Assembly: GCA_003558065.1 (NCBI GenBank)
Contig: PWMU01000014.1
Coordinates: 1 to 63,442, forward strand
Reading direction: 5' to 3'
From: Opitutia bacterium
GTDB taxonomy: Bacteria > Verrucomicrobiota > Verrucomicrobiia > Opitutales > T3Sed10-336
Length of the DNA stretch: 63,442 nucleotides
Part shown: positions 1-63,442 of the stretch, piece by piece
Numbering within the stretch: position 1 is the first letter of the stretch
Layout of the letters: the number at the start of each line of letters is the position of its first letter
Program-made: the position numbers and the translations under genes
Notes under the pieces: model-generated
Seen by the model: the letters and a program-made list of their open reading frames with translations, nothing else
Told to the model about the DNA's origin: nothing
The model's database searches: none

Positions 1-1
1 C

Positions 2-2167
2 TCCGACCCGCTTCGCAGCTACCGCCTGGCGCTTCCGCGGGACCAACTGATCCGCCTGCAGAAGGAACGTATCCAGGCCCTTCGAGACCAGGCCACGCGA
101 ACGGCCCGAATCGAAACCGGAGCGGGCGGGGTTCTCGGGGCCGGGCACGATTTTCACCCCAATCTTTACGGCCGGATGCAGGAGCAGTTGGTTTCGCTGC
201 AGGAATCGGAGGACTACACGCCGGCCCTGACCCTCCGCCGCGGCCAGGCCTATTTCCTCGCCCGGCGTCACCGCGGTGCCTGGCTGTTGTTCGAAAGCCT
301 CGCGCTGGATGAAAACCTGGGCGACGAGATTCGCCGCGACGCCCACTACCGGTGGATCCTTGCCGCTCACGGGCTCGAGGAATGGGACGAAGCCCTGACG
401 ATCGCCCGGAACTTCACCCGCCGTTACGAAGATTCCGAACTGGCGCCGCAAGCTTTTCACCTGATCGCCGAAGCCCACAGCGAACAGAGGCGTTACCCGG
501 AAGCAATCGAGGTGCTGACCGACCTCATCGAGCGCTTTCCGGAACATGCGCTCAGTCAACGGTGGCACTTCACCCGAGGCTTCAGCTATGCTTTGCTCGA
601 CCGGTTCGAAGAAGCGCGGGCGGACTTCAATACAGCTCGAGACGGATTTGACGAATCCCATCTCACCGCCGGCTCCGATCTCTGGTACGGGCTCACGTTT
701 TTCTTCGAGCAGGATTACCCCCGGGCCCTCGAAGAGTTCGATCGACTCGCCGAGACCTATCCCGAGCATCGCCTGACCGGGGAGATTCTGTACCGTCGCG
801 CGTCGACCTTTTACGCCGCTGGAGATCTCGAACCGGCGCTCGGCGCCGCGCGTGAGTTTACCGAAAATTACCCGCGGCACGAAAGACACGGAGAGGCGCT
901 GGTACTGACGGGCGATATCCTCATGGGTAAAGGCGAGCTGGAACCGGCGGTAGACGCGTTTGAAGGGGTCCCCCCCGAATCGGGCCCGATGTTTGACTAT
1001 GCGGTTTTCCAGATCGGCAAGGTCCACCGCGCCCGAGAGGACCATGAGAGCGTCATCTCCCATTTCCGAAACTACCTGGAGCGAGACGACCTTCCCTCGA
1101 ACGCCCGGATCAGCGAAGCCCTTTACCGGATAGGCCGGGCCTACACGGAACTGGACCGGATCGAGCAAGCCTTCCCGGTCTTTCTGGAAACCCTGCATCT
1201 CTACGGCAACCAACGGGAAGCAGGAGAAATCGCTTCCATTCTCGCGGCATTGGAACACCTTCACCGCCGCCTGAAAACGACTGACCACTCCCTCGACAAA
1301 ACAGCCGTCGAAGGCGCCCGCACCCTCTTCGCGGCCGAGAACTTTTCCCATTGGCTGGAGGCCGAGCGCGAGCGGGCGCTTCGGAACGAACGGCTCACTT
1401 GGTACGCCCGGCTCACGCTCAAGTTGTCCGACCGCAAGCGTGCGGCCGGGCAGCCCCATCGCGCGGACACGCTCCTTCTTGAGATCTCCGACCGCACGCA
1501 CCCGGAAGTGCTCGACGCCCGGTGCCTCGGGCGCGCCGGACATTTTCTCCGGGAAAGCGGGCTGACTGCGGGAGAGGAACTCCTGAGGGAACTATTGGAA
1601 GCGTTTCCCAACGCGCCGGAACGGGCCTACTCCCATTACGGATTGGCCCGTATCGCGTATCGGGCCGGAGACTACGAGAAGGCCCTCCGGAATCTGCGCC
1701 GTTTCCAGAGCGATTCCCCGGGCCACGAACTCGCCGCGGAAGCGCGGCTTCTGGAGGCCGCGATTCAACGAACGCGGGACAACCCCGGAGGCGCCCGGGC
1801 GGCCTACAAAGCCGTACTCGAGCAGCGCGCCGCGCGGGGACGCCCCCACGCGCTCGCCCTTCGGGGGCTGGCCGAAATTTCCCGGGACAACGACGAACCG
1901 GACAAGGCCATCGGCTATTACCAGCGAATCTACACATTATACCGTGCCTACCGGGATCTCGTGGCTGAGGCGTATTTCGAGAGCGCCCTCCTTTTCGAAG
2001 AAATCGAGGACTTCGAAGCCGCCTACAACACCCTGGCCGAAATGCGGGAAACCGAAGGTCTCGACACCTTCGAAACCTACGAGAAAGCCGAACACCACAA
2101 GGCCCGTCTGCGGGATAAACTCCCCGAGGATCCGGAAAGTGCCACGAACCGGGAACCGGCTTTATGA
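2..2167 (+). CDS. TPR-repeat protein, 5' end outside window
   Basis: The frame is open right to the left edge, so the N-terminus is missing and the ATG at 176 is only an internal Met. About 721 codons are visible. The product is a long chain of degenerate tetratricopeptide-type helical hairpins (for example GDYEKALRNLRRFQ and DRFEEARADFNTARDGF) with no catalytic motif. TPR arrays of this kind scaffold protein complexes. The stop overlaps the next start (ATGA), and a second TPR-like protein and an ExbB-type channel follow, so an envelope complex is a fair inference. YbgF/BamD-like alignment is possible but no family can be fixed from sequence alone. Confidence 0.85.
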   Translation, partial: SDPLRSYRLALPRDQLIRLQKERIQALRDQATRTARIETGAGGVLGAGHDFHPNLYGRMQEQLVSLQESEDYTPALTLRRGQAYFLARRHRGAWLLFESLALDENLGDEIRRDAHYRWILAAHGLEEWDEALTIARNFTRRYEDSELAPQAFHLIAEAHSEQRRYPEAIEVLTDLIERFPEHALSQRWHFTRGFSYALLDRFEEARADFNTARDGFDESHLTAGSDLWYGLTFFFEQDYPRALEEFDRLAETYPEHRLTGEILYRRASTFYAAGDLEPALGAAREFTENYPRHERHGEALVLTGDILMGKGELEPAVDAFEGVPPESGPMFDYAVFQIGKVHRAREDHESVISHFRNYLERDDLPSNARISEALYRIGRAYTELDRIEQAFPVFLETLHLYGNQREAGEIASILAALEHLHRRLKTTDHSLDKTAVEGARTLFAAENFSHWLEAERERALRNERLTWYARLTLKLSDRKRAAGQPHRADTLLLEISDRTHPEVLDARCLGRAGHFLRESGLTAGEELLRELLEAFPNAPERAYSHYGLARIAYRAGDYEKALRNLRRFQSDSPGHELAAEARLLEAAIQRTRDNPGGARAAYKAVLEQRAARGRPHALALRGLAEISRDNDEPDKAIGYYQRIYTLYRAYRDLVAEAYFESALLFEEIEDFEAAYNTLAEMRETEGLDTFETYEKAEHHKARLRDKLPEDPESATNREPAL

Positions 2168-3198
2168 AACGCTGTAGAAACGATTTCAGAACAGCCGCCG
2201 GGCGGGCATTCGTTGCCGCCCTCGCGGCATTCGCCGTACCGGCAGCCCTCGCCGGCCTCTTTGAAGACATCGATCCGGACACGGCGCTGGAGGGCAGCGC
2301 TGAAGTCCGGATGCAGGAGGGTCGGCGTTATGACGGCGAGCTTGCCGGTCTCAGCAACGGATACCTGAGCGTTGTCGTTTTCGACGGCGCCGGTGAAGTT
2401 GAATACTCGCTGCCGGTCGATGAGATAGAGGAAGTTCGTTTTCCCGGATCCGAGGTTCGACGCGCGGCATTGGAAATGTATGAGAATCATCAATACGAGG
2501 AAGCCCTTCCTTTCCTTGAAGCATTTTACCGGCAACGCGCGTCCTACCTGCCGCTGCTCGACGCGGAACAAAAGGAGGCTGTGATCGCTCTTCCCGAAGC
2601 CTACACGGAAACCGGCAACCTGATCGACGCGGTGGGAGTGTCCCGCAGTTTGCTGGAGAGGATTGAGGACAAGGGTCGCCGGAGGCGCCTCGAAGCCTTG
2701 ATCCTTACCGGTTACTTCCGCCTGGAGCTTTTCGAGCGGACCGCCCGGGAGGCGCGCGAATGGTGCGCCCGGCAGGACCTCTACCCGGAATCGGCTTTGG
2801 GCTGGACCCTGCTCGCCGAAATCAAGCTCCGGGAAAACCGCCACAAGGAAGCCCTCTGGATCGCCCTCCAGCCGATTTCCTTTTCCACCGCCCGCCGGAT
2901 GGACTACCTCGAGCGGGCCTACGCCGCCGCAATCCATTCGAGCTTCAAGCTTGAAGACGTGGAAAAAGGCTTTCGAGTGTTTGAGGAAATGAAAGCGCGC
3001 CGGCTGACATGGCCGGACGGGATCCCCGAATACGCAGCCACGCGGAAGTTCTTTCAGGAGATGCAGGCGGTGGCGGAAAAGGACGACGGCAACGGCATCG
3101 CGGAAGACTACGACATCGACACCCGCCCGGCCAGGGAAGACCTCAACCTCCCGCTGCGGGACGTGCGCAAACTACTCCTCGCTTTACCCGATGAATAA
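2164..3198 (+). CDS. Exported TPR-like protein
   Basis: 344 residues. A basic start (MKRCRNDFR) followed by an Ala-rich hydrophobic stretch to about residue 30 looks like a Sec signal peptide. Next comes a short beta-rich segment (about residues 40-75, with GRRYDGELAGLSNGYLSV) resembling the small domain seen before TPRs in envelope proteins, then helical repeats to the C-terminus. It starts inside the upstream stop (ATGA) and its stop overlaps the ExbB-like start by 8 nt, so the three genes are translationally coupled. The inferred role is a periplasmic partner of the neighbouring proton channel. No enzyme motif is visible. Confidence 0.75.
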   Translation: MKRCRNDFRTAAGRAFVAALAAFAVPAALAGLFEDIDPDTALEGSAEVRMQEGRRYDGELAGLSNGYLSVVVFDGAGEVEYSLPVDEIEEVRFPGSEVRRAALEMYENHQYEEALPFLEAFYRQRASYLPLLDAEQKEAVIALPEAYTETGNLIDAVGVSRSLLERIEDKGRRRRLEALILTGYFRLELFERTAREAREWCARQDLYPESALGWTLLAEIKLRENRHKEALWIALQPISFSTARRMDYLERAYAAAIHSSFKLEDVEKGFRVFEEMKARRLTWPDGIPEYAATRKFFQEMQAVAEKDDGNGIAEDYDIDTRPAREDLNLPLRDVRKLLLALPDE

Positions 3199-4111
3199 GA
3201 AAACCACGACACACTCCGCCAGGAGCCGTCCCGAACGGTCCTGTAACGCAAGGCAGCGCCGCCTCCGGCAAACTCCCGGGTTCGCCGGCCCGGGGCCGGA
3301 AAAAGGGCACTGGAAGCTTCGGTGCCGGCGGCGATCAGCAGCCGGATTAATTCCCTCCGGCACCCTCGCGTTCCTTTTGCTGATCGCGCTCGCCCCCTCC
3401 CCGGCCCGGGCGGACGAGGCCGTTGCCGGCGGAGGAAACGCCCAACTCAGCCTCTGGGCGCTGATGCAACAGGGAGGCTGGGCAATGTATCCGCTCGGCA
3501 CGTGTTCGCTGATCATGTTCTTTCTCATTTTTTACTGCACGCGCGAAACCGCAAAACCACGCTTTGTGCCGGCGCCCGCGGTGGCCCGGCTGGCTTCGCT
3601 CCTGGAGTCCCGCGACCTGGAACAGGCGGCCGAACAACTCGACGCCACCCCGAGCGTGCTGTCGCGTGCCATGAGAACCGCCCTTCTGAAAGCCCGTCCC
3701 GACGCCGATGACGCCAACAAGGCTCCGATCGAAAGCTCGCTGTCCGAGTCCCTCGAACAAGAAGAAAACGGCGTGGGTCAGTGGATAAACTACCTGAACG
3801 TGGTCGCTACCGTTGCTCCGATGATCGGTCTGCTCGGCACGGTGAGCGGAATGATCGGAGCTTTCCAGACGATCTCCGAAGGCGGGATGGGCCGTCCGGA
3901 GATGCTTGCGGGCGACATCGGACAGGCGCTGGTAACCACCGCCACCGGTCTGATGATCGGCATACCCGCGATGATCGCCTACTTTATCCTGCGGAACCGG
4001 CTCAACAATCAAATGCTCGCCACCGCCCGCACCGCCACCCACCTCGTAGACAAACTGGCGGGCGAGTTGCCCCAGGAATACGAGGCTTACCGGGAGACGC
4101 AGAACGCCTGA
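3191..4111 (+). CDS. MotA/TolQ/ExbB-family proton channel
   Basis: 306 residues. The family's three membrane segments are visible: WAMYPLGTCSLIMFFLIFY near residue 100, the conserved helix WINYLNVVATVAPMIGLLGT near 200, and GQALVTTATGLMIGIPAMIA near 245. ExbB/TolQ proteins form the pentameric ring that uses proton-motive force with an ExbD/TolR dimer to energise TonB or Tol. The N-terminus is unusual: about 50 Arg-rich residues precede a signal-like LLLIALAPSPARA, so the true start may be further in than the ATG that overlaps the upstream stop. No ExbD/TolR partner follows; it may lie upstream of the window or elsewhere. Confidence 0.88.
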   Translation: MNKKTTTHSARSRPERSCNARQRRLRQTPGFAGPGPEKGHWKLRCRRRSAAGLIPSGTLAFLLLIALAPSPARADEAVAGGGNAQLSLWALMQQGGWAMYPLGTCSLIMFFLIFYCTRETAKPRFVPAPAVARLASLLESRDLEQAAEQLDATPSVLSRAMRTALLKARPDADDANKAPIESSLSESLEQEENGVGQWINYLNVVATVAPMIGLLGTVSGMIGAFQTISEGGMGRPEMLAGDIGQALVTTATGLMIGIPAMIAYFILRNRLNNQMLATARTATHLVDKLAGELPQEYEAYRETQNA

Positions 4112-4202
4112 TCTCCGCAATGCCGGGCCGCATCACGCACCTCCGGTTTTTTTTCTAATACTGGGGTTGAATCCTGTGCCGATCCTCCTCTAGTATCCGC
4201 AC

Positions 4203-5801
4203 ATGAAAGACCCTGCCAAGAACCTGGACCATTCCGGCGACGATTTCTTTTACAAGGAAGCTGAGGAATTTTTCCGCGACAACGCCGGCACGGCTCTGAC
4301 CTTTGACGACATCACCCTCGCCACGCGATATTCGGGAGTGCTTCCGCGCGAGACGAACTTGACCACCTGGCTCACCGAATCCCTCCGCCTTCACATCCCC
4401 ATCCTGTCCTCGGACATGGACACGGTAACGGAATCGCGGATGGCCATTGCCATGGCGCTTAACGGCGGGCTCGGCCTGATTCACTTCAATATGCCGGCGG
4501 AACAACAGGTGCGACAGGTTTCCCGGACCAAGCATCACATTCACGGCCTGATCCAGGATCCGATTACCGTTTCTCCCGATCTCTTCATCGGGGACGTCCT
4601 CGATTTGATCGACAAGAAGCGCTACGCCTTCCGCACCTTTCCCGTCGTGGACGAGAACGGCAAACTGCTCGGGCTGCTGACGGGCCAGACCGTCAAGGAA
4701 CGCTACCGCCGATACACCGTGCGCAAAGCGATGTCGGACCGGAAAAACCTCTTTACGCTTCACGAGAACGAGATCGGCGGAAACCCGATCGAAAAAGCGG
4801 ACAGTTTCTTCAGCGAACACATCGGCATTCACAAGCTGCTTGTGGTCGACGACGAGGACCGCCTCCGGGGGTTGGTGACACTCTCGGACATCGAGAAAAT
4901 CATTTCCGAGGCCAACGCATTGCGCAAACCGAGCCGCGACGCTTCCTTCAGGCTGATGGTGGGAGCCGCGCTTTCGCCGATGCGCACCGCCTCGGGCGAG
5001 CTCGACCGCAAGCGTATTCTCGAGCACGTCGCTCACCTCATGGCGGAGTCGGTCGACGCGGTCGCTGTTTCCACCGCCCACGGGGCGACGGAGAGTGTCG
5101 GCGCCACCGTCGGAATGATCCGGGACGCCTACCCCGACCTTCCCATCATCGCCGGGAACGTCACCAGCGGCCAGGGCGTCGAGTTTCTGGCGGACTCCGG
5201 CGCGAACATTATCAAGGTGGGCCAGGGCTCCGGTTCGATCTGCACCACCCGCCTGGTGGCCGGGGTGGGCATTCCCCAGCTGACCGCGCTGTACGTCGCT
5301 TCTCAGGCTGCCGCGAAAAAGGGGGTCAAGATTCTTTCCGACGGCGGAATCTCGAAGTCGGGAGACATCGTCAAGGCGCTTACCCTGGCTGACGGCGTGA
5401 TCTGCGGCAGCATTCTCGCCGGTTGCCAGGAGGCGCCCGGCGAAATCGTGGACATCGGGGGCAAACTCTACAAACAGTACCGCGGCATGGGAAGTCTCGC
5501 GGCCATGAAGACCGGGTCGGCCGCCCGCTACGGGCACGAGAAAAACGACAGTTCCAGGAAGATCGCGGCGGAGGGAATCGAGGGGCTGAAGGAGGTCTCC
5601 GGCACACTGGACAACGTGATCGCCGAGCTCACCGGCGGGATTCAGTCCGGCATGGGCTATCTCGGGGCCCGCGATCTTTCAGAGCTGCGCAAGAACGCGC
5701 GGTTTATCCGGATCAGCGCTGCCGGGCTCCGGGAAGCGTCCCCTCACGACGTGGTCGAGGTCGCCACCAAGAAAAAATCGGGGGGGGACGACAGGAACTG
5801 A
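4203..5801 (+). CDS. guaB: IMP dehydrogenase
   Basis: 532 residues. Converts IMP to XMP with NAD+, the committed step to GMP. It has the (beta/alpha)8 barrel interrupted by two CBS domains (about residues 100-225; [16 protein letters not shown] and [19 protein letters not shown]). The catalytic loop GSICTTR carries Cys347, and it is followed by AGVGIPQ, the phosphate-binding SDGGI and the YRGMGS flap motif. The usual Asp of the (V/I)DxxHG segment is replaced: here it reads [10 protein letters not shown] with Ser290 at the Asp position, which in the family contacts the nicotinamide ribose. The gene lies directly upstream of purA, putting both IMP-consuming branches together. Length is near the family norm of about 490, with short extra ends. 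Confidence 0.95.
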
Positions 5802-5900
5802 GAAGGGAGTCCGCCGGTGCCCTGGGGTTGGCGGCGGAAAGGCTCCCAATTCGCGATTGCCAAGGGGGTCCGATTATGAAATACTTTTCGTTTGTGTTCG

Positions 5901-5922
5901 TTGCCGGGAAGATTTCCGGCAA
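5901..5922 (+). promoter_or_regulatory. Hairpin between guaB and purA
   Basis: TTGCCGG (5901-5907) pairs with CCGGCAA (5916-5922); allowing inner G-T and A-T pairs the stem grows to about 10 bp. It sits 34 nt before the purA start and is followed by GGAGG. It could be a weak terminator for guaB, though no T-run follows directly, or a leader hairpin affecting purA. Function unproven. Confidence 0.4.
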
Positions 5923-5955
5923 CGGAGGATTTCATTTTCTTGACTCTATTCCCTT

Positions 5956-7551
5956 ATGGCTTTGCAACCATTTACCAGCAAGCTGATCGCCGACGTTGGA
6001 ATCAGCATGGGCGACGAAGGCAAAGGCCGCCTGATCGCGGAAATCGCCGAAGAACTGCGGGAGACCACCGGCAACCCCACGCCGGTAGGCGCCGTCATCA
6101 AAGTAAACGGGGGCGCCAATTCCGGCCACACGGCCGCCGGGCTCAAGCTCAACCTTTTGCCCGCGGGGGTCGCGGAGGCGGAGATCCGCACTCTTGGCAT
6201 CGCCTCGGGCGTGGTGGCGGACCCTCGTAAATTCTGGTGGGAGATCCGGCCCCTGGAGGCCAATGGTTACCCGATCCTTTCACGGCTTATAATCGATGAG
6301 CGCACGATGGTCTCGGACCTGACCCACAGGCTGCTCGACCTGGCCTGGGAACATTATCGTGTTTTGGTTCTGAAGGAGGAAGCCCGCGGCTCCACGGCGC
6401 GCGGCATTACGCCCGCCTACCAGGACGAAACCGGTCAATGGCAGATCTATTTCAACGATTTTCTCGGTCCCAAGGACCTGTTTGTCCGCAAGATGCGGGG
6501 ACGGATCGACCGGGCGCTCAAGATTATCAGGTACGTCTGTGCGGTCGACGAGGGTGCCTGGACCGCGGGCTTTGACCGTTTGACCGAGTCGGAGATGCGG
6601 GCCAACGCGGAGGGCATCCGAATGGGCACGTTCGAAGAGGAGGAGTTTGATTTCACCCGTTTTCGCCGACCGGAACCATTCACGCTGAATGAAGATGAGC
6701 TGATTGACGTGTACTGGCAAGCGGGATACGCGTTGGGTGACCGGATTCAGGACCTGCGTGGAATCCTTCTGGACAACCTGAGGCAGGAGAAATGGATCAT
6801 CGGCGAGTTCGGCCAATCTTTCTGGCTGGACAAACGGCACGGATTCTCGCCGAACGTCACGGCCTCCCACACGTTCACACCGGAGTTTTTTCTTTCCTCC
6901 GGCATTCCCAATCAACCGATCCACACCTTCGGCGTGGCCAAGGCTTACGACACCAAAGTCGGGACCCACACGTTCCTGACAAAAATGGAGGACGACCAGC
7001 CTTTGACCAACCTTCTAAAGAAGCTGGAATACGGCACCTCGACAGGCCGCCAGCGCATGGTCGGGTGGTTCGACGCGGTGGAGAAAGGCGACACACTCCG
7101 CTACGGGGGATTCCAGGATCTGATGATCAACAAGCTCGATGCCCTGAGTCACCGGGATGGGTGGACCGGAGAGTTGAGGATCTGTGTCGCTTACGAAGAC
7201 GACCAGGGCCGTCGCTACCACCGTGTGCCCCGGAGGGACTCCCTGCGGGGGCAGTTGAAACCGGTTTTCCAGTTTTATCCCGGTTGGAAGGAAGATATTT
7301 CAGGCGTTCGCCTTTTCGCAGACCTTCCGGAGGCAGCCAAGGGTTATTTCGCGGGCATGATCCGGAGTATCATTGCCTGCGCCTATCACGACGAACCCTG
7401 GCCACCGGAACTGCCCAATGTCCGTTACCTCGGCGTCGGTCCCGATCCGTCGCAGATCATCAAGGACATTCCGCCCACGCCGGAGTTGCTGGCCGATTTT
7501 GGAGGCCAGCCGACAGGCGAAAGGACGGAGGGAAGAGCCAAAGCGGGCTGA
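5956..7551 (+). CDS. purA: Adenylosuccinate synthetase, enlarged form
   Basis: 531 residues against about 430 in the family. It makes adenylosuccinate from IMP, aspartate and GTP, the first step to AMP. The P-loop GDEGKG is at residues 19-24, the N-A-N-S-G-H-T segment with the catalytic His near residue 57, and the GTSTGRQRMVGWFDAV block matches the family's GATTGRxRRxGW-D region. Other signature stretches are poorly kept and the N-terminal half carries insertions, so this is a divergent subfamily. It follows guaB by about 150 bp on the same strand. A phage PurZ-type specificity is possible in principle but nothing in the context supports it. Confidence 0.88.
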   Translation: MALQPFTSKLIADVGISMGDEGKGRLIAEIAEELRETTGNPTPVGAVIKVNGGANSGHTAAGLKLNLLPAGVAEAEIRTLGIASGVVADPRKFWWEIRPLEANGYPILSRLIIDERTMVSDLTHRLLDLAWEHYRVLVLKEEARGSTARGITPAYQDETGQWQIYFNDFLGPKDLFVRKMRGRIDRALKIIRYVCAVDEGAWTAGFDRLTESEMRANAEGIRMGTFEEEEFDFTRFRRPEPFTLNEDELIDVYWQAGYALGDRIQDLRGILLDNLRQEKWIIGEFGQSFWLDKRHGFSPNVTASHTFTPEFFLSSGIPNQPIHTFGVAKAYDTKVGTHTFLTKMEDDQPLTNLLKKLEYGTSTGRQRMVGWFDAVEKGDTLRYGGFQDLMINKLDALSHRDGWTGELRICVAYEDDQGRRYHRVPRRDSLRGQLKPVFQFYPGWKEDISGVRLFADLPEAAKGYFAGMIRSIIACAYHDEPWPPELPNVRYLGVGPDPSQIIKDIPPTPELLADFGGQPTGERTEGRAKAG

Positions 7552-7642
7552 AGTCTTGAGCTGATAGACACGGAGCCCCCGATCATCGGGACGGTTCCTG
7601 AGATTCACAGGCTTGAAACCTTCGCCGGCCATCGCGCCCGCG

Positions 7643-8176
7643 TCAGTTTCCCGGGACAAGGATCCGGTCGATCCTGTGGACCATGCCGTTGGAGGCCTCC
7701 ATATCCCTCGCTTTCACTTCCGCGGCTTCCACGTAAAAAAGATCCCCCTCTGAAATCACCGCAAGCCGGGTGCCGGCGATGGTTTCGACACTCTGCTCCC
7801 CCTCCCCGCGGTTGTCCGAAGAAGTCACGGAATCCGCTAACACATGATGGGACAACAGCCGTGTCCGGAAATACTGCTGTCCAGGGCTCATGAGCAGATC
7901 CAGCACCTCTGAAGGCAGGAGGTCGAACGCTTCGTCACTGGGAGCGAAAACGGTGTAGGGTCCCTTTTCGGTAAACTTTTCCTGCAAATCCGTTTCCGCA
8001 ACCGCACGGAGGAACATCGTGAATTCCCCATCCTCCTCCAGGACTTCGAGAAGGTTCTTCTTTTCGTCAGCGGCAACTTCGTCAGCCGCCCCTTTATCGC
8101 TCCCCATGGCCGGCAGGCCCCCCGCGAGGAACACGCCGAGCCCGAACGCCCCTATCAGTCTGTAAAGCAATAACAT
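7643..8176 (-). CDS. Secreted fasciclin (FAS1) domain protein
   Basis: About 177 residues. The chosen ATG at 8176 lies 4 nt after the folC stop with AGGA about 8 nt upstream; a start at 8206 would overlap folC. A hydrophobic segment to about residue 22 is a signal peptide. The rest is one FAS1 domain: GPYTVFAPSDEAFDLLP, LLSHHVLADSV, and the C-terminal block NGMVHRIDRILVPGN. FAS1 domains mediate adhesion or ligand binding at the cell surface; no enzymatic role is expected. It is probably co-transcribed downstream of folC, although their functions are unrelated. Confidence 0.88.
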   Translation of the reverse strand: MLLLYRLIGAFGLGVFLAGGLPAMGSDKGAADEVAADEKKNLLEVLEEDGEFTMFLRAVAETDLQEKFTEKGPYTVFAPSDEAFDLLPSEVLDLLMSPGQQYFRTRLLSHHVLADSVTSSDNRGEGEQSVETIAGTRLAVISEGDLFYVEAAEVKARDMEASNGMVHRIDRILVPGN

Positions 8177-8180
8177 AAAT

Positions 8181-9464
8181 TCAATCCTGCAACTGAGTTT
8201 CAGCAATCGGGGAGGAGGATTCCAAGCGTTCCATCACCTCCCCTATCAGATAAATCGACCCGGTGAGCACGACTGAATCGCCCTCGCCACCGGCAAGGCA
8301 CACGCCCGGCGCGGGAAACAGCTCTTCGAGCGAAGCGCGGCTGACAGGTCCGTCAAACTCCTCGGCTAGAATCGATTCCAGCACCTCGAACGGTGTCGCC
8401 CTTGTCTGGTTCGCACGCAACAGGCGGATTTCCCGGGCATGGCGGGCGATCACCTTCATGAGCGCCCGGGCCCGGCTCTCACCCAGGGTTCCTGTAATAA
8501 CCACCGGTTTCCGCCCGGTTGTCTCACGAAGAAGCTCCAGGTTCCTGTCGAGCCACAAAGCCGCCTCCTCGTTGTGGGTCGCGTCGAGAATCAGTTCCCG
8601 GGTCCCCACGGGAATCCGCTGCCAGCGCCCTTGCCACCGCACCGTTTCGAGCCCCTGTTTCACGGCCTCATCCGGAATGGGAAAACGCTCCTCCACTGCC
8701 CGCAGCGCCAGCAGGGCTGTCGCTGTATTGATTCGCTGGCAATCGCCTTCCAGCGCGCACCGCGGATAAGCGGATAAATCCTCCCCATAAACCTCTTCGA
8801 TCCGGTAAGCCCGGCATCCTTTATCCCGGGCAATCGCGAGAATCGGGGCGGCCGCCTCCGGCTGTATCCGCCCGAGCACGACAGGTACGCCCGGCTTGAC
8901 GATCCCCGCCTTCTCCACCGCCACCCTGGACAGGGTGTCACCGAGCTGCTGGCAGTGGTCGAGACCGATGGAAGTGATAACCGACACTTCCGGGGTCACA
9001 ATATTGGTGGAATCCAGGCGGCCGCCCAGGCCGACTTCGATTACCGCGGCATCGACCTCTTCGCGCAGGAAATGCAGAAAAGCCATGCCGGTCATGAATT
9101 CAAAGAAAGTCGGGTACATTTCCGTGGCGCCCGAAGAGGCCCGTTCGGCCGCCTGCTTCAATTCCTCCGTGTAGCGGACAATGGCCTCTTCGGAAAGGAT
9201 CCGCCGGTTCACCTGGACCCGTTCTCCAAGCCGCAACACATGCGGGGAAGTGAAGAGTCCGGTCTTGTATCCGGCCGCGCGGAGTATTGCCTCCAGCATT
9301 GCGCAAACCGAACCTTTCCCGTTGGTTCCGGCCACATGAAAGATGGGATACCCGGTCTCCGGGTTGCCCAACTCGCGCATAAACGAAGGCATGCGATCGA
9401 TCCCGTACCGGGCGCCGCGGTTTTTCAATCCGTACAAAAAATCCTGTGTTGCTGAGTAATCCAT
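8181..9464 (-). CDS. folC: Folylpolyglutamate/dihydrofolate synthase
   Basis: 427 residues, the family's usual size. Adds glutamate to dihydropteroate and/or folates using ATP. The Mur-ligase-type P-loop HVAGTNGKGSV is at about residues 43-53, followed by GLFTSPHV and the omega-loop region, with the Mur-ligase C-terminal domain (LILDATHNEEAA) after residue 270. It starts with ATG at 9464 and leads the FAS1 gene in a leftward unit. In this lineage folC often lies near accD, as here. Confidence 0.94.
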   Translation of the reverse strand: MDYSATQDFLYGLKNRGARYGIDRMPSFMRELGNPETGYPIFHVAGTNGKGSVCAMLEAILRAAGYKTGLFTSPHVLRLGERVQVNRRILSEEAIVRYTEELKQAAERASSGATEMYPTFFEFMTGMAFLHFLREEVDAAVIEVGLGGRLDSTNIVTPEVSVITSIGLDHCQQLGDTLSRVAVEKAGIVKPGVPVVLGRIQPEAAAPILAIARDKGCRAYRIEEVYGEDLSAYPRCALEGDCQRINTATALLALRAVEERFPIPDEAVKQGLETVRWQGRWQRIPVGTRELILDATHNEEAALWLDRNLELLRETTGRKPVVITGTLGESRARALMKVIARHAREIRLLRANQTRATPFEVLESILAEEFDGPVSRASLEELFPAPGVCLAGGEGDSVVLTGSIYLIGEVMERLESSSPIAETQLQD

Positions 9465-9649
9465 AATCTTGGAAGGGTCCCCGGATTCGAATGCCGCTTA
9501 GGCGACTCTGCGAGCACACCAGTTAAAGCTCCCGGCCGCCGTCGGCGACTGCCTATGCCGGCACTCCCGACCACTCGTGCCTGGAAAAAACCGATTCTCT
9601 CCCGAACCTCTGAAATCCACGCCCCTGGACACGGTATTCGCCTCGTCGC

Positions 9650-10507
9650 TCAAGCGGGCTCCCTGTGCTTCAGGTACAGAGCTGTGAGCAGTACCCGCAG
9701 GCGTTCCCTGGTCTCGGTGCGGGGCACGATCTGGTCCAGCAATCCGTGCTCCAGAAGAAATTCCGCGGTCTGAAAGCCGTCGGGCAGGGCCTGCTGGGTC
9801 GTCTCCTTGATCACCCGTGGACCGGCAAACCCGATCAGGGCCCCCGGCTCCGCCAGAATAACATCGCCCAGGCTCGCGTAGCTCGCCATAACACCGGCGG
9901 TGGTTGGATTGGTCAGGATGGAAATATAGGGAAGCCCCTGCTGGCGGAGACGGCCCAGCGCCGCACTGGTTTTCGCCATTTGCATAAGACTGAGAATCCC
10001 CTCGTACATCCGCGCGCCCCCGGAAGTCGAAACGATGACACAGGGAATCTTTTTCTCCAGAGCCCGTTCTATGACCCGGGTGACCTTTTCGCCGACCACC
10101 GACCCCATGCTGGCCCCCAAAAAGCGAAAGTCCATCACGGCAATCGATATCGGAATCTCGTGGATCCTGCCGGTCCCCGCAAATACCGCGTCCTTGCGGC
10201 CGGTTTTGGCGCGGTGCTGTTTCAGCTTGTCCTCATAGGATGCGACCCCCTGGAACTTCAGGCAATCGACGGAAACCAGGTTCGTGTCGTTTTCCGTGAA
10301 GCTGTCCTCGTCGAGCAGGAACTCCAGTCGTTTCTCCGGAGCGATGGGAAAGTGATACCCGCTGTTGGGAACCACCATCTGATTCTGCTCCAATTCCTTA
10401 TTGTAAATAATTTCACCGCTCACGGGACACTTGTTCCAGAGACCGACCGGAATGTCCTTCTTCTTCACCGTAACGGTGGAATACTTCGGTTTGCCGAATA
10501 AAGCCAT
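9650..10507 (-). CDS. accD: Acetyl-CoA carboxylase carboxyltransferase beta subunit
   Basis: 285 residues from the ATG at 10507 ([10 protein letters not shown]), chosen because GGAAGA precedes it and the alignment with AccD begins there; an upstream start would only add spacer. With AccA it transfers carboxyl from biotin to acetyl-CoA to give malonyl-CoA. The crotonase-fold body is well kept ([53 protein letters not shown]). The N-terminal zinc ribbon is broken: at the positions of E. coli Cys27, 30, 46 and 49 this protein has Cys27, Ser30, Val46 and Ser49. The gene otherwise looks intact. Confidence 0.95.
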
Positions 10508-10524
10508 AGCGTCTTCCAAAATTG

Positions 10525-11268
10525 TTAACCGTGACCGAAGGTCACAACGTCCACATTCTTCGCGCCGCCCCGCCGTAGCGCACTTGCGCATGAATTGAGC
10601 GTGGAGCCGGTGGTGAACACATCATCAACCAGTACGTATCGTTCCCGCTTATTCAAGGAAAGATTATCCGCGATGGCAAAGGCATTTTTGAGGTTCTTCT
10701 GCCGTTCCGCCCGGTCGAAACGGGTCTGGCTTTCGGTATCGCTCCGCCGGCACAGGAGTTCCCGCACCTCCGTCCTCTCGACGAGTTCGACCAGCAGCCC
10801 GGCCAGCAGCCGGCTCTGATTGAATCCCCGTTCCCGCTGTTTCCTCGGATGCAGCGGAACCGGCACCAGGACGCTTCCGGCCACGAAGCCGAGCACCTCG
10901 TCGGCACCCGTCAGGATCGCGCGAATGTCCCGCAACAAGTGCCTCTCTCCCCGGTATTTGACGCCGTGAATCAGCTCGCGCGCGGGCCCCTTGAGCAGCA
11001 CGGCGGTCCGGCCGGCGCCAAAGACGGGACGCAGCAGGTAACAGTGAGGACATTCACGGTCCGCCTCGATCCGACCGAAGAACGGATAGCCGCACACGGA
11101 GCAGGCGGGGGAGCGAACGCGGTGAATGCGGCGGACGCACGGCCCGCAAAGATGGGGACAGGGCTCACGTTCCTCCACCGCCTCGCCGCAGTACGCACAC
11201 GAACGCGGATAAAGCAGGTCCACGAAATTTTCAAGCTGGGTTTTGACTATGCCGCCGACCTGCTTCAC
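10525..11268 (-). CDS. comF: ComF-family phosphoribosyltransferase-like protein
   Basis: About 247 residues from the GTG at 11268; a longer form from the GTG at 11388 overlaps the truA stop (GTGA) but its first 40 residues look like translated spacer. An N-terminal double zinc ribbon ([32 protein letters not shown]) is followed by a PRTase fold with [17 protein letters not shown] and the PRPP-binding [15 protein letters not shown]. ComF proteins act in uptake of transforming DNA in competent bacteria, but the family is also present in species not known to be competent. It lies between truA and accD on the same strand. Confidence 0.88.
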
Positions 11269-11384
11269 GGAGGGGTATTGTGCAGCGGAGGCGCCTGGTG
11301 TAAAGGCGGTTCGGAACCTGGTTATGGGGTATCGAGTGACAGGGCCGACACCGCGCCTCTGGCTGGCACGTGACGACAACCCCT

Positions 11385-12119
11385 TCACCCATAGAACACC
11401 CGCTCAAGAAAGAGGCCGCGGGCTGGGGCGGTCGGGATTTCGTGCGTGCGGAGGCCGGTTTCGAGGAGTTCAACCGCCCTGGAAGCAGAGAGTTTTCCCT
11501 CCCCCACACGGATCAACGCCCCGGCGAGGCTGCGCGCCATCTTGTACAGAAAGCCGTCCGCTTCGGCGATGATGCGCACCCGGCGTCCCCGGCGAACCAC
11601 CTCCAAACGGCGCAGATCGCGCACCGTGTTCTCTTTGGCCTCCCCGCTTTCGGCGGAATACGCGGCAAAATCCCGACAGCCGGTCAGCCGGGCGGCCGCG
11701 GACATCATGGCACAGGCATTCAGTCCCGCCGGACAGGCGACACAGTAGCGGGCGTCAAAAGGCAGAGGGATACCCTCGTAAAGGTAATAGACGTAGCGCT
11801 TTCCCGTCGCGGAAAAACGGGCGTGAAATCCGGCCGGGGCCCTTCGCGCCGCATAAACCAGCACCGCCGGAGGCAATCCGGTCCGCAGTGCGGCCAACAG
11901 AGCACCGGTCGAATGCCGCCACTCGGCATTGAAATGAAACACGAACCGGCGGGCGTGGACCCCCGCGTCGGTTCGGGAGCTCCCGTGGATGCGAACTGGC
12001 TGCTTGAGGATTCTGGCCAGGCACTTTTCGATGACGTCCTGCACACCGCTCCCGTCCGCCTGACTCTGCCAGCCGTTGAATTCGCCGCCCTCGAAGGCGC
12101 ACGTACATTTCCATTGCAT
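11385..12119 (-). CDS. truA: tRNA pseudouridine(38-40) synthase
   Basis: 244 residues from the ATG at 12119 (MQWKCTCAFEG), where family homology begins; an in-frame ATG at 12155 would add 12 residues. Neither has a clear ribosome site. Isomerises uridines 38-40 in the tRNA anticodon stem. The catalytic Asp51 is in SSRTDAGVHA, preceded by the FNGWQSQ motif and followed by FHARFSATGKRYVYYLY and the DGFLYKMARS motif. Its stop is next to the comF frame. Confidence 0.94.
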   Translation of the reverse strand: MQWKCTCAFEGGEFNGWQSQADGSGVQDVIEKCLARILKQPVRIHGSSRTDAGVHARRFVFHFNAEWRHSTGALLAALRTGLPPAVLVYAARRAPAGFHARFSATGKRYVYYLYEGIPLPFDARYCVACPAGLNACAMMSAAARLTGCRDFAAYSAESGEAKENTVRDLRRLEVVRRGRRVRIIAEADGFLYKMARSLAGALIRVGEGKLSASRAVELLETGLRTHEIPTAPARGLFLERVFYG

Positions 12120-12200
12120 AGTGAATAAGGTGAAAAGACCCGGTTCGAGGGGCAAGGCAAAGGAGGTGTGCAGCCGGGGCGGATAACCACGAACTGATAA

Positions 12201-12635
12201 CTATTCCGCTCCCCCTTCCGGAGGAGGATACCGGTGATTGAGGAAATCCTGGAGAATGACGGCGGCCGCATGGGAATCGATCTCGCCCGACCTGCGATCG
12301 ATCTCTTTCTTCCGGCCGCGGTACCGCTCTTCGGCCAGGCTCGAGGTCAACCGCTCGTCAACGAGGTGCACAGGCAGTGAGAACCGCGCCTTCAAATCCT
12401 CGACAAACCGGTCGACCTCTCTGGCTTTGAAGCCGGCGGATCCGTCCATATTGTAGGGATAACCCACCACCAGCCCGGTTATGCGCTTCTCGGCAATCAC
12501 CCTTTCCATACGGCGCCACCGCGCCGCCTCGTCCTTCTCCACCGCGGCCCGCAGGGGAGTTGCCAGGCCCAGCTCGTCGCCCCAGCTCAACCCGATCCGC
12601 TTTTCCCCGTAATCAATTCCCAGATACCTCGGCAT
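12201..12635 (-). CDS. ruvX: RuvX/YqgF-type Holliday-junction resolvase homolog
   Basis: 144 residues from the ATG at 12635, one base after the stop of the upstream guanylyltransferase gene (TGAcATG), which suggests coupling. The RNase H-like fold has its metal ligands in YLGIDYGEKRIGLS (Asp8), the VVGYPYNMDGS loop and VDERLTS, and ends in DSHAAAVILQDFL. Family members process the 5' end of pre-16S rRNA and have been proposed as Holliday-junction resolvases. The length is typical of the family. Confidence 0.93.
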   Translation of the reverse strand: MPRYLGIDYGEKRIGLSWGDELGLATPLRAAVEKDEAARWRRMERVIAEKRITGLVVGYPYNMDGSAGFKAREVDRFVEDLKARFSLPVHLVDERLTSSLAEERYRGRKKEIDRRSGEIDSHAAAVILQDFLNHRYPPPEGGAE

Positions 12636-12636
12636 G

Positions 12637-13725
12637 TCAAAGGAGGGATTTCCATCTGGGATCATCCCCGAGCTTTTTCACCAGCCCCTTGATCTTCTCG
12701 GCCTTGTCCTTGGGACAAACCAGGGTGGCGTCACCGGCATGGACCACGATCAGGTCGTCCACGCCGCACACGGCGAGAAGGTGATCCTTGTCGGAGATCA
12801 CGATATTGCCCTCCCCGCCATCCACCAGCGCCGCCCCGCGCAGCGTATTACCATGGTCGTCCCCCTTGAAATGCCGCGCCACCGCCGGCCAAGAGCCGAC
12901 ATCGTCCCAGTCGAAATCCGATTCCACGGTGACGACGTTCCCGGCTTTCTCCATAACCGCGTAATCAATCGAAATCCTGTCCAGGGTCGGGTAAACCTCG
13001 TCGAGCAGTTCTTCCAGGGACCGACCGGCGCGCAGGCCTGATTCGAGCTCCGTCAACCCGCGGTACAGGGAAGGCGTGTGATCCTCCAACGCCGCGGCAA
13101 TCGTTTCGGCCGTCCAGACGAACATACCGGCATTCCAGAAGTACTCGCCCGAGTCGAGGTATTGCTTCGCGGTCTGCAGATTCGGCTTCTCGACAAAGCG
13201 CTGCACCCGGTAAATCGTTCTACCGTTGATATCGAACAACTCGTCGCCCCGATGGATATAGCCGTAACCGGTCGCCGGCTCGGTTGGAGTGATCCCGATC
13301 GTCACCAGCACCGGCTCCTTTTCCGCGGCCTGGAAAGCGGTGTCGAGCACCGACTGGAACCCCTTGCTGTCCTGGATGACATGGTCTGCCGGAAGCATAG
13401 CCAGCGATGCTTGCGGGTCGCGGTGTTTAATCACCACCGTTGCCAGCCCCACCGCCGCGGCGGTGTCGCGCCCCATGGGCTCGCTTACCACGTTCTCCGG
13501 AGGGAGCATGGAACAGACGGAGACCACCGCGTCGTGCTGTTCGCGGTTGGTAATGACAAAGATGTTTTCCCGCGGGATAAACCCGTCGAGGCGTTCCACC
13601 GTCTGGGCAAGCATGGGTTTATCGCCCACGATCGGAAGCAGGTGCTTGGGATGTTGAAGGCGGCTCCGGGGCCAGAAACGCTCGCCGCGCCCCCCGGCCA
13701 TGATCACTGCATAGCGTTTGCTCAT
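12637..13725 (-). CDS. manC: Mannose-1-phosphate guanylyltransferase
   Basis: 362 residues. Makes GDP-mannose from mannose-1-phosphate and GTP for surface glycans. The nucleotide-binding signature AGGRGERFWPRSR is at about residues 10-22, followed by PKHLLPIVGDKPML, EPMGRDTAAAVGLA, ATGYGYIHRG, RFVEKP and FWNAGMFVW. It stops after the nucleotidyltransferase and short left-handed helix domain, so it lacks the PMI domain of bifunctional ManC enzymes. It is the first gene of a leftward run and is divergent from the E1-like gene at 13993. Confidence 0.93.
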   Translation of the reverse strand: MSKRYAVIMAGGRGERFWPRSRLQHPKHLLPIVGDKPMLAQTVERLDGFIPRENIFVITNREQHDAVVSVCSMLPPENVVSEPMGRDTAAAVGLATVVIKHRDPQASLAMLPADHVIQDSKGFQSVLDTAFQAAEKEPVLVTIGITPTEPATGYGYIHRGDELFDINGRTIYRVQRFVEKPNLQTAKQYLDSGEYFWNAGMFVWTAETIAAALEDHTPSLYRGLTELESGLRAGRSLEELLDEVYPTLDRISIDYAVMEKAGNVVTVESDFDWDDVGSWPAVARHFKGDDHGNTLRGAALVDGGEGNIVISDKDHLLAVCGVDDLIVVHAGDATLVCPKDKAEKIKGLVKKLGDDPRWKSLL

Positions 13726-13992
13726 AGGATGGATTCCTCGTTTCGATACCGACTCTGCGTTGGTTATAGTTATATCCCGATACTTCTCAGAAATTAGCGG
13801 AAAGGAAGCGTGCGGGAAAGATCAAAAAGCCGGCCGGAAGCCGGCGGGCCAAGAGCGCCCACGGGATCGAAAACCCTCGGCTCGACCCTGATTCCCCGAT
13901 CGCGGCGCAGGCAAAAACTCCGGGCCCGTTCCCGCCGCGGCCGCCCCGGCTTTGACAGATGCCCCCTGGCCGGTTTAGAAGTACTGAAACCT

Positions 13993-15186
13993 ATGCCATC
14001 ACGCAACGATTCACTCACGCCAGAAGAGCTGGCCCGGTACAGCCGCCATCTCGCCCTTCCCGAAGTCGGAAAGGCCGGGCAGGAGCGCCTGCGCGCTTCG
14101 AAAGTCCTCGTCGTGGGGGCGGGAGGGCTGGGCAGTCCGGCCGCCCTTTACCTGGCCGCTGCCGGGGTCGGCACAATCGGGATGGCCGATTTCGACCGGG
14201 TCGAAACCCACAACCTCCAGCGACAGATCCTGCATGGAACCGAGCAGGTCGGGAACCTGAAAACGACCTCGGCGGAAAAGCGCCTGAAAAGCCTGAATCC
14301 TCACGTCGCCGTCCGCCTGCACCACGAGGGCGTCACCCCGGGAAACAGTGTTGCACTCTTTTCCGAATACGACGTCATCGTCGATGGCTCGGACAACTTC
14401 CCGACACGTTATCTCAATAACGACAGCGCCTTTCTGGCCGGAAAACCCGTGGTTTACGGGAGCCTATTCAGGTTCGAGGGTCAGGCCTCCTTTTTTCATC
14501 CCCGCGCCGGGACACCGTGCTACCGCTGCCTGTTCCCGGATCCTCCCGCGCCGGACACCGTTCCGAACTGCTCGGAAGCGGGGGTGATGGGCGCCCTGCC
14601 GGGAATAGTCGGAAGCTTGCAGGCCATGGAGGCGATCAAGCACCTTCTGGGGATCGGCGAGACCCTCCGGGGACGTTTGCTGATCTTCGACCTTTTGACC
14701 GTCCGCTTCCGGACACTCAATATCAAGAAGGATCCCGCCTGTCCGCTCTGCGGGGAACAGGCCCGCATTAAGTCGATTGTCCCCAACAATTACGATTTCA
14801 GCTGCGCTTCCGACGGGAAAACGGGACCGGATCCCCGCATGAAATCATCCGATTCCGGAACCTGCCCCCTCGAAGTGTCCGTACACGAGGTGCAGGCGCT
14901 GTTAAAGGAATCCTCCGGAAACGTTTTGCTCGTCGACGTCCGCGAACCGCATGAGGTCGAGATCTGCCGAATCGACGGCAGCAGGACGCTCCCTATGGCG
15001 GAGATTCCCAACCATCTGGATTCCCTTCCGCACGACCGGCGCCTCCTGGTTTATTGTCACCACGGGTACCGGAGTCTCCAAGTCACTAAATACCTTAGAG
15101 ATAAGGGGTTTCCCGCGGTTTCCAACGTTCGCGGGGGAATCGATGCCTGGGGTAAAGAGGTCGACCCTTCGCTCCCCCGGTATTAA
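13993..15186 (+). CDS. E1-like sulfur-carrier adenylyltransferase with rhodanese domain (MoeB/ThiF type)
   Basis: 397 residues from the ATG at 13993; the frame is open further back but the added residues are low-complexity and Arg-rich. Residues 1-250 are a ThiF/MoeB E1 domain: GAGGLGSP at 42-49, DFDRVETHNLQRQILH, DGSDNFPTRYLNND, and two CxxC zinc pairs (CYRC and CPLC). Residues 290-397 are a rhodanese domain with the persulfide Cys355 in YCHHGYRS. MoeB-rhodanese fusions activate the C-terminus of ThiS, MoaD or similar carriers and then supply sulfur. No carrier gene is adjacent, so the partner is unknown. Confidence 0.9.
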   Translation: MPSRNDSLTPEELARYSRHLALPEVGKAGQERLRASKVLVVGAGGLGSPAALYLAAAGVGTIGMADFDRVETHNLQRQILHGTEQVGNLKTTSAEKRLKSLNPHVAVRLHHEGVTPGNSVALFSEYDVIVDGSDNFPTRYLNNDSAFLAGKPVVYGSLFRFEGQASFFHPRAGTPCYRCLFPDPPAPDTVPNCSEAGVMGALPGIVGSLQAMEAIKHLLGIGETLRGRLLIFDLLTVRFRTLNIKKDPACPLCGEQARIKSIVPNNYDFSCASDGKTGPDPRMKSSDSGTCPLEVSVHEVQALLKESSGNVLLVDVREPHEVEICRIDGSRTLPMAEIPNHLDSLPHDRRLLVYCHHGYRSLQVTKYLRDKGFPAVSNVRGGIDAWGKEVDPSLPRY

Positions 15187-15334
15187 TTTACTTTACGAAA
15201 AGACGTGTTTTTCCCTAGACCTTTTCCTTGAAAAATCAGTTAATCTTATTCAATCCATATCGCTTTTTCTTGTCTGAAAACCGACCATCCAATAGAAGAG
15301 AAACTATCGTATCAGCTACTTTGCTCACAACACC

Positions 15335-16237
15335 ATGAATATCGCCAAGCTCAAATTCCCTCTTATCGCCCTCGCCGGAGCACTCCTCTTTACCGGGTGT
15401 GACTTACGCATCACCAACATGACGCCGGAAAACGTTCCGGAAAACCCATCCGGCTATTACGACATCCTGGTCTCCATCGAGCCGACAGGAAGTGATGTCA
15501 TCGCCGATAGCATTAAACCGTATATTGTCATCGACGGCCAAACCTATCCGATGGAGGCGAGCACCCGAGGGCCCCATATCTACAAATACGAATACCGGCT
15601 GCCTGCGGACCGCCGGGAAGCCCGCTACTACTTCCAAATCGATTATGAGCTGGAGAAGAATCAGGTAACGACCCGTCGGCAGGAAATCACGGACGTTCAG
15701 AATTTCCGCCTGACGGACCGTTACACGCTTTCTCTTGACGTTGAGCGCGCCCCCGCCGGCAGCAGGGTTGGCGTCGTCGGTCGCGGGTTCAGCCCGGAGG
15801 ACCGCATCGTGATCGGCGGAGAAGACGCCGAAACGGTCTTCCACTCCTCCAACTCCCTCGAGTTCTTTGTCCCCTCGCTGCCGTACGGACGTGATTACAA
15901 TGTTGAATTGGTGGACAACGAAGGCTCCATGAATGCTGGAACGCTCCGCATCGATCCCGGCACGATCCGTGTCGACCCCGAGCGGGTTTCCTTCACCACG
16001 GGAGACCGGACGACGCTGGTCTTCAGGATTCCCACGGAGGCGCCTCCCGGCGGGCTTTACATCGACGTCACCACGGACATCCCGGAAAGCATTGTCATGC
16101 CCGAGGTGATCATTCCCGGCGGCTCCCGGTCGGTCAATATTCCGGTCGAAGGCGGCCGGGCGGGCACCGGCTCCCTCTTCATCCAGAAGGAAGGATACGA
16201 GGAAGTACGAGTCCCAGTGTCGGTCAGCGGCCGCTGA
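15335..16237 (+). CDS. Lipoprotein with IPT/TIG-like domains
   Basis: 300 residues. A signal peptide ends in the lipobox LLFTGC, giving a lipidated Cys at about residue 22. The rest is all-beta: a first domain to about 125, a TIG/IPT-like stretch (GSRVGVVGRGFSPEDRIVIGG) around 145-210, and a C-terminal Ig-like domain (RVDPERVSFTTGDRTTLVF). No enzyme motif. It is a stand-alone gene after about 150 bp of AT-richer sequence and ends at a strong terminator. The function is unknown; surface binding is a guess. Confidence 0.75.
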   Translation: MNIAKLKFPLIALAGALLFTGCDLRITNMTPENVPENPSGYYDILVSIEPTGSDVIADSIKPYIVIDGQTYPMEASTRGPHIYKYEYRLPADRREARYYFQIDYELEKNQVTTRRQEITDVQNFRLTDRYTLSLDVERAPAGSRVGVVGRGFSPEDRIVIGGEDAETVFHSSNSLEFFVPSLPYGRDYNVELVDNEGSMNAGTLRIDPGTIRVDPERVSFTTGDRTTLVFRIPTEAPPGGLYIDVTTDIPESIVMPEVIIPGGSRSVNIPVEGGRAGTGSLFIQKEGYEEVRVPVSVSGR

Positions 16238-16268
16238 CGGGAATCGCGTCGCAACAGCCCCTTTGGCC

Positions 16269-16306
16269 AAAAGTCGCTCCGGGAGTTCCCGGAGCGACTT
16301 TTTTTT
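16269..16306. terminator. Rho-independent terminator, bidirectional
   Basis: The stem GTCGCTCCGGGA (16273-16284) pairs perfectly with TCCCGGAGCGAC (16287-16298), extended by AAAA/TTTT, and is followed by eight Ts. The A-run on the other side lets it also serve the leftward yjbQ gene that converges on it. Confidence 0.95.
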
Positions 16307-16343
16307 GGACTGTATCGAGCGTGGGGCCTCTCGGGAAGCTTTC

Positions 16344-16763
16344 CTATTCTCCTTGAATGCTGACCAGGACGGTGCGGGTATGGCCCGCGGTGCGGTGCTC
16401 CCAGAGGTAGATTCCCTGCCAGGTTCCCAGCGTCATTCTGCCCCCCGAAAAGGGCACTGTCTCGGAGGTCCGCGTCAAGGCCATCTTGATGTGGCTGGGC
16501 ATATCATCCGGCCCCTCCATCGTGTGAACAAAGTCGGGATCATTTTCGGGAACCAGCTTCTCGAAAAACATCTCGAGATCCCGGCGCGCACTCGGGTCGG
16601 CATTCTCCATAATCACCAGACTGCAACTCGTGTGCCGGCAGAAAACGGTGACCGTGCCGCAATTCAGGCCGCTCTTCTCGATTTCACGGGCGATCTCCCC
16701 TGTAATCTCAAAGGTTCCCTTGCCGCGTGTCTGAATCTTCAACGTAGCTTGATGGACTCCCAT
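16344..16763 (-). CDS. yjbQ: YjbQ/UPF0047 family protein
   Basis: 139 residues from the ATG at 16763, which has GAGGAAG upstream; the longer frame to 16880 lacks homology. It has the family's hallmark blocks CRHTSCSLVIMENAD, HTMEGPDDMPSHIKMAL and GTWQGIYLWEHR, whose His, Asp and Glu residues probably bind metal. E. coli YjbQ has weak thiamine-phosphate synthase activity and the family is named for it, but its physiological role is unsettled. It is the last gene in a leftward run after fumC. Confidence 0.92.
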   Translation of the reverse strand: MGVHQATLKIQTRGKGTFEITGEIAREIEKSGLNCGTVTVFCRHTSCSLVIMENADPSARRDLEMFFEKLVPENDPDFVHTMEGPDDMPSHIKMALTRTSETVPFSGGRMTLGTWQGIYLWEHRTAGHTRTVLVSIQGE

Positions 16764-16883
16764 AACTTCCTCAAAGAGAAAGCCCTTATCGCCTGAAAAG
16801 CAAGGAAAAGAACCGGCAACCGGCGTCCTGTTCACACATCCGGGATCCGGATCCGGTTTCCACACGACACGGCACGGCACACC

Positions 16884-18269
16884 TCACTCCCTGGGAGCAA
16901 TCATACTCATCGGATCGAGCGCTTCGTCGAGTGTCTTCTCGTCAAGCAAGCTCTTATCGAGAACCACTTCCCGGAGAGTTTTTCCCTCGGTGAACGCCTG
17001 CTTGGCGACTTCGGCCGCCTTGTCGTAACCGATGTAAGGATTCAAAGCGGTGACCAGCATCAATGATCGCCGCACCAATTCGCTACAGGTCTCTTCGTTG
17101 ACTTCGAGTCCTTTGACGCATTCCCGGCTGAAGGTACGTGCGCCGTTGCTCAGGCATGTGATCGAATCGTGCAAGGCGTAGGCGATCAGCGGAATCGTTA
17201 CATTCAACTCGAAATGCCCGTCGCGACCCGCCATGGCCACGGCACTGGACATCCCCTGCGCGTAGATTCCGACCTGCACCAGCATTTCGCTCATAACCGG
17301 ATTGACTTTTCCCGGCATGATCGAGGAACCGGGCTGGGTGGCGGGCAACTGAATCTCTCCGAGACCGGACCTCGGACCGGACCCCAGCAGCCGAATATCG
17401 TTGGCGACTTTGGTCAGACTGGCGGCGATCGTGCTCAGAATGCCGGCGACCTCCACACAATCGTCGCGGCCTGCCTGGGCTTCAAAATGGTTGTCGGCTT
17501 CGCGAAATCCGATTCCCGTCTTCTCGGCAAGAACCCCGCATACCCGCCCGGGAAACTGGGGATGACAATTGATTCCCGTACCGACAGCTGTTCCGCCGAT
17601 CGCGAGTTCCACAAGAAGATCAACCGCGCGCCGGGCACGGTCCCTGGCCTTGCTCACCTGAGCGGCATACCCGGAAAATTCCTGTCCCAGGGTCAAGGGA
17701 GTTGCATCCATCAGGTGGGTACGGCCGATCTTGACGACTTCACTCCATTCCCGGGCTTTCTCATCAAGAGTGCCTGCCAGTTCGTCCAGGGCGGGGACAA
17801 GCTGTTCCTTGAGGGCCAGGGCAACGCTCACATGCAGCACAGTTGGAACAATATCATTGGAAGACTGGCCCATGTTGACATCGTCATTGGGATGCACCGG
17901 CTTGCGGGAGCCGATTTTTTCGCCCGTCAACTGGCTCGCCCGGTTGGCAATCACCTCGTTGATATTCATGTTCGAGGAAGTTCCGGAGCCCGTTTGGAAC
18001 ACGTCGACGGGAAAATGCTCCTGCCAGTGGCCCTCGAAAACCTCATCGGCGGCTTGCCGGATTAACTCAGCCTTGGGTTTGTCGAGTTTACCCAGCTGTT
18101 CGTTTGCGGTCGCGCAGGCAGCCTTGACAAGACCGAGGCTCCGGATGAAGGCCGGCGGCATGGCGCGCCCGCTAATCGGAAAATTCAATACCGCCCGCTG
18201 GGTAGAGGCCCCGTAAAGAGCTTCATCAGCCACTTGCATTTCCCCCATTGAGTCTTTTTCAGTTCTCAT
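16884..18269 (-). CDS. fumC: Fumarate hydratase class II
   Basis: 461 residues from the ATG at 18269; a TTG four codons earlier is possible. Reversibly hydrates fumarate to malate in the TCA cycle without an iron-sulfur cluster. Family blocks: QTGSGTSSNMNINEVIANRA, GRTHLMDATPLTLGQEFSGY and the fumarase/aspartase signature GSSIMPGKVNPVMSE near residue 315. Length and ends are typical. It lies downstream of the polyprenyl synthase gene, about 140 bp away on the same strand. Confidence 0.97.
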   Translation of the reverse strand: MRTEKDSMGEMQVADEALYGASTQRAVLNFPISGRAMPPAFIRSLGLVKAACATANEQLGKLDKPKAELIRQAADEVFEGHWQEHFPVDVFQTGSGTSSNMNINEVIANRASQLTGEKIGSRKPVHPNDDVNMGQSSNDIVPTVLHVSVALALKEQLVPALDELAGTLDEKAREWSEVVKIGRTHLMDATPLTLGQEFSGYAAQVSKARDRARRAVDLLVELAIGGTAVGTGINCHPQFPGRVCGVLAEKTGIGFREADNHFEAQAGRDDCVEVAGILSTIAASLTKVANDIRLLGSGPRSGLGEIQLPATQPGSSIMPGKVNPVMSEMLVQVGIYAQGMSSAVAMAGRDGHFELNVTIPLIAYALHDSITCLSNGARTFSRECVKGLEVNEETCSELVRRSLMLVTALNPYIGYDKAAEVAKQAFTEGKTLREVVLDKSLLDEKTLDEALDPMSMIAPRE

Positions 18270-18412
18270 AGCACTTACCAATTAGTCGGATTTATTTTGT
18301 TTTCGCGTCAAATCAGCTCTCAACGTCAATCGCTTCCCGCCGCTCCTGTTCATTGGATCCCCGCTTCCGGGCCCGTTCTCAGGTCCGGGGCCCTCGCCTC
18401 TTGGCCACGGTT

Positions 18413-19453
18413 TCATCCCCGGGAAGACATCGCCTCCATAGTCGTCGTCCGCGATTTCAAAAAATCGCTGAGCCAAAGGAGATTCGAAACCGGCGGCAGG
18501 TTTTCAAAGGGCTCAATCGCCTGCTCGGCCTCTCTGGCTTTCTCCAGGACCGTTCCCGCCACGTCTGAGTGGACGCCGCTCTCAACCATCCTGGCCAGCC
18601 ATTTTTCAACCTTCTCCTCCCGGTTCCCACACACATCCCGGCAAAACTCGGCTTTCTCCTCATCGCCCAGAACCTGCAAGAGCAGAATCACCGGGAGGGT
18701 GTATTTGCCATTGATCAGATCGGTGCCCAGAGTCTTGCCTGTTTGTTCCTCTTTGCCGAAGAAGTCCGTGAGATCGTCGTAAATCTGATACCCCGTTCCG
18801 AGACTTACCCCGAAGCGACCCGCGGCTTCACAAAACTCATCGCTGTACTCGCCAAGCCGGGCGCCGAGGAAACAAGAGACCCTGAACAGCTCAGCGGTCT
18901 TCAATTCAATGATTCGAAAATATTCGGTCAGGGTGATATCGAACGCTCCGCGTCGGGCCGTTTGTGCGATTTCGCCCGCACAAACCCGCCTGGTGGCGCG
19001 GGAAACCAGCCGGCAAACCTCCGAACCGGGAAAATCCGTCGACAGATTGACGGCATGGGCAAACAGAGCATCGCCCAAAAGAACGGCTGTTTCGGAGCCG
19101 AACTTCCGGCTCGCAGTAGTACGGCCATGTCGCACCGAGGCGGAGTCGAGGATATCATCGTGCACGAGCGTAGCCAGGTGCACCAGCTCAATGACGGCAG
19201 CCACCTTGACCAGAGCCGCAGGGATGGTCCGGCCGTCCCTCCATCCCGCAAAAAAAACCAACGCCGGCCGTAAACGTTTTCCCCCGCTGCCCAAACAGTA
19301 CCGGACCATCTCCTGAATTTCCGGCTCGAAACGCTCCACTTCCTCCTGCAGAAAAAGATCCAATGCTTGCATATGAGGGGTTAAGGAAGCAAAAAGCGAC
19401 AGGCTTTTACTGTCGTCTCCCCTCGGCTCAATAAATTTTTCGCTGGCGAGCAT
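18413..19453 (-). CDS. Polyprenyl diphosphate synthase
   Basis: 346 residues. It condenses isopentenyl diphosphate onto an allylic primer to build a quinone side chain. Both Asp-rich motifs are present: LVHDDILDSASVRHG (DDxxD) and YQIYDDLTDFFG, with GGKRLRPAL early and GKYTLPVILLL after the second motif. Chain length cannot be read directly; the small residues before the first motif suggest a long-chain (octaprenyl-type) enzyme. IspB/HepT-type function is most likely. Confidence 0.9.
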   Translation of the reverse strand: MLASEKFIEPRGDDSKSLSLFASLTPHMQALDLFLQEEVERFEPEIQEMVRYCLGSGGKRLRPALVFFAGWRDGRTIPAALVKVAAVIELVHLATLVHDDILDSASVRHGRTTASRKFGSETAVLLGDALFAHAVNLSTDFPGSEVCRLVSRATRRVCAGEIAQTARRGAFDITLTEYFRIIELKTAELFRVSCFLGARLGEYSDEFCEAAGRFGVSLGTGYQIYDDLTDFFGKEEQTGKTLGTDLINGKYTLPVILLLQVLGDEEKAEFCRDVCGNREEKVEKWLARMVESGVHSDVAGTVLEKAREAEQAIEPFENLPPVSNLLWLSDFLKSRTTTMEAMSSRG

Positions 19454-19551
19454 GAATCAAGAAATACCGGAAATGACGAAACAATCAAACGCGCGACACA
19501 AGCACCGGCGCAATACATTTTTCCGAATTCGTACAATAAGAAAACCCAATA

Positions 19552-20190
19552 ATGAGTGACAATCCTCTATTAATCCTGCTCCTGCTCGGCGCCGCCGGCT
19601 ATGTATTCAAACTCTGGCTGGACGATTACCGCCAGGCGGAACGAGGGGAGCCCCATCCCGGCGAGCTGCCGGGAGCCCGCTCGACCACGCGAACCGCGGT
19701 CTGGGTGGCGATCGCGGGAGCACTGATCATCCTCGGGCTGGAGACGGGCGGGGAATACGCTTTGGATGTTGTTGAAGATCAATCGGAAATCACCGTCCTT
19801 TTCGGACTGGTCATGTTATCCGCCGCGTTCTTCGAGGAACTCATTTTCCGGGGGTACCTGGTTGTCCAGAACCGGGGACGGATCGCGCTGATCACCAGCA
19901 TAATCTTCTTTTCCCTCGTTTTCACCCTCGCGCACCCGTTTCTCTGGGAGTTTGAAACCGGCGAAAGCGGGTGGCGTGTTTGGGAGGGAACCCTGACCCT
20001 CGACTTTTCGATAAAGGCCTGGTTCAGTACCTCGATTGTCTTTGTGAACTCGCTCTGGTTCTACACCGTGCGCTTCTATGCCCTGAACACCACACGGTCC
20101 CTGATTCCCTGCTTCGCCGCCCATCTGTGCAGCAATCTGGGCGTTTTCATCATCAAGGCCATGCAGGGATTCGTCACGGGATGGTGGTAA
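19552..20190 (+). CDS. CPBP-family intramembrane metalloprotease
   Basis: 212 residues with about five hydrophobic segments. Motif 1 of the CPBP (Abi/CAAX protease-like) family is clear: FFEELIFRGYLV with the Glu-Glu pair and Arg. Later His residues (LVFTLAHPFLW and CFAAHLCSNLGV) supply the other conserved positions. Family members include prenyl-protein endopeptidases and bacteriocin self-immunity proteins; the substrate here cannot be inferred. It is single, divergent from the polyprenyl synthase, and followed by about 220 bp in which I see no feature. Confidence 0.85.
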   Translation: MSDNPLLILLLLGAAGYVFKLWLDDYRQAERGEPHPGELPGARSTTRTAVWVAIAGALIILGLETGGEYALDVVEDQSEITVLFGLVMLSAAFFEELIFRGYLVVQNRGRIALITSIIFFSLVFTLAHPFLWEFETGESGWRVWEGTLTLDFSIKAWFSTSIVFVNSLWFYTVRFYALNTTRSLIPCFAAHLCSNLGVFIIKAMQGFVTGWW

Positions 20191-20409
20191 CACCGCCTTT
20201 CATGCCTCTCCCAAGGGCCGCACGCACTTCCGGAAGCGATGAGTCCTCTCCCGGAATAGCGGGCAGAGGGCATGGCTTTCAGTCGTGCCCGCAAGTGGTG
20301 CGGCGATTCTGCGGGCCTCCCGCCGTCCCGACTCCGGGACGGCGAAAAGAATTTCAGGAGGGGGCCGCAGCCGGTCAAAATGAGGAAGGGCCCCACCCAT
20401 CCGGAAACC

Positions 20410-22269
20410 TCAGACGGCTTCTTCCTCGTCCGCTTCTTCGTCTGCCTCCTCATCGTCGGCGGCGTCGACCTCTCCGGTCTCTTCCTCGTCCACGGTATCT
20501 TCGTCAACCGCTTCGTCGACGGTGCCTTCCGTTTCGACGCTTTCCTCTTCGAGGCTCTCGTCGCCGGTGGCTTCGCTGTCGGTGGCCTCTTCCTCGTCGG
20601 TCACCTCTTCGTCGTAACGTTCCTCCACCCTTTCAGCCTCGCTGAATTCCAGGAACTCCCGCATCTGCTTTTCCCGCAGTTCGAGACTTTCCCGGTACTG
20701 TTGATCAAACCGGTCGAGATTCTCAATCAGGTGACGGATCGCCCCGGCAGTATCAACCGTTACGGTAATCGCTCCACCGATCAACAAACGATAATGATCG
20801 TCCACAAAGTCGACGTCCATTTCGGCGTCGAACCTGTCCTTCGAGGGATAAAGGTAAACTTTACCGACCGAAGTGCGAAACTCGCGCAGGATAAGCTCGC
20901 TATCCTCGTCGGCGCGTATCTGTCGGACAAATTCCCGGGCGCCTGACACGCGATTCTCAAACGTTTCCAATGCGGCCGCCAGAGCTTCACGCTGTTCGGC
21001 GTCACCGGGAACAAGTTTAAAAGCGAGCCCCACGATATCATCACCGGTTATGATCGCTCCATTCCGCTCCAGATACCGTCCCTCATAGGGGTCGAAATAT
21101 CGCTCGGGAAGTATACGAAGCTCCAGACTTTCCACCGCCCGCCGCTGTCGCGTCGACTCCGCACCGGGCATATCCAGGTAGACGTGATACCGGTCGTTTA
21201 CCAGCTCGGTCCGCTCCCTTACCATCTCCATCCGGTAGGACTCGTCGACCTCCTCGACGTCCGCTTCCACATCCTCCTCTTCGACCTCCTCTTCGGCCCG
21301 ACCCTCCGGAACCGCCGCAGCAGCTTCCAGAACCGCCTCCTCATGTTGCGGGGCTGCCCCGATCGCTTCGCGGACAATGTCATCCCTGAAATCGGGGGCC
21401 CTCGCGAGTGCCGTCTCCACGACGGCCACCGTCCAGAAAGCTTCCTCTTCGGCAACGCGGCCCACGGAACGCCGTGTTGCAGTCCCCGCGTTGGCAGGAA
21501 ATGCTTCAATCAGCGATTCCACCAACCTCAGTTCACGCTCCAGACGTTCCGGCAACCCACTTTCAGGGTCCTCCAGGTCTTCAAGCACTTCGGCCTCATC
21601 CGGCGCCTCCTCGTCTTCCGGAGCACGGCCGGCTGCCACAAGAATCGCGTCGCGGTGATGCGGCGCAGCTCCGATCGCTTCCTCGACAATCTCATCCTCA
21701 TGTTCCGGCGAAGCCGCCAGCGCGGTTTTGACGACAGTTTGAGCCCAATAAGCCTCTTCGTCCGCCACGCGACCTATCGAGCGTCGAACCGCCATCCCCG
21801 AATTTGCAGGAAACGTCCCGATCAAGGAGTCAACGAGCCTGACTTCGCGCTGCAAACGCGCCGGAAGCTCCTCTTCCCCCCCGGCCGTCTCCCCGGATAC
21901 GTAGTACTCGGGAAAGGCTCCAGCCACCGCGGTCTCGACCGCCTCGCCTCGATCGGGAGCGGCTTTCACAACCGCATCGACAATCTCACGGACCGCTTCG
22001 GAATTCTTCTCCGGCAAGCCTTCGATACCACTCACCGCTATCGCCGCCGCCGATTCGGGAAAACTTTCCGCCAGCGATCCCACAATGGTGGCCGCGTTCT
22101 CCGGGTCGTCGGCCACCGCTTCGGTAACCGACGCAAACCGTTCCTCTCCACGCTCCTCGCTTTCCTGAAGCAACCCTTCGACGGATTCCTCCGCCCGAAT
22201 CCCGACAGCGCCTACCGCCGCTATCGCCGCGATCGCGGCCAAACACTGGATAGTTGGTATTAATTTCAT
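20410..22269 (-). CDS. Secreted acidic repeat protein, last gene of pil-type operon
   Basis: 619 residues, not a family I recognise. There is a signal peptide to about residue 26. Residues 29-120 are Ala/Glu-rich helical hairpins homologous to the N-terminal module of the secretin encoded just upstream. An 84-residue unit then occurs twice (135-218 and 239-322; for example SIGRVADEEAYW against SVGRVAEEEAFW). Residues 345-545 are a non-repeated domain ending in a coiled-coil-like segment, and the last 70 or so residues are almost only Asp, Glu, Val, Thr and Ala. It starts 12 nt after the secretin stop, so it is co-transcribed and probably works in the periplasm with the secretin. Confidence 0.8.
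   Translation of the reverse strand: MKLIPTIQCLAAIAAIAAVGAVGIRAEESVEGLLQESEERGEERFASVTEAVADDPENAATIVGSLAESFPESAAAIAVSGIEGLPEKNSEAVREIVDAVVKAAPDRGEAVETAVAGAFPEYYVSGETAGGEEELPARLQREVRLVDSLIGTFPANSGMAVRRSIGRVADEEAYWAQTVVKTALAASPEHEDEIVEEAIGAAPHHRDAILVAAGRAPEDEEAPDEAEVLEDLEDPESGLPERLERELRLVESLIEAFPANAGTATRRSVGRVAEEEAFWTVAVVETALARAPDFRDDIVREAIGAAPQHEEAVLEAAAAVPEGRAEEEVEEEDVEADVEEVDESYRMEMVRERTELVNDRYHVYLDMPGAESTRQRRAVESLELRILPERYFDPYEGRYLERNGAIITGDDIVGLAFKLVPGDAEQREALAAALETFENRVSGAREFVRQIRADEDSELILREFRTSVGKVYLYPSKDRFDAEMDVDFVDDHYRLLIGGAITVTVDTAGAIRHLIENLDRFDQQYRESLELREKQMREFLEFSEAERVEERYDEEVTDEEEATDSEATGDESLEEESVETEGTVDEAVDEDTVDEEETGEVDAADDEEADEEADEEEAV
21304..21867 (-). repeat. Two-copy 84-codon protein repeat
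   Basis: Copy 1 is 21616-21867 (residues 135-218) and copy 2 is 21304-21555 (residues 239-322) of the acidic repeat protein. They are colinear without gaps and separated by a 20-residue acidic linker. The shared core includes EAIGAAPxH and (V/I)GRVAxEEAxW. Confidence 0.85.
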
Positions 22270-22281
22270 GGTCCCCTTCTT

Positions 22282-24543
22282 TTACCTGCGTTGACGAGGA
22301 CCGGTGCGAGCGCCCCGGTTTTCCCTAACTCCCTCAGGATCATCCCGCTCCAAATCCTGCATCATCTGCCGGACCTGCGCCTGTTGTTGCTCGCTGCGCC
22401 AGCGTGACAGTTCTTCGAGATACCGGTCCTCCTCCTCCGTCCGCGGGAATTGCGACCCCTGAATATCACGATGCGAAAGGTCCATTTCCAGCATCCGGCG
22501 TTCGTCGATATAATCGGTGTAGTTATGCCGGTTCGGATCGGTGATCGTCGCCGTTATAAAGATGATCTGATCTTTCTTGAGCTGGTCGGTGGAATCGCTC
22601 CTGAACAGGCGCCCGATTACCGGAATATCCCCGAGCAAAGGCACCTTGCTTTCGGTTGTGATCGAATCCTCGTCCGCCAAACCGCTCATAGCGAGCGTTT
22701 GCCCGCTCTTAACCATCACGTTGGTCTCGACCGAGCGCTGGCGAATGGTGGGAACAATTTGTACATTCTCTCCGCCGCCCAGGACCTGTTGTCCAACGAC
22801 GTTGTTGATCTCGGGACGGGCAGCCAGGTTGATCAAGTCGCCGCCGCTGATTGTCGGCGTCACCGTCAGCATGATTCCGGGAAGCGGATCGAGAAGAATC
22901 GGCTCTTCAAAGGATTGCCGAAAGGGATCCCCCGGCTGGCCCGTACCCATAACCGTCGAGGCTCCGTCGCGGTACATGTGGTCGATCACCTGGATCTCCG
23001 CCCGTTCGGCATTCATGGTCACCACGGTCGGGCTGGCCGTCAACCGGGCGTCCGTCTCCCGCTGCAAGGCGGTCAGAACCGCATTGAATTCCGATGCCGA
23101 AAAGATCGCTTCCGAATGACGGGCGGTACCCACCGATTCCATCAGGTCACTGAAGCCCGGGTCGGCCTGTCCTCGCATGCGTTCCCACCGGTGGGTCGCC
23201 GGACCGGCTGAGACGTCCACACCGTCCTCCAGCGATTCCCATCTCACGCCGAGCTCACGGGCGTCGGTATCCGATACCTCGATGAACATGGCTTCGATCA
23301 AAACCTGCTGGGCGGGCTGGTCAAGCCGCTCGACCATGCTCTGAACTTCCCGCATCCTACCTTCCTCCGCGGTCACGATTAAAACATTGGTGCCGCTGTC
23401 CACCTGGACCTGCTGGACACCGGAAAGGTTGGAAACCAATTCCGCGATGTCCGACGCAGGCGGATACTTCACCTGAATGACCCGCGTGGACGGAGGAACC
23501 GCTTCGATCCGCTCCAGGGTTTCAACCCGAACGATGTCATCTCTATCGATGTAACCGTACCCGATCTGGGAAAGGGAGACATCGAAAACCTGTTCCCAGC
23601 CGATATTGCGCAGCCGCACCGTGGCGGTCGCCTCGGCCCCAACCGTCATAAAATCCTGCGGAATCACCACATTGATGTCGGCCTCCGAAGATACCCGAGA
23701 TATAATATCCGCAATCGCAACGTTCTCGAAGTTCACCGTCATGGTCCCGTCATCGTGCAACGTAACCTGGTCGTCCGGCACGCCCACATCGACGTAATCA
23801 TCGCGAACGACCTGTATAATCCCCTCTTCTTCGATATAAGTGTATCCCGTCGGTGACAGCACGATATCAAAGACCTGGTGCCAGGTAACATCCCTCAACT
23901 GCACCGATGCCTGCCCGGTCAACTCCTCGGGAATCACCAGGTTCAGCTCATAGAGATCCGCCACGCTGCGGAGGATGCTCCGGATGTTCGTATCCGGAAA
24001 ATCGACCGAGATCGTTTCGAGTTCTTCATCCTCGATCTCCACATACTCTTGTCTCACCGCCTCGTCGAGCTCTTCATCCACCTGCAACGGCTCCTCCATC
24101 GACTCTTCATCAGCAAGCTCGCGCAGCGCTTCGCTGGCGGCGGCGCGAATCGCTTCCTCCTGCTCCGGCGCCGCTTCCACCGCGCTCTCAACGATAGGCT
24201 GCATCGACACGGGCGCGGCCTTCACCGCTGCCAGGACGACTCCCGGAGCGCCCTCCGGATCCGCCACTCCCGACAGAATACTGCGCACGATTACAGCAGC
24301 CGATTCCGGATGTTCACGACTCAAGTCTGCGGCAAACTCCTCCGCACGTTCCGGCTCCTCGGCCACCGCGTCGCTTACATAATCATAATGAGTCGCATCG
24401 CCCGGTTCCTCGGCCAATCTCTCCAACAACGTGTCAACGGACACGGACTCAGCAGGCGGCGTTTCGTCTGCCGAAAGAGGCAGAGCCAAAATCGCGCCGG
24501 CACACACACACAGCAACCATTGCCTGGGGTTCATTAATTTCAT
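22282..24543 (-). CDS. pilQ: Secretin (PilQ/GspD family) with extra N-terminal module
   Basis: 753 residues. The signal peptide runs to about 25. Residues 33-140 are helical hairpins (HPESAAVIVRSIL, VESAVEAAPEQEEAI) absent from ordinary secretins but shared with the next gene's product. Residues 175-245 and 270-340 are two copies of a secretin/TonB N-terminal domain (WHQVFDIVLSPTGYTYI and WEQVFDVSLSQIGYGYI). An N1-type domain follows (NVLIVTAEEGRMREVQSMV), then the secretin core (QVLIEAMFIEVSD to SGLADEDSI and VPLLGDIPVIGRLFRS). It should form the outer-membrane ring for a type IV pilus or type II-like system; PilMNO context favours a pilus. No PilP-sized lipoprotein with a Cys precedes it, but a small exported protein does. 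Confidence 0.93.
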   Translation of the reverse strand: MKLMNPRQWLLCVCAGAILALPLSADETPPAESVSVDTLLERLAEEPGDATHYDYVSDAVAEEPERAEEFAADLSREHPESAAVIVRSILSGVADPEGAPGVVLAAVKAAPVSMQPIVESAVEAAPEQEEAIRAAASEALRELADEESMEEPLQVDEELDEAVRQEYVEIEDEELETISVDFPDTNIRSILRSVADLYELNLVIPEELTGQASVQLRDVTWHQVFDIVLSPTGYTYIEEEGIIQVVRDDYVDVGVPDDQVTLHDDGTMTVNFENVAIADIISRVSSEADINVVIPQDFMTVGAEATATVRLRNIGWEQVFDVSLSQIGYGYIDRDDIVRVETLERIEAVPPSTRVIQVKYPPASDIAELVSNLSGVQQVQVDSGTNVLIVTAEEGRMREVQSMVERLDQPAQQVLIEAMFIEVSDTDARELGVRWESLEDGVDVSAGPATHRWERMRGQADPGFSDLMESVGTARHSEAIFSASEFNAVLTALQRETDARLTASPTVVTMNAERAEIQVIDHMYRDGASTVMGTGQPGDPFRQSFEEPILLDPLPGIMLTVTPTISGGDLINLAARPEINNVVGQQVLGGGENVQIVPTIRQRSVETNVMVKSGQTLAMSGLADEDSITTESKVPLLGDIPVIGRLFRSDSTDQLKKDQIIFITATITDPNRHNYTDYIDERRMLEMDLSHRDIQGSQFPRTEEEDRYLEELSRWRSEQQQAQVRQMMQDLERDDPEGVRENRGARTGPRQRR

Positions 24544-24555
24544 TTTATTTATGAG

Positions 24556-24990
24556 TTAAAGGTTTCTTTCAAGTTCCTCATCGTTCAGCCGAAGAGTGAA
24601 AGAGGAGGCCGTAATCTCCACTACCAACACCTCGTAAGCACGTCCTTCGTATTCAACAACCAGATATTCCCCGGCACCAACCGGCCGGCCTTCAAGGAGC
24701 AGAAAACGCCTCCCTCGCATCGTAATCGTCCCGTCCGGCGACAACCTTTGAGCGATATCAGCCAATCGGCCCACCACGTCTTCAGTAACCTCTTCCATTC
24801 GGGGATGAAATGGATGGGCAACCCCTCCCTCTATGAGTGTTTCAAGCGAAGGCACCTCCGGTTCCACCAGCGAGCGCGCCGACGCCAAAAACTCCTCCCT
24901 GCTTTCAGGAGACGCCACCTGGGCGACAGCCCCGGCAAACGGCCCCAAAAACAACCCACACACGCAACATATATTGAAAAATTTTTTCAT
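24556..24990 (-). CDS. Small exported protein, PilP-like position
   Basis: 144 residues. It has a signal peptide to about residue 23 (ending GAVAQ) and no lipobox. The C-terminal half is beta-rich (RPVGAGEYLVVEYEGRAY, VVEITASSFTLRLNDEE), reminiscent of the small beta domain of PilP/GspC that links the inner-membrane PilNO complex to the secretin. It starts inside the pilO-like stop (4-nt ATGA overlap) and lies 12 nt before the secretin gene. Position and fold suggest a PilP analogue; sequence homology alone does not establish this. Confidence 0.7.
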   Translation of the reverse strand: MKKFFNICCVCGLFLGPFAGAVAQVASPESREEFLASARSLVEPEVPSLETLIEGGVAHPFHPRMEEVTEDVVGRLADIAQRLSPDGTITMRGRRFLLLEGRPVGAGEYLVVEYEGRAYEVLVVEITASSFTLRLNDEELERNL

Positions 24991-25547
24991 GGCCGCCCAA
25001 GAAGCTCCAATCTGATTGCCAGGCTCAAGAGCGTCGATTCCGTCTGCCGTGCCCGGATAATCTCAAAGTTTCTGATACGCACAAAATGCACTCCGTTCTC
25101 GATCGTATGTATAAAGGAAATAATGTCCCGAAATTCTCCCTCGACCGACATTTCGTATGGCACCGACACATACACTCGCTCATCTTCATTATCTCCCGCC
25201 GCCGGCACACCTCGTTGATCCAGTGATGCAATACGTACTCCGGTTTCAGACTCCAGCCGATAAAAGTATTGAAGATTGCGGGCAAGTTCCGAGGGGCGTA
25301 TCAGACGAGTGTCGACATCCTGCGTTATCGAGCGCAAAGAGTCAAGATGCCGGCTGAGGTTTGACGAATTTTTGATGTTCTCATCAATCCGCTCCCCTTC
25401 CGCGGACACACGATCAAGGTCGCGCCTCACATCCGCCAGAGTCCCTCCGCGAACAAATATCGCCGCCGCCAAACCAATTGACAGCACCGCACAGACGAGA
25501 ATTACCGGATGTTCTCTAAACTTGGCTATAAGTACGTTAAGATTCAT
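24987..25547 (-). CDS. pilO: PilO-like pilus assembly protein
   Basis: 186 residues: a short cytoplasmic start, one membrane segment (HPVILVCAVLSIGLAAAIFV, 13-32), a coiled coil to about residue 75 and a ferredoxin-like C-terminal domain (VPYEMSVEGEFRDIISFIH, FVRIRNFEIIRA) characteristic of PilO/GspM. It forms a heterodimer with PilN in the inner membrane. It lies between the pilN-like gene (18 nt spacing) and the small PilP-position gene (overlap). Confidence 0.85.
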   Translation of the reverse strand: MNLNVLIAKFREHPVILVCAVLSIGLAAAIFVRGGTLADVRRDLDRVSAEGERIDENIKNSSNLSRHLDSLRSITQDVDTRLIRPSELARNLQYFYRLESETGVRIASLDQRGVPAAGDNEDERVYVSVPYEMSVEGEFRDIISFIHTIENGVHFVRIRNFEIIRARQTESTLLSLAIRLELLGRP

Positions 25548-25565
25548 CTAAAAACCTGTTGCCGC

Positions 25566-26174
25566 CTAATCCTCACTGAGGCTCAAGGCGAAACTGAATG
25601 ACAACGTATCCGCTTCCGGGTTTCGCGTAACCGACGTCACGTCCACGTCCCGCACCACGGCCGAAAAGTATTCATCCTCCCCGAACAGGGCTTCGTAACC
25701 GGAAATAATATCGGTCGCCTCTTCCGAAATCCCGAGCACCCGCCCGACAAGCGTCAACCGCCGCCGCCCATCTTCAACCCGGTGGGTTATTCTTGTCAGA
25801 ACGATCCGCTCGGGCAGTGTCCCGGCGAGTTGCCCCAACAGCTCGGAAGCCACAACCGGCGAGCGAAAAAAGGCGGCCGCCTGCTCGAACTGTTCTCGCT
25901 CGGCATCGAACTCCCGGCTGAGTTCGACGGCCTCTTCACTTTGAGGACGCCTTTCTTCTATACGGGTCTCCCATGAATCCACTTGCTCCTTGATATTGCG
26001 GAGTTCGTATTCACGGGACACAAACACAATCAAGAGCGCGCAAGTAATAACAAAAGCGCAAACATTCAGAAAGAAAGAAGTGCGCACTACCTTGACGTCA
26101 GGAAGCGCTGCCGGATTGCGGAATTCCGGATGCCAGCACAAAGGTGTTCGGGAATCTCCTTTACTTCTTTTCAT
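25566..26174 (-). CDS. pilN: PilN-like pilus assembly protein
   Basis: 202 residues: a cytoplasmic N-terminus of about 30 residues that should contact PilM, one membrane segment (FFLNVCAFVITCALLIVFV, 34-52), a coiled coil around 55-105 and a PilN/GspL-type periplasmic domain (LAGTLPERIVLTRITHRVEDG, RRLTLVGRV). Its start lies 14 nt inside the pilM-like gene's 3' end, which implies coupled translation. The conserved PilN N-terminal INLLP motif is not evident (it reads WHPEFRNPAALPD), so the assignment rests on topology, order and the periplasmic domain. Confidence 0.82.
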   Translation of the reverse strand: MKRSKGDSRTPLCWHPEFRNPAALPDVKVVRTSFFLNVCAFVITCALLIVFVSREYELRNIKEQVDSWETRIEERRPQSEEAVELSREFDAEREQFEQAAAFFRSPVVASELLGQLAGTLPERIVLTRITHRVEDGRRRLTLVGRVLGISEEATDIISGYEALFGEDEYFSAVVRDVDVTSVTRNPEADTLSFSFALSLSED

Positions 26175-27201
26175 TCTCGGGAATTTTTGCCTCGATCATT
26201 AGCCCAAAGAGCCCAAGCCAATGCGATGGGATGTTTTCCGTATTCAATTCGGAGCCCAGCAGAATACCGTTATGTTCGAGCCATTCGGGATACGTGATCA
26301 CGAACGGATCAACATTCAGTGTTTTTGCAAAGGTTTTGTTCAACCAGGAAAGCTGAAGAGGAGTTCTCGCGCAAAACACCTGCCCGATAGACAGGCCGGT
26401 CTGGACCTCGTAAAACCCGATATTGGATTGGAGTTCGCGTAGCAGCCGGTCCACCAGCCGGGGCCCCATTTCCTTGAAGTCGAATGAATCGGAATAGAAA
26501 AGGCGCTGGGCGGCAGCCTCGTCTTTGAGCCCCAGATCCCGCTGGACAACGGCTATCATTGAATGAAGGCCGTGCGGGATAACCCGTACCGAATCCACGG
26601 CTCCCCCATTGATCACAATGACCCTGGTTTCCTTCTGGCCGATTTCCAGAACCAGCGTCGGGTACTCCACCGCGGCAAACCTGTGGTAATCGACGAGTGC
26701 GCCGATAGTGGCAATGCTTCCGATCTCAAGCCGGTCGGGGAAGACCCCGTAATCGAGCAATTCCTGCTGAGCGTCACCCAACTCTGACGTCGGGCCGCCA
26801 CCAATGAAGAATTCCTTCTCCATGAGACTGCCGACATCGGCCGGAGCACCGGTACGCGGGTTCAGGACAGCGAGTGTGTAGGCATTCGGATCGATGTTGA
26901 ATTCAGCCTTTACCCTGTCCTCCAAATAACGGGGATCCCGCGCTTTCCGGGGCTCATCCATGATAATTTTACCGAGGACTCTACCGCGGGGATAGACTCC
27001 GCAACGCGCCCGAGTGTACCCACTGCTTCCGGAAGATTTACCGTTGCTCTCGATAAGTTTCTGGATTTCCTCGTTGTCGCCGGCCGGTGCCTCCTTGATT
27101 TCCTCCACAGTCATGGGATGTCCATATCCGGAAGTGCGGGCCATCAGGAAACTCACATCGGAGTGTTCGACAAAAAAGGCGCTGTGTTTGGACGCTGACA
27201 T
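26161..27201 (-). CDS. pilM: PilM-like actin-fold protein
   Basis: 346 residues from the ATG at 27201 with AAGGG upstream; the frame continues to 27396 but without homology. Actin/FtsA-fold segments are recognisable: VLEIGQKETRVIVINGG (phosphate-binding strand), PHGLHSMIAVVQRDLGL and LLRELQSNIGFYEVQTG. PilM binds the PilN N-terminus under the inner membrane. Compared with classic PilM the N-terminal half is divergent and carries a long Gly/Ser/Glu-rich loop (about residues 25-70). First gene of a five- or six-gene leftward operon. Confidence 0.82.
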   Translation of the reverse strand: MSASKHSAFFVEHSDVSFLMARTSGYGHPMTVEEIKEAPAGDNEEIQKLIESNGKSSGSSGYTRARCGVYPRGRVLGKIIMDEPRKARDPRYLEDRVKAEFNIDPNAYTLAVLNPRTGAPADVGSLMEKEFFIGGGPTSELGDAQQELLDYGVFPDRLEIGSIATIGALVDYHRFAAVEYPTLVLEIGQKETRVIVINGGAVDSVRVIPHGLHSMIAVVQRDLGLKDEAAAQRLFYSDSFDFKEMGPRLVDRLLRELQSNIGFYEVQTGLSIGQVFCARTPLQLSWLNKTFAKTLNVDPFVITYPEWLEHNGILLGSELNTENIPSHWLGLFGLMIEAKIPENEKK

Positions 27202-27404
27202 AGAAATGAACCCTTGTTTTACAAGGCATCCCCCCCTGCAAAGCAATACGTAAATGCCATAATGATCCAAGTTTACAGTTTTTTTAGAGCAAAACCTTAG
27301 GGTTGTTTCAGAAGGTCGGATGATAATCTTTTGCCCGTTTATCAAGGAGGCATTGATCAAAAAGGAGATGCAATTTCTTTCCAGCGGGTATATCATTCAA
27401 CCCT

Positions 27405-28274
27405 ATGCGATACTCATTTTTTCCCCGGTCCGTACGACTTATAATCCTCATTGGCGTTCTTCTCACGGCCCAAAGCTCGATCACCGCGGCGCCGTTTCTT
27501 TGGGAAATCGAAAAAGAGGGCCGGACCAGCCATATGTTCGGGACAATCCATTCTTCGCACTCCATGGTACGCGATCTGCCCGATCCGGTAACCGAAGCCC
27601 TTGCGGCGTCCGAAGTATTCCTCCCTGAACTGGAGCTTTCCCCGGAGAATGTGGGCAGGATGCTGGCAGCGGTGTTCGACTGGGAAGGCTCCCGGCTGGA
27701 AGAACGCCTGCCGGATGAACTTCGTGAACGCGTACGACGCACAACGCGGAGATTGGGCCTGCCCGATCTGATGCTGCGCAATATCTCCTTTGAGATGCTC
27801 CCCTTCTTTTTGGCTCAACCTCCGGGCGGGAATTTCAATCAGATCGTGGATGTACAACTCTATCGTGCCGCCAACGAACACGGCCTGGAGATTGTCCCCC
27901 TGGAAACCCTGGAAGAACAGATGGACGTTTTCCAGAACCTCGACGAGGCGACCACTCTTGAGTTGATCCGCGATGCGCTGGACGAGGCCGAAAGCGGCTA
28001 TCCTTCCTACAGGAAACTCGTCGGGTTGTATGCCTCCGGGGACGAAAAGGCCGCCTACTCTCTACTTCAGGAGCTCAAGCAGGACACGCCGGAAGCTTTC
28101 CGGGACGCGTTGTTTTCGGACCGGAATCGCACCATGATTGAACGCGCGCGTCCCCACCTCGAACAGGGCAACGCGTTCATTGCGGTCGGGCTCGGTCATT
28201 TTCTGGGCGAAACCGGGATCATAACCCTGCTCCGGAATGAGGGGTATGAGGTTCGGCGGGTTGAGCGGGATTAG
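27405..28274 (+). CDS. TraB/GumN family protein
   Basis: 289 residues. The signal peptide ends around residue 29 (SITAA). The family core follows: PFLWEIEKEGRTSHMFGTIH with the GxxH motif, LPELELSP with conserved acidic residues, and the C-terminal VGLGHFLGETGIITLL with the second G-x-x-H. The fold is shared with TIKI metalloproteases, so a periplasmic metal-dependent protease is possible, but most bacterial members are uncharacterised. It is divergent from the pil operon with about 200 bp between. Confidence 0.88.
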   Translation: MRYSFFPRSVRLIILIGVLLTAQSSITAAPFLWEIEKEGRTSHMFGTIHSSHSMVRDLPDPVTEALAASEVFLPELELSPENVGRMLAAVFDWEGSRLEERLPDELRERVRRTTRRLGLPDLMLRNISFEMLPFFLAQPPGGNFNQIVDVQLYRAANEHGLEIVPLETLEEQMDVFQNLDEATTLELIRDALDEAESGYPSYRKLVGLYASGDEKAAYSLLQELKQDTPEAFRDALFSDRNRTMIERARPHLEQGNAFIAVGLGHFLGETGIITLLRNEGYEVRRVERD

Positions 28275-28519
28275 CATCCCGCCCCAACGAAAGACAGGCC
28301 CGGCTTCCGCGTTTCAGGTCTCAGTCATAACGTCCCGCGAACCGTTCCCGGGCCAAAAGCCTGCGGCGGTTGGGAGAACACCGCAAAGAAACGAGAAGCC
28401 CTTCACGCCTTTCCTCACGGCTCCCGGGCCGGGATATCCCGGCTTGCGCACGGCACCAAAAAACCGATTGCCCCCCTCAACGCGGGGGAAAGCGCAGGAC
28501 CAACGACGCTCCGGGCCTG

Positions 28520-28615
28520 CTACCAGTTCCGTTTCTTGTGGCGGTTGGACTTGGAACGCTTGCGGCGCTTGTGCTTTGAAATCTTAAGACGGCGCTTCTT
28601 TTTCAGGTTACCCAT
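28520..28615 (-). CDS. 31-residue basic protein, AURKAIP1/COX24-like
   Basis: [18 protein letters not shown] begins a product of 31 residues, about two-thirds Lys, Arg or His. The start at 28615 fits the family; a longer frame runs to 28837 but is spacer. It resembles the COX24/AURKAIP1 C-terminal domain, whose mitochondrial version is the small-subunit ribosomal protein mS38, and equally short members occur in Bacteroidota and Verrucomicrobiota. A ribosome-associated role is inferred. Because of its size it is easily missed by gene callers. Confidence 0.8.
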
Positions 28616-28811
28616 AGTGTGTGTTTCTTCTAGCGAAAAGGAAAAAGGGTGGCGACTTCGCAAACCGCTGTAAAGCAAGATCTGCAAAAATGAGTCAAAA
28701 ACCCGACGAGGAGGGAGCGCCGCCCGATAGATGCGCCTGCCGGCACGCCCGACCCGCCTCCGGTCTGAATCTCCCCCCCCCAAAGGACGGGACAGGGAAT
28801 CCACCGTTGAG

Positions 28812-29576
28812 CTAACCGTATCGTTCAATCCGGGCAATGAGTGCCTGCGCCTTTGGGGGAGTCGGCGCCTCGATCTCCACCTGCTCGCCCGAGGCAGGGT
28901 CCGGCAACCTCATTTTTGTCATATAAAGGGCGGGATGCTCGTAAAGCGGCTTTTCCGGTCCCTTGGCACGGTATTTCGGCTTCAACTGGGAGAGATACAA
29001 CGGGTTCGACCCCGCATAAAAACGATCGCCGAGTACCGGAATGCCGGATTCGGCTGCATGCAGCCGAATCTGATGTCGCCGGTTGTAAGCCGACTCCGCC
29101 TCCCAGAGGGCGTAACCTCTCAGGCACTTGAAGATTCGAAATCGCGTTGCCGTCCGCTTCCCTGTTGTGTTCGATACCAGCATGCGCGCGGACTTGGCCG
29201 GATGAGCAAGAGGCAGTTCGCAAAGAAACTCCCCTCGATTTTCCCGGGAAAACGTCAGGAACCGGTGGAAAAACGTGAATTCGCAGGCCCCCATGGCGTT
29301 CTTCATCGACATTTTTGCCGCCTCTGATTTCGCACACAGAAAAATCCCGGCCACCTCGGGGTCGGGAAAACTGACCGCGTGCACTTCACTGATCCCCCGG
29401 GCACTGAATTGCCCCTTTCCGAGGGCGGCCTCCCTCCTCAGAGCATCCAGCAAGGTAGTGCCTTTGGCATCCGATCTGAGCGCATCCCGCGTGGCGGTTA
29501 AACCGGGAGGCTTCTCCAACGCGAACCAGGCCTCCGTGTTCGCCAGGAGAGCCAGGCGCAACGGTCGCACCTGCAC
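28812..29576 (-). CDS. RluA-family pseudouridine synthase
   Basis: About 254 residues from the GTG at 29576, which has GAAGG 4 nt upstream; longer starts (GTG 29612, TTG 29618) fall in or beside the rpsT terminator T-run. Family blocks: [10 protein letters not shown], the C-terminal core [20 protein letters not shown], and [11 protein letters not shown]. The catalytic motif, normally HRLDxxTSG, reads [12 protein letters not shown]: the Asp in DPEVAG aligns with the catalytic Asp but lies three residues further from the His. The RNA target cannot be inferred. It lies downstream of rpsT. Confidence 0.8.
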
Positions 29577-29616
29577 AACGCCTTCGGGAAAACTGATGAA
29601 TGAAGTGGTCACCGGC

Positions 29617-29654
29617 AAAAAAAACCCTCCGGGCCCGAAGGCGCCGGAGGGTTT
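29617..29654 (-). terminator. rpsT terminator
   Basis: On the minus strand AAACCCTCCGG (29654-29644) pairs with CCGGAGGGTTT (29632-29622), followed by a run of Ts ending at 29617. It lies about 35 nt after the rpsT stop and directly before the pseudouridine synthase gene. Confidence 0.93.
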
Positions 29655-29688
29655 GAGTAGGATGGGAGGAGGAAAGGGAAAATTGTTA

Positions 29689-29949
29689 TCAGGATCCGTA
29701 AATCAAGTGGGCACAGGACGATTTGTGCCTCCGCGCCACATTGGGATGAATGATTCCGGATTTTGAGGCTTTGTCAAGAGCTGAAACGAACAGGCGGGCC
29801 GTTTCTTTGGCCTCATCCTTCCTGTCGGCCGACTCGGCTTCCTTCACTTTGCGCGAAAGGGTTTTAAGGCGGGTCTTGATCGTACGATTGTGCTCAAAAC
29901 GGCGCTCGGTTTTCCGCACGTGCTTGGTTGCTGACTTGGTATTCGCCAT
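29689..29949 (-). CDS. rpsT: Ribosomal protein S20
   Basis: 86 residues, the family's usual size. It binds 16S rRNA in the body of the small subunit. Typical start MANTKSATKHVRKTERRF and C-terminal IIHPNVARRHKSS. It lies 60 nt after the 3' end of the RNase P RNA on the same strand and has its own terminator. A TTGACG in the intervening sequence may be part of its promoter, but the matching -10 is weak. Confidence 0.98.
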   Translation of the reverse strand: MANTKSATKHVRKTERRFEHNRTIKTRLKTLSRKVKEAESADRKDEAKETARLFVSALDKASKSGIIHPNVARRHKSSCAHLIYGS

Positions 29950-30009
29950 AATTGAAAACCTGAGAAAAGGGCCAAAGCCGGGGTGCCGTCAAGAAGTTTT
30001 TGGGAAAAG

Positions 30010-30475
30010 TTAGTTTCGAGGCCTGTAAGCCGGATTCTGTATTCCGCCACGCGGACGGAACGGCATTCATTTATCTATCCCGCGGAAGCGGGATTCCCGC
30101 ATGGAGCGGGATGCGACCTACCCGGGGCGTTTCGACGGGCCGCCGCGCCCCTTATTTGGTCTTGCACCGGACTGGGTTTGTCCTGCCCCCCGCGGATTGC
30201 TCCGGGGGCGGTGGGCTCTTACCCCACCCTTTCACCCTTGCCCCTGTCGGAGATTTGAAATTTCAAATTTGAAATCCCAACCCCTCCAGAGGCGGTCTCT
30301 TCTCTGTGACACTGTCCGTCACCCCGCCTTTAAGACGGGGTGCCCCCGGTTTCCCGGGGAGTCCTGCCCTTCGGTGTCCGGACTTTCCTCTCGGTCCTTT
30401 CAAAGCAACGGTGGGACTGCGGCAATCCCACCGCTCATGCCAAAGAACAGAGCGAACACCCGGCCTCAAAACTAA
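30010..30475 (-). ncRNA. rnpB: RNase P RNA, type A
   Basis: Catalytic RNA that matures tRNA 5' ends. On the minus strand the conserved elements come in the right order: GAGGAAAGTCCGGAC (CR-I), ACAGAGAAGAGACCGCC, AGGGTGAAAGGGTGGGGTAA, GTGCAAGACCAAATAAGG, and the 3' ACAGAATCCGGCTTACAGG. P1 is formed by TTAGTTTTGAGGCC (30475-30462) with GGCCTCGAAACTAA (30023-30010), which sets both ends. At about 466 nt it is longer than the usual 350-400. Part of the excess is the arm at the P12 position, which contains an A/T-rich run of TTTCAAA/TTTGAAA units (30252-30276). The upstream CDS stop overlaps its 5' end. Confidence 0.96.
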
Positions 30476-31179
30476 CTCTCCGAATATAGTATGCGCCCGC
30501 AATTATCGCAAGCCGCAATCTCTTTTCCATAGCGCGCATCGCTTTCCACCCCGGCTGAAACCTTGAGGTGACACCCCTGACATTTCTTCTCCGACAGTGA
30601 GACCACAACCGGAAAACGGACGTGTTCCAGCAAGCGGTCGTAAACCTCCAGCCAAGCCGAATCAACGCTGGCACGCGCTTTACTCGACCTCTCCAGTGCC
30701 TCCTTCAACTCCCTCCGACAATCCTCCCCACGCTCCTCCAGCTTCGCGATCCGCCCCTCGTAGACTGAAATATTCTCCCGGCTCGCCTTTTCGGCTTCGT
30801 CGGCCGCCTGTTTCCGCTCGTCAATATCCAGCAGAACCTGGATCTCTTCGTCCTCCAGAGCGGAGATTTTCCCGTTGACGGTCTCGATCTCATGATTGAG
30901 GGCCTGATACTCCTCATTCTTTTTAACTTCGAGCTGCTGATTCTTGTAGCGCACAATCTTGCGGTTCAGCTCCTCCATCTCGCCCTCAAGGGTCTTGCGC
31001 CGATTCTCCAGCTTCAGCAGTTCCTCGCGGGCGTTCCTTGCCGTTTCCTCCTCATGGACGATCTTGCGCCGGTTGGACTCGATCTCCCGGGGAATCGATT
31101 CCAGCTGTGCTTCCAGGTCCATCCTGACCCTGTCCCTGTCCTGCAGTATGAGGAGATTTTGAATTTGTTCACTGGGCAT
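30472..31179 (-). CDS. Coiled-coil zinc-ribbon protein (CT398/DUF164 type)
   Basis: 235 residues. A long antiparallel coiled coil (about residues 8-175, heptads rich in Glu, Lys and Arg) is followed by a C4 zinc ribbon: CQGC and CDNC near residues 200-228. The chlamydial member CT398 is reported to bind sigma-54 and secretion components, but most family members are uncharacterised. The TAG stop (30474-30472) falls inside the P1 strand of rnpB, so the two are tightly linked, and neighbouring of this family with rnpB is seen in other bacteria. Confidence 0.88.
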   Translation of the reverse strand: MPSEQIQNLLILQDRDRVRMDLEAQLESIPREIESNRRKIVHEEETARNAREELLKLENRRKTLEGEMEELNRKIVRYKNQQLEVKKNEEYQALNHEIETVNGKISALEDEEIQVLLDIDERKQAADEAEKASRENISVYEGRIAKLEERGEDCRRELKEALERSSKARASVDSAWLEVYDRLLEHVRFPVVVSLSEKKCQGCHLKVSAGVESDARYGKEIAACDNCGRILYSES

Positions 31180-31278
31180 CGGTTGCCGGCGAGCCTAGCC
31201 GGGCGATTTCCGGCAGAGCAAGCCTATTTCCAAGCACAAGGAGCCCGCTGCTCAAGATTCGGGGAATTAGAGCGGCGG

Positions 31279-31695
31279 CTAGATATAATACATCTTCTCG
31301 TCACTGTCCCGCATCAGCAGAACCTCCAGGGAATACTCCCGGGTCTTGGACTCCAGAACCCTCCGGATCTCCTCCCAGACCTGGTGTACCGCGCGGGAGG
31401 ACTCCCCCTCGCTTGCCGGATTGATCGAGAGGAGCTCGCCGTCAATCGTCTTGATGATGTCGAAAACCGTAATCTCCTCTGGCTTCCGGGCCAGCGCGTA
31501 CCCCCCCTGCTTCCCGCGGCGGCTCGCAATCAGCCCCCCGTTTCGGAGGTCGGTCAGAATTTGCGCCAGGTAGTTGGCCGGAATCTTTTCGGCCGCGGCC
31601 AGATCCTCGATATGGGCCAACTCCTTCTTTCCGTACCCGCGGGCCAACTGGACCAGCACCCGGCAGGCGTACTCGACTTTTACTGAAAGTTTCAC
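31279..31695 (-). CDS. Rrf2-family transcriptional regulator
   Basis: 138 residues. The N-terminal winged helix has the family pattern MKLSVKVEYACRVLVQLA, ANYLAQILTDLRNGGLIASR and RGKQGGYALARKPEEITV. The three-Cys cluster that binds [2Fe-2S] in IscR/NsrR is absent (the only Cys is near residue 11), so this is a CymR-like member without an iron-sulfur cofactor. It is divergent from gyrB with 127 bp between, where a repeated motif could be its operator. The target genes are unknown. Confidence 0.92.
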   Translation of the reverse strand: MKLSVKVEYACRVLVQLARGYGKKELAHIEDLAAAEKIPANYLAQILTDLRNGGLIASRRGKQGGYALARKPEEITVFDIIKTIDGELLSINPASEGESSRAVHQVWEEIRRVLESKTREYSLEVLLMRDSDEKMYYI

Positions 31696-31711
31696 GTCCT
31701 CAATGCTTTAA

Positions 31712-34345
<2,634 letters not shown>

Positions 34346-34380
34346 GTCCCGTCCACCAGAATCCTTTCCAGTCAGTCTGA

Positions 34381-36804
34381 ATGTACACGCAGAACGAAAA
34401 GCTCACTCCCGCGAATATCACGGACATCATGCAGACCGCCTACATCGATTATTCGATGTCGGTCATCATCAGCCGGGCGCTCCCCGATGTCCGCGACGGG
34501 TTCAAGCCGGTGCAGCGCCGCATCCTCTACGCGATGCTTCGCGAAGGTCTCGCCAGCAACCGTCCCTTCGACAAGTGCGCGGGCGTGGTCGGCGAGGTGC
34601 TCAAGAACTACCATCCTCACGGGGACACCTCCGTCTACGATACCCTCGTCCGCATGGCCCAGCCCTGGGTGATGCGCTATCCCCTGATCGAGCCGCAGGG
34701 GAATTTCGGCTCCGTCGACGGCGATCCCCCCGCCGCCTACCGGTACACCGAGTGCCGGCTCCAGTCCGTGGCCGAAGACATGTTGCGCAATATCGACGAG
34801 GATACCGTCGACTTCGTCGCCAACTACAAGGAAAGCACCACCGAGCCCTCCGTCCTTCCGGCGGCGCTTCCCAACCTGCTGCTCAACGGTTCGACGGGTA
34901 TCGCCGTCGGAATGACCACCAACATTCCGCCCCACAACCTCGATGAACTGGTCAACGGCATCATCGCACTGATCGACAACCCCTCCCTTTCCCTCGACGA
35001 ACTGATCCGCCACATCCCGGGCCCCGATTTCCCCAGCGGCGGTACCGTCGTCGGCCGAAGCGGCATCGATTCGTACATGCGCACCGGTCGCGGCATCGTC
35101 AAAATCCGCGGAAAAATCCACACCGAGGAACTGAAGAACGGCAAGGAACAGATCGTTATCACGGAGATTCCGTACAACGTCAACCGGGCCACGATGGTCA
35201 AGAAGATCGCGGACCTCGTCTCGGCCAAGACGATTGAAGGCATCAGTGATCTGCGCGACGAATCCGACGAAAACACCCGCATCGTCCTCGAACTCAAACG
35301 CGGCGAAGTCCCGCGCGTGATCGTCAACAAACTTTTCAAGCACACCGCACTCGAATCCTCCTTCGGCGTGATTCTGCTCGCCCTCGACAAACGGCGGCCG
35401 AAGCAGATGAACATCAAGGAACTGATCGAGTGCTACGTCGAGCACCGCCGCGAAGTGGTGTTCCGCCGCACGCAGTTCCAGCTCCGCAAAGCCGAGGATC
35501 GAGCCCACATCCTCGAGGGCTACAAGATCGCCCTCGACAACCTCGACGATTTCGTCCGCATCATCCGCGCTTCCGCCAATCGCGACGAAGCCCGCGAAAG
35601 CCTGATGCAGACCTATCCCCTGTCGGAACGCCAGGCCAACGCGATCCTCGATCTGCGCCTCTACCAGCTCACGGGCCTCGAGCGCGAAAAAATCGAAGAG
35701 GAATACCGCAAGCTCCTCGAACTCATCCAGGAACTGCGGGCGATCCTCGAAAATGAGAGCAAGCTCCTCGAGGTCATCAAAACCGAGCTTCTCGAACTGA
35801 AAGAAAAATACACCAGTCCGCGACGCACGGAGCTTGTTCCCGATGAAGGCGAATTCCGCATGGAGGATGTCATCGCCAACGAAGGCTGCATTATCACCGT
35901 CTCCCACCAGGGCTTTATCAAAAGGACGTCCGTCAGTTCCTACCGCTCCCAGAAGCGCGGCGGCAAGGGCATCATCGGTTCGGGCTCCTACGACGAGGAT
36001 TTCGTCCAACACCTCTTCACCGCAAGCACCCACGACTACATCATGTTCTTCATGAACAACGGCAGGGTCTACGTGGAAAAGGTTTACGGAATTCCCGAAG
36101 GCACCCGCACGTCCAAGGGCCGCTCCCTCGCCAACGTACTCTCGCTCCAGAAGGACGAACGCATCGCCACGATGATCTGCGTCAAGGAGTTCTCCGAGGC
36201 CCAGCACCTGGTCATGGCCACGAAAAAGGGAATCGTCAAAAAGACCAATCTCAGCGACTACGTCAATTACCGCAAGGGCGGGATCATTGGCATCAAGATC
36301 GACGAGGACGACAGTCTGATCGCCGTTCGGCTCACCGGAGGTGATAACGAAATCGTCATGATCACCCATCACGGGATGTCCATTCGCTTCCATGAAAACG
36401 ACCTTCGCGATCAGGGCCGCAATACGCGCGGCGTTCGCGGGATCAAACTCAAGCAGGGCGACTCGGTGGAAATCATCGAAATCGTGGAAGCCGACGCCAC
36501 TCTCCTCATCGCCGGCGAGAACGGGCTTGGAAAGCGAACGCCTTTCGACGAATACCGGACTCAGAGCCGGGGCGGCAGCGGCATTATCGCCATCCGCTCC
36601 TCCAATGTGGCCGGTGCCCTGAGCGTCAAAGAGGAGGACGAGATCATGCTCCTTACTTCCAGCGGCCAAACTGTCCGCTGCCCGGTCAAGGACATTCGCG
36701 TCATTGGACGGACCACCCGGGGAGTCAAGCTCGTCAACCTCGGCGACGACGACAAACTGATCGGCATCGCCCGCATCGTCGACGTGGATTCCGAGGAAGC
36801 CTGA
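34381..36804 (+). CDS. gyrA: DNA gyrase subunit A
   Basis: 807 residues. The winged-helix/tower region carries the catalytic Tyr122 in RYTE. The quinolone region NYHPHGDTSVYD numbers exactly as in E. coli and has Thr83, Ser84 and Asp87, so position 83 is Thr rather than Ser. The six-bladed C-terminal pinwheel begins after about residue 500 and contains the GyrA box QKRGGKG (524-530), which marks a true gyrase rather than topoisomerase IV. Five further blade repeats follow. Last gene of the gyrBA pair. Confidence 0.98.
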   Translation: MYTQNEKLTPANITDIMQTAYIDYSMSVIISRALPDVRDGFKPVQRRILYAMLREGLASNRPFDKCAGVVGEVLKNYHPHGDTSVYDTLVRMAQPWVMRYPLIEPQGNFGSVDGDPPAAYRYTECRLQSVAEDMLRNIDEDTVDFVANYKESTTEPSVLPAALPNLLLNGSTGIAVGMTTNIPPHNLDELVNGIIALIDNPSLSLDELIRHIPGPDFPSGGTVVGRSGIDSYMRTGRGIVKIRGKIHTEELKNGKEQIVITEIPYNVNRATMVKKIADLVSAKTIEGISDLRDESDENTRIVLELKRGEVPRVIVNKLFKHTALESSFGVILLALDKRRPKQMNIKELIECYVEHRREVVFRRTQFQLRKAEDRAHILEGYKIALDNLDDFVRIIRASANRDEARESLMQTYPLSERQANAILDLRLYQLTGLEREKIEEEYRKLLELIQELRAILENESKLLEVIKTELLELKEKYTSPRRTELVPDEGEFRMEDVIANEGCIITVSHQGFIKRTSVSSYRSQKRGGKGIIGSGSYDEDFVQHLFTASTHDYIMFFMNNGRVYVEKVYGIPEGTRTSKGRSLANVLSLQKDERIATMICVKEFSEAQHLVMATKKGIVKKTNLSDYVNYRKGGIIGIKIDEDDSLIAVRLTGGDNEIVMITHHGMSIRFHENDLRDQGRNTRGVRGIKLKQGDSVEIIEIVEADATLLIAGENGLGKRTPFDEYRTQSRGGSGIIAIRSSNVAGALSVKEEDEIMLLTSSGQTVRCPVKDIRVIGRTTRGVKLVNLGDDDKLIGIARIVDVDSEEA

Positions 36805-37154
36805 TAGGCGCGAACGGTCGCACTGACACGGACGCACGCTTCGATCCGGTCGCCGGGGTGGGTGAGCTCACTTCGCCCATGACATGGATTTCCGTCAAAC
36901 CCTCCGTCCGGAACACCTCCTTCCGTTTCCCGCGGACATGACCTGAGGTCTCCGGTTCGGAGGTCATGGGGCCTTTCGTTCTTCCCGAACGGCTCGTTTG
37001 TCAGCCCGACCGGCGGGTCAGTAACCGTTACTTCCTGATGGCGGTTTCTCGGGTACCGGCAAACCTTAACAATTTCCGGAGGAAAGGAGAATCCCGGAAA
37101 AGCAGCCTGTATCCGACATTCGGTTGCAAAACTCCCCGCAATGATCCAAATTAA
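36805..37154. other. Gene-free stretch after gyrA
   Basis: No convincing CDS or RNA gene. The only structure is a hairpin, CATGACCT (36937-36944) with AGGTCATG (36961-36968), without a T-run; it may be the gyrA 3' end. The region also holds whatever promoter drives the outer-membrane protein gene that follows. Confidence 0.5.
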
Positions 37155-38141
37155 GATCCAATTTCACGACGGAAACGTTTTGCAGAACCATCGTTCACGC
37201 CTATCCGAAAACCGCTCATTAGCTCGATACTCATTATCCGAAACAGCCGAAACAGGACTCTCTGGATACTTGTTTCCTGCCTTCTCTTTTACGCGCCAAC
37301 CGCACGCGGCAGCGATGACAACGAGGTCGCGCCAGCACCCGAGGCCGCCCGCCCGGGAACCCCCGGCGATCTCTCGGGAGCCGACCTCGCTCTCGGGTAT
37401 GAGCACACACTGGAAAGCCGGTTTCGCCGGGGGGACGAGCGACAGGACGCGCGTCAATTCACAACCGAATCGGGTTACCGCTTTCCCCTGCGTCGCAACA
37501 CCTTTCTCCGGGCCGGGCTTCGATACCGACGATACTCTTTTTCGTCGACCGGGCTGCCCCTTCCCGAAAATCTCCACGAGCTTTCCGTTCCCCTCGAGTT
37601 CACCCTGCTTCGCGACCGGCGCCCCTTGTATTTCGTTACCCTTCGACCCGGTATCGGGTTCGAGGACTCAATCACGACCAGCAGCATTCACGGTTCGATT
37701 CTCGGGTACCGCAATTTCACACTGAATGAAGACTGGGCCGTCCAACTTGCACTGTTCGGCTCAACCTCGGCGAAGTATCCGGTCCTGCCGGGAATAGGCC
37801 TGACCTGGAGATTCAGTGAGAACGGGCTTCTCCTGTTGACTCCGCCCCGCCCGGGCGTCCGGTACACGTTCAATCAGAATTGGAACCTCTTTCTCGGAGG
37901 CTCGGTTCACGGAGGCTCCTTCCGTGTCGCTGAGAAAAACGGCGTCCCAAAGAACACCAGACTGAATTACACCGAATTCCGCACCGGAGCCGAACTCACC
38001 CGAAGCCTTGGGGACTCGCTCAAGATTAAAAGCGGCCTTGGATGGATGATCAAACGGAAGTTCGACCATGACCGGATCGGCATCGTACACCGGACACGCG
38101 GGGCTCCTTATGCGACCCTGAGTATCGAAACGTCGTTCTGA
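37155..38141 (+). CDS. Outer-membrane beta-barrel protein without canonical start codon
   Basis: One frame is open from the stop at 37152 to the TGA at 38141 (328 codons) and reads as a normal exported barrel: Arg-rich start, hydrophobic WILVSCLLFYAPTARG (signal peptide, cleavage near SDD), an acidic/Pro linker, then alternating beta strands (NTFLRAGLRYRRYSF, FVTLRPGIGFEDS, NWNLFLGGSVHGG) ending in SIETSF with the terminal Phe of outer-membrane barrels. It resembles the DUF6268 type. There is no ATG, GTG or TTG before the signal peptide; the first usual codon is TTG at 37626, well inside the barrel. Either a rare start (ATT/ATA/ATC between 37203 and 37236) or a frameshift upstream is needed. 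Confidence 0.7.
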   Translation, partial: DPISRRKRFAEPSFTPIRKPLISSILIIRNSRNRTLWILVSCLLFYAPTARGSDDNEVAPAPEAARPGTPGDLSGADLALGYEHTLESRFRRGDERQDARQFTTESGYRFPLRRNTFLRAGLRYRRYSFSSTGLPLPENLHELSVPLEFTLLRDRRPLYFVTLRPGIGFEDSITTSSIHGSILGYRNFTLNEDWAVQLALFGSTSAKYPVLPGIGLTWRFSENGLLLLTPPRPGVRYTFNQNWNLFLGGSVHGGSFRVAEKNGVPKNTRLNYTEFRTGAELTRSLGDSLKIKSGLGWMIKRKFDHDRIGIVHRTRGAPYATLSIETSF

Positions 38142-38311
38142 GACCGGCGATAATCCCTTCGCATCGATCCCCGCCCAAAGTACGATCCCTCTAAAATCGG
38201 CTCCGGCAAAGGGATTTCGGTTGACAAGCATCGGAAAATCAGCCTTGAACTTTTCATGACGCTGGCGACAAACGTCGCACGTCAATCGGAACCCTTACAT
38301 CAATAAAAGAT

Positions 38312-38587
38312 ATGAACAAATCAGAACTCGTTGAAGCAGTACAGAAATCCCTCGGAAGTGATGCCTCCAAAGCCGCCGCCGAACGATCGGTGGACGCGGT
38401 CCTGGAGGGGATCAAGAAGGGGGTGAAAAAGGACAAGTCCGTTCAATTGGCCGGCTTCGGCACCTTCAATGTCACCAAGCGCGCGGCCCGCAAGGGAATC
38501 AACCCGCGGACCAAGGAAGCCATCAAGATCAAGGCTTCCAAAACCGTAAAGTTCAAGCCTGGCACCGCGCTCAAAGCGATGGCTTGA
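38312..38587 (+). CDS. HU-family DNA-binding protein
   Basis: 91 residues. It has the typical start MNKSELVEAVQKSLG, the dimer-core motif LAGFGTFNVTKRAARKG, the DNA-binding arm INPRTKEAIKIKASKTVKF and the short C-terminal helix. It binds and bends DNA as a dimer. Compared with IHF it lacks subunit-specific features, so HU is preferred. A terminator follows 24 nt after the stop. Confidence 0.97.
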   Translation: MNKSELVEAVQKSLGSDASKAAAERSVDAVLEGIKKGVKKDKSVQLAGFGTFNVTKRAARKGINPRTKEAIKIKASKTVKFKPGTALKAMA

Positions 38588-38611
38588 AACTCCCTCCAAA
38601 AATGGATGAAG

Positions 38612-38642
38612 AAACCCGCGGCTTTCAGCTGCGGGTTTTTTT
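38612..38642 (+). terminator. Terminator after HU gene
   Basis: AAACCCGCGGC pairs with GCTGCGGGTTT around the loop TTTCA, followed by seven Ts (38636-38642). Confidence 0.95.
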
Positions 38643-38677
38643 GCGTCAACGGCGGGAATAGTTCGAATCCGAACCTT

Positions 38678-39355
38678 TCAAAACAACCGCCGTTGCCGCA
38701 GCGCTTCGCTCTTCTCCCCGGAACCGGCGCTCATCTCCAGCAGCCACGCCAGGGAACGGTCCCTGAACTGCGGATATTCCCCGACCTTCAGAAGCAGCAA
38801 CGCGGATGCGAGAGCGTCGTACAGGGCGCAGTGATAGCTGCCGCGTTCCGGAGGACAATGCTCCCGGGCCAGATCATCCAGATAGTCCCGGCAGCCAAAG
38901 ACGTCGATCAGCTCGCTGAGCCCCGCGCCCGGGATTCCCTCGAACAACCTGGGCACCAGGCGGCCCGTATCCACCCAGGGCCCCCAATCCGCCGTGGCTT
39001 CTCCGATCCCGGTGAAGTCCGGCGAGGCGCGCGGATAAGGCCAGACCGATTTGATCAGGCTGTTCTCCACGGAAGCAAAATGAGCAGCGAACGGTCCGGT
39101 CTGCCTCAAACCGGAAAACAAGGCCCATTCCGCACTGAACGGCTCATGGACAACCGCCTCCTCCCGGCGAATGCCGTGGGTGCGCAGGTCCTCCTCCCGG
39201 ATCCGGCCCGTCGGACGGCAAAGACGGGTCCGTGTTTCCCCAATCGTCCCGCTTTTGACAGTTACCAGCCCGTACTCGAGGATCCCGGAAGCTTTACTCC
39301 CCTCAAAATCGATGACATGCAGTATTGCATCCGTCCAGTTCATGGATTTAGCCAT
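38678..39355 (-). CDS. DEDDh-type 3'-5' exonuclease domain protein
   Basis: 225 residues. ExoI motif HVIDFEGS gives Asp16 and Glu18; ExoIII reads HCALYDALAS with the general-base His and the last Asp. ExoII, normally HNAxFD, is AHFASVENS, so Glu stands where the metal-binding Asp is expected. The fold is that of DnaQ/epsilon. It could be a stand-alone proofreading or RNA-trimming nuclease, possibly with changed activity. It converges with the HU gene. ATG at 39355 or 39340 could start it. Confidence 0.82.
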   Translation of the reverse strand: MAKSMNWTDAILHVIDFEGSKASGILEYGLVTVKSGTIGETRTRLCRPTGRIREEDLRTHGIRREEAVVHEPFSAEWALFSGLRQTGPFAAHFASVENSLIKSVWPYPRASPDFTGIGEATADWGPWVDTGRLVPRLFEGIPGAGLSELIDVFGCRDYLDDLAREHCPPERGSYHCALYDALASALLLLKVGEYPQFRDRSLAWLLEMSAGSGEKSEALRQRRLF

Positions 39356-39483
39356 AATGTTGACAGGCCGCGGGACCGGCCCCCTGTGAAAGGGCGCCCC
39401 GGGAAGCTTTCTCCCTGGAGCCTAATCATTATCTCCTCAATCAAGACCGACCTATTACCATTTCCGCAATCCGCACGGCAACC

Positions 39484-40263
39484 ATGCTCTCCGAGAAAAT
39501 CCTTCCATTCGTCCAAACCCTCGCCAACAAGAGCGCAAAGGTGATCGAGCCCTATTTTGCGAATCCCGAGGTTGAAATCGAGCTGAAGGCTGATGAATCC
39601 CCGGTGACCCAGGCCGACCGGACTGCGGAGAAAGTGATGCGCGACCACATCACCAAGCACTATCCAAAGCATGGAATCATCGGCGAAGAATTCGGTGAGG
39701 AAAATCCCGACGCTGAATTCGTCTGGGTCCTCGATCCTATTGACGGCACGAAATCCTTCGCCACCGGCTGCCCGCTTTTCGGAACACTGATCGCGCTGCT
39801 TCACGAAGGGCAACCCATTGCCGGAGCGATCAACCAGCCGCTGCTCAAACAATTCTGCTACGGGGACAATCGGAAGACTTTGCTTAACGGCCGCCCGGTT
39901 CAGATGCGGTACACCCCCCATCTCAAAGATGCGGTTCTCCTCACTACCGACCTGGGGAATATCTACAGATACCAGCGGGGCTATCCGTTTGAAAAACTGC
40001 TGGAATCCACCGCCCTCTTCCGAACCTGGGGCGATTGTTACGGCTACCTCCTCCTGGCGACCGGCTGGGCGGATATCATGATTGACCCGGTCATGAATCC
40101 CTGGGACTACATGGCGCTGATGCCGGTGATCCGGGGATCGGGAGGCGTCATCACGACCTGGGAGGGCAACGATCCGCTGGGCGGCCAATCGATCGTCGCG
40201 GCCAGCAAATACATTCACGGGAGGACGATCGAAATTCTCAACGAACGTGAGGAATCTCCCTGA
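39484..40263 (+). CDS. hisN: Inositol-monophosphatase family, histidinol-phosphatase type
   Basis: 259 residues. The Mg2+-dependent phosphatase fold has its metal ligands in IIGEEFGEE and WVLDPIDGTKSFATG and the late NPWDYMAL. The segment DPIDGTKSFxxGxPLFGTLIALL and the WGDCYGY motif are characteristic of HisN enzymes, which remove phosphate from L-histidinol phosphate in histidine biosynthesis; SuhB/IMPase proteins lack WGDCYGY. No other his genes are nearby. Confidence 0.88.
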   Translation: MLSEKILPFVQTLANKSAKVIEPYFANPEVEIELKADESPVTQADRTAEKVMRDHITKHYPKHGIIGEEFGEENPDAEFVWVLDPIDGTKSFATGCPLFGTLIALLHEGQPIAGAINQPLLKQFCYGDNRKTLLNGRPVQMRYTPHLKDAVLLTTDLGNIYRYQRGYPFEKLLESTALFRTWGDCYGYLLLATGWADIMIDPVMNPWDYMALMPVIRGSGGVITTWEGNDPLGGQSIVAASKYIHGRTIEILNEREESP

Positions 40264-40279
40264 GCCTCCCCATGAACAA

Positions 40280-40304
40280 TCGCCCTCAAGGCGAAGGCTT
40301 TTTT
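40280..40304 (+). terminator. Probable terminator after hisN
   Basis: A short stem, TCGCC (40280-40284) with GGCGA (40290-40294), is followed four bases later by six Ts. The stem is short, so it is likely but not strong. Confidence 0.55.
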
Positions 40305-40432
40305 GTGCGGCTCCTGATCCCGACGCTCCTGACGGTTTGGTCCGTATCTCTTTTCCCTGGACTTTTCGGCATCCGGTAAAGCCGGTCGCTTGCAGGCTCC
40401 GTCCCGGCCGCAAGCGCAGTGAGCATTGACGC

Positions 40433-42472
40433 TCAACGTTCCTTTACAGCAACGCCGTTCCCGCCGGGCGGCAGCGTAATGGTGTATTCGCTCCCGCGCC
40501 AACTCACCTGCACGGCTCCCCCCTCATGGGTCGGATCGGCCAATCGAAGCTGCCCTTCATTCCAGAAGGCCAGACACGGCCGATCCACGGTGAGCCGCCC
40601 CAATCGGTCCTGTTGCAGGCTCCCGGGCTCATAGAACGCGGCCATGCCGGTATTGTCGCCGAAAAGGACCGCCTGGACCTTTTCGTCGTTGCGCAGAACA
40701 CTCCAGTCTTCCTCCCGAACCCACGCTCTCACCGGATCCGGAGTTTCCGCCGGAGCGATCACGAAGCCGCCCGGACGCGGTTCGCTTCCATGTTCGAGCA
40801 CCGCCAGAAAAAGTTTTTCGGACACCCGCTCTTCGCTTCGGTTACGATTGATCCGATACCAGGAACCCGACGCTTCCCCAAGCCGGAGATGCACGGCTTC
40901 AGGTTGCAGCAACAGATACGCCACTCCGTCATGCCAAAGATAACGAACGCCTTCCAGGTCGTGCCCGCCCTCCTCAATCACCCGGGATTCGCCGTCCTCA
41001 AACCCGGCCACCACCTTCCCCCTCCAACGCCGCTGGTCAAGGCAGGTGTAGGGAAACTGGTTTTCCGTTTTCTTCCATCCCCCGACCAGACCGAGCACCC
41101 AATCCTCGTGAAACGCCCAGAACCGACGCACCGCCAACGAACGCCCATCGGTCTCACGCTGCATATCCATGACGGCCAGACCGCCGCGCCCGTCACCCAG
41201 CCCGCCGACAAAAGGTTTCCGGTTGATCTCAAGAAACTCCCCGGCACGAACCACGCCGGGAAGCCGATCCCAGTCCCAAACAGGCGGCAAATTGTGGTAA
41301 CTGCTCTCGTCCGTGAGCAGGTAATGATCACCGGTATTCAGGTCGCCTCCCAGAAGGTTTTCCTCGTTGATCGATTCGGTCAGGTGAGTCCGGTCGGACA
41401 CCGTTTTCAGAAAGAAGCTGAATTCCGGCCGGTGATAAGCGGTAAAGTCCGCCTTCGGGAAATGCCGGAAACCGCTCAGCGGTTCGACCGAACCTTCCTG
41501 GCGGGCGATAAACGTATCGATGGCTTCCTTTCTCTCCGGATCGACGTCCCTCCAGAACCGCAGCAAGGGTGTCAAGTCGACTTGCAGGGTTCCCGGACGG
41601 CTCGCCATGCGGTCCATGGTTCCGGGTACGGTATCCCGGCCGCGAAGCATCCATTGCATCCCTTTGAGAATAAAGTTCGAAAGAACGACCACTTTTTCGT
41701 CAGGAACGGCCCACTCGGTCTCGCGAAGCTGCCAGCCCACGGCAGCAACCACCTCCAGGTAAGCCCTCCCGTAATGGAACGTCTGCAGACGCGCCCCATG
41801 CTGAAAAAAACTCCAGTCCTCCTGGATCCCCTCCGGGGCTCCCACGGTAATTTCATTCTGAATACGATTCACCGACTCTTCAACGAGCTCATCGTCACCG
41901 GTCAGGCAGCCGTAATGCAGCGCCAGCTCCGCGGTCCAGACCAGGTTCGCGCCGGTTCCGCGAACTTTGTGCTGGTTGATAATTTCGAGCAACCCGTTCC
42001 GGCGATCCCCCGCGACGGTTTTCCCCATCAGCACAACACTATCCCGGACGAGCCGCGGCGCGCCAATTTCGTTAAACCACCAGTTGACCGCCTCGTAACG
42101 GCGATCGACCCAATGATCCAGGGCATCCATGATGGCGGCTTCGACGGCGCTGTCCCGGTGCAGGTCGTGCCCGGGGTCGGCCCATCCCAGCGCCATCTCC
42201 CGCACCCGCTCAAGATGCCGATAGGGATGCCAGTTACCCCGCGACTGGTCGTCGTAATCGAGATCCGCCCAACGCCCGTCCCCGCCCAGAGTTTCGACCC
42301 TTTCCCGGATCGTCTCCCCGTCCGGACTCTCCTGCTCCACGAGCAAGACCCGGTAACGCTCCAGGATCTTCTCGAGCCCGGCATTCCCTCCTTCCGGGGA
42401 CGCCGCTGAAAACGAGGAAGCCATCAACCCGACGAAAAAGATCCACCCCCATGCCTGCAAGACTTTGCTCAT
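40433..42472 (-). CDS. Family-8 polysaccharide lyase
   Basis: 679 residues. A signal peptide runs to about residue 24. The N-terminal (alpha/alpha) toroid carries the family's active site: NWWFNEIGAPR (Asn), QEDWSFFQHGARLQTFHYGR (His and Tyr) and SRPGT (Arg). The C-terminal beta-sandwich region holds NEENLLGGD. PL8 enzymes cleave chondroitin, hyaluronan or xanthan by beta-elimination; the substrate cannot be told from sequence. The gene stands alone, with no sulfatase or transporter next to it, unlike classical utilisation loci. It points to degradation of algal or animal glycans. Confidence 0.92.
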   Translation of the reverse strand: MSKVLQAWGWIFFVGLMASSFSAASPEGGNAGLEKILERYRVLLVEQESPDGETIRERVETLGGDGRWADLDYDDQSRGNWHPYRHLERVREMALGWADPGHDLHRDSAVEAAIMDALDHWVDRRYEAVNWWFNEIGAPRLVRDSVVLMGKTVAGDRRNGLLEIINQHKVRGTGANLVWTAELALHYGCLTGDDELVEESVNRIQNEITVGAPEGIQEDWSFFQHGARLQTFHYGRAYLEVVAAVGWQLRETEWAVPDEKVVVLSNFILKGMQWMLRGRDTVPGTMDRMASRPGTLQVDLTPLLRFWRDVDPERKEAIDTFIARQEGSVEPLSGFRHFPKADFTAYHRPEFSFFLKTVSDRTHLTESINEENLLGGDLNTGDHYLLTDESSYHNLPPVWDWDRLPGVVRAGEFLEINRKPFVGGLGDGRGGLAVMDMQRETDGRSLAVRRFWAFHEDWVLGLVGGWKKTENQFPYTCLDQRRWRGKVVAGFEDGESRVIEEGGHDLEGVRYLWHDGVAYLLLQPEAVHLRLGEASGSWYRINRNRSEERVSEKLFLAVLEHGSEPRPGGFVIAPAETPDPVRAWVREEDWSVLRNDEKVQAVLFGDNTGMAAFYEPGSLQQDRLGRLTVDRPCLAFWNEGQLRLADPTHEGGAVQVSWRGSEYTITLPPGGNGVAVKER

Positions 42473-42490
42473 GCGAAAGAGCCTAGCAGC

Positions 42491-42524
42491 CTGTCGGACT
42501 TAGGCAACCGCCTAAACCCGACAG
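42491..42524. repeat. Interspersed-type palindromic hairpin
   Basis: CTGTCGG (42491-42497) pairs with CCGACAG (42518-42524), and inside it TAGGC (42501-42505) with GCCTA (42510-42514) around an AACC loop. There is no T-run. It lies 3' of queF and 5' of the PL8 gene on the minus strand. The shape is that of a REP-type element; it may also act as a transcript end. Confidence 0.65.
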
Positions 42525-42574
42525 ACTCCTGGACGATTACACACGGAAAAATAAATTCGCACTCGCGGCAGGTT

Positions 42575-42928
42575 TCAAGCGCCCTCCCGGTACTCGGCCA
42601 CGAGAACCGAGCTGATCCCTCCCCGGGCCCCCCACCGCGTCTCGACCTTCATCCAGCGCGGCTTACAGGCGGCGGCCAGGTCGTCGAGGATGAGATTGGT
42701 CACCTTTTCGTAGAACACCCCTTCGTCTCGGTAACCGTTTAGGTAAAGCTTGAGCCCCTTCAACTCCAGGCACGTCTCGCCGGCGATATAGGTCACGACC
42801 ACCGTCGCAAAATCCGGCTGACCGGTTTTCGGACAAACCGAAGTAAACTCCGGAAAGGTGTGTTCGATCCGGTAATCGCGCCCGGGTTTCGGGTTCGGAA
42901 AGGTTTCCAGTAATGACGTGTCGCTCAT
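42575..42928 (-). CDS. queF: 7-cyano-7-deazaguanine reductase (preQ0 reductase)
   Basis: 117 residues, the short unimodular QueF type. Reduces preQ0 to preQ1 with NADPH for queuosine in tRNA. The thioimide-forming Cys is in EFTSVCPKTGQPDFA, the QueF-specific motif is GLKLYLNGYRDEGVF, and the C-terminal TRWGARGGI block is conserved. It is a stand-alone gene; no preQ1 riboswitch is visible upstream and the other queuosine genes are not in the window. Confidence 0.95.
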   Translation of the reverse strand: MSDTSLLETFPNPKPGRDYRIEHTFPEFTSVCPKTGQPDFATVVVTYIAGETCLELKGLKLYLNGYRDEGVFYEKVTNLILDDLAAACKPRWMKVETRWGARGGISSVLVAEYREGA

Positions 42929-43318
42929 CGGAATATCAAACTGATTTCGGTTGCCGCCCCTTGTATAAGGCCTGATTCCGATAAAAAACAGGGGTGAGTG
43001 TGACGCTGCAAGCGTTTAACCGCACGCGGCCGGCATTCGTGTGGATCGTTTTCTCCGATCGCCGGAACTGCGTTTAGGCTTTTCTTTGGCGGCCGTGGAT
43101 TGCTAGAATGCCGCAGCCCATCAAAAATGTTCTCATTGAATCAAGTTTTGATCCCCGCGCAGGTTGCGGGGGCGCGGAGAAGGGTTTGAAGTATTTCCCG
43201 AGTATCGTCCGAGATCTTTCCATCTCCGCGGTGTGAAGTCCCGGTCCGAGGCTCCGCCCCGCCCGGACGAGCGAAATCTTCAGGATCTCATCCCGGCGAC
43301 TCCGACCAAAGAGCGACC
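42929..43318. other. Gene-free divergent intergenic region
   Basis: 390 bp between queF (leftward) and the first gene of the MoxR operon (rightward). I find no coding frame with homology, no tRNA or riboswitch, and no clear sigma-70 promoter; it must contain the promoters of both. Confidence 0.5.
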
Positions 43319-44599
43319 ATGAAAAGCGAACCTCCCAGGGAAACGTGGTGCCGGATGGCCCGCCGGCTCGCCCGGCGAATGAACGTCGGTTTCTGGCTGG
43401 CGGATTTCCTGCCGCTGTTCTTTGCCGCCGGCCTCGTGCAGGCGTTCCTGTTGATCTGGCTGAGGAAAAACCAACTCCCGACATCCCCTGCCTGGTGGGT
43501 ATTCGCCGCGCTGTTGCTCGCCGCCGGGTCAGTGGCTTGGTTCCGGAAACGGAAGCGGTTTTTTTCACAACAGGATGCGCTGGTTTTTCTCGAAACCCGC
43601 CTCGGGCTCAACAACGGGCTGACTGCCGCGGACACAGGCGTCGCCGGTTGGCCAAAACCCGTTGCCCTGCCCGCCCGGATCGTTCCCCGATGGTCGTGGA
43701 AACGCATTGGCCCATGGCCGGCCTGGACCCTGGCGATAATGGCAGTCGCGGCCTGGCTGCCCGTCGACCCCGTCACCTCGTCTCCTTCGGCCCGGCCTGT
43801 GGAACCGATCGCCTGGAGCGGCATCGAGTCGCGGATTGAGACGCTCGAAGAAACGGACATCCTCGAGCCGGCCTCGTTGGAGGATTTCCGGCAGCGGGTT
43901 GAGGAGCTGCGGCGCCGAGCCCCCCGGGATTGGTACAGCCACAGCAGCCTGGAGGCGACCGATTCGCTCGAGGAGCGAACCGAACGCGCGATTCGCGATC
44001 TTCGGGACAACCTTGAAACGACCGCCCGGGCCCTGGCCGAAGCCGAGGCCTTTCCGGAGGGTTTGCCATGGGGGCGGGAGGCCGCCCTCCGGGAAGAACT
44101 CCGGGAGGCGCTCGCGGGTTTCGAAGAGGGCCTCCTTCAGCTCGATCCGGAATTCCTCGCGCAACTCAGCGAACTCGACCCGCAGTCGCTGCCTTCGATG
44201 TCGCAAGAGGAACTGGATGCCTTGAGGGAGTGCCTCGCCGACGGTCTCGCCGCCTGCGAGGCCTCCCTGGGCGACGGCGAAGACGTCCTACTCGCCCGGG
44301 TTCCCGGCACCGGCGGTATCGGCGAGGGGCCGGCTCCCGCACCGTTGAGCTTCAGGGCCGACCCCGCGACCGGCGAAGTCTCCCGTTTGGAATCCGTTTC
44401 CAACGACGACTTGAGCCGCGCCGCCCTGGGAGACCGCATCGGCGTCGGTGAGACCGATGACGACGATGAAAAACGCGCCCCCTACCGCGGCCCGGCCAGG
44501 GCCGGCACAATCGCCACCCCCGGCGACGGCGGCGAAGCGGTCCCCCGGGAAACCTTCACGCCGGACGAGCAAGCCGTCCTCGAACGCTACTTTCGGTGA
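43319..44599 (+). CDS. DUF4175-like membrane protein, MoxR cluster
   Basis: 426 residues. Two membrane segments at about 33-47 and 60-77, a third near 138-150, then a long acidic helical region (Glu/Arg/Leu-rich, about 170-290) and a disordered Gly/Pro/Asp-rich C-terminus with the motif TFTPDEQAVLERYFR at the very end. Similar proteins (DUF4175 type) occur at the head of MoxR/DUF58/VWA loci in several phyla. No catalytic motif is visible. The function is unknown; a membrane platform for the cluster's ATPase is an inference. Confidence 0.7.
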   Translation: MKSEPPRETWCRMARRLARRMNVGFWLADFLPLFFAAGLVQAFLLIWLRKNQLPTSPAWWVFAALLLAAGSVAWFRKRKRFFSQQDALVFLETRLGLNNGLTAADTGVAGWPKPVALPARIVPRWSWKRIGPWPAWTLAIMAVAAWLPVDPVTSSPSARPVEPIAWSGIESRIETLEETDILEPASLEDFRQRVEELRRRAPRDWYSHSSLEATDSLEERTERAIRDLRDNLETTARALAEAEAFPEGLPWGREAALREELREALAGFEEGLLQLDPEFLAQLSELDPQSLPSMSQEELDALRECLADGLAACEASLGDGEDVLLARVPGTGGIGEGPAPAPLSFRADPATGEVSRLESVSNDDLSRAALGDRIGVGETDDDDEKRAPYRGPARAGTIATPGDGGEAVPRETFTPDEQAVLERYFR

Positions 44600-44890
44600 G
44601 GGCGGTTTGAGGGATTTTAAAATTTCCGGCAGCCCGCTCCACGAACAGCAAATGGAACCCAAGCAAACGGTTATTGATTCACAGGCACCCCCCCGATGAA
44701 CACGCATTCTCAGGCATAGGCGAAAGGTGCGGGATTCACCCACCGGGTGACCGGGGCGCTCAAGAAATCTCTTCTCAAATCTCTGGATTCATGCTTCATT
44801 GATGACACCCTCCCCTGTCCGCGCCCGCTGTTTATTGCGGAAACCGCGGGCAGAGATCCAGAATCCGCAATCCAAATTCCAACATCCCCC

Positions 44891-45925
44891 ATGTCCTCCG
44901 CCACTTCGACCCGCCCCACCCCCGATGAAACTGCCGAAGCCGCGGAAAAACTCGATCTGCTCCGTCAAACCTTGAACCGGGTTCTCTTCGGACAGGACCC
45001 GCTGATCGAGAACGTGATCATCGGCCTGCTTTCGCGGGGACACCTGCTTCTGGAAGGATTGCCCGGGCTCGGGAAGACCGAACTGGTAAAAGGGCTCGCC
45101 CGGGCGCTGCAACTGGACGCCAAGCGAATCCAATTCACGCCCGACCTGCTTCCCGCCGACGTGACCGGCAGCCCGATCCTGAAGGAAACGCCGGAGGGCC
45201 GGCGCTTCGTCTTTCACCGGGGACCCATCTTCGCCAACCTGGTACTCGCCGACGAAATCAACCGCGCCTCCCCAAAAACCCAGTCGGCCCTGCTCGAAGC
45301 CATGCAGGAGGGGCGGGTCACGGTGATGGGTGAAACGCATACACTACTGCGGCCCTTCTTCGTGCTCGCCACACAGAATCCGATCGAACTGGAAGGCACG
45401 TACCCGCTTCCGGAGGCCCAGCTCGACCGCTTCCTTTTCAAGCTGGATATCTACCGCAACGAAATCCCGGTGCTCGAAGAAATCATCAAACACCGCGAAA
45501 TCGGCGAGGAACCGGAGGTCGAAGCGGTGTTTGACCGGGAAACGCTGGTGCGCTTCGCGACCCTGACCCGTCGCGTGTACCTGCCGGATGTGGTGGCCAA
45601 TTTCATCGCCCGCCTCGTCGACGCCACCCACCCCGGGCGCTCCCGAACGGCCGAAACCATCAAATTCGGAGCCAGTCCCCGCGCGGCGCTGGCGCTCGCG
45701 ACGGGCGCCAAAGCGCGCGCGCTGATCCAGGGACGCGGCCACGCCTCCTTCGAAGACATCCGGAACCTCGCCGCCCCGGTGCTAGGTCACCGGATTCTCC
45801 TTGATTACCGCGCCAAACTCGACGGAAAAACCGGCGCGACCATTGTCGCCGAGCTCCTCCAGGAAATCCCCGCCCAGGACAAAGCACTCCCCTCGACCCT
45901 TAAGCCAACGGAAGTCCATGGTTGA
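44891..45925 (+). CDS. MoxR-family AAA+ ATPase
   Basis: 344 residues from the ATG at 44891; the frame stays open from 44747 but without homology or ribosome site. Walker A GLPGLGKT (56-63), Walker B LADEINRASPKTQSALLEAM, sensor-1 FVLATQNPIELEGTYPLPEAQLDRF and the lid domain are complete. MoxR ATPases act as chaperones that mature or activate partner proteins, usually together with a VWA-domain protein encoded nearby, as here. The stop overlaps the next gene by 8 nt. Confidence 0.96.
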   Translation: MSSATSTRPTPDETAEAAEKLDLLRQTLNRVLFGQDPLIENVIIGLLSRGHLLLEGLPGLGKTELVKGLARALQLDAKRIQFTPDLLPADVTGSPILKETPEGRRFVFHRGPIFANLVLADEINRASPKTQSALLEAMQEGRVTVMGETHTLLRPFFVLATQNPIELEGTYPLPEAQLDRFLFKLDIYRNEIPVLEEIIKHREIGEEPEVEAVFDRETLVRFATLTRRVYLPDVVANFIARLVDATHPGRSRTAETIKFGASPRAALALATGAKARALIQGRGHASFEDIRNLAAPVLGHRILLDYRAKLDGKTGATIVAELLQEIPAQDKALPSTLKPTEVHG

Positions 45926-47837
45926 ACCCACGCCAAAACACCCCCCGCGCAAAGGCTTGGCCGAGAGACGGCCCGGCCGGGGCGCGCCTTTAAAAACAGT
46001 ATCCCTCCATATTGCTCCGCCCGGCCCGCGCCAAGGCGCTTCGGGTTCGACACGACCGGCATCGTCCCTGTGCCGTGTCTTCCTCCTCTTCGCCCTCCTG
46101 TTCCTCACCGGTTTCCTTCCGGCGGACCTCTTCGCCGCGGGGCCGCGTCACACGATTCACACGCAACCTGACAGCGGCGTGTCCATCGAGTGCCGGCCCT
46201 TCTTCAGCAACATTCCTTCCCACGGCTATTTTCCAGTGCGCGTATCCATTTCCAACCACTCCGGACGCGACCACCAATGGGACCTCTCCAGTCACTACCG
46301 GAACTGGAGGCACCACAACACGGAAACCCGCTCCCGTTTTCGTTTTCCCGTACCCGAGGGGGAAACCGGTGTCTTCGATATCCTCGTCCCGGTCGGCGCC
46401 GCCCCCCACCAGACCATTCACGGAGGCAACGCCACCCTTCTCTTTTCAGGCTTCGCCATTCCCGCCGACCAGGGAAGGGTCATGCTGTCAACCAGCTTTG
46501 ACGCACGCGGTGGAAGAGGCGGCACCACGCCGTTCCTCGGCATGACGCCGGCGCTTCACTCCGAAAACTGGGGACCGTTGCAGGAGGCCCGGCACGGCGA
46601 CCTCGCCGGCGCCAGAATCGATCCGGACCGCCTGCCGGGCGATTGGCGCGGCTATTCAGGATTCGACGCGATCTGGCTGCGGGACAGTGAATGGCGGCGT
46701 ATCGGGGGGATCGAACGGCGGGCTCTGCTCGATTGGGCCGCGGCGGGAGGGGAACTTTTCATCTGCGGGGAAGAGCAGGACGGCGAACCGGCGCCCGGCC
46801 TCGCCGGGCTTCCCGCCGGTGACACAGCCGGAGACGCACTTGCCTACGGATTCGGAAAAGTGCATCGCTTTTCCCGCGACGGCAACCGTCTCGACCGGGA
46901 CCGAGTCGGCGAGATTATCAACCACGAACTCACCGCCGGCTACACTCGATTCGCTTCACAGGTCCGGGAACACGAATGGGACCTGTTCGAGAAAGTCGGG
47001 CTGCCGGCTATCCCGGTCGGCTTCTTCGGGGCCTTTCTCGCGGGGTTCGCCATCCTCGTCGGACCGGTCAATCTCCTGTTTTTCGCCAAACCCGGCCGCC
47101 GGCACCGCCTCTTGTGGACCACCCCTCTTATTTCACTCGGCGCGGGATTGCTGCTGATTGTCCTGATCCTTCTGCATGACGGCACCGGCGCCACCGGCAT
47201 ACGCGCCGCCGTCTGGCATCACCTCCCCGAGGATAACAAAGCGGTCGTCATCCAGGACCAGGTCTCGCGGGCGGGGTTGTTGATCGATACGCGGTTCTCT
47301 CTCGGAGAAGCCTCCGTCCTCACCCAGGCCAATATCCGCACCGGCCGGAGCTCCGCCGGCACGAACTTTTCGGCACTCGGCGATTCCTACGGAGGCGACT
47401 GGTTTCTCAGCCGCAGCACTCAGGCGCAATGGCTGCAGTCGGTGCCGTCCACGCGCTCGCGTATCGAATTCCACAAGACGACGGCTATATCCGGCAACAA
47501 GGATGATCCGGTGATCGTATCCACCTTGGAGCACCCGCTGAACACTGTCTTTTTCCGGGATGAAGCCGGAGGTATCTGGGCCGGGGGGCCGCTCGTTCCC
47601 GGCACACCGCTGGCGCTGGAACCGTCCGACAAAAGGAAATTCGAATCCTGGTGGCAAACGGAACGCCGGCGTTTCGGCCCGGCCACCCGGGAAATGATCG
47701 ATCGACAGAAAGATCGAAGGGGTTACTTCTACGCTTCGTCCTCCGGAGAGTCTTCCCCGGCGATCGACACCCTGGAGTCGATCGACTGGAAGGACCAGTA
47801 CAGCATTCACCTCGGCTTGCTCTCGCCCAGCCCATGA
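45918..47837 (+). CDS. Exported membrane-anchored protein of MoxR/ABC cluster
   Basis: 639 residues from the ATG at 45918, which overlaps the MoxR stop and has GGAAG before it. After a signal-like hydrophobic segment (VFLLFALLFLTGFLPADLFA) comes a beta-rich extracytoplasmic region. Around residues 360-430 two membrane helices (VGFFGAFLAGFAILVGPVNL and LISLGAGLLLIVLILL) flank an Arg-rich loop, and a further extracytoplasmic domain follows. I do not recognise a family. Its position between MoxR and an ABC ATPase suggests a transporter accessory or sensor role. Confidence 0.65.
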   Translation: MVEPTPKHPPRKGLAERRPGRGAPLKTVSLHIAPPGPRQGASGSTRPASSLCRVFLLFALLFLTGFLPADLFAAGPRHTIHTQPDSGVSIECRPFFSNIPSHGYFPVRVSISNHSGRDHQWDLSSHYRNWRHHNTETRSRFRFPVPEGETGVFDILVPVGAAPHQTIHGGNATLLFSGFAIPADQGRVMLSTSFDARGGRGGTTPFLGMTPALHSENWGPLQEARHGDLAGARIDPDRLPGDWRGYSGFDAIWLRDSEWRRIGGIERRALLDWAAAGGELFICGEEQDGEPAPGLAGLPAGDTAGDALAYGFGKVHRFSRDGNRLDRDRVGEIINHELTAGYTRFASQVREHEWDLFEKVGLPAIPVGFFGAFLAGFAILVGPVNLLFFAKPGRRHRLLWTTPLISLGAGLLLIVLILLHDGTGATGIRAAVWHHLPEDNKAVVIQDQVSRAGLLIDTRFSLGEASVLTQANIRTGRSSAGTNFSALGDSYGGDWFLSRSTQAQWLQSVPSTRSRIEFHKTTAISGNKDDPVIVSTLEHPLNTVFFRDEAGGIWAGGPLVPGTPLALEPSDKRKFESWWQTERRRFGPATREMIDRQKDRRGYFYASSSGESSPAIDTLESIDWKDQYSIHLGLLSPSP

Positions 47838-48802
47838 ACTCCGTTTCCTCCCTTGCGGTCGTTCGCGACCTTCACCGTTCCTTCGGTCCGACCAGGGCCG
47901 TGGCGAATCTTTCCTTCCGCCTGCCGCGCGGCCAGGTTACCGGGTTCATCGGCGCCAACGGCGCGGGCAAGACCACCACCATGCGGATGATGGCCTCTCT
48001 CGACATTCCGAACGCGGGCAGCATCGAGATCGACGGCGTCGACGTGCTCGAAGACCCGTCCCACGCCCGCCGCAGCATCGGGTGGATGCCGGACACGTAC
48101 GGAAGCTACCAGGATATGTCGGTCTGGGAATACCTGGACTTCTTTGCCCGCGCCTTCGGTTACACCGGGATCGAACGGAAGCGGCGGGTCGACGAGGTAA
48201 TGGATTTCGCGGATCTCGGCAGCCTGTCGGACCGTCCGGCCGACACCCTTTCCAAGGGAATGAGCCAGCGGCTCTGCCTGGGACGCAGCCTCGTTCACGA
48301 CCCCGCCCTGCTGATCCTTGACGAGCCCGCCGCGGGTCTGGATCCGAAGGCCCGCATCGAGTTCAAACACCTTGTGCGTCTTCTGGCCGGCGAAGGAAAG
48401 ACGGTCTTTATCAGCTCCCACATCCTTTCCGAACTGGCCGAAATGTGCGACACGCTCCTGTTCATCGACGAGGGAAAACTGATCCACGAAGGCACAGCCG
48501 AAAGCCTGATGCACGGCGATGCCCCGGGAGTTGCCTACGCGGTCGAGATCGCCGGTCCGGTCGAGCATCTCGAGGAATGGGTTGCGCTCCGGCCCGATGC
48601 CGCGGTTATCGAGACGCGAAAACACGGCGCCCTGATCCGCTTCGACCACATCGATCCGGCTGAAATCAGCGGCGTCCTTAAGCAACTGCTCGACGCCGGA
48701 ATCCGTGTGACCGATTTCCACCGCGAACAAAGACGATTGGAGGACGCCTTTGTCGAAATCCTGGAGAAACTCAATGCGAACGGAGCGCCCTCGAACACCT
48801 GA
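47834..48802 (+). CDS. ABC transporter ATP-binding protein
   Basis: 322 residues from the ATG at 47834 (ATGA overlap with the previous stop). Walker A GANGAGKTTT, ABC signature LSKGMSQRLCLGRSL, Walker B LLILDEPAAGLDPKA and the switch ISSHILSE are intact. The sequence is of the ABC-2/NatA/CcmA export type, with a C-terminal domain of about 80 residues. It pairs with the multi-span permease gene 108 nt downstream. Confidence 0.95.
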   Translation: MNSVSSLAVVRDLHRSFGPTRAVANLSFRLPRGQVTGFIGANGAGKTTTMRMMASLDIPNAGSIEIDGVDVLEDPSHARRSIGWMPDTYGSYQDMSVWEYLDFFARAFGYTGIERKRRVDEVMDFADLGSLSDRPADTLSKGMSQRLCLGRSLVHDPALLILDEPAAGLDPKARIEFKHLVRLLAGEGKTVFISSHILSELAEMCDTLLFIDEGKLIHEGTAESLMHGDAPGVAYAVEIAGPVEHLEEWVALRPDAAVIETRKHGALIRFDHIDPAEISGVLKQLLDAGIRVTDFHREQRRLEDAFVEILEKLNANGAPSNT

Positions 48803-48850
48803 ACCCACCCTCAATCATGAAGAAATTTCGCAGGCTCGAATGATGATTCG

Positions 48851-48876
48851 GTCGCGTCGTAAAACCGCTCCCACAT
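48851..48876. repeat. REP-like element between ABC genes
   Basis: Read on the minus strand this is ATGTGGGAGCGGTTTTACGA followed by CGCGAC, similar in form to REP elements of the type GTAGGAGCGG...CCGC. It lies in the only real gap of an otherwise overlapping operon, upstream of the permease. I saw no second copy in the window. Confidence 0.4.
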
Positions 48877-48910
48877 AAAACTCCCTGTACAAGAATCTGG
48901 AAAATTTACC

Positions 48911-50377
48911 ATGGACAGCACCGGATACAGCGAAGAACAAACGCGGGATGCCAGCGACTGGTTCAGCCCGATCCTGGTCAAGGAACTGCGGCAGGGCACC
49001 CGTTCGCGGGCGTTTGTCTGGTCCTTTCTGGCCCTTCACACGGTGCTGCTTCTGCTTATCATCACCGCGCTGCTAACGGCGGCATCCCCCCATTCCAACT
49101 ACGACCAGGTTTTTGTCACCGGGTTCTTCTGGACCCTGATCAGCATCCCCCTGTTGCTGGTGCTGCCGGGAATCGGGTTCGGCGGGTTGAAAAAGGAACT
49201 CGACGCCAAAACACTGGAACTGATCTTCCTGACGCGGATGACCACGCTGCGGATCGTCTTCGGCAAATGGGCGGCCCTGGTCATCCAGGGTTTCCTGTTT
49301 GTCTCGGCCATCCTTCCGTACATGATCCTTCGGTATTTTCTCGGGGGCGTCAACCTGGTTGACGAACTGCGGATCCTTCTGCTCCTGATGCTCGGGTCAC
49401 TCTGTCTGACCGCGGCGGCAGTCGGGCTCTCCAGCATTACCTCGAAAGCTTTCCGGTTAGGAATCATTATCGCTGTGCTCTTTTTCCTGATCCAGGGCCT
49501 GTTCACGTCGATGGCGATTTTCTACGGAGCTCGCGGTCTCTTCATGACCTTCGGAACGGCTGACGGCTGGTCCTGGTTGTTCCTCTTCTTTTCGGTGCCG
49601 CTTTTTATCATCCTCATGCTGGAATTCGGCGCGGGCCGCATTGCCCCGCCTGCCGAAAACCACGCCCTTCGAAAGCGCCTCACCGGTCTGGTCCTGCTGG
49701 CGGGCGGGATCGCCGTTTACTTCGGCACCAACGGCTCCTGGTGGGCCCCCGTCGTGGTCGCGATCCCGCTGCTGATCATCTGCATCGAGGCGGTGAACGA
49801 GAATCTTCGCTCCTACGGCATTCTCCTGAGAGCCCGGCGCGCGCAAGGCAAACGGTTCGCCGCCCCCGTCCGCTTTTTGGCGCCGGGGTGGCCGGGCGGA
49901 GTGATTTTCACAGCTCTAGTGACCGCGGTTTACCTCGCGCTCCTGCTCACCGATTCCACCACGGAGCCCGAGCACATCCTGGCACTGCTTACCCTTTCCG
50001 GCGCCATTTTGCTTCCCGTCGCCCTGATCCGGCTGGCCGCCCCGGATACCGAACGTGGTTTTGTGTTCTTCGTCCTGATACAGGTCATCATGCTCTGCGC
50101 CGGGATCTGCGCCCTCGTGTTTGCCGAAACCACCTATTTTGCCGCTTCCGGATTTTTCGAACTGCTGCCGATCCCCCTGCTCATGCTCATGCTGGGGGAT
50201 CATCTGTCCGGATCGACCAACGCCAGCGTCAACGTCATGGTCTTTGTCAACGCGATCTCCCTCGTGGCGCTCCTCGCAACCGGCATGACCGCAACCCGGC
50301 GAACCGTGGCGACAACCTCCTCCGCCCACCCGGGCCAGGCTCCCCAAAGGCAACCCCTCGCGCCGGAAACGCCATGA
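48911..50377 (+). CDS. ABC-2 type permease
   Basis: 488 residues with about twelve hydrophobic segments. The start WFSPILVKELRQGTRSRAFVW, with the conserved KE(L/F)R motif before the first helix, and the segment GGLKKELDAKTLELIFLTRM are typical of ABC-2 exporters. It likely forms the transmembrane part for the ATPase encoded upstream. The cargo is unknown. The stop overlaps the next start (ATGA). Confidence 0.85.
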   Translation: MDSTGYSEEQTRDASDWFSPILVKELRQGTRSRAFVWSFLALHTVLLLLIITALLTAASPHSNYDQVFVTGFFWTLISIPLLLVLPGIGFGGLKKELDAKTLELIFLTRMTTLRIVFGKWAALVIQGFLFVSAILPYMILRYFLGGVNLVDELRILLLLMLGSLCLTAAAVGLSSITSKAFRLGIIIAVLFFLIQGLFTSMAIFYGARGLFMTFGTADGWSWLFLFFSVPLFIILMLEFGAGRIAPPAENHALRKRLTGLVLLAGGIAVYFGTNGSWWAPVVVAIPLLIICIEAVNENLRSYGILLRARRAQGKRFAAPVRFLAPGWPGGVIFTALVTAVYLALLLTDSTTEPEHILALLTLSGAILLPVALIRLAAPDTERGFVFFVLIQVIMLCAGICALVFAETTYFAASGFFELLPIPLLMLMLGDHLSGSTNASVNVMVFVNAISLVALLATGMTATRRTVATTSSAHPGQAPQRQPLAPETP

Positions 50378-51252
50378 CTTCCCCGTTCGCAGATGACCGG
50401 CTGGTCGCCCCGCGCGGTCGTGCAGTCGAAGCCGCCGACCACTTCCGCCTTCCGTTTCGAAACCGCAACTGGCGCGGCACCGCCGGCAACTGGAGCGGCG
50501 CGGGCGTCGGCAGCTCGATCGATTTCCAGGACCACCGGCCGTACATCGCGGGCGACGACCCCCGTTACATCAACTGGCAGGCGTACGCGCGAACCGGCGC
50601 CTACACGATGAAGCTCTACCGCGAGGAAGTGAGTCCCCGCGTCGACCTGGTTCTCGACGTTTCTCCCTCGATGTTTCATCGCCCCGCCAAAGCCGCCCGG
50701 ACGTGGGAGCTTTTCCATTTCTGTCTGGAAAGCACGCGCCGCTCCCAGGCAGCGCCGCGCGCCTGGTACCTCTCCGAGGGAGAATGCCGCGAGGCCCGCC
50801 TCGAAGCCATCGAGCAGGGACGGTTCGAGCTGCCGGAATTCAAGGGAGACGAAAGACTCTCCCTTCGCGGCGTCCCCTGGCGACAACAGGCACTGCGCGT
50901 GTTCATCTCCGACCTCCTCGATCCCCGCTGTGGCGAAGAGGTGTTTCCCTGTCTTTCGAACGAAAACAAAACCAGCCTTCTTCTGGCTCCTTACTGCCGG
51001 GAAGAGGAGGCTCCCGACTGGAGCGGCAACGTGGAGATGCTCGACTGCGAAACGGGCGAGAAGCGTATCCAATATTTCCATTCAGACCTCCTGCGACGCT
51101 ATCGCAACGACTACCGCCGGCACTTTGAAATGGCCGACGAGCAGGCGCGGCGGCATCGCATTCTGCTGGCGCGCGTGCCCGCGGAGGAGGATTTCCTCGA
51201 AGCATTGCGAACCCGGGCCCTTCCGCTCGGGGCGGTGGAACCATGGGACTGA
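50374..51252 (+). CDS. DUF58 protein
   Basis: 292 residues from the ATG at 50374 (4-nt overlap). The DUF58 signature is present: GSSIDFQDHRPYIAGDDPRYINWQAYARTG. It is followed by a VWA-like segment with SPRVDLVLDVSPSM (DxSxS-type MIDAS). DUF58 proteins are constant partners of MoxR ATPases and VWA proteins. The enlarged upstream frame (from 49741) is a shadow of the permease gene. Confidence 0.92.
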   Translation: MTSPFADDRLVAPRGRAVEAADHFRLPFRNRNWRGTAGNWSGAGVGSSIDFQDHRPYIAGDDPRYINWQAYARTGAYTMKLYREEVSPRVDLVLDVSPSMFHRPAKAARTWELFHFCLESTRRSQAAPRAWYLSEGECREARLEAIEQGRFELPEFKGDERLSLRGVPWRQQALRVFISDLLDPRCGEEVFPCLSNENKTSLLLAPYCREEEAPDWSGNVEMLDCETGEKRIQYFHSDLLRRYRNDYRRHFEMADEQARRHRILLARVPAEEDFLEALRTRALPLGAVEPWD

Positions 51253-53006
51253 CCTTCGGCAACCCCGCGGGCCTTTGGGCACTGGGCGCCATTCCGGTGA
51301 TCCTGCTTATCCATTTCCTCCAACGGGAAACCCGCCGCGAATCCGTCAGCACGCTCTTCCTGATCGAACGGCTTCACCGTGAAACCCAGAAAGGACGGCG
51401 CCTGGAACGGTTGCGCCATTCGGCCTCGCTCTGGCTCCAGATCCTCGCGGTGATCCTTTTGACCTGGCTTCTGGTCGAACCGAGGTGGCTGCGGCCCGAT
51501 TCGGTCCAGCGCATCGCCGTCGTGCTCGACGACTCGGTATCCATGCGGGCCTTCGCAGGCGATGGCGAGGCGGGCGTGCCCGAGCTTCCGTCCGTGCTGC
51601 GCCGGCTGCAGCGCGGCGCCGCTGAAACCGAATGGATCCTGCTGGAGTCCTCGGGCCGGCGGGGAACGCTGTATTCGGGAAGCGATCGACGGGAACTCCT
51701 CGAACGCGCCGGAAACTGGCGCCCGCAAACGGGCTCCCACAACGCCGCCCCCGCACTTCGCCGGGCCATTGCCTCGGTCCACCCCGGCGGGTCGGTCCTG
51801 TTTGTCACCGACCGCAGACGTGGGGATGCACCCGAGGGCATTGAGGTCCTCGGCGTCGGTGAACCCATCGCCAACGCCGGGTTTACCGGCCTGCGCCTCG
51901 AAGAACGGGAGGGGCGGCTCGTCTGGAGGGCGCTCGTTCGGAATTACAGCGAGCAAACGGAAACCCGGACCTGGTGGGCGGAATTCGATGAAGGCACCAC
52001 CAAACCCGAAGAAATTCGCCTGGAACCCCGGGGAACGCTTGCCTTGAGCGGTGTGTTGCCCGAGAGCGCCGACCGGGCCGCCCTCGTGCTCGAAAGCGAT
52101 CGCTTCGGTCTCGATGACCGGCTTCCGCTGGTACGGCCCGCCCCAAAGACCCTGATCCTGGCGGCGCCGGATGCGGACTCTCCGCTCCGGGCGGAATTGA
52201 CGGCTTTTCTCGACAGCCTCGAACACTGGCGTGAGGCGGGCCCGCAGGAAAACGCCGACTTTCGCTTCGCGACCTTCAACCCGGCCGAAGATCCCGCCGG
52301 ATCCGGCGTTTTTTTCGCACTCGCCGATCCCGCTCCCCCCGAACACACCGGCGCTCCCGTCACCGCGGAACGCCACCCGCTGACCGAAAACCTGGCCTGG
52401 CACGGACTCGACGCGGCGCCGGTCGAAACCTTTCCCCTGCGCCCCGAAGACACGACCCTGCTTTGGAGGGGAGATCAGCCGTTGCTGGTGCTCCGGGAAA
52501 ACCGGGGCCAAAAACAGTTGCTGGTTTATTTCGACCTGCGGACCTCCAACGCCGATCGCCTTCCCGCTTTCGTGATCCTTCTCCATCGCTTCCTGGACGA
52601 GCTTCGCGGCGCCAAAATCGCCTATGCCCGCAGAAACGTGCACACCGGACAGCGCCTTCAACTAGCCGTCGACCCGTTCGGCGAAGCGGTTACCCTTCGC
52701 TCGGAAACCGGTCCCGAACAGCCTGTTACGGCCTCCCGGGCGAGTCTGCTGCGGGCACCCGGCGATCCCGGTTTCTTTTCCTTGCACCAGGGCGACAACC
52801 TGCTCCTGGAGGCGGCCGCCCATTTCGCCGATTCCCGGGAGGCCGATTTCCGCGACGCGGAAACCTTCCGCCTCGAGCCGGGAAGGGACCGGCAACGCGA
52901 ACATCTCGAACGCAACTCGCACCGCGACTTCCTCGCGCCCCTCTGGATGCTGCTCCTGGGCGGCGTTCTCCTGCTGAGCTGGCGCTGCTCGGACCGGGAA
53001 ACATGA
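51243..53006 (+). CDS. BatA-like membrane protein with VWA domain
   Basis: 587 residues. The N-terminus matches the BatA N-terminal membrane domain (GLTFGNPAGLWALGAIPVIL, then HFLQRETRRESVSTLFLIER), with a second helix near 65-80. A VWA domain follows with an intact MIDAS start (VVLDDSVSM), then a long beta-rich extracytoplasmic part and a C-terminal membrane helix (LWMLLLGGVLLLSWR). It overlaps the DUF58 gene by 10 nt and the next by 4 nt. Probably a membrane VWA partner of the MoxR ATPase. Confidence 0.88.
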   Translation: MGLTFGNPAGLWALGAIPVILLIHFLQRETRRESVSTLFLIERLHRETQKGRRLERLRHSASLWLQILAVILLTWLLVEPRWLRPDSVQRIAVVLDDSVSMRAFAGDGEAGVPELPSVLRRLQRGAAETEWILLESSGRRGTLYSGSDRRELLERAGNWRPQTGSHNAAPALRRAIASVHPGGSVLFVTDRRRGDAPEGIEVLGVGEPIANAGFTGLRLEEREGRLVWRALVRNYSEQTETRTWWAEFDEGTTKPEEIRLEPRGTLALSGVLPESADRAALVLESDRFGLDDRLPLVRPAPKTLILAAPDADSPLRAELTAFLDSLEHWREAGPQENADFRFATFNPAEDPAGSGVFFALADPAPPEHTGAPVTAERHPLTENLAWHGLDAAPVETFPLRPEDTTLLWRGDQPLLVLRENRGQKQLLVYFDLRTSNADRLPAFVILLHRFLDELRGAKIAYARRNVHTGQRLQLAVDPFGEAVTLRSETGPEQPVTASRASLLRAPGDPGFFSLHQGDNLLLEAAAHFADSREADFRDAETFRLEPGRDRQREHLERNSHRDFLAPLWMLLLGGVLLLSWRCSDRET

Positions 53007-55708
53007 TACAATTCGCCTCTCCAGAATGGTTTCCGCTCGTTCCGCTGCTGCTCATCGCGGGCTGGAAGTGGCGTCGCCTTCTCCGGCAACGTCCGCTCCG
53101 GCTCGCCTGCCTGGCCCTGCTCGTGCTTCTGCTCACCGGACCGGAGGTCCGGCGTCTCCAGTCCGGACTCGATCTGTGGGTGCTCGTCGACCAGTCCTCC
53201 TCGGCAGAGGATTCCCTGCATCCGAACCTGCGGGAATGGGAGGCTCTGCTGCAACGATCCCGGGGAGCCGACGACCGGATCCTCTACGTCGACTACGCCG
53301 ATGAGTCCATCCTCCGGGGCGAAGACGAAACCCTGGCGTTCAGCGGCAACCGTGAACGGACCCGAACCGCCTCAGCCATTCGTTTCGCCCTCAATCGCAT
53401 GGCCTCCGACCGGGCGTCCCGACTGCTGGTGCTCTCCGACGGCTACAGTACCGAGCCCCTGGCCGGGCTCGGAGAGCCGCTTGCCGGGCAACGCGTTCCC
53501 CTCGATTTCCGCCTGGCCGGGGCTCCCGGGGCCACGGACTACCGCGTTGTCAACGTCGAGGCCCCCAACCGCGTCCAACCTTCCGAACCCTTCCTCCTCG
53601 AACTCACCGTGGCGGGGCGGCCGAACGCCACCGTGCCCTTCCGGCTGTACCTCAACGGGAAACCCGCAGGTTCCGGAAGCGTGGAAGTCGCCGACGGACG
53701 CGGCGCCGCCCGGATCGCGGAACGAACCGGCACCCCGGGCGCCCACCGGTACGAAATCGAACTTCTTCCCGAGGACGATGCGTATCCGGGCAATAATTAC
53801 GGCGAAACCTGGGTTGAAGTCGCCGGCGGACCCAGGATTCTCCTGGTCTCCGGCTACGAGGATGATCCCGCCGGCGAGGTCCTGTCGCAACAGGGGTTCG
53901 CGGTCGACCTTGAGACCGATCCCTCGTCCCTGAACCCCGGCAGATTGAGCGGGGCGCGCGCGGTCATCATCAACAACGTCCCCGCAGACGCCGTTCCCGG
54001 GGAATTCCTCCAGTCGCTCGATTTCTTTGTGCGCGAACAGGGCGGCGGCTTTCTGATGGCGGGAGGACGGCACAGTTTCGGCGCCGGGGGGTATCACGGC
54101 TCCGTCGTCGAGGACCTTCTGCCGGTATCCACCGAACTTCGCGAAGACCACCGCCGCCTGTCGACCGCCATGGCCATTGTCATGGACCGCTCCGGAAGCA
54201 TGAACGCCGTGCTGCCCGGGGCGGGCGGACAGAACAAGATGCAGCTCGCCAACAGGGGCGCCGCAAAAACCATTGAGCTGCTCGGCGCCACCGATGCGGT
54301 GACCGTCTTCGCCGTCGACACGCGGGCACACCAGATCATTCCCCTGACCACCCTCGAAGGGGGAGGCCGGGAGCAGGCTGTGAACGCGGTGGGCCGGATC
54401 TCGAGCCAGGGAGGCGGCATCTTCGTTTACACGGGCCTGGGCGCGGCATGGGAGGAACTTCAAAAGGCCGAGCAGGGCCAACGCCACGTCATCCTTTTCG
54501 CCGACGCCATGGACGCCGAAGAACCCGGAGACTACCGGTCGCTGCTCGAAACAATGACCGCCGACGGCGTCACCCTCAGCGTGATCGGCCTGGGCACCGA
54601 AGAGGACGCGGACGCGGATTTTCTCAAGGATGTGGCCAACCGCGGCAACGGACGGTATTTCTTCAGCTCCGATCCGGCGGAGCTCCCCGCGATATTCATG
54701 CAGGAGACCGTAGCGGTGGCGCGCTCGACTTTTATCGAGGAACCCGCCGCGCTCCGTGAAACCGCGGCATGGAGCGAAATCTCTCCCGGACGGCTCGATT
54801 GGGTGGAGGCGGTCGACGGTTACAATCTCACCTACCTCCGGGAACAAAGTGCCGCCTCCGCGTTCGCAGCCGACGAATACAACGCTCCTTTGGTGGCGCA
54901 AACGCGCCGGGGACCGGGAAGGACCGCGGCGGTAACGTTCCCGCTGGGCGGGGACTATTCCGCCCGCGTTCGGGAGTGGCCGGCTTACGGTGATTTCATT
55001 CAAACGCTTGCCCGCTGGCTGATGGGAGAGGATACGCCGCGAGGCATTTCCCTGCGCACCCGCGTCGAGGGGGAGATTCTCACTGTCGACCTTCTCTACG
55101 ACGAGAGATGGCAGGAGCCGCTGGCACAGACCGCGCCCCTTCTCCACCTCGCCGGGCCGGGCGGGGAAGAGACTCTCTCGATTCCCTGGGAGCGCCTCGA
55201 ACCCGGCCGTTTCCGCGCCTCGCACCGCCTCCGTGCCTCGGAATGGGTCCGCGGGGCCGCCCAGGTCGGCCAACACGCACTTTCATTCGGCCCCGTCGTC
55301 ACCGGCATCAGCCCCGAATGGGCTTTCGACCGGACCCGAATCACCGAACTGCGCAACCTCGCTCACCTCTCGGGCGGCGAAGAACGACTTGATCTTTCAA
55401 ACATCTGGCAGGCGCCGCGCCAACCCGCTTTCCGCGATAGCCGCGCCTGGCTGGTTCTCCTTTTGCTCGCTTTGTTCCTGCTCGAAGCCCTCCAAACACG
55501 TCTGGGCGGACGCTTGCGCCCGGCAGGGGAAAGCATGAAGACCCGCTCACGGACCGACGGCCCGGCCTCTGTTCCGGTACGGCCACGACGGCCCAAACCG
55601 TCCCGCCCACCGGCGACACGCGCCGAACCCGAACCGCCAACGCCGCCCCGGGAAGAAACGGAGTTGCGCCGCAAACGCTTCACTCTCGCGAAAAGGCGCG
55701 GACGTTAG
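53003..55708 (+). CDS. Membrane protein with two VWA domains and GATase1-like domain
   Basis: 901 residues from the ATG at 53003 (ATGA overlap); the open frame back to 52463 is a shadow. Layout: two N-terminal helices, a first VWA domain with VLVDQSSSAED, an Ig-like linker, a glutamine-amidotransferase-like domain around 275-375 (ILLVSGYEDDPAGEVL, GGGFLMAGGRHSFGAGGY) lacking an obvious catalytic triad, a second VWA domain (VMDRSGSMN MIDAS), a beta domain, a C-terminal helix and a basic, Pro-rich tail. Proteins of this build occur in MoxR/DUF58 loci. Last gene of the operon. Confidence 0.9.
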   Translation: MIQFASPEWFPLVPLLLIAGWKWRRLLRQRPLRLACLALLVLLLTGPEVRRLQSGLDLWVLVDQSSSAEDSLHPNLREWEALLQRSRGADDRILYVDYADESILRGEDETLAFSGNRERTRTASAIRFALNRMASDRASRLLVLSDGYSTEPLAGLGEPLAGQRVPLDFRLAGAPGATDYRVVNVEAPNRVQPSEPFLLELTVAGRPNATVPFRLYLNGKPAGSGSVEVADGRGAARIAERTGTPGAHRYEIELLPEDDAYPGNNYGETWVEVAGGPRILLVSGYEDDPAGEVLSQQGFAVDLETDPSSLNPGRLSGARAVIINNVPADAVPGEFLQSLDFFVREQGGGFLMAGGRHSFGAGGYHGSVVEDLLPVSTELREDHRRLSTAMAIVMDRSGSMNAVLPGAGGQNKMQLANRGAAKTIELLGATDAVTVFAVDTRAHQIIPLTTLEGGGREQAVNAVGRISSQGGGIFVYTGLGAAWEELQKAEQGQRHVILFADAMDAEEPGDYRSLLETMTADGVTLSVIGLGTEEDADADFLKDVANRGNGRYFFSSDPAELPAIFMQETVAVARSTFIEEPAALRETAAWSEISPGRLDWVEAVDGYNLTYLREQSAASAFAADEYNAPLVAQTRRGPGRTAAVTFPLGGDYSARVREWPAYGDFIQTLARWLMGEDTPRGISLRTRVEGEILTVDLLYDERWQEPLAQTAPLLHLAGPGGEETLSIPWERLEPGRFRASHRLRASEWVRGAAQVGQHALSFGPVVTGISPEWAFDRTRITELRNLAHLSGGEERLDLSNIWQAPRQPAFRDSRAWLVLLLLALFLLEALQTRLGGRLRPAGESMKTRSRTDGPASVPVRPRRPKPSRPPATRAEPEPPTPPREETELRRKRFTLAKRRGR

Positions 55709-55880
55709 CCTCTTGTTTTCAAATCACTGCGGACCCAAGGGGTAAACGGGAGTCTCCCGGGTCGGACTTTCCTATGTTTCGTTTGGGTGCTCTTTGTGTT
55801 TTTCGTCGTAGAAAATTTCCCGGCGGACGGCGCCCGGCAGCCCCGTCGTGCCCGGTGTCCATGTACCAGACCGTGCCGGA
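55709..55880. other. Convergent intergenic spacer
   Basis: 172 bp between two convergent transcription units. It has no gene. A T/G-rich stretch around 55775-55815 (CTCTTTGTGTTTTTCGTC) looks like the degenerate low-complexity sequences common between genes in environmental genomes. Confidence 0.4.
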
Positions 55881-56243
55881 TTACCCGCTGAACCAACTGT
55901 CTGCAAGCCGGCCGGCGGCCAACACGTACAGCAGCGCCAGCAACAGCGAGCACAGGTTGCCGATCAGGAAATAGTCGTTGGAGATTTTCGACTCCTGATC
56001 CTCCTTTAAACGGGTCCCGAGCTTGAGCGCACCGAGGGCCACGATCACCACCGGGTACCCCATCATCATTCCAATCACAAGAAAGAGCCGCTCGAGAAGG
56101 CCCTTCGCCAAGGCGACACGCGCCCCGCGGGAATCACCGGTAAGGCCGGGTCCGAATCGCCGCCGTATCCAGCGGAAAAGAGGAACCGCCAGCATCTCGC
56201 CCAAAACAAAAATGCCGACCGTGATCACTAAAGTTTCGATCAT
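55881..56243 (-). CDS. Small membrane protein after satD (SatE-like)
   Basis: 120 residues with three hydrophobic segments (LVITVGIFVLGEMLAVPL, LERLFLVIGMMMGYPVVIVAL, FLIGNLCSLLLALLYVLAA). It starts within the satD-like stop (4-nt overlap). SatD proteins are commonly followed by a small membrane protein, so a joint role is likely, but neither activity is known. Sequence signs of a specific Pfam family are uncertain. Confidence 0.65.
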   Translation of the reverse strand: MIETLVITVGIFVLGEMLAVPLFRWIRRRFGPGLTGDSRGARVALAKGLLERLFLVIGMMMGYPVVIVALGALKLGTRLKEDQESKISNDYFLIGNLCSLLLALLYVLAAGRLADSWFSG

Positions 56244-56896
56244 TCCGCATCTTCGCTAATCTCGCGAAGAAGGGATTGCAACACCTGGTATTCCCGAATC
56301 TTGAGCGAAACCCTCCGTCGCAGGATCGTTGTGCGGTGACGATTAAAGCGCTCGGCCACCGCCGCATCATCGTCATCTTCCAGAAGGGCGCAGATCAGGG
56401 AAAAGTCTTTCGAGGACCAGTCGCTCCGGAGTGATTCGTAAACAAAAAAAAGCCGTTCCAGCCGCGCCCCGACCGTCGGGTTTCCGATATCGATCCGGTA
56501 ATGCGGCCGGCTGCGTCCGGGTTCGGTGAGCAACTCGCGCGCCCGGGTCAGCCCGGGTCCCAGCATGTTGTGCGCGATTTCAGGGTTGACCGGACTTTCG
56601 ACAATCCCCTCGTGCAGCACGTAGCGGAACCGGTAGGGGCAAGCGTCTCCGTCTACCCGCAAGGGATCCTCCAAAAGCGCCTGCTCCAGGGAGAGAATAA
56701 TCCGAACGCCGTCGGAAAGCGAACGAACGATCCCCTGAAACTCATCCCCCAGCGTCACCGTCAGCGGCGAACGGATTCCTTCGCGGTTCCGGCGGGTGGC
56801 GACGCCGATCACCTTCCTCAAATGGGCGGCAAGAGCTTCACCCGGGTACTCCCGGCTTTCGGAAACATCTCCCATCAGTATGAATTCACTGCCCAC
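56240..56896 (-). CDS. SatD-family protein
   Basis: 218 residues. The start FILMGDVSESREYPGEAL and the VTLGDEFQGIVRSLSDG block match SatD (Gly-Asp near the start; GDEFQ with conserved acidic residues). The C-terminus is a helix-turn-helix-like part (AVAERFNRHRTTILRRRVS) that may bind DNA. The start is probably the GTG at 56896, since homology begins at once; an ATG at 56875 is the alternative. SatD is reported in lactic acid bacteria near stress-response genes, with unknown biochemistry. Overlaps the small membrane-protein gene. Confidence 0.78.
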   Translation of the reverse strand: MGSEFILMGDVSESREYPGEALAAHLRKVIGVATRRNREGIRSPLTVTLGDEFQGIVRSLSDGVRIILSLEQALLEDPLRVDGDACPYRFRYVLHEGIVESPVNPEIAHNMLGPGLTRARELLTEPGRSRPHYRIDIGNPTVGARLERLFFVYESLRSDWSSKDFSLICALLEDDDDAAVAERFNRHRTTILRRRVSLKIREYQVLQSLLREISEDAE

Positions 56897-56983
56897 AGCG
56901 GAAAGCTAGTGCAGCCTGAATTCACTGTCAATCTAGGTGTATTTTTTATGCACTAAATCTTTATGTGCGCTTTTTACACACAC

Positions 56984-58735
56984 TCACTTTCCTACAATCC
57001 TGAGGCTCCTCAACCGGTTGAGCGCTGCGGCGATCTCGAAACGCCGCGGCCGCGACAGGTTGCCTGGATGTTTACCGCCGCCGAAACCGCCTAGGCGATC
57101 AACGGTTTCGGCATCGATCAGTTTCTCCAACCGATCGAGGATCTCCGGAAGGGTTCGCTCCTCACCCATGAACTCCCGGGCTGCCAGGTAAAGCGCCCGG
57201 CCGACCGCGCGCAACTGACTGGCATCGGCCACCTGTTCAACCGCACGCAGGTCGATCGTTTCGTTCCCGAAACGGATCCCGTCGACTCCCTCCGCCTCGA
57301 TCTTCACCTTCCCTTTCCCCTTAAGAGGATTGATCGACCGCGGATCCGGCACGCGGCCGGCGGGCAGCTTCAACGGTTCCCCTTCGCCGAATCCGCGCCG
57401 GGTCGGCAATTCCTCCGCCACCTCCCGCGCGCGGGAGGTGGCTTCCTCGGGCCGGTAGCCGCGCATCAAAATCACCTGATCGGCCACGTCAAAGTAATCG
57501 CCGCAGCCGCCCATGACGAGGAGACTGGAAACGCCGTGCTCTTCGTACAGCTCCCGGATACGGTCGAGCAAAGGCGTGATCGGCTCGCTTTCGCGGTTCA
57601 CCAGCCGCTGCATACGGGCATCCCGCACCATCAGGTTGGTGGCCGCGGTATCCTCGTCCACCAGCAACAGGCGCGACCCCGCCTCCAGCGACTCGATAAT
57701 CCCGGCCGCCTGACTGGTGCTTCCCGAAGCCTCCTCCGTCGAAAAGGCAACCGTCGACTGGCCGTTTGGGAGGTTGCCGATCAGCGTCGACAGATCCACT
57801 CTTTCAATACGGCGCCGATCCTCGGCCCGGACTTTCACGGCATCGGGCCGGGTCACCACGTACTCGCGCCCGTCTCCCGGAACGTGCGGGTACACGCCGC
57901 GCTCGATGGCACGAAGCAGCGTCGATTTCCCGTGATAACCGCCGCCGACGATCAAAGTGACTCCCCCGGGGATTCCCATCCCGGTGACGGCCCCCCTTTC
58001 ATCCGTGTACCGGGAATCCGGATTCGGAAGGTCGAACGAGACCCGCAACTCCTGCGGCGATTCAAATGCAAGGCCCTTTTCGGGCGAAAGCGGCCGGTCG
58101 CTGACCCCGCTCTCGCGCGGCAGCATCGACCCGTCCGCAACGAACGCGACCAGTCCCCGCTCGCGCAGTCCCGAACGAATCGCCTCCTGGTTCTCGACGC
58201 ACTCGACAAAAGGACGCCCCTCCGCCTCGGCCTCTTCCGTCCAACCGAGCGCCCCCCGGGTCAATTCGGGAAGGTCCCCGCAAAGCATCTCGGCCGCCTG
58301 CCGTCCCAGGACCCGTCGGCCCGCCGCAGGCAGACCGACCTCGACCCGAGCTTCCACCCATTCGGTCGAAACCCGAACAGCGCTGCGCTCGAGCACCTCC
58401 TGCCCGCCGGCGTCGATCAGCATCAGCCCGCTCTTGCCGATTCCCCGGTCCCGGCTGCCCTGTTTGCGGAGAGCCAGGCGGACGCGCCTGGCCAGAAAAT
58501 CCTCCACTGCCGTCCTCCGCACCCGGGAGCCGTGAAGGTCGGAAGGCAGCCCGGCAGTCCCGGCATGCAAGCGCACCCGGACCTTGGAAGGCGACGCGAA
58601 GGGGTCGCCCTGGACATAATCGACAGAGAGGACTCCGCCCTCGAACGCGTAATCCCCCTGGATGTCTTTATAGGCCTTGTAGCCCCGTCCGTCGATGCGG
58701 GCGAGGACGCTTTTCAGGTCGTCCAGATTCCTCAT
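56984..58735 (-). CDS. ABC-class ATPase (PF09818 type)
   Basis: 583 residues. A stand-alone P-loop ATPase: Walker A GGGYHGKSTLL near residue 265, Walker B LLLVDEDTAATNLMVRD near 360, and the conserved block VGNLPNGQ-type (here LIGNLPNGQSTVAFST) with the ASGSTSQAAGIIE signature. No membrane or dimer-partner domain is present, so it is not a transporter. The family (annotated as predicted ATPase of the ABC class) includes trypanosomal MRB1590, an RNA-editing factor, suggesting nucleic-acid handling. It leads a leftward run toward satD. Confidence 0.9.
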   Translation of the reverse strand: MRNLDDLKSVLARIDGRGYKAYKDIQGDYAFEGGVLSVDYVQGDPFASPSKVRVRLHAGTAGLPSDLHGSRVRRTAVEDFLARRVRLALRKQGSRDRGIGKSGLMLIDAGGQEVLERSAVRVSTEWVEARVEVGLPAAGRRVLGRQAAEMLCGDLPELTRGALGWTEEAEAEGRPFVECVENQEAIRSGLRERGLVAFVADGSMLPRESGVSDRPLSPEKGLAFESPQELRVSFDLPNPDSRYTDERGAVTGMGIPGGVTLIVGGGYHGKSTLLRAIERGVYPHVPGDGREYVVTRPDAVKVRAEDRRRIERVDLSTLIGNLPNGQSTVAFSTEEASGSTSQAAGIIESLEAGSRLLLVDEDTAATNLMVRDARMQRLVNRESEPITPLLDRIRELYEEHGVSSLLVMGGCGDYFDVADQVILMRGYRPEEATSRAREVAEELPTRRGFGEGEPLKLPAGRVPDPRSINPLKGKGKVKIEAEGVDGIRFGNETIDLRAVEQVADASQLRAVGRALYLAAREFMGEERTLPEILDRLEKLIDAETVDRLGGFGGGKHPGNLSRPRRFEIAAALNRLRSLRIVGK

Positions 58736-58821
58736 AACTGCTGACGCCAGCCTCGCCGTACAGGGACGGGAGTGTCAAATCTCAGGCGACAGGGTCCTCA
58801 ACTTATTCGGCGAGCCGCTGA

Positions 58822-59190
58822 TCAATTCCTATCATCCTCGGGTCGGCTGAGCGTGCCCGAGGAAATCTCCCATACTCTGAACCCTCTTTCCCGGAAGGCC
58901 CGGTAAGCGGATCCGACGTACTCCCCCTGTTCATCGTAAGCCAGAACGACGAGCGTGATGGAACGAACCGGTTGCCGCCCGCCCGCTCCCCTCAGGTTGT
59001 AGGTGTCCCCGCGCCCGAGTACGGTGACATACTCGCCCTGTTTCTGGACTTCGAGATCGTAGTTCGTCTGGTTGATCACTGTAGCGACGGCATCCCCCTG
59101 GCCGCCCATAAACGTCTGGCATCCGGAAAGAGCGACCAGCAGAATGCCCGCGGCCAGCAGAATCACGGGAAATTTTTTAATCCTTTTCAT
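58822..59190 (-). CDS. Small lipoprotein
   Basis: 122 residues. It has a signal peptide with lipobox LVALSGC, giving lipidated Cys near residue 24. The mature part is a small beta domain (ATVINQTNYDLEVQKQGEYV, SITLVVLAYDEQGEYVG) similar in outline to YcfL/DUF1425-type or Ig-like lipoproteins. The neighbours give no hint of function. Placed after the ybbP gene on the same strand with 139 bp between. Confidence 0.65.
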   Translation of the reverse strand: MKRIKKFPVILLAAGILLVALSGCQTFMGGQGDAVATVINQTNYDLEVQKQGEYVTVLGRGDTYNLRGAGGRQPVRSITLVVLAYDEQGEYVGSAYRAFRERGFRVWEISSGTLSRPEDDRN

Positions 59191-59329
59191 TATTACCTTT
59201 CGATTGAACGGTAAAGAGCACCTGCATCTTTATGTCTCGAAGCAGTTTATCCTCCCCCGGCCGACAAGTCCAGTCCCATCGGCGGAAACCTGGCGGGACC
59301 GGCGGCGTGAAGAACCCCGGAACCAGCCC

Positions 59330-61858
59330 TCACCCGTCACCGGACTCGCGCAATACTTCGAGAGGCGGCCGCCGACCGCTGCCGAGATCGTTCAGCCATC
59401 CGACCAGTACCGTCGCCCCGGCGACCGCCGCCCAACAGCCGAACATGACCCCCGCGGAAGGAGCGAAGGGCAGATCGAAAACAAACCGCCCCAGGGCCCA
59501 TCCCCCGGCTGTCGCCAGCACCAATCCCGCCGTTGCCGCCAGCGTGCCAAGGACCAGAAACTCCACCGTTCGAATCCCCGATATCTGCCCGCTCGAAGCC
59601 CCCAGCGTGCGCAGCAAGCACCATTCCCGCCGCCGCTGGTAGCGTCCCGTGGCCGCGACCGCCGCCAGCACCAGCAACCCGGTGACCACCGTGAACCCGG
59701 CCATGAACCGGACCACGAACCCGATGCGGCCGAGAACTTCCTCCACGGTATTCAGGAGCATCCGTAAGTCGACGGCGGATACGTTTGAGAACCGGTTCGC
59801 CGCCTCGATCTGCACCCTCCCGGTCTCGCCGGGAGACGAGGTCCGCGTGACCACTACATGAAACTTGGGAGCCGGCTCAAGCACGCCGGCGGGAAAAACC
59901 ACAAAGAAATTCGGACTGATCCGCCGCCACTCCACTTCCCGCAAACTGGCGACCTCGCTACGAAGGGGAAGTCCCTGAACATCCCAGACGATTTCGTCTC
60001 CGACCTCCAGATTCAGATCCCCGGCCAGCCCGCTTTCCACCGAAATGGGAACGGGTTCCCCGTCTCCGGCTGCTTCCTCCGTCCATTGCCCCTCGATCAG
60101 TCGTTCCGTATCGGTCAGTTCGCGGCGGTAGGTCGAACGGTACTCCCGTCTCAGGGTCCAGCCCGGAACTTCGTTTTCCCGAAGCAACTCGCTCACGGGC
60201 CGGCCGCGGATCGACTCAATCCGCATGGTGACGATCGGCGTCTCGCCGAGAACCGGCAGGTCGAATTCGCCGAGCAGTTCGCGAACCCCCTCCAGTTGAT
60301 CGTCCTGGATGTCGAAGAACGCGAAATTGGGTGTTTCCTCTGTATCGGAAAATCGGATATAATCCGTCAGCATCCCTCTCGAAAAAGCAAGTATCCCTAT
60401 AAGAAACGTCCCCAGCCCAAGCGAAACGATCAGGAGAACCGTCCGGTTGTTCGGACGGTACAGGTTCGCGACCCCCTGGCGCCAGGCAAAGGGGCCGCGT
60501 GAAGGCCGCGCCCACCGCAGCCCGCGCAGCATCAGCCAGCCCGTCCCGGCCAGCAGCAAGAACACGGCGGCCAGGCCCAGGAAGATGCCGCCCGCCGTGC
60601 GCAGGTTCTCGGACTGGGCCCGGCAAAATCCGAAAACCGCGGCGCCGAGGAGACCGGCAATGAACCATTGGAGCGGATCGCGTCCGGCTCCCCGGGCCGA
60701 TACCGACGCCCGCAGGGCCCTCAGTGGAGGAATTCTCCGCAGGGCCGCCATCGGCCAGAGCGCGAACAGCAGGCACAGGCCGAAGCCGACAAAAAGGCCC
60801 TCGGCGATCGCCTTCCAAGAAAGCGAGAACGTCGCCTCAACCGGAAGCAGCCCCTCGAACAAACGGGGAAGGATCGCCTGAACCCCGATGCCCAAGAGCG
60901 CCCCTGAAAAAGCGCCCGTCGCCCCCAGGGCTCCCCCCTGCAGAAGGTAGATCCCGAATATCTCCCGGTGCCCCGCCCCCAGGCACCTCAGGATGGCGGC
61001 GGTGTCCCGTTTTCTGGATACGTAACCGTAGACGCCCGCGGCGACGCCGACACCGCCCAGCAGCAGCGCCACCAAGCCGGAAAGGTTGAGGAAGCGGGCC
61101 AGATTCCCCAGCGCGTCGCCCAGATCCTCCTTCAGGTCTTCGACCGTTTGCGCCCGGAGCCTGAGCCCGGACAGTTTGTCTCGGTTCTCCGCGACCCAAT
61201 CATCGGGCGCGGTTTCATCAGGAAAACGATAATAGTACCGGTAGCGCGCGAGACTTCCGGCCGTGAGCAGGCCGGTGTCGGCGACTGCCGTATGCGGAAC
61301 GAAGATACGCGGCGCGAGCTGCCCGACACCGACCGCTTCGCCGGGAACCTGGCGCAGAGCGCCCGCGACTTCCAGCTCCTTGCCGCCCACCCGGACCGGA
61401 TCACCCGGCGCCAGGCCGAGCTGATCGAAGAGACTTTTCTCCACAAGAACGCCCTCACCGCGACGCCATGCCTGCCGGGCGCCGGCGGGTTCGGCCCGGA
61501 TCTCCCCATACCAGGGGAAATCCCCGTCCAGGGCACGCACCATGACCAGCCGGCTTTGCCCGGGCCCGGGAAACAGGGCCATCGAGGTAAAGCTCACTTC
61601 GCTCGCCCGTTCTCCCTCGATGTCGTCGAGAAAGGCCTCGATTTCATCCCCCGGGGCCTGCCGCGAGGTCAGCACCAGATCCGCCCCAAGCAGGGCCCGC
61701 GCCTGGTTTTCAACCTCCTCTTCCAGGTTCTCCCGAAACGACCGCACCCCGACCAGCGCGGCCACGCCGAGCACGATCGCGAGGGAAAACACAAAGAGCT
61801 GCTTCCGGCTCCGGCGGCTGTCCCGCCAGGCCATTCTGCCCACCCACCGGATCTTCAT
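59330..61858 (-). CDS. ybbP: FtsX/MacB-type ABC permease (YbbP)
   Basis: 842 residues, near E. coli YbbP (804). Two halves each hold FtsX-type membrane domains: N-terminal helix (FVFSLAIVLGVAALVGVRS), a periplasmic domain, helices around 265-430 (GLVALLLGGVGVAAGVYGYVS), a second helix-periplasm-helix unit after 460, and a C-terminal three-helix bundle. It has RKRDTAAILRCLGA and RRREWCLLRTLGAS, the two coupling segments that contact the ATPase. It overlaps the ATPase gene by 4 nt. YbbAP is a lipid/hydrophobic-substrate exporter candidate; the substrate is unproven. Confidence 0.92.
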   Translation of the reverse strand: MKIRWVGRMAWRDSRRSRKQLFVFSLAIVLGVAALVGVRSFRENLEEEVENQARALLGADLVLTSRQAPGDEIEAFLDDIEGERASEVSFTSMALFPGPGQSRLVMVRALDGDFPWYGEIRAEPAGARQAWRRGEGVLVEKSLFDQLGLAPGDPVRVGGKELEVAGALRQVPGEAVGVGQLAPRIFVPHTAVADTGLLTAGSLARYRYYYRFPDETAPDDWVAENRDKLSGLRLRAQTVEDLKEDLGDALGNLARFLNLSGLVALLLGGVGVAAGVYGYVSRKRDTAAILRCLGAGHREIFGIYLLQGGALGATGAFSGALLGIGVQAILPRLFEGLLPVEATFSLSWKAIAEGLFVGFGLCLLFALWPMAALRRIPPLRALRASVSARGAGRDPLQWFIAGLLGAAVFGFCRAQSENLRTAGGIFLGLAAVFLLLAGTGWLMLRGLRWARPSRGPFAWRQGVANLYRPNNRTVLLIVSLGLGTFLIGILAFSRGMLTDYIRFSDTEETPNFAFFDIQDDQLEGVRELLGEFDLPVLGETPIVTMRIESIRGRPVSELLRENEVPGWTLRREYRSTYRRELTDTERLIEGQWTEEAAGDGEPVPISVESGLAGDLNLEVGDEIVWDVQGLPLRSEVASLREVEWRRISPNFFVVFPAGVLEPAPKFHVVVTRTSSPGETGRVQIEAANRFSNVSAVDLRMLLNTVEEVLGRIGFVVRFMAGFTVVTGLLVLAAVAATGRYQRRREWCLLRTLGASSGQISGIRTVEFLVLGTLAATAGLVLATAGGWALGRFVFDLPFAPSAGVMFGCWAAVAGATVLVGWLNDLGSGRRPPLEVLRESGDG

Positions 61859-62631
61859 AGCCGAAATACACCCTGTTGCGACTTCTCCGCGCCCTTTCCC
61901 ATGGCCCGGGAGCCTCCCGGGTCGCCGCGCTCGCCTTCCCCGAATCGGCGATCCTCGGCGACCTCACCGCTCTTGAGCCGAATCACACGGCCGCTCCGCC
62001 GGGCCAGTTCCCAATCATGGGTCACGATCATGACGGCCGCCCCGGTCTCACGGTTCAATGAAAACATCAGCTCGATGACGCACTCGCTCGTCTCGTCGTC
62101 GAGGTTGCCGGTCGGCTCGTCGGCAAAGAGGATCTTGGGACGGTTGATAAAAGCCCGCGCGAGGGCGACCCGCTGCTGCTCGCCTCCCGATAGTTGAACC
62201 GGGTAGTGGTCCAGGCGATCGCCCAGCCCCACCCGATCAAGCAGCCCGCGGCCGGCCTCGCCGACCCCGTGCAGGCGGCCCTGCATTTCGGCGGGAATCG
62301 TCACGTTTTCGAGGGCCGTCAGGCTGGGCACGAGTTGAAAGTTCTGAAAGACGAACCCCACCTCCCGATTCCTCAGACGGGCGCGCCCATCCTCATCGAG
62401 TTTCTCGAGGACCTGTCCGCAGAGTATGACCGAACCTTCGCTGGGACGGTCCAAACCCGCGCAAAGCCCGAGCAGGGTGGTCTTTCCGCTGCCCGAAGGC
62501 CCGACGACCGCACAGACTCCCCCGGCGGACAATTCAAAATCAATCCCCCGAAGCACCGTCAATTCGCGGGAAGCAGTGCGATAGCTCTTCGACAAACTGC
62601 AAATTTTCAATACGCTGTTTTCCTGGCTCAT
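61855..62631 (-). CDS. ybbA: ABC transporter ATPase (YbbA/LolD family)
   Basis: 258 residues from the ATG at 62631; homology starts here, and longer frames run into tesA. Walker A VVGPSGSGKTTLLG, Q-loop GFVFQNFQLVPS, signature LSGGEQQRVALARAF, Walker B ILFADEPTGNLD and switch His IVTHD. This is the LolD/MacB-type ATPase that powers the FtsX-type permease encoded next. The order ybbA-ybbP beside divergent tesA is the same as in E. coli. Its start codon interlocks with that of tesA. Confidence 0.95.
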   Translation of the reverse strand: MSQENSVLKICSLSKSYRTASRELTVLRGIDFELSAGGVCAVVGPSGSGKTTLLGLCAGLDRPSEGSVILCGQVLEKLDEDGRARLRNREVGFVFQNFQLVPSLTALENVTIPAEMQGRLHGVGEAGRGLLDRVGLGDRLDHYPVQLSGGEQQRVALARAFINRPKILFADEPTGNLDDETSECVIELMFSLNRETGAAVMIVTHDWELARRSGRVIRLKSGEVAEDRRFGEGERGDPGGSRAMGKGAEKSQQGVFRL

Positions 62632-63313
62632 GAACAAACCACCAAAGTACACCACTTTTCCACGATCCAAACTCTTTTTCCCGATTTTTGTGATCCTGGT
62701 CTTAACCGGGACTCTTGCAGGCCCCATCATTGCCTTCGCCGCCGAACGGGACGGTCAAGAGGGCACAATTCTGTTCTTTGGCGACAGTCTGACCGCCGGC
62801 TACGACGTGAATCTTCAGGATGCGTACCCCGCGGTCGTCGAAAGAAAGGTGCGCGATCGAGGCTTTGAATTCCATGTGGTGAACGCGGGGCTCAGCGGCG
62901 AGACGACCGCCGGCGGATTGCGCCGGATCGACTGGATTCTCCGCCGCGAGATCGACGTGTTCGTCCTGGCACTCGGTGGGAACGACGCCCTGCGCGGTCT
63001 CGATCCCCGGGAGGCCCGCACGAATCTCCACGGGATTCTGGAAAAGGTCCGCGACCGGTACCCGGCCGCCCGGCTCCTCCTGGCCGGCATGAAGGCCCCC
63101 TCCAATATGGGTACCGATTACGCCGAGGCGTTTGCGGCCATTTACCCGGAATTGGCCGAGGAATTCGGCATTCCCCTGATTCCCTTTCTGCTGGAAGGGG
63201 TGGCAGCCGATCCGGAATACAACCTGGACGATCTGATTCATCCCAACGAAGAAGGCCACCGAAAAATCGCCCAAACGGTTTGGAAGGAACTGGAACCCCT
63301 TCTCGACCCCTAG
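62630..63313 (+). CDS. tesA: GDSL-family esterase/thioesterase I
   Basis: 227 residues. A signal peptide (FFPIFVILVLTGTLAGPIIAFA) suits a periplasmic enzyme. SGNH motifs are complete: FFGDSLTAGYDV (Ser), NAGLSGETT (Gly), LALGGNDALRG (Asn) and the C-terminal DLIHPNEEGH (Asp/His). TesA hydrolyses acyl-CoA, lysophospholipids and aryl esters. The ATG at 62630 overlaps the ybbA ATG on the other strand; no clear ribosome site precedes it. After its stop only 129 bp without a gene remain. Confidence 0.95.
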   Translation: MNKPPKYTTFPRSKLFFPIFVILVLTGTLAGPIIAFAAERDGQEGTILFFGDSLTAGYDVNLQDAYPAVVERKVRDRGFEFHVVNAGLSGETTAGGLRRIDWILRREIDVFVLALGGNDALRGLDPREARTNLHGILEKVRDRYPAARLLLAGMKAPSNMGTDYAEAFAAIYPELAEEFGIPLIPFLLEGVAADPEYNLDDLIHPNEEGHRKIAQTVWKELEPLLDP

Positions 63314-63442
63314 TGTACCCAGCCAAGCAGATTGTAACCTATGGAACTGGGGGAAAGGACGCGAATCAGGAACTGCCCTTTGACGAAATACCGTCCAGTC
63401 CCGAAACGCGTCGTGGCGACGGGGTTTATCCCCGGAGTTCGC

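Follow-up and report, generated by a model that had tools for sequence, protein, structure and literature searches.

In Myxococcus, the AMIN domains of the secretin PilQ bind peptidoglycan (PMC10653833). Other secretins are served by a separate envelope protein to which they are genetically linked, namely TsaP, GspA/GspB and the pilotins, and the locus described here resembles them in this respect. We analysed a stretch of 63,442 nucleotides (the window), one contig of a 4.1-Mb draft genome, in which a secretin and its secreted neighbour share an N-terminal helical module. As far as can be judged from sequence, the shared module points to an uncharacterised accessory of the secretin pore. Our preferred reading, to which we give a probability of roughly one half, sees in the neighbour a long-standing periplasmic accessory of a PilMNO-type secretin, and in the module a borrowed domain that acts as an adaptor.

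The soda-lake GTDB family T3Sed10-336, with the genera PXDC01 and SLOW01, was named in 2026 (PMC13274419); the isolate Verruconatronum alginivorum also belongs to it. The named relatives of the window are Opitutales MAGs with the contigs PXDC01, SLTG01 and SLOW01, and from these shared names we infer that the window and the relatives' contigs belong to the genera PXDC01/SLOW01. All relatives beyond the window's genus mates are known from MAGs.

Results

The operon encodes, in order, a PilM-like protein, a PilN-like protein, PilO, a 144-aa secreted protein, the secretin and the neighbour, and the same order was found in four further genomes of the T3Sed10-336 family (G001, G003, G005 and G007). 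The secretin and neighbour genes both lie on the minus strand, with 12 bp between them. The features are as follows.

26161..27396, minus strand: PilM-like ORF that probably starts further in (NCBIfam PilM E 6.2e-5, below cut-off)
25566..26174, minus strand: PilN-like protein (operon position; weak GspL_C match, E 0.041)
24987..25547, minus strand: PilO (Pfam PilO 5.6e-6, above its cut-off)
24556..24990, minus strand: secreted protein of 144 aa, at the place of PilP/GspC, HR-like by inspection only (operon place in G001, G003, G005 and G007)
22282..24543, minus strand: secretin gene, 753 aa, fifth in the PilM-PilN-PilO-HR-secretin operon (Pfam and NCBIfam)
24118..24441, minus strand: helical module of the secretin, residues 35-142 (module HMM E 7.7e-36; AF2 helices)
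24016..24117, minus strand: acidic linker from module to N0, residues 143-176 (net charge -16 over 34 aa; pLDDT mostly <50)
23794..24012, minus strand: N0/STN domain, residues ~178-250 (Pfam STN 1.3e-10, GspD_N0 5.4e-6)
23509..23748, minus strand: second STN-like domain, residues ~266-345 (36% identical to the first STN in BLASTP, E 7e-17)
22285..22308, minus strand: secretin C-terminal peptide RTGPRQRR, the last eight residues, invariant in four species within an otherwise variable tail
20410..22269, minus strand: neighbour gene, 619 aa; product secreted and acidic, with three modules and a C-terminal domain
21907..22185, minus strand: neighbour module 1, residues 29-121 (module HMM E 9.4e-28)
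21613..21846, minus strand: neighbour module 2, residues 142-219 (HMM domain; five helices in AF2)
21310..21546, minus strand: neighbour module 3, residues 242-320 (HMM E 4.6e-7; five helices in AF2)
20605..21264, minus strand: C-terminal domain (CTD) of the neighbour, a secretin-linked family (no Pfam entry)
20413..20604, minus strand: acidic tail of the neighbour (its last 74 aa carry a net charge of -39)

The secretin also carries a Secretin_N domain (Pfam E 2.3e-11) and a C-terminal Secretin domain (PF00263, E 1.2e-35), and it scores 210 bits against NCBIfam PilQ (TIGR02515), below the curated cut-off of 284. No Pfam AMIN match was obtained at E 1, the N-terminal module being predicted as all-helical with no beta fold, and the 144-aa protein has no Pfam PilP match. 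The sequence-only reading had proposed an extra N-terminal helical module where ordinary secretins begin with AMIN or N0 domains; the module is real and shared with the neighbour, but N0 is still present behind it. The window's genome encodes three other secretins, and a module search found the module only on that of the operon. Contig CAJCBL010000112 (L101:5518-8077) holds ORFs with STN-like domains, in some of them two in tandem, followed by apparent membrane helices and no secretin domain.

Residues 35-142 of the secretin are homologous to residues 29-121 of the neighbour, with a profile-profile score of 99.9 (E 3e-18) for orthologues from 4-5 genomes with signal peptides excluded; BLASTP of the two proteins, signal peptides included, gives 34% identity over the first 130 residues (E 2e-8). 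The alignment first proposed (33-140 with 29-120) is therefore borne out with small shifts at its ends. The SV(D/E)xLL opening claimed for it is not conserved in the neighbours of the relatives, and where a single module had been claimed for the neighbour, HMM repeats and AF2 reveal three copies. Both aligned segments consist of 37-38% Ala and Glu, as would suit a chance resemblance of Ala/Glu-rich, low-complexity helices, which had been named as the result that would overturn the claim. However, 60 column-shuffled control profiles of the same composition reached 18.3 at most, the helix pattern is consistent and its pLDDT high, and the module HMM, run against 223 genomes of the order in a search of the kind proposed as a check, hit nothing beyond the T3Sed10-336 module genes and one gene in another family. 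Since so few genes are matched, Ala/Glu-rich protein at large is not picked up, and we count chance resemblance as refuted, with next to no likelihood left to it. Membership of a known secretin domain family, the second result named against the claim, did not emerge either, as the module belongs to no family in Pfam or NCBIfam, nor to one in PHROG.

The module is predicted by AF2 as an all-helical domain of ~105 residues. In the secretin it is built from ~14-residue helices broken by prolines, with ten-residue mean pLDDT mostly of 83-98, in a model that is unreliable past residue ~128 (pLDDT mostly <50). The solved folds nearest to it are helical repeat proteins, mostly designed, at a Z of 10.8 that is within the range of unrelated helical folds. 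Searches for solved relatives by sequence returned only weak matches, probably due to chance and in several cases to designed helical proteins, and in a Foldseek search of the PDB neither model found a match at E 0.001. Small helical repeats have many possible binding partners. In the neighbour, AF2 predicts three similar five-helix domains (ten-residue mean pLDDT mostly 77-93), the second and third of which are diverged copies.

Behind these modules, the CTD of the neighbour belongs to no named family in Pfam, NCBIfam or PHROG and has no solved relatives by sequence. A fold search within a large model placed it near the repeats of PUR domains (Z 7.9 over 129 residues, 9% identity), which are tandem beta-beta-beta-beta-alpha units that bind nucleic acid; there is no Pfam match to PUR, and all CTDs are acidic (pI ~5). 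We keep the resemblance as a lead. Read from the sequence, the end of the signal peptide carries no Cys and hence no lipobox as in a pilotin. No relatives of the neighbour were found on plasmids or viral contigs. The CTD occurs in 13 of the 223 genomes, spread over three Opitutales families, and in all 13 the gene directly upstream encodes a secretin (in G005 via a longer stretch). This gene order suggests that the CTD works with the secretin, and makes docking of the neighbour on the secretin plausible. The claim of an unrecognised secretin accessory holds in so far as the gene is secretin-linked and matches no described one. The accessory of G005 (L155:7094-9529) is a protein of 811 aa with repeated CTD-like segments and no helical module.

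The module is present on both secretin and neighbour only in the genera PXDC01 and SLOW01, where the secretin has one copy and the neighbour, in every species, two or three. Outside these genera it was found neither on the accessory nor on those secretins for which the N terminus is available. The accessories of G005 and G007 do without it, and it is therefore not essential to the accessory. Because CTD proteins outside PXDC01/SLOW01 lack the module, the accessory is probably older than its modules. Derivation of the neighbour from the secretin, which had been offered as an alternative to docking, is rejected: the CTD occurs in other families without the module, downstream of secretins that also lack it, and the module is found a third time, in a polysaccharide-export locus.

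In a phylogenetic tree the secretin, neighbour and stand-alone modules form one lineage each, and alternative branching orders of the three types are not rejected (p-AU values of 0.18-0.19). The appearance of the module on both proteins was probably one evolutionary event, and a single shared gain is weak evidence for contact between secretin and neighbour. The module may have spread as sequence without a function: one of the adjacent genes may have received the other's 5' end, comprising signal peptide and module, or both may have obtained it from the stand-alone gene. It would then persist in the acidic envelope of a haloalkaliphile as a neutral spacer or as a leader for secretion. The adjacency of the genes, the N-terminal place of the module on both proteins, the p-AU values and the module-free accessories of G005 and G007 are all in keeping with this. 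We nevertheless consider it rather doubtful, given that five species retain the module on the secretin, with conserved helix-breaking prolines, and that the neighbour keeps two or three copies in every species.

The third copy in the window's genome is a 166-aa secreted protein (contig C92), encoded upstream of a BBP2_2 barrel, a Poly_export/SLBB protein (Wza/EpsE-type exporter) and a Wzz/Wzc protein, adjacent genes that mark an exopolysaccharide export locus. The stand-alone gene is present in all eight T3Sed10-336 genomes examined and is followed by barrel, OPX and Wzc genes in five and by the barrel in a sixth, the contig ending in the other two. Another family of the class has more distantly related proteins with the module (~190-300 aa), and at least five of these are encoded next to a barrel. 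Four stand-alone proteins (L029:8365-8865, L036:8161-8649, L039:7085-7579 and L040:7813-8301) share a conserved terminal SPTPGxxIDASIISPS after a proline-rich linker; in L035:6703-8397 the module is fused to a further domain of ~420 aa, and in L079:787-2421 it lies behind a FecR domain.

Discussion

We propose that the neighbour is an accessory that may dock on the secretin ring through its CTD. On the secretin the module lies in front of N0, on an acidic linker, at the ring's periplasmic end, which is where the AMIN domains of PilQ bind peptidoglycan in Myxococcus. From flexible acidic linkers at this place, the modules may tie secretin and accessory to each other through module-module contacts. 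The invariant RTGPRQRR of the secretin and the acidic tail of the neighbour could provide a second contact, as a docking peptide. Alternatively, the modules may anchor secretin and accessory to one further envelope ligand, in the way that AMIN does for PilQ.

A distinct explanation gives the module a ligand in the cell wall or in exopolysaccharide. It would then be the functional counterpart of AMIN, anchoring conduits (the secretin, the EPS barrel) to wall or matrix, and secretin and accessory would not have to make contact through it. The third home of the module in an EPS export locus, the secretin's want of an AMIN match and the precedent of PilQ speak for such a role; but the module is acidic and all-helical, a repeat for which no relative that binds carbohydrate is known, and we judge this explanation unlikely. 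A further possibility, less likely than not, is that the module is a transferable helical adaptor of the outer-membrane conduits of Verrucomicrobiota, serving polysaccharide export barrels and, in the soda-lake genera, also the secretin and its new accessory. It would thereby add an outer collar to the ring at its periplasmic end.

If the accessory of our preferred reading does bind the secretin, the PilMNO-type machines of Opitutales have a new component that belongs to no named family. The module would also be one domain that links pilus and secretion secretins with exopolysaccharide exporters, which are usually studied apart. Simple profiles now suffice to search for both the module and the CTD families.

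EpsL/EpsE/EpsF export loci (BBP2_2 barrel, Poly_export, Wzz/Wzc) correspond to the loci that encode the stand-alone copy, except that the small protein with the module, encoded ahead of the barrel, belongs to no described family. Unlike TsaP, GspA/GspB and the pilotins, the neighbour has no LysM, GspB, TPR or lipobox, and its CTD falls in no Pfam or NCBIfam family. From PilQ with AMIN the window's system differs in that the extra domain of its secretin is all-helical and unrelated to AMIN, and in having no PilP or AMIN match and two STN/N0-like domains. What it shares with PilQ is the PilM-N-O-secretin operon, the N0, Secretin_N and Secretin domains, and an extra domain placed ahead of N0, at the periplasmic end.
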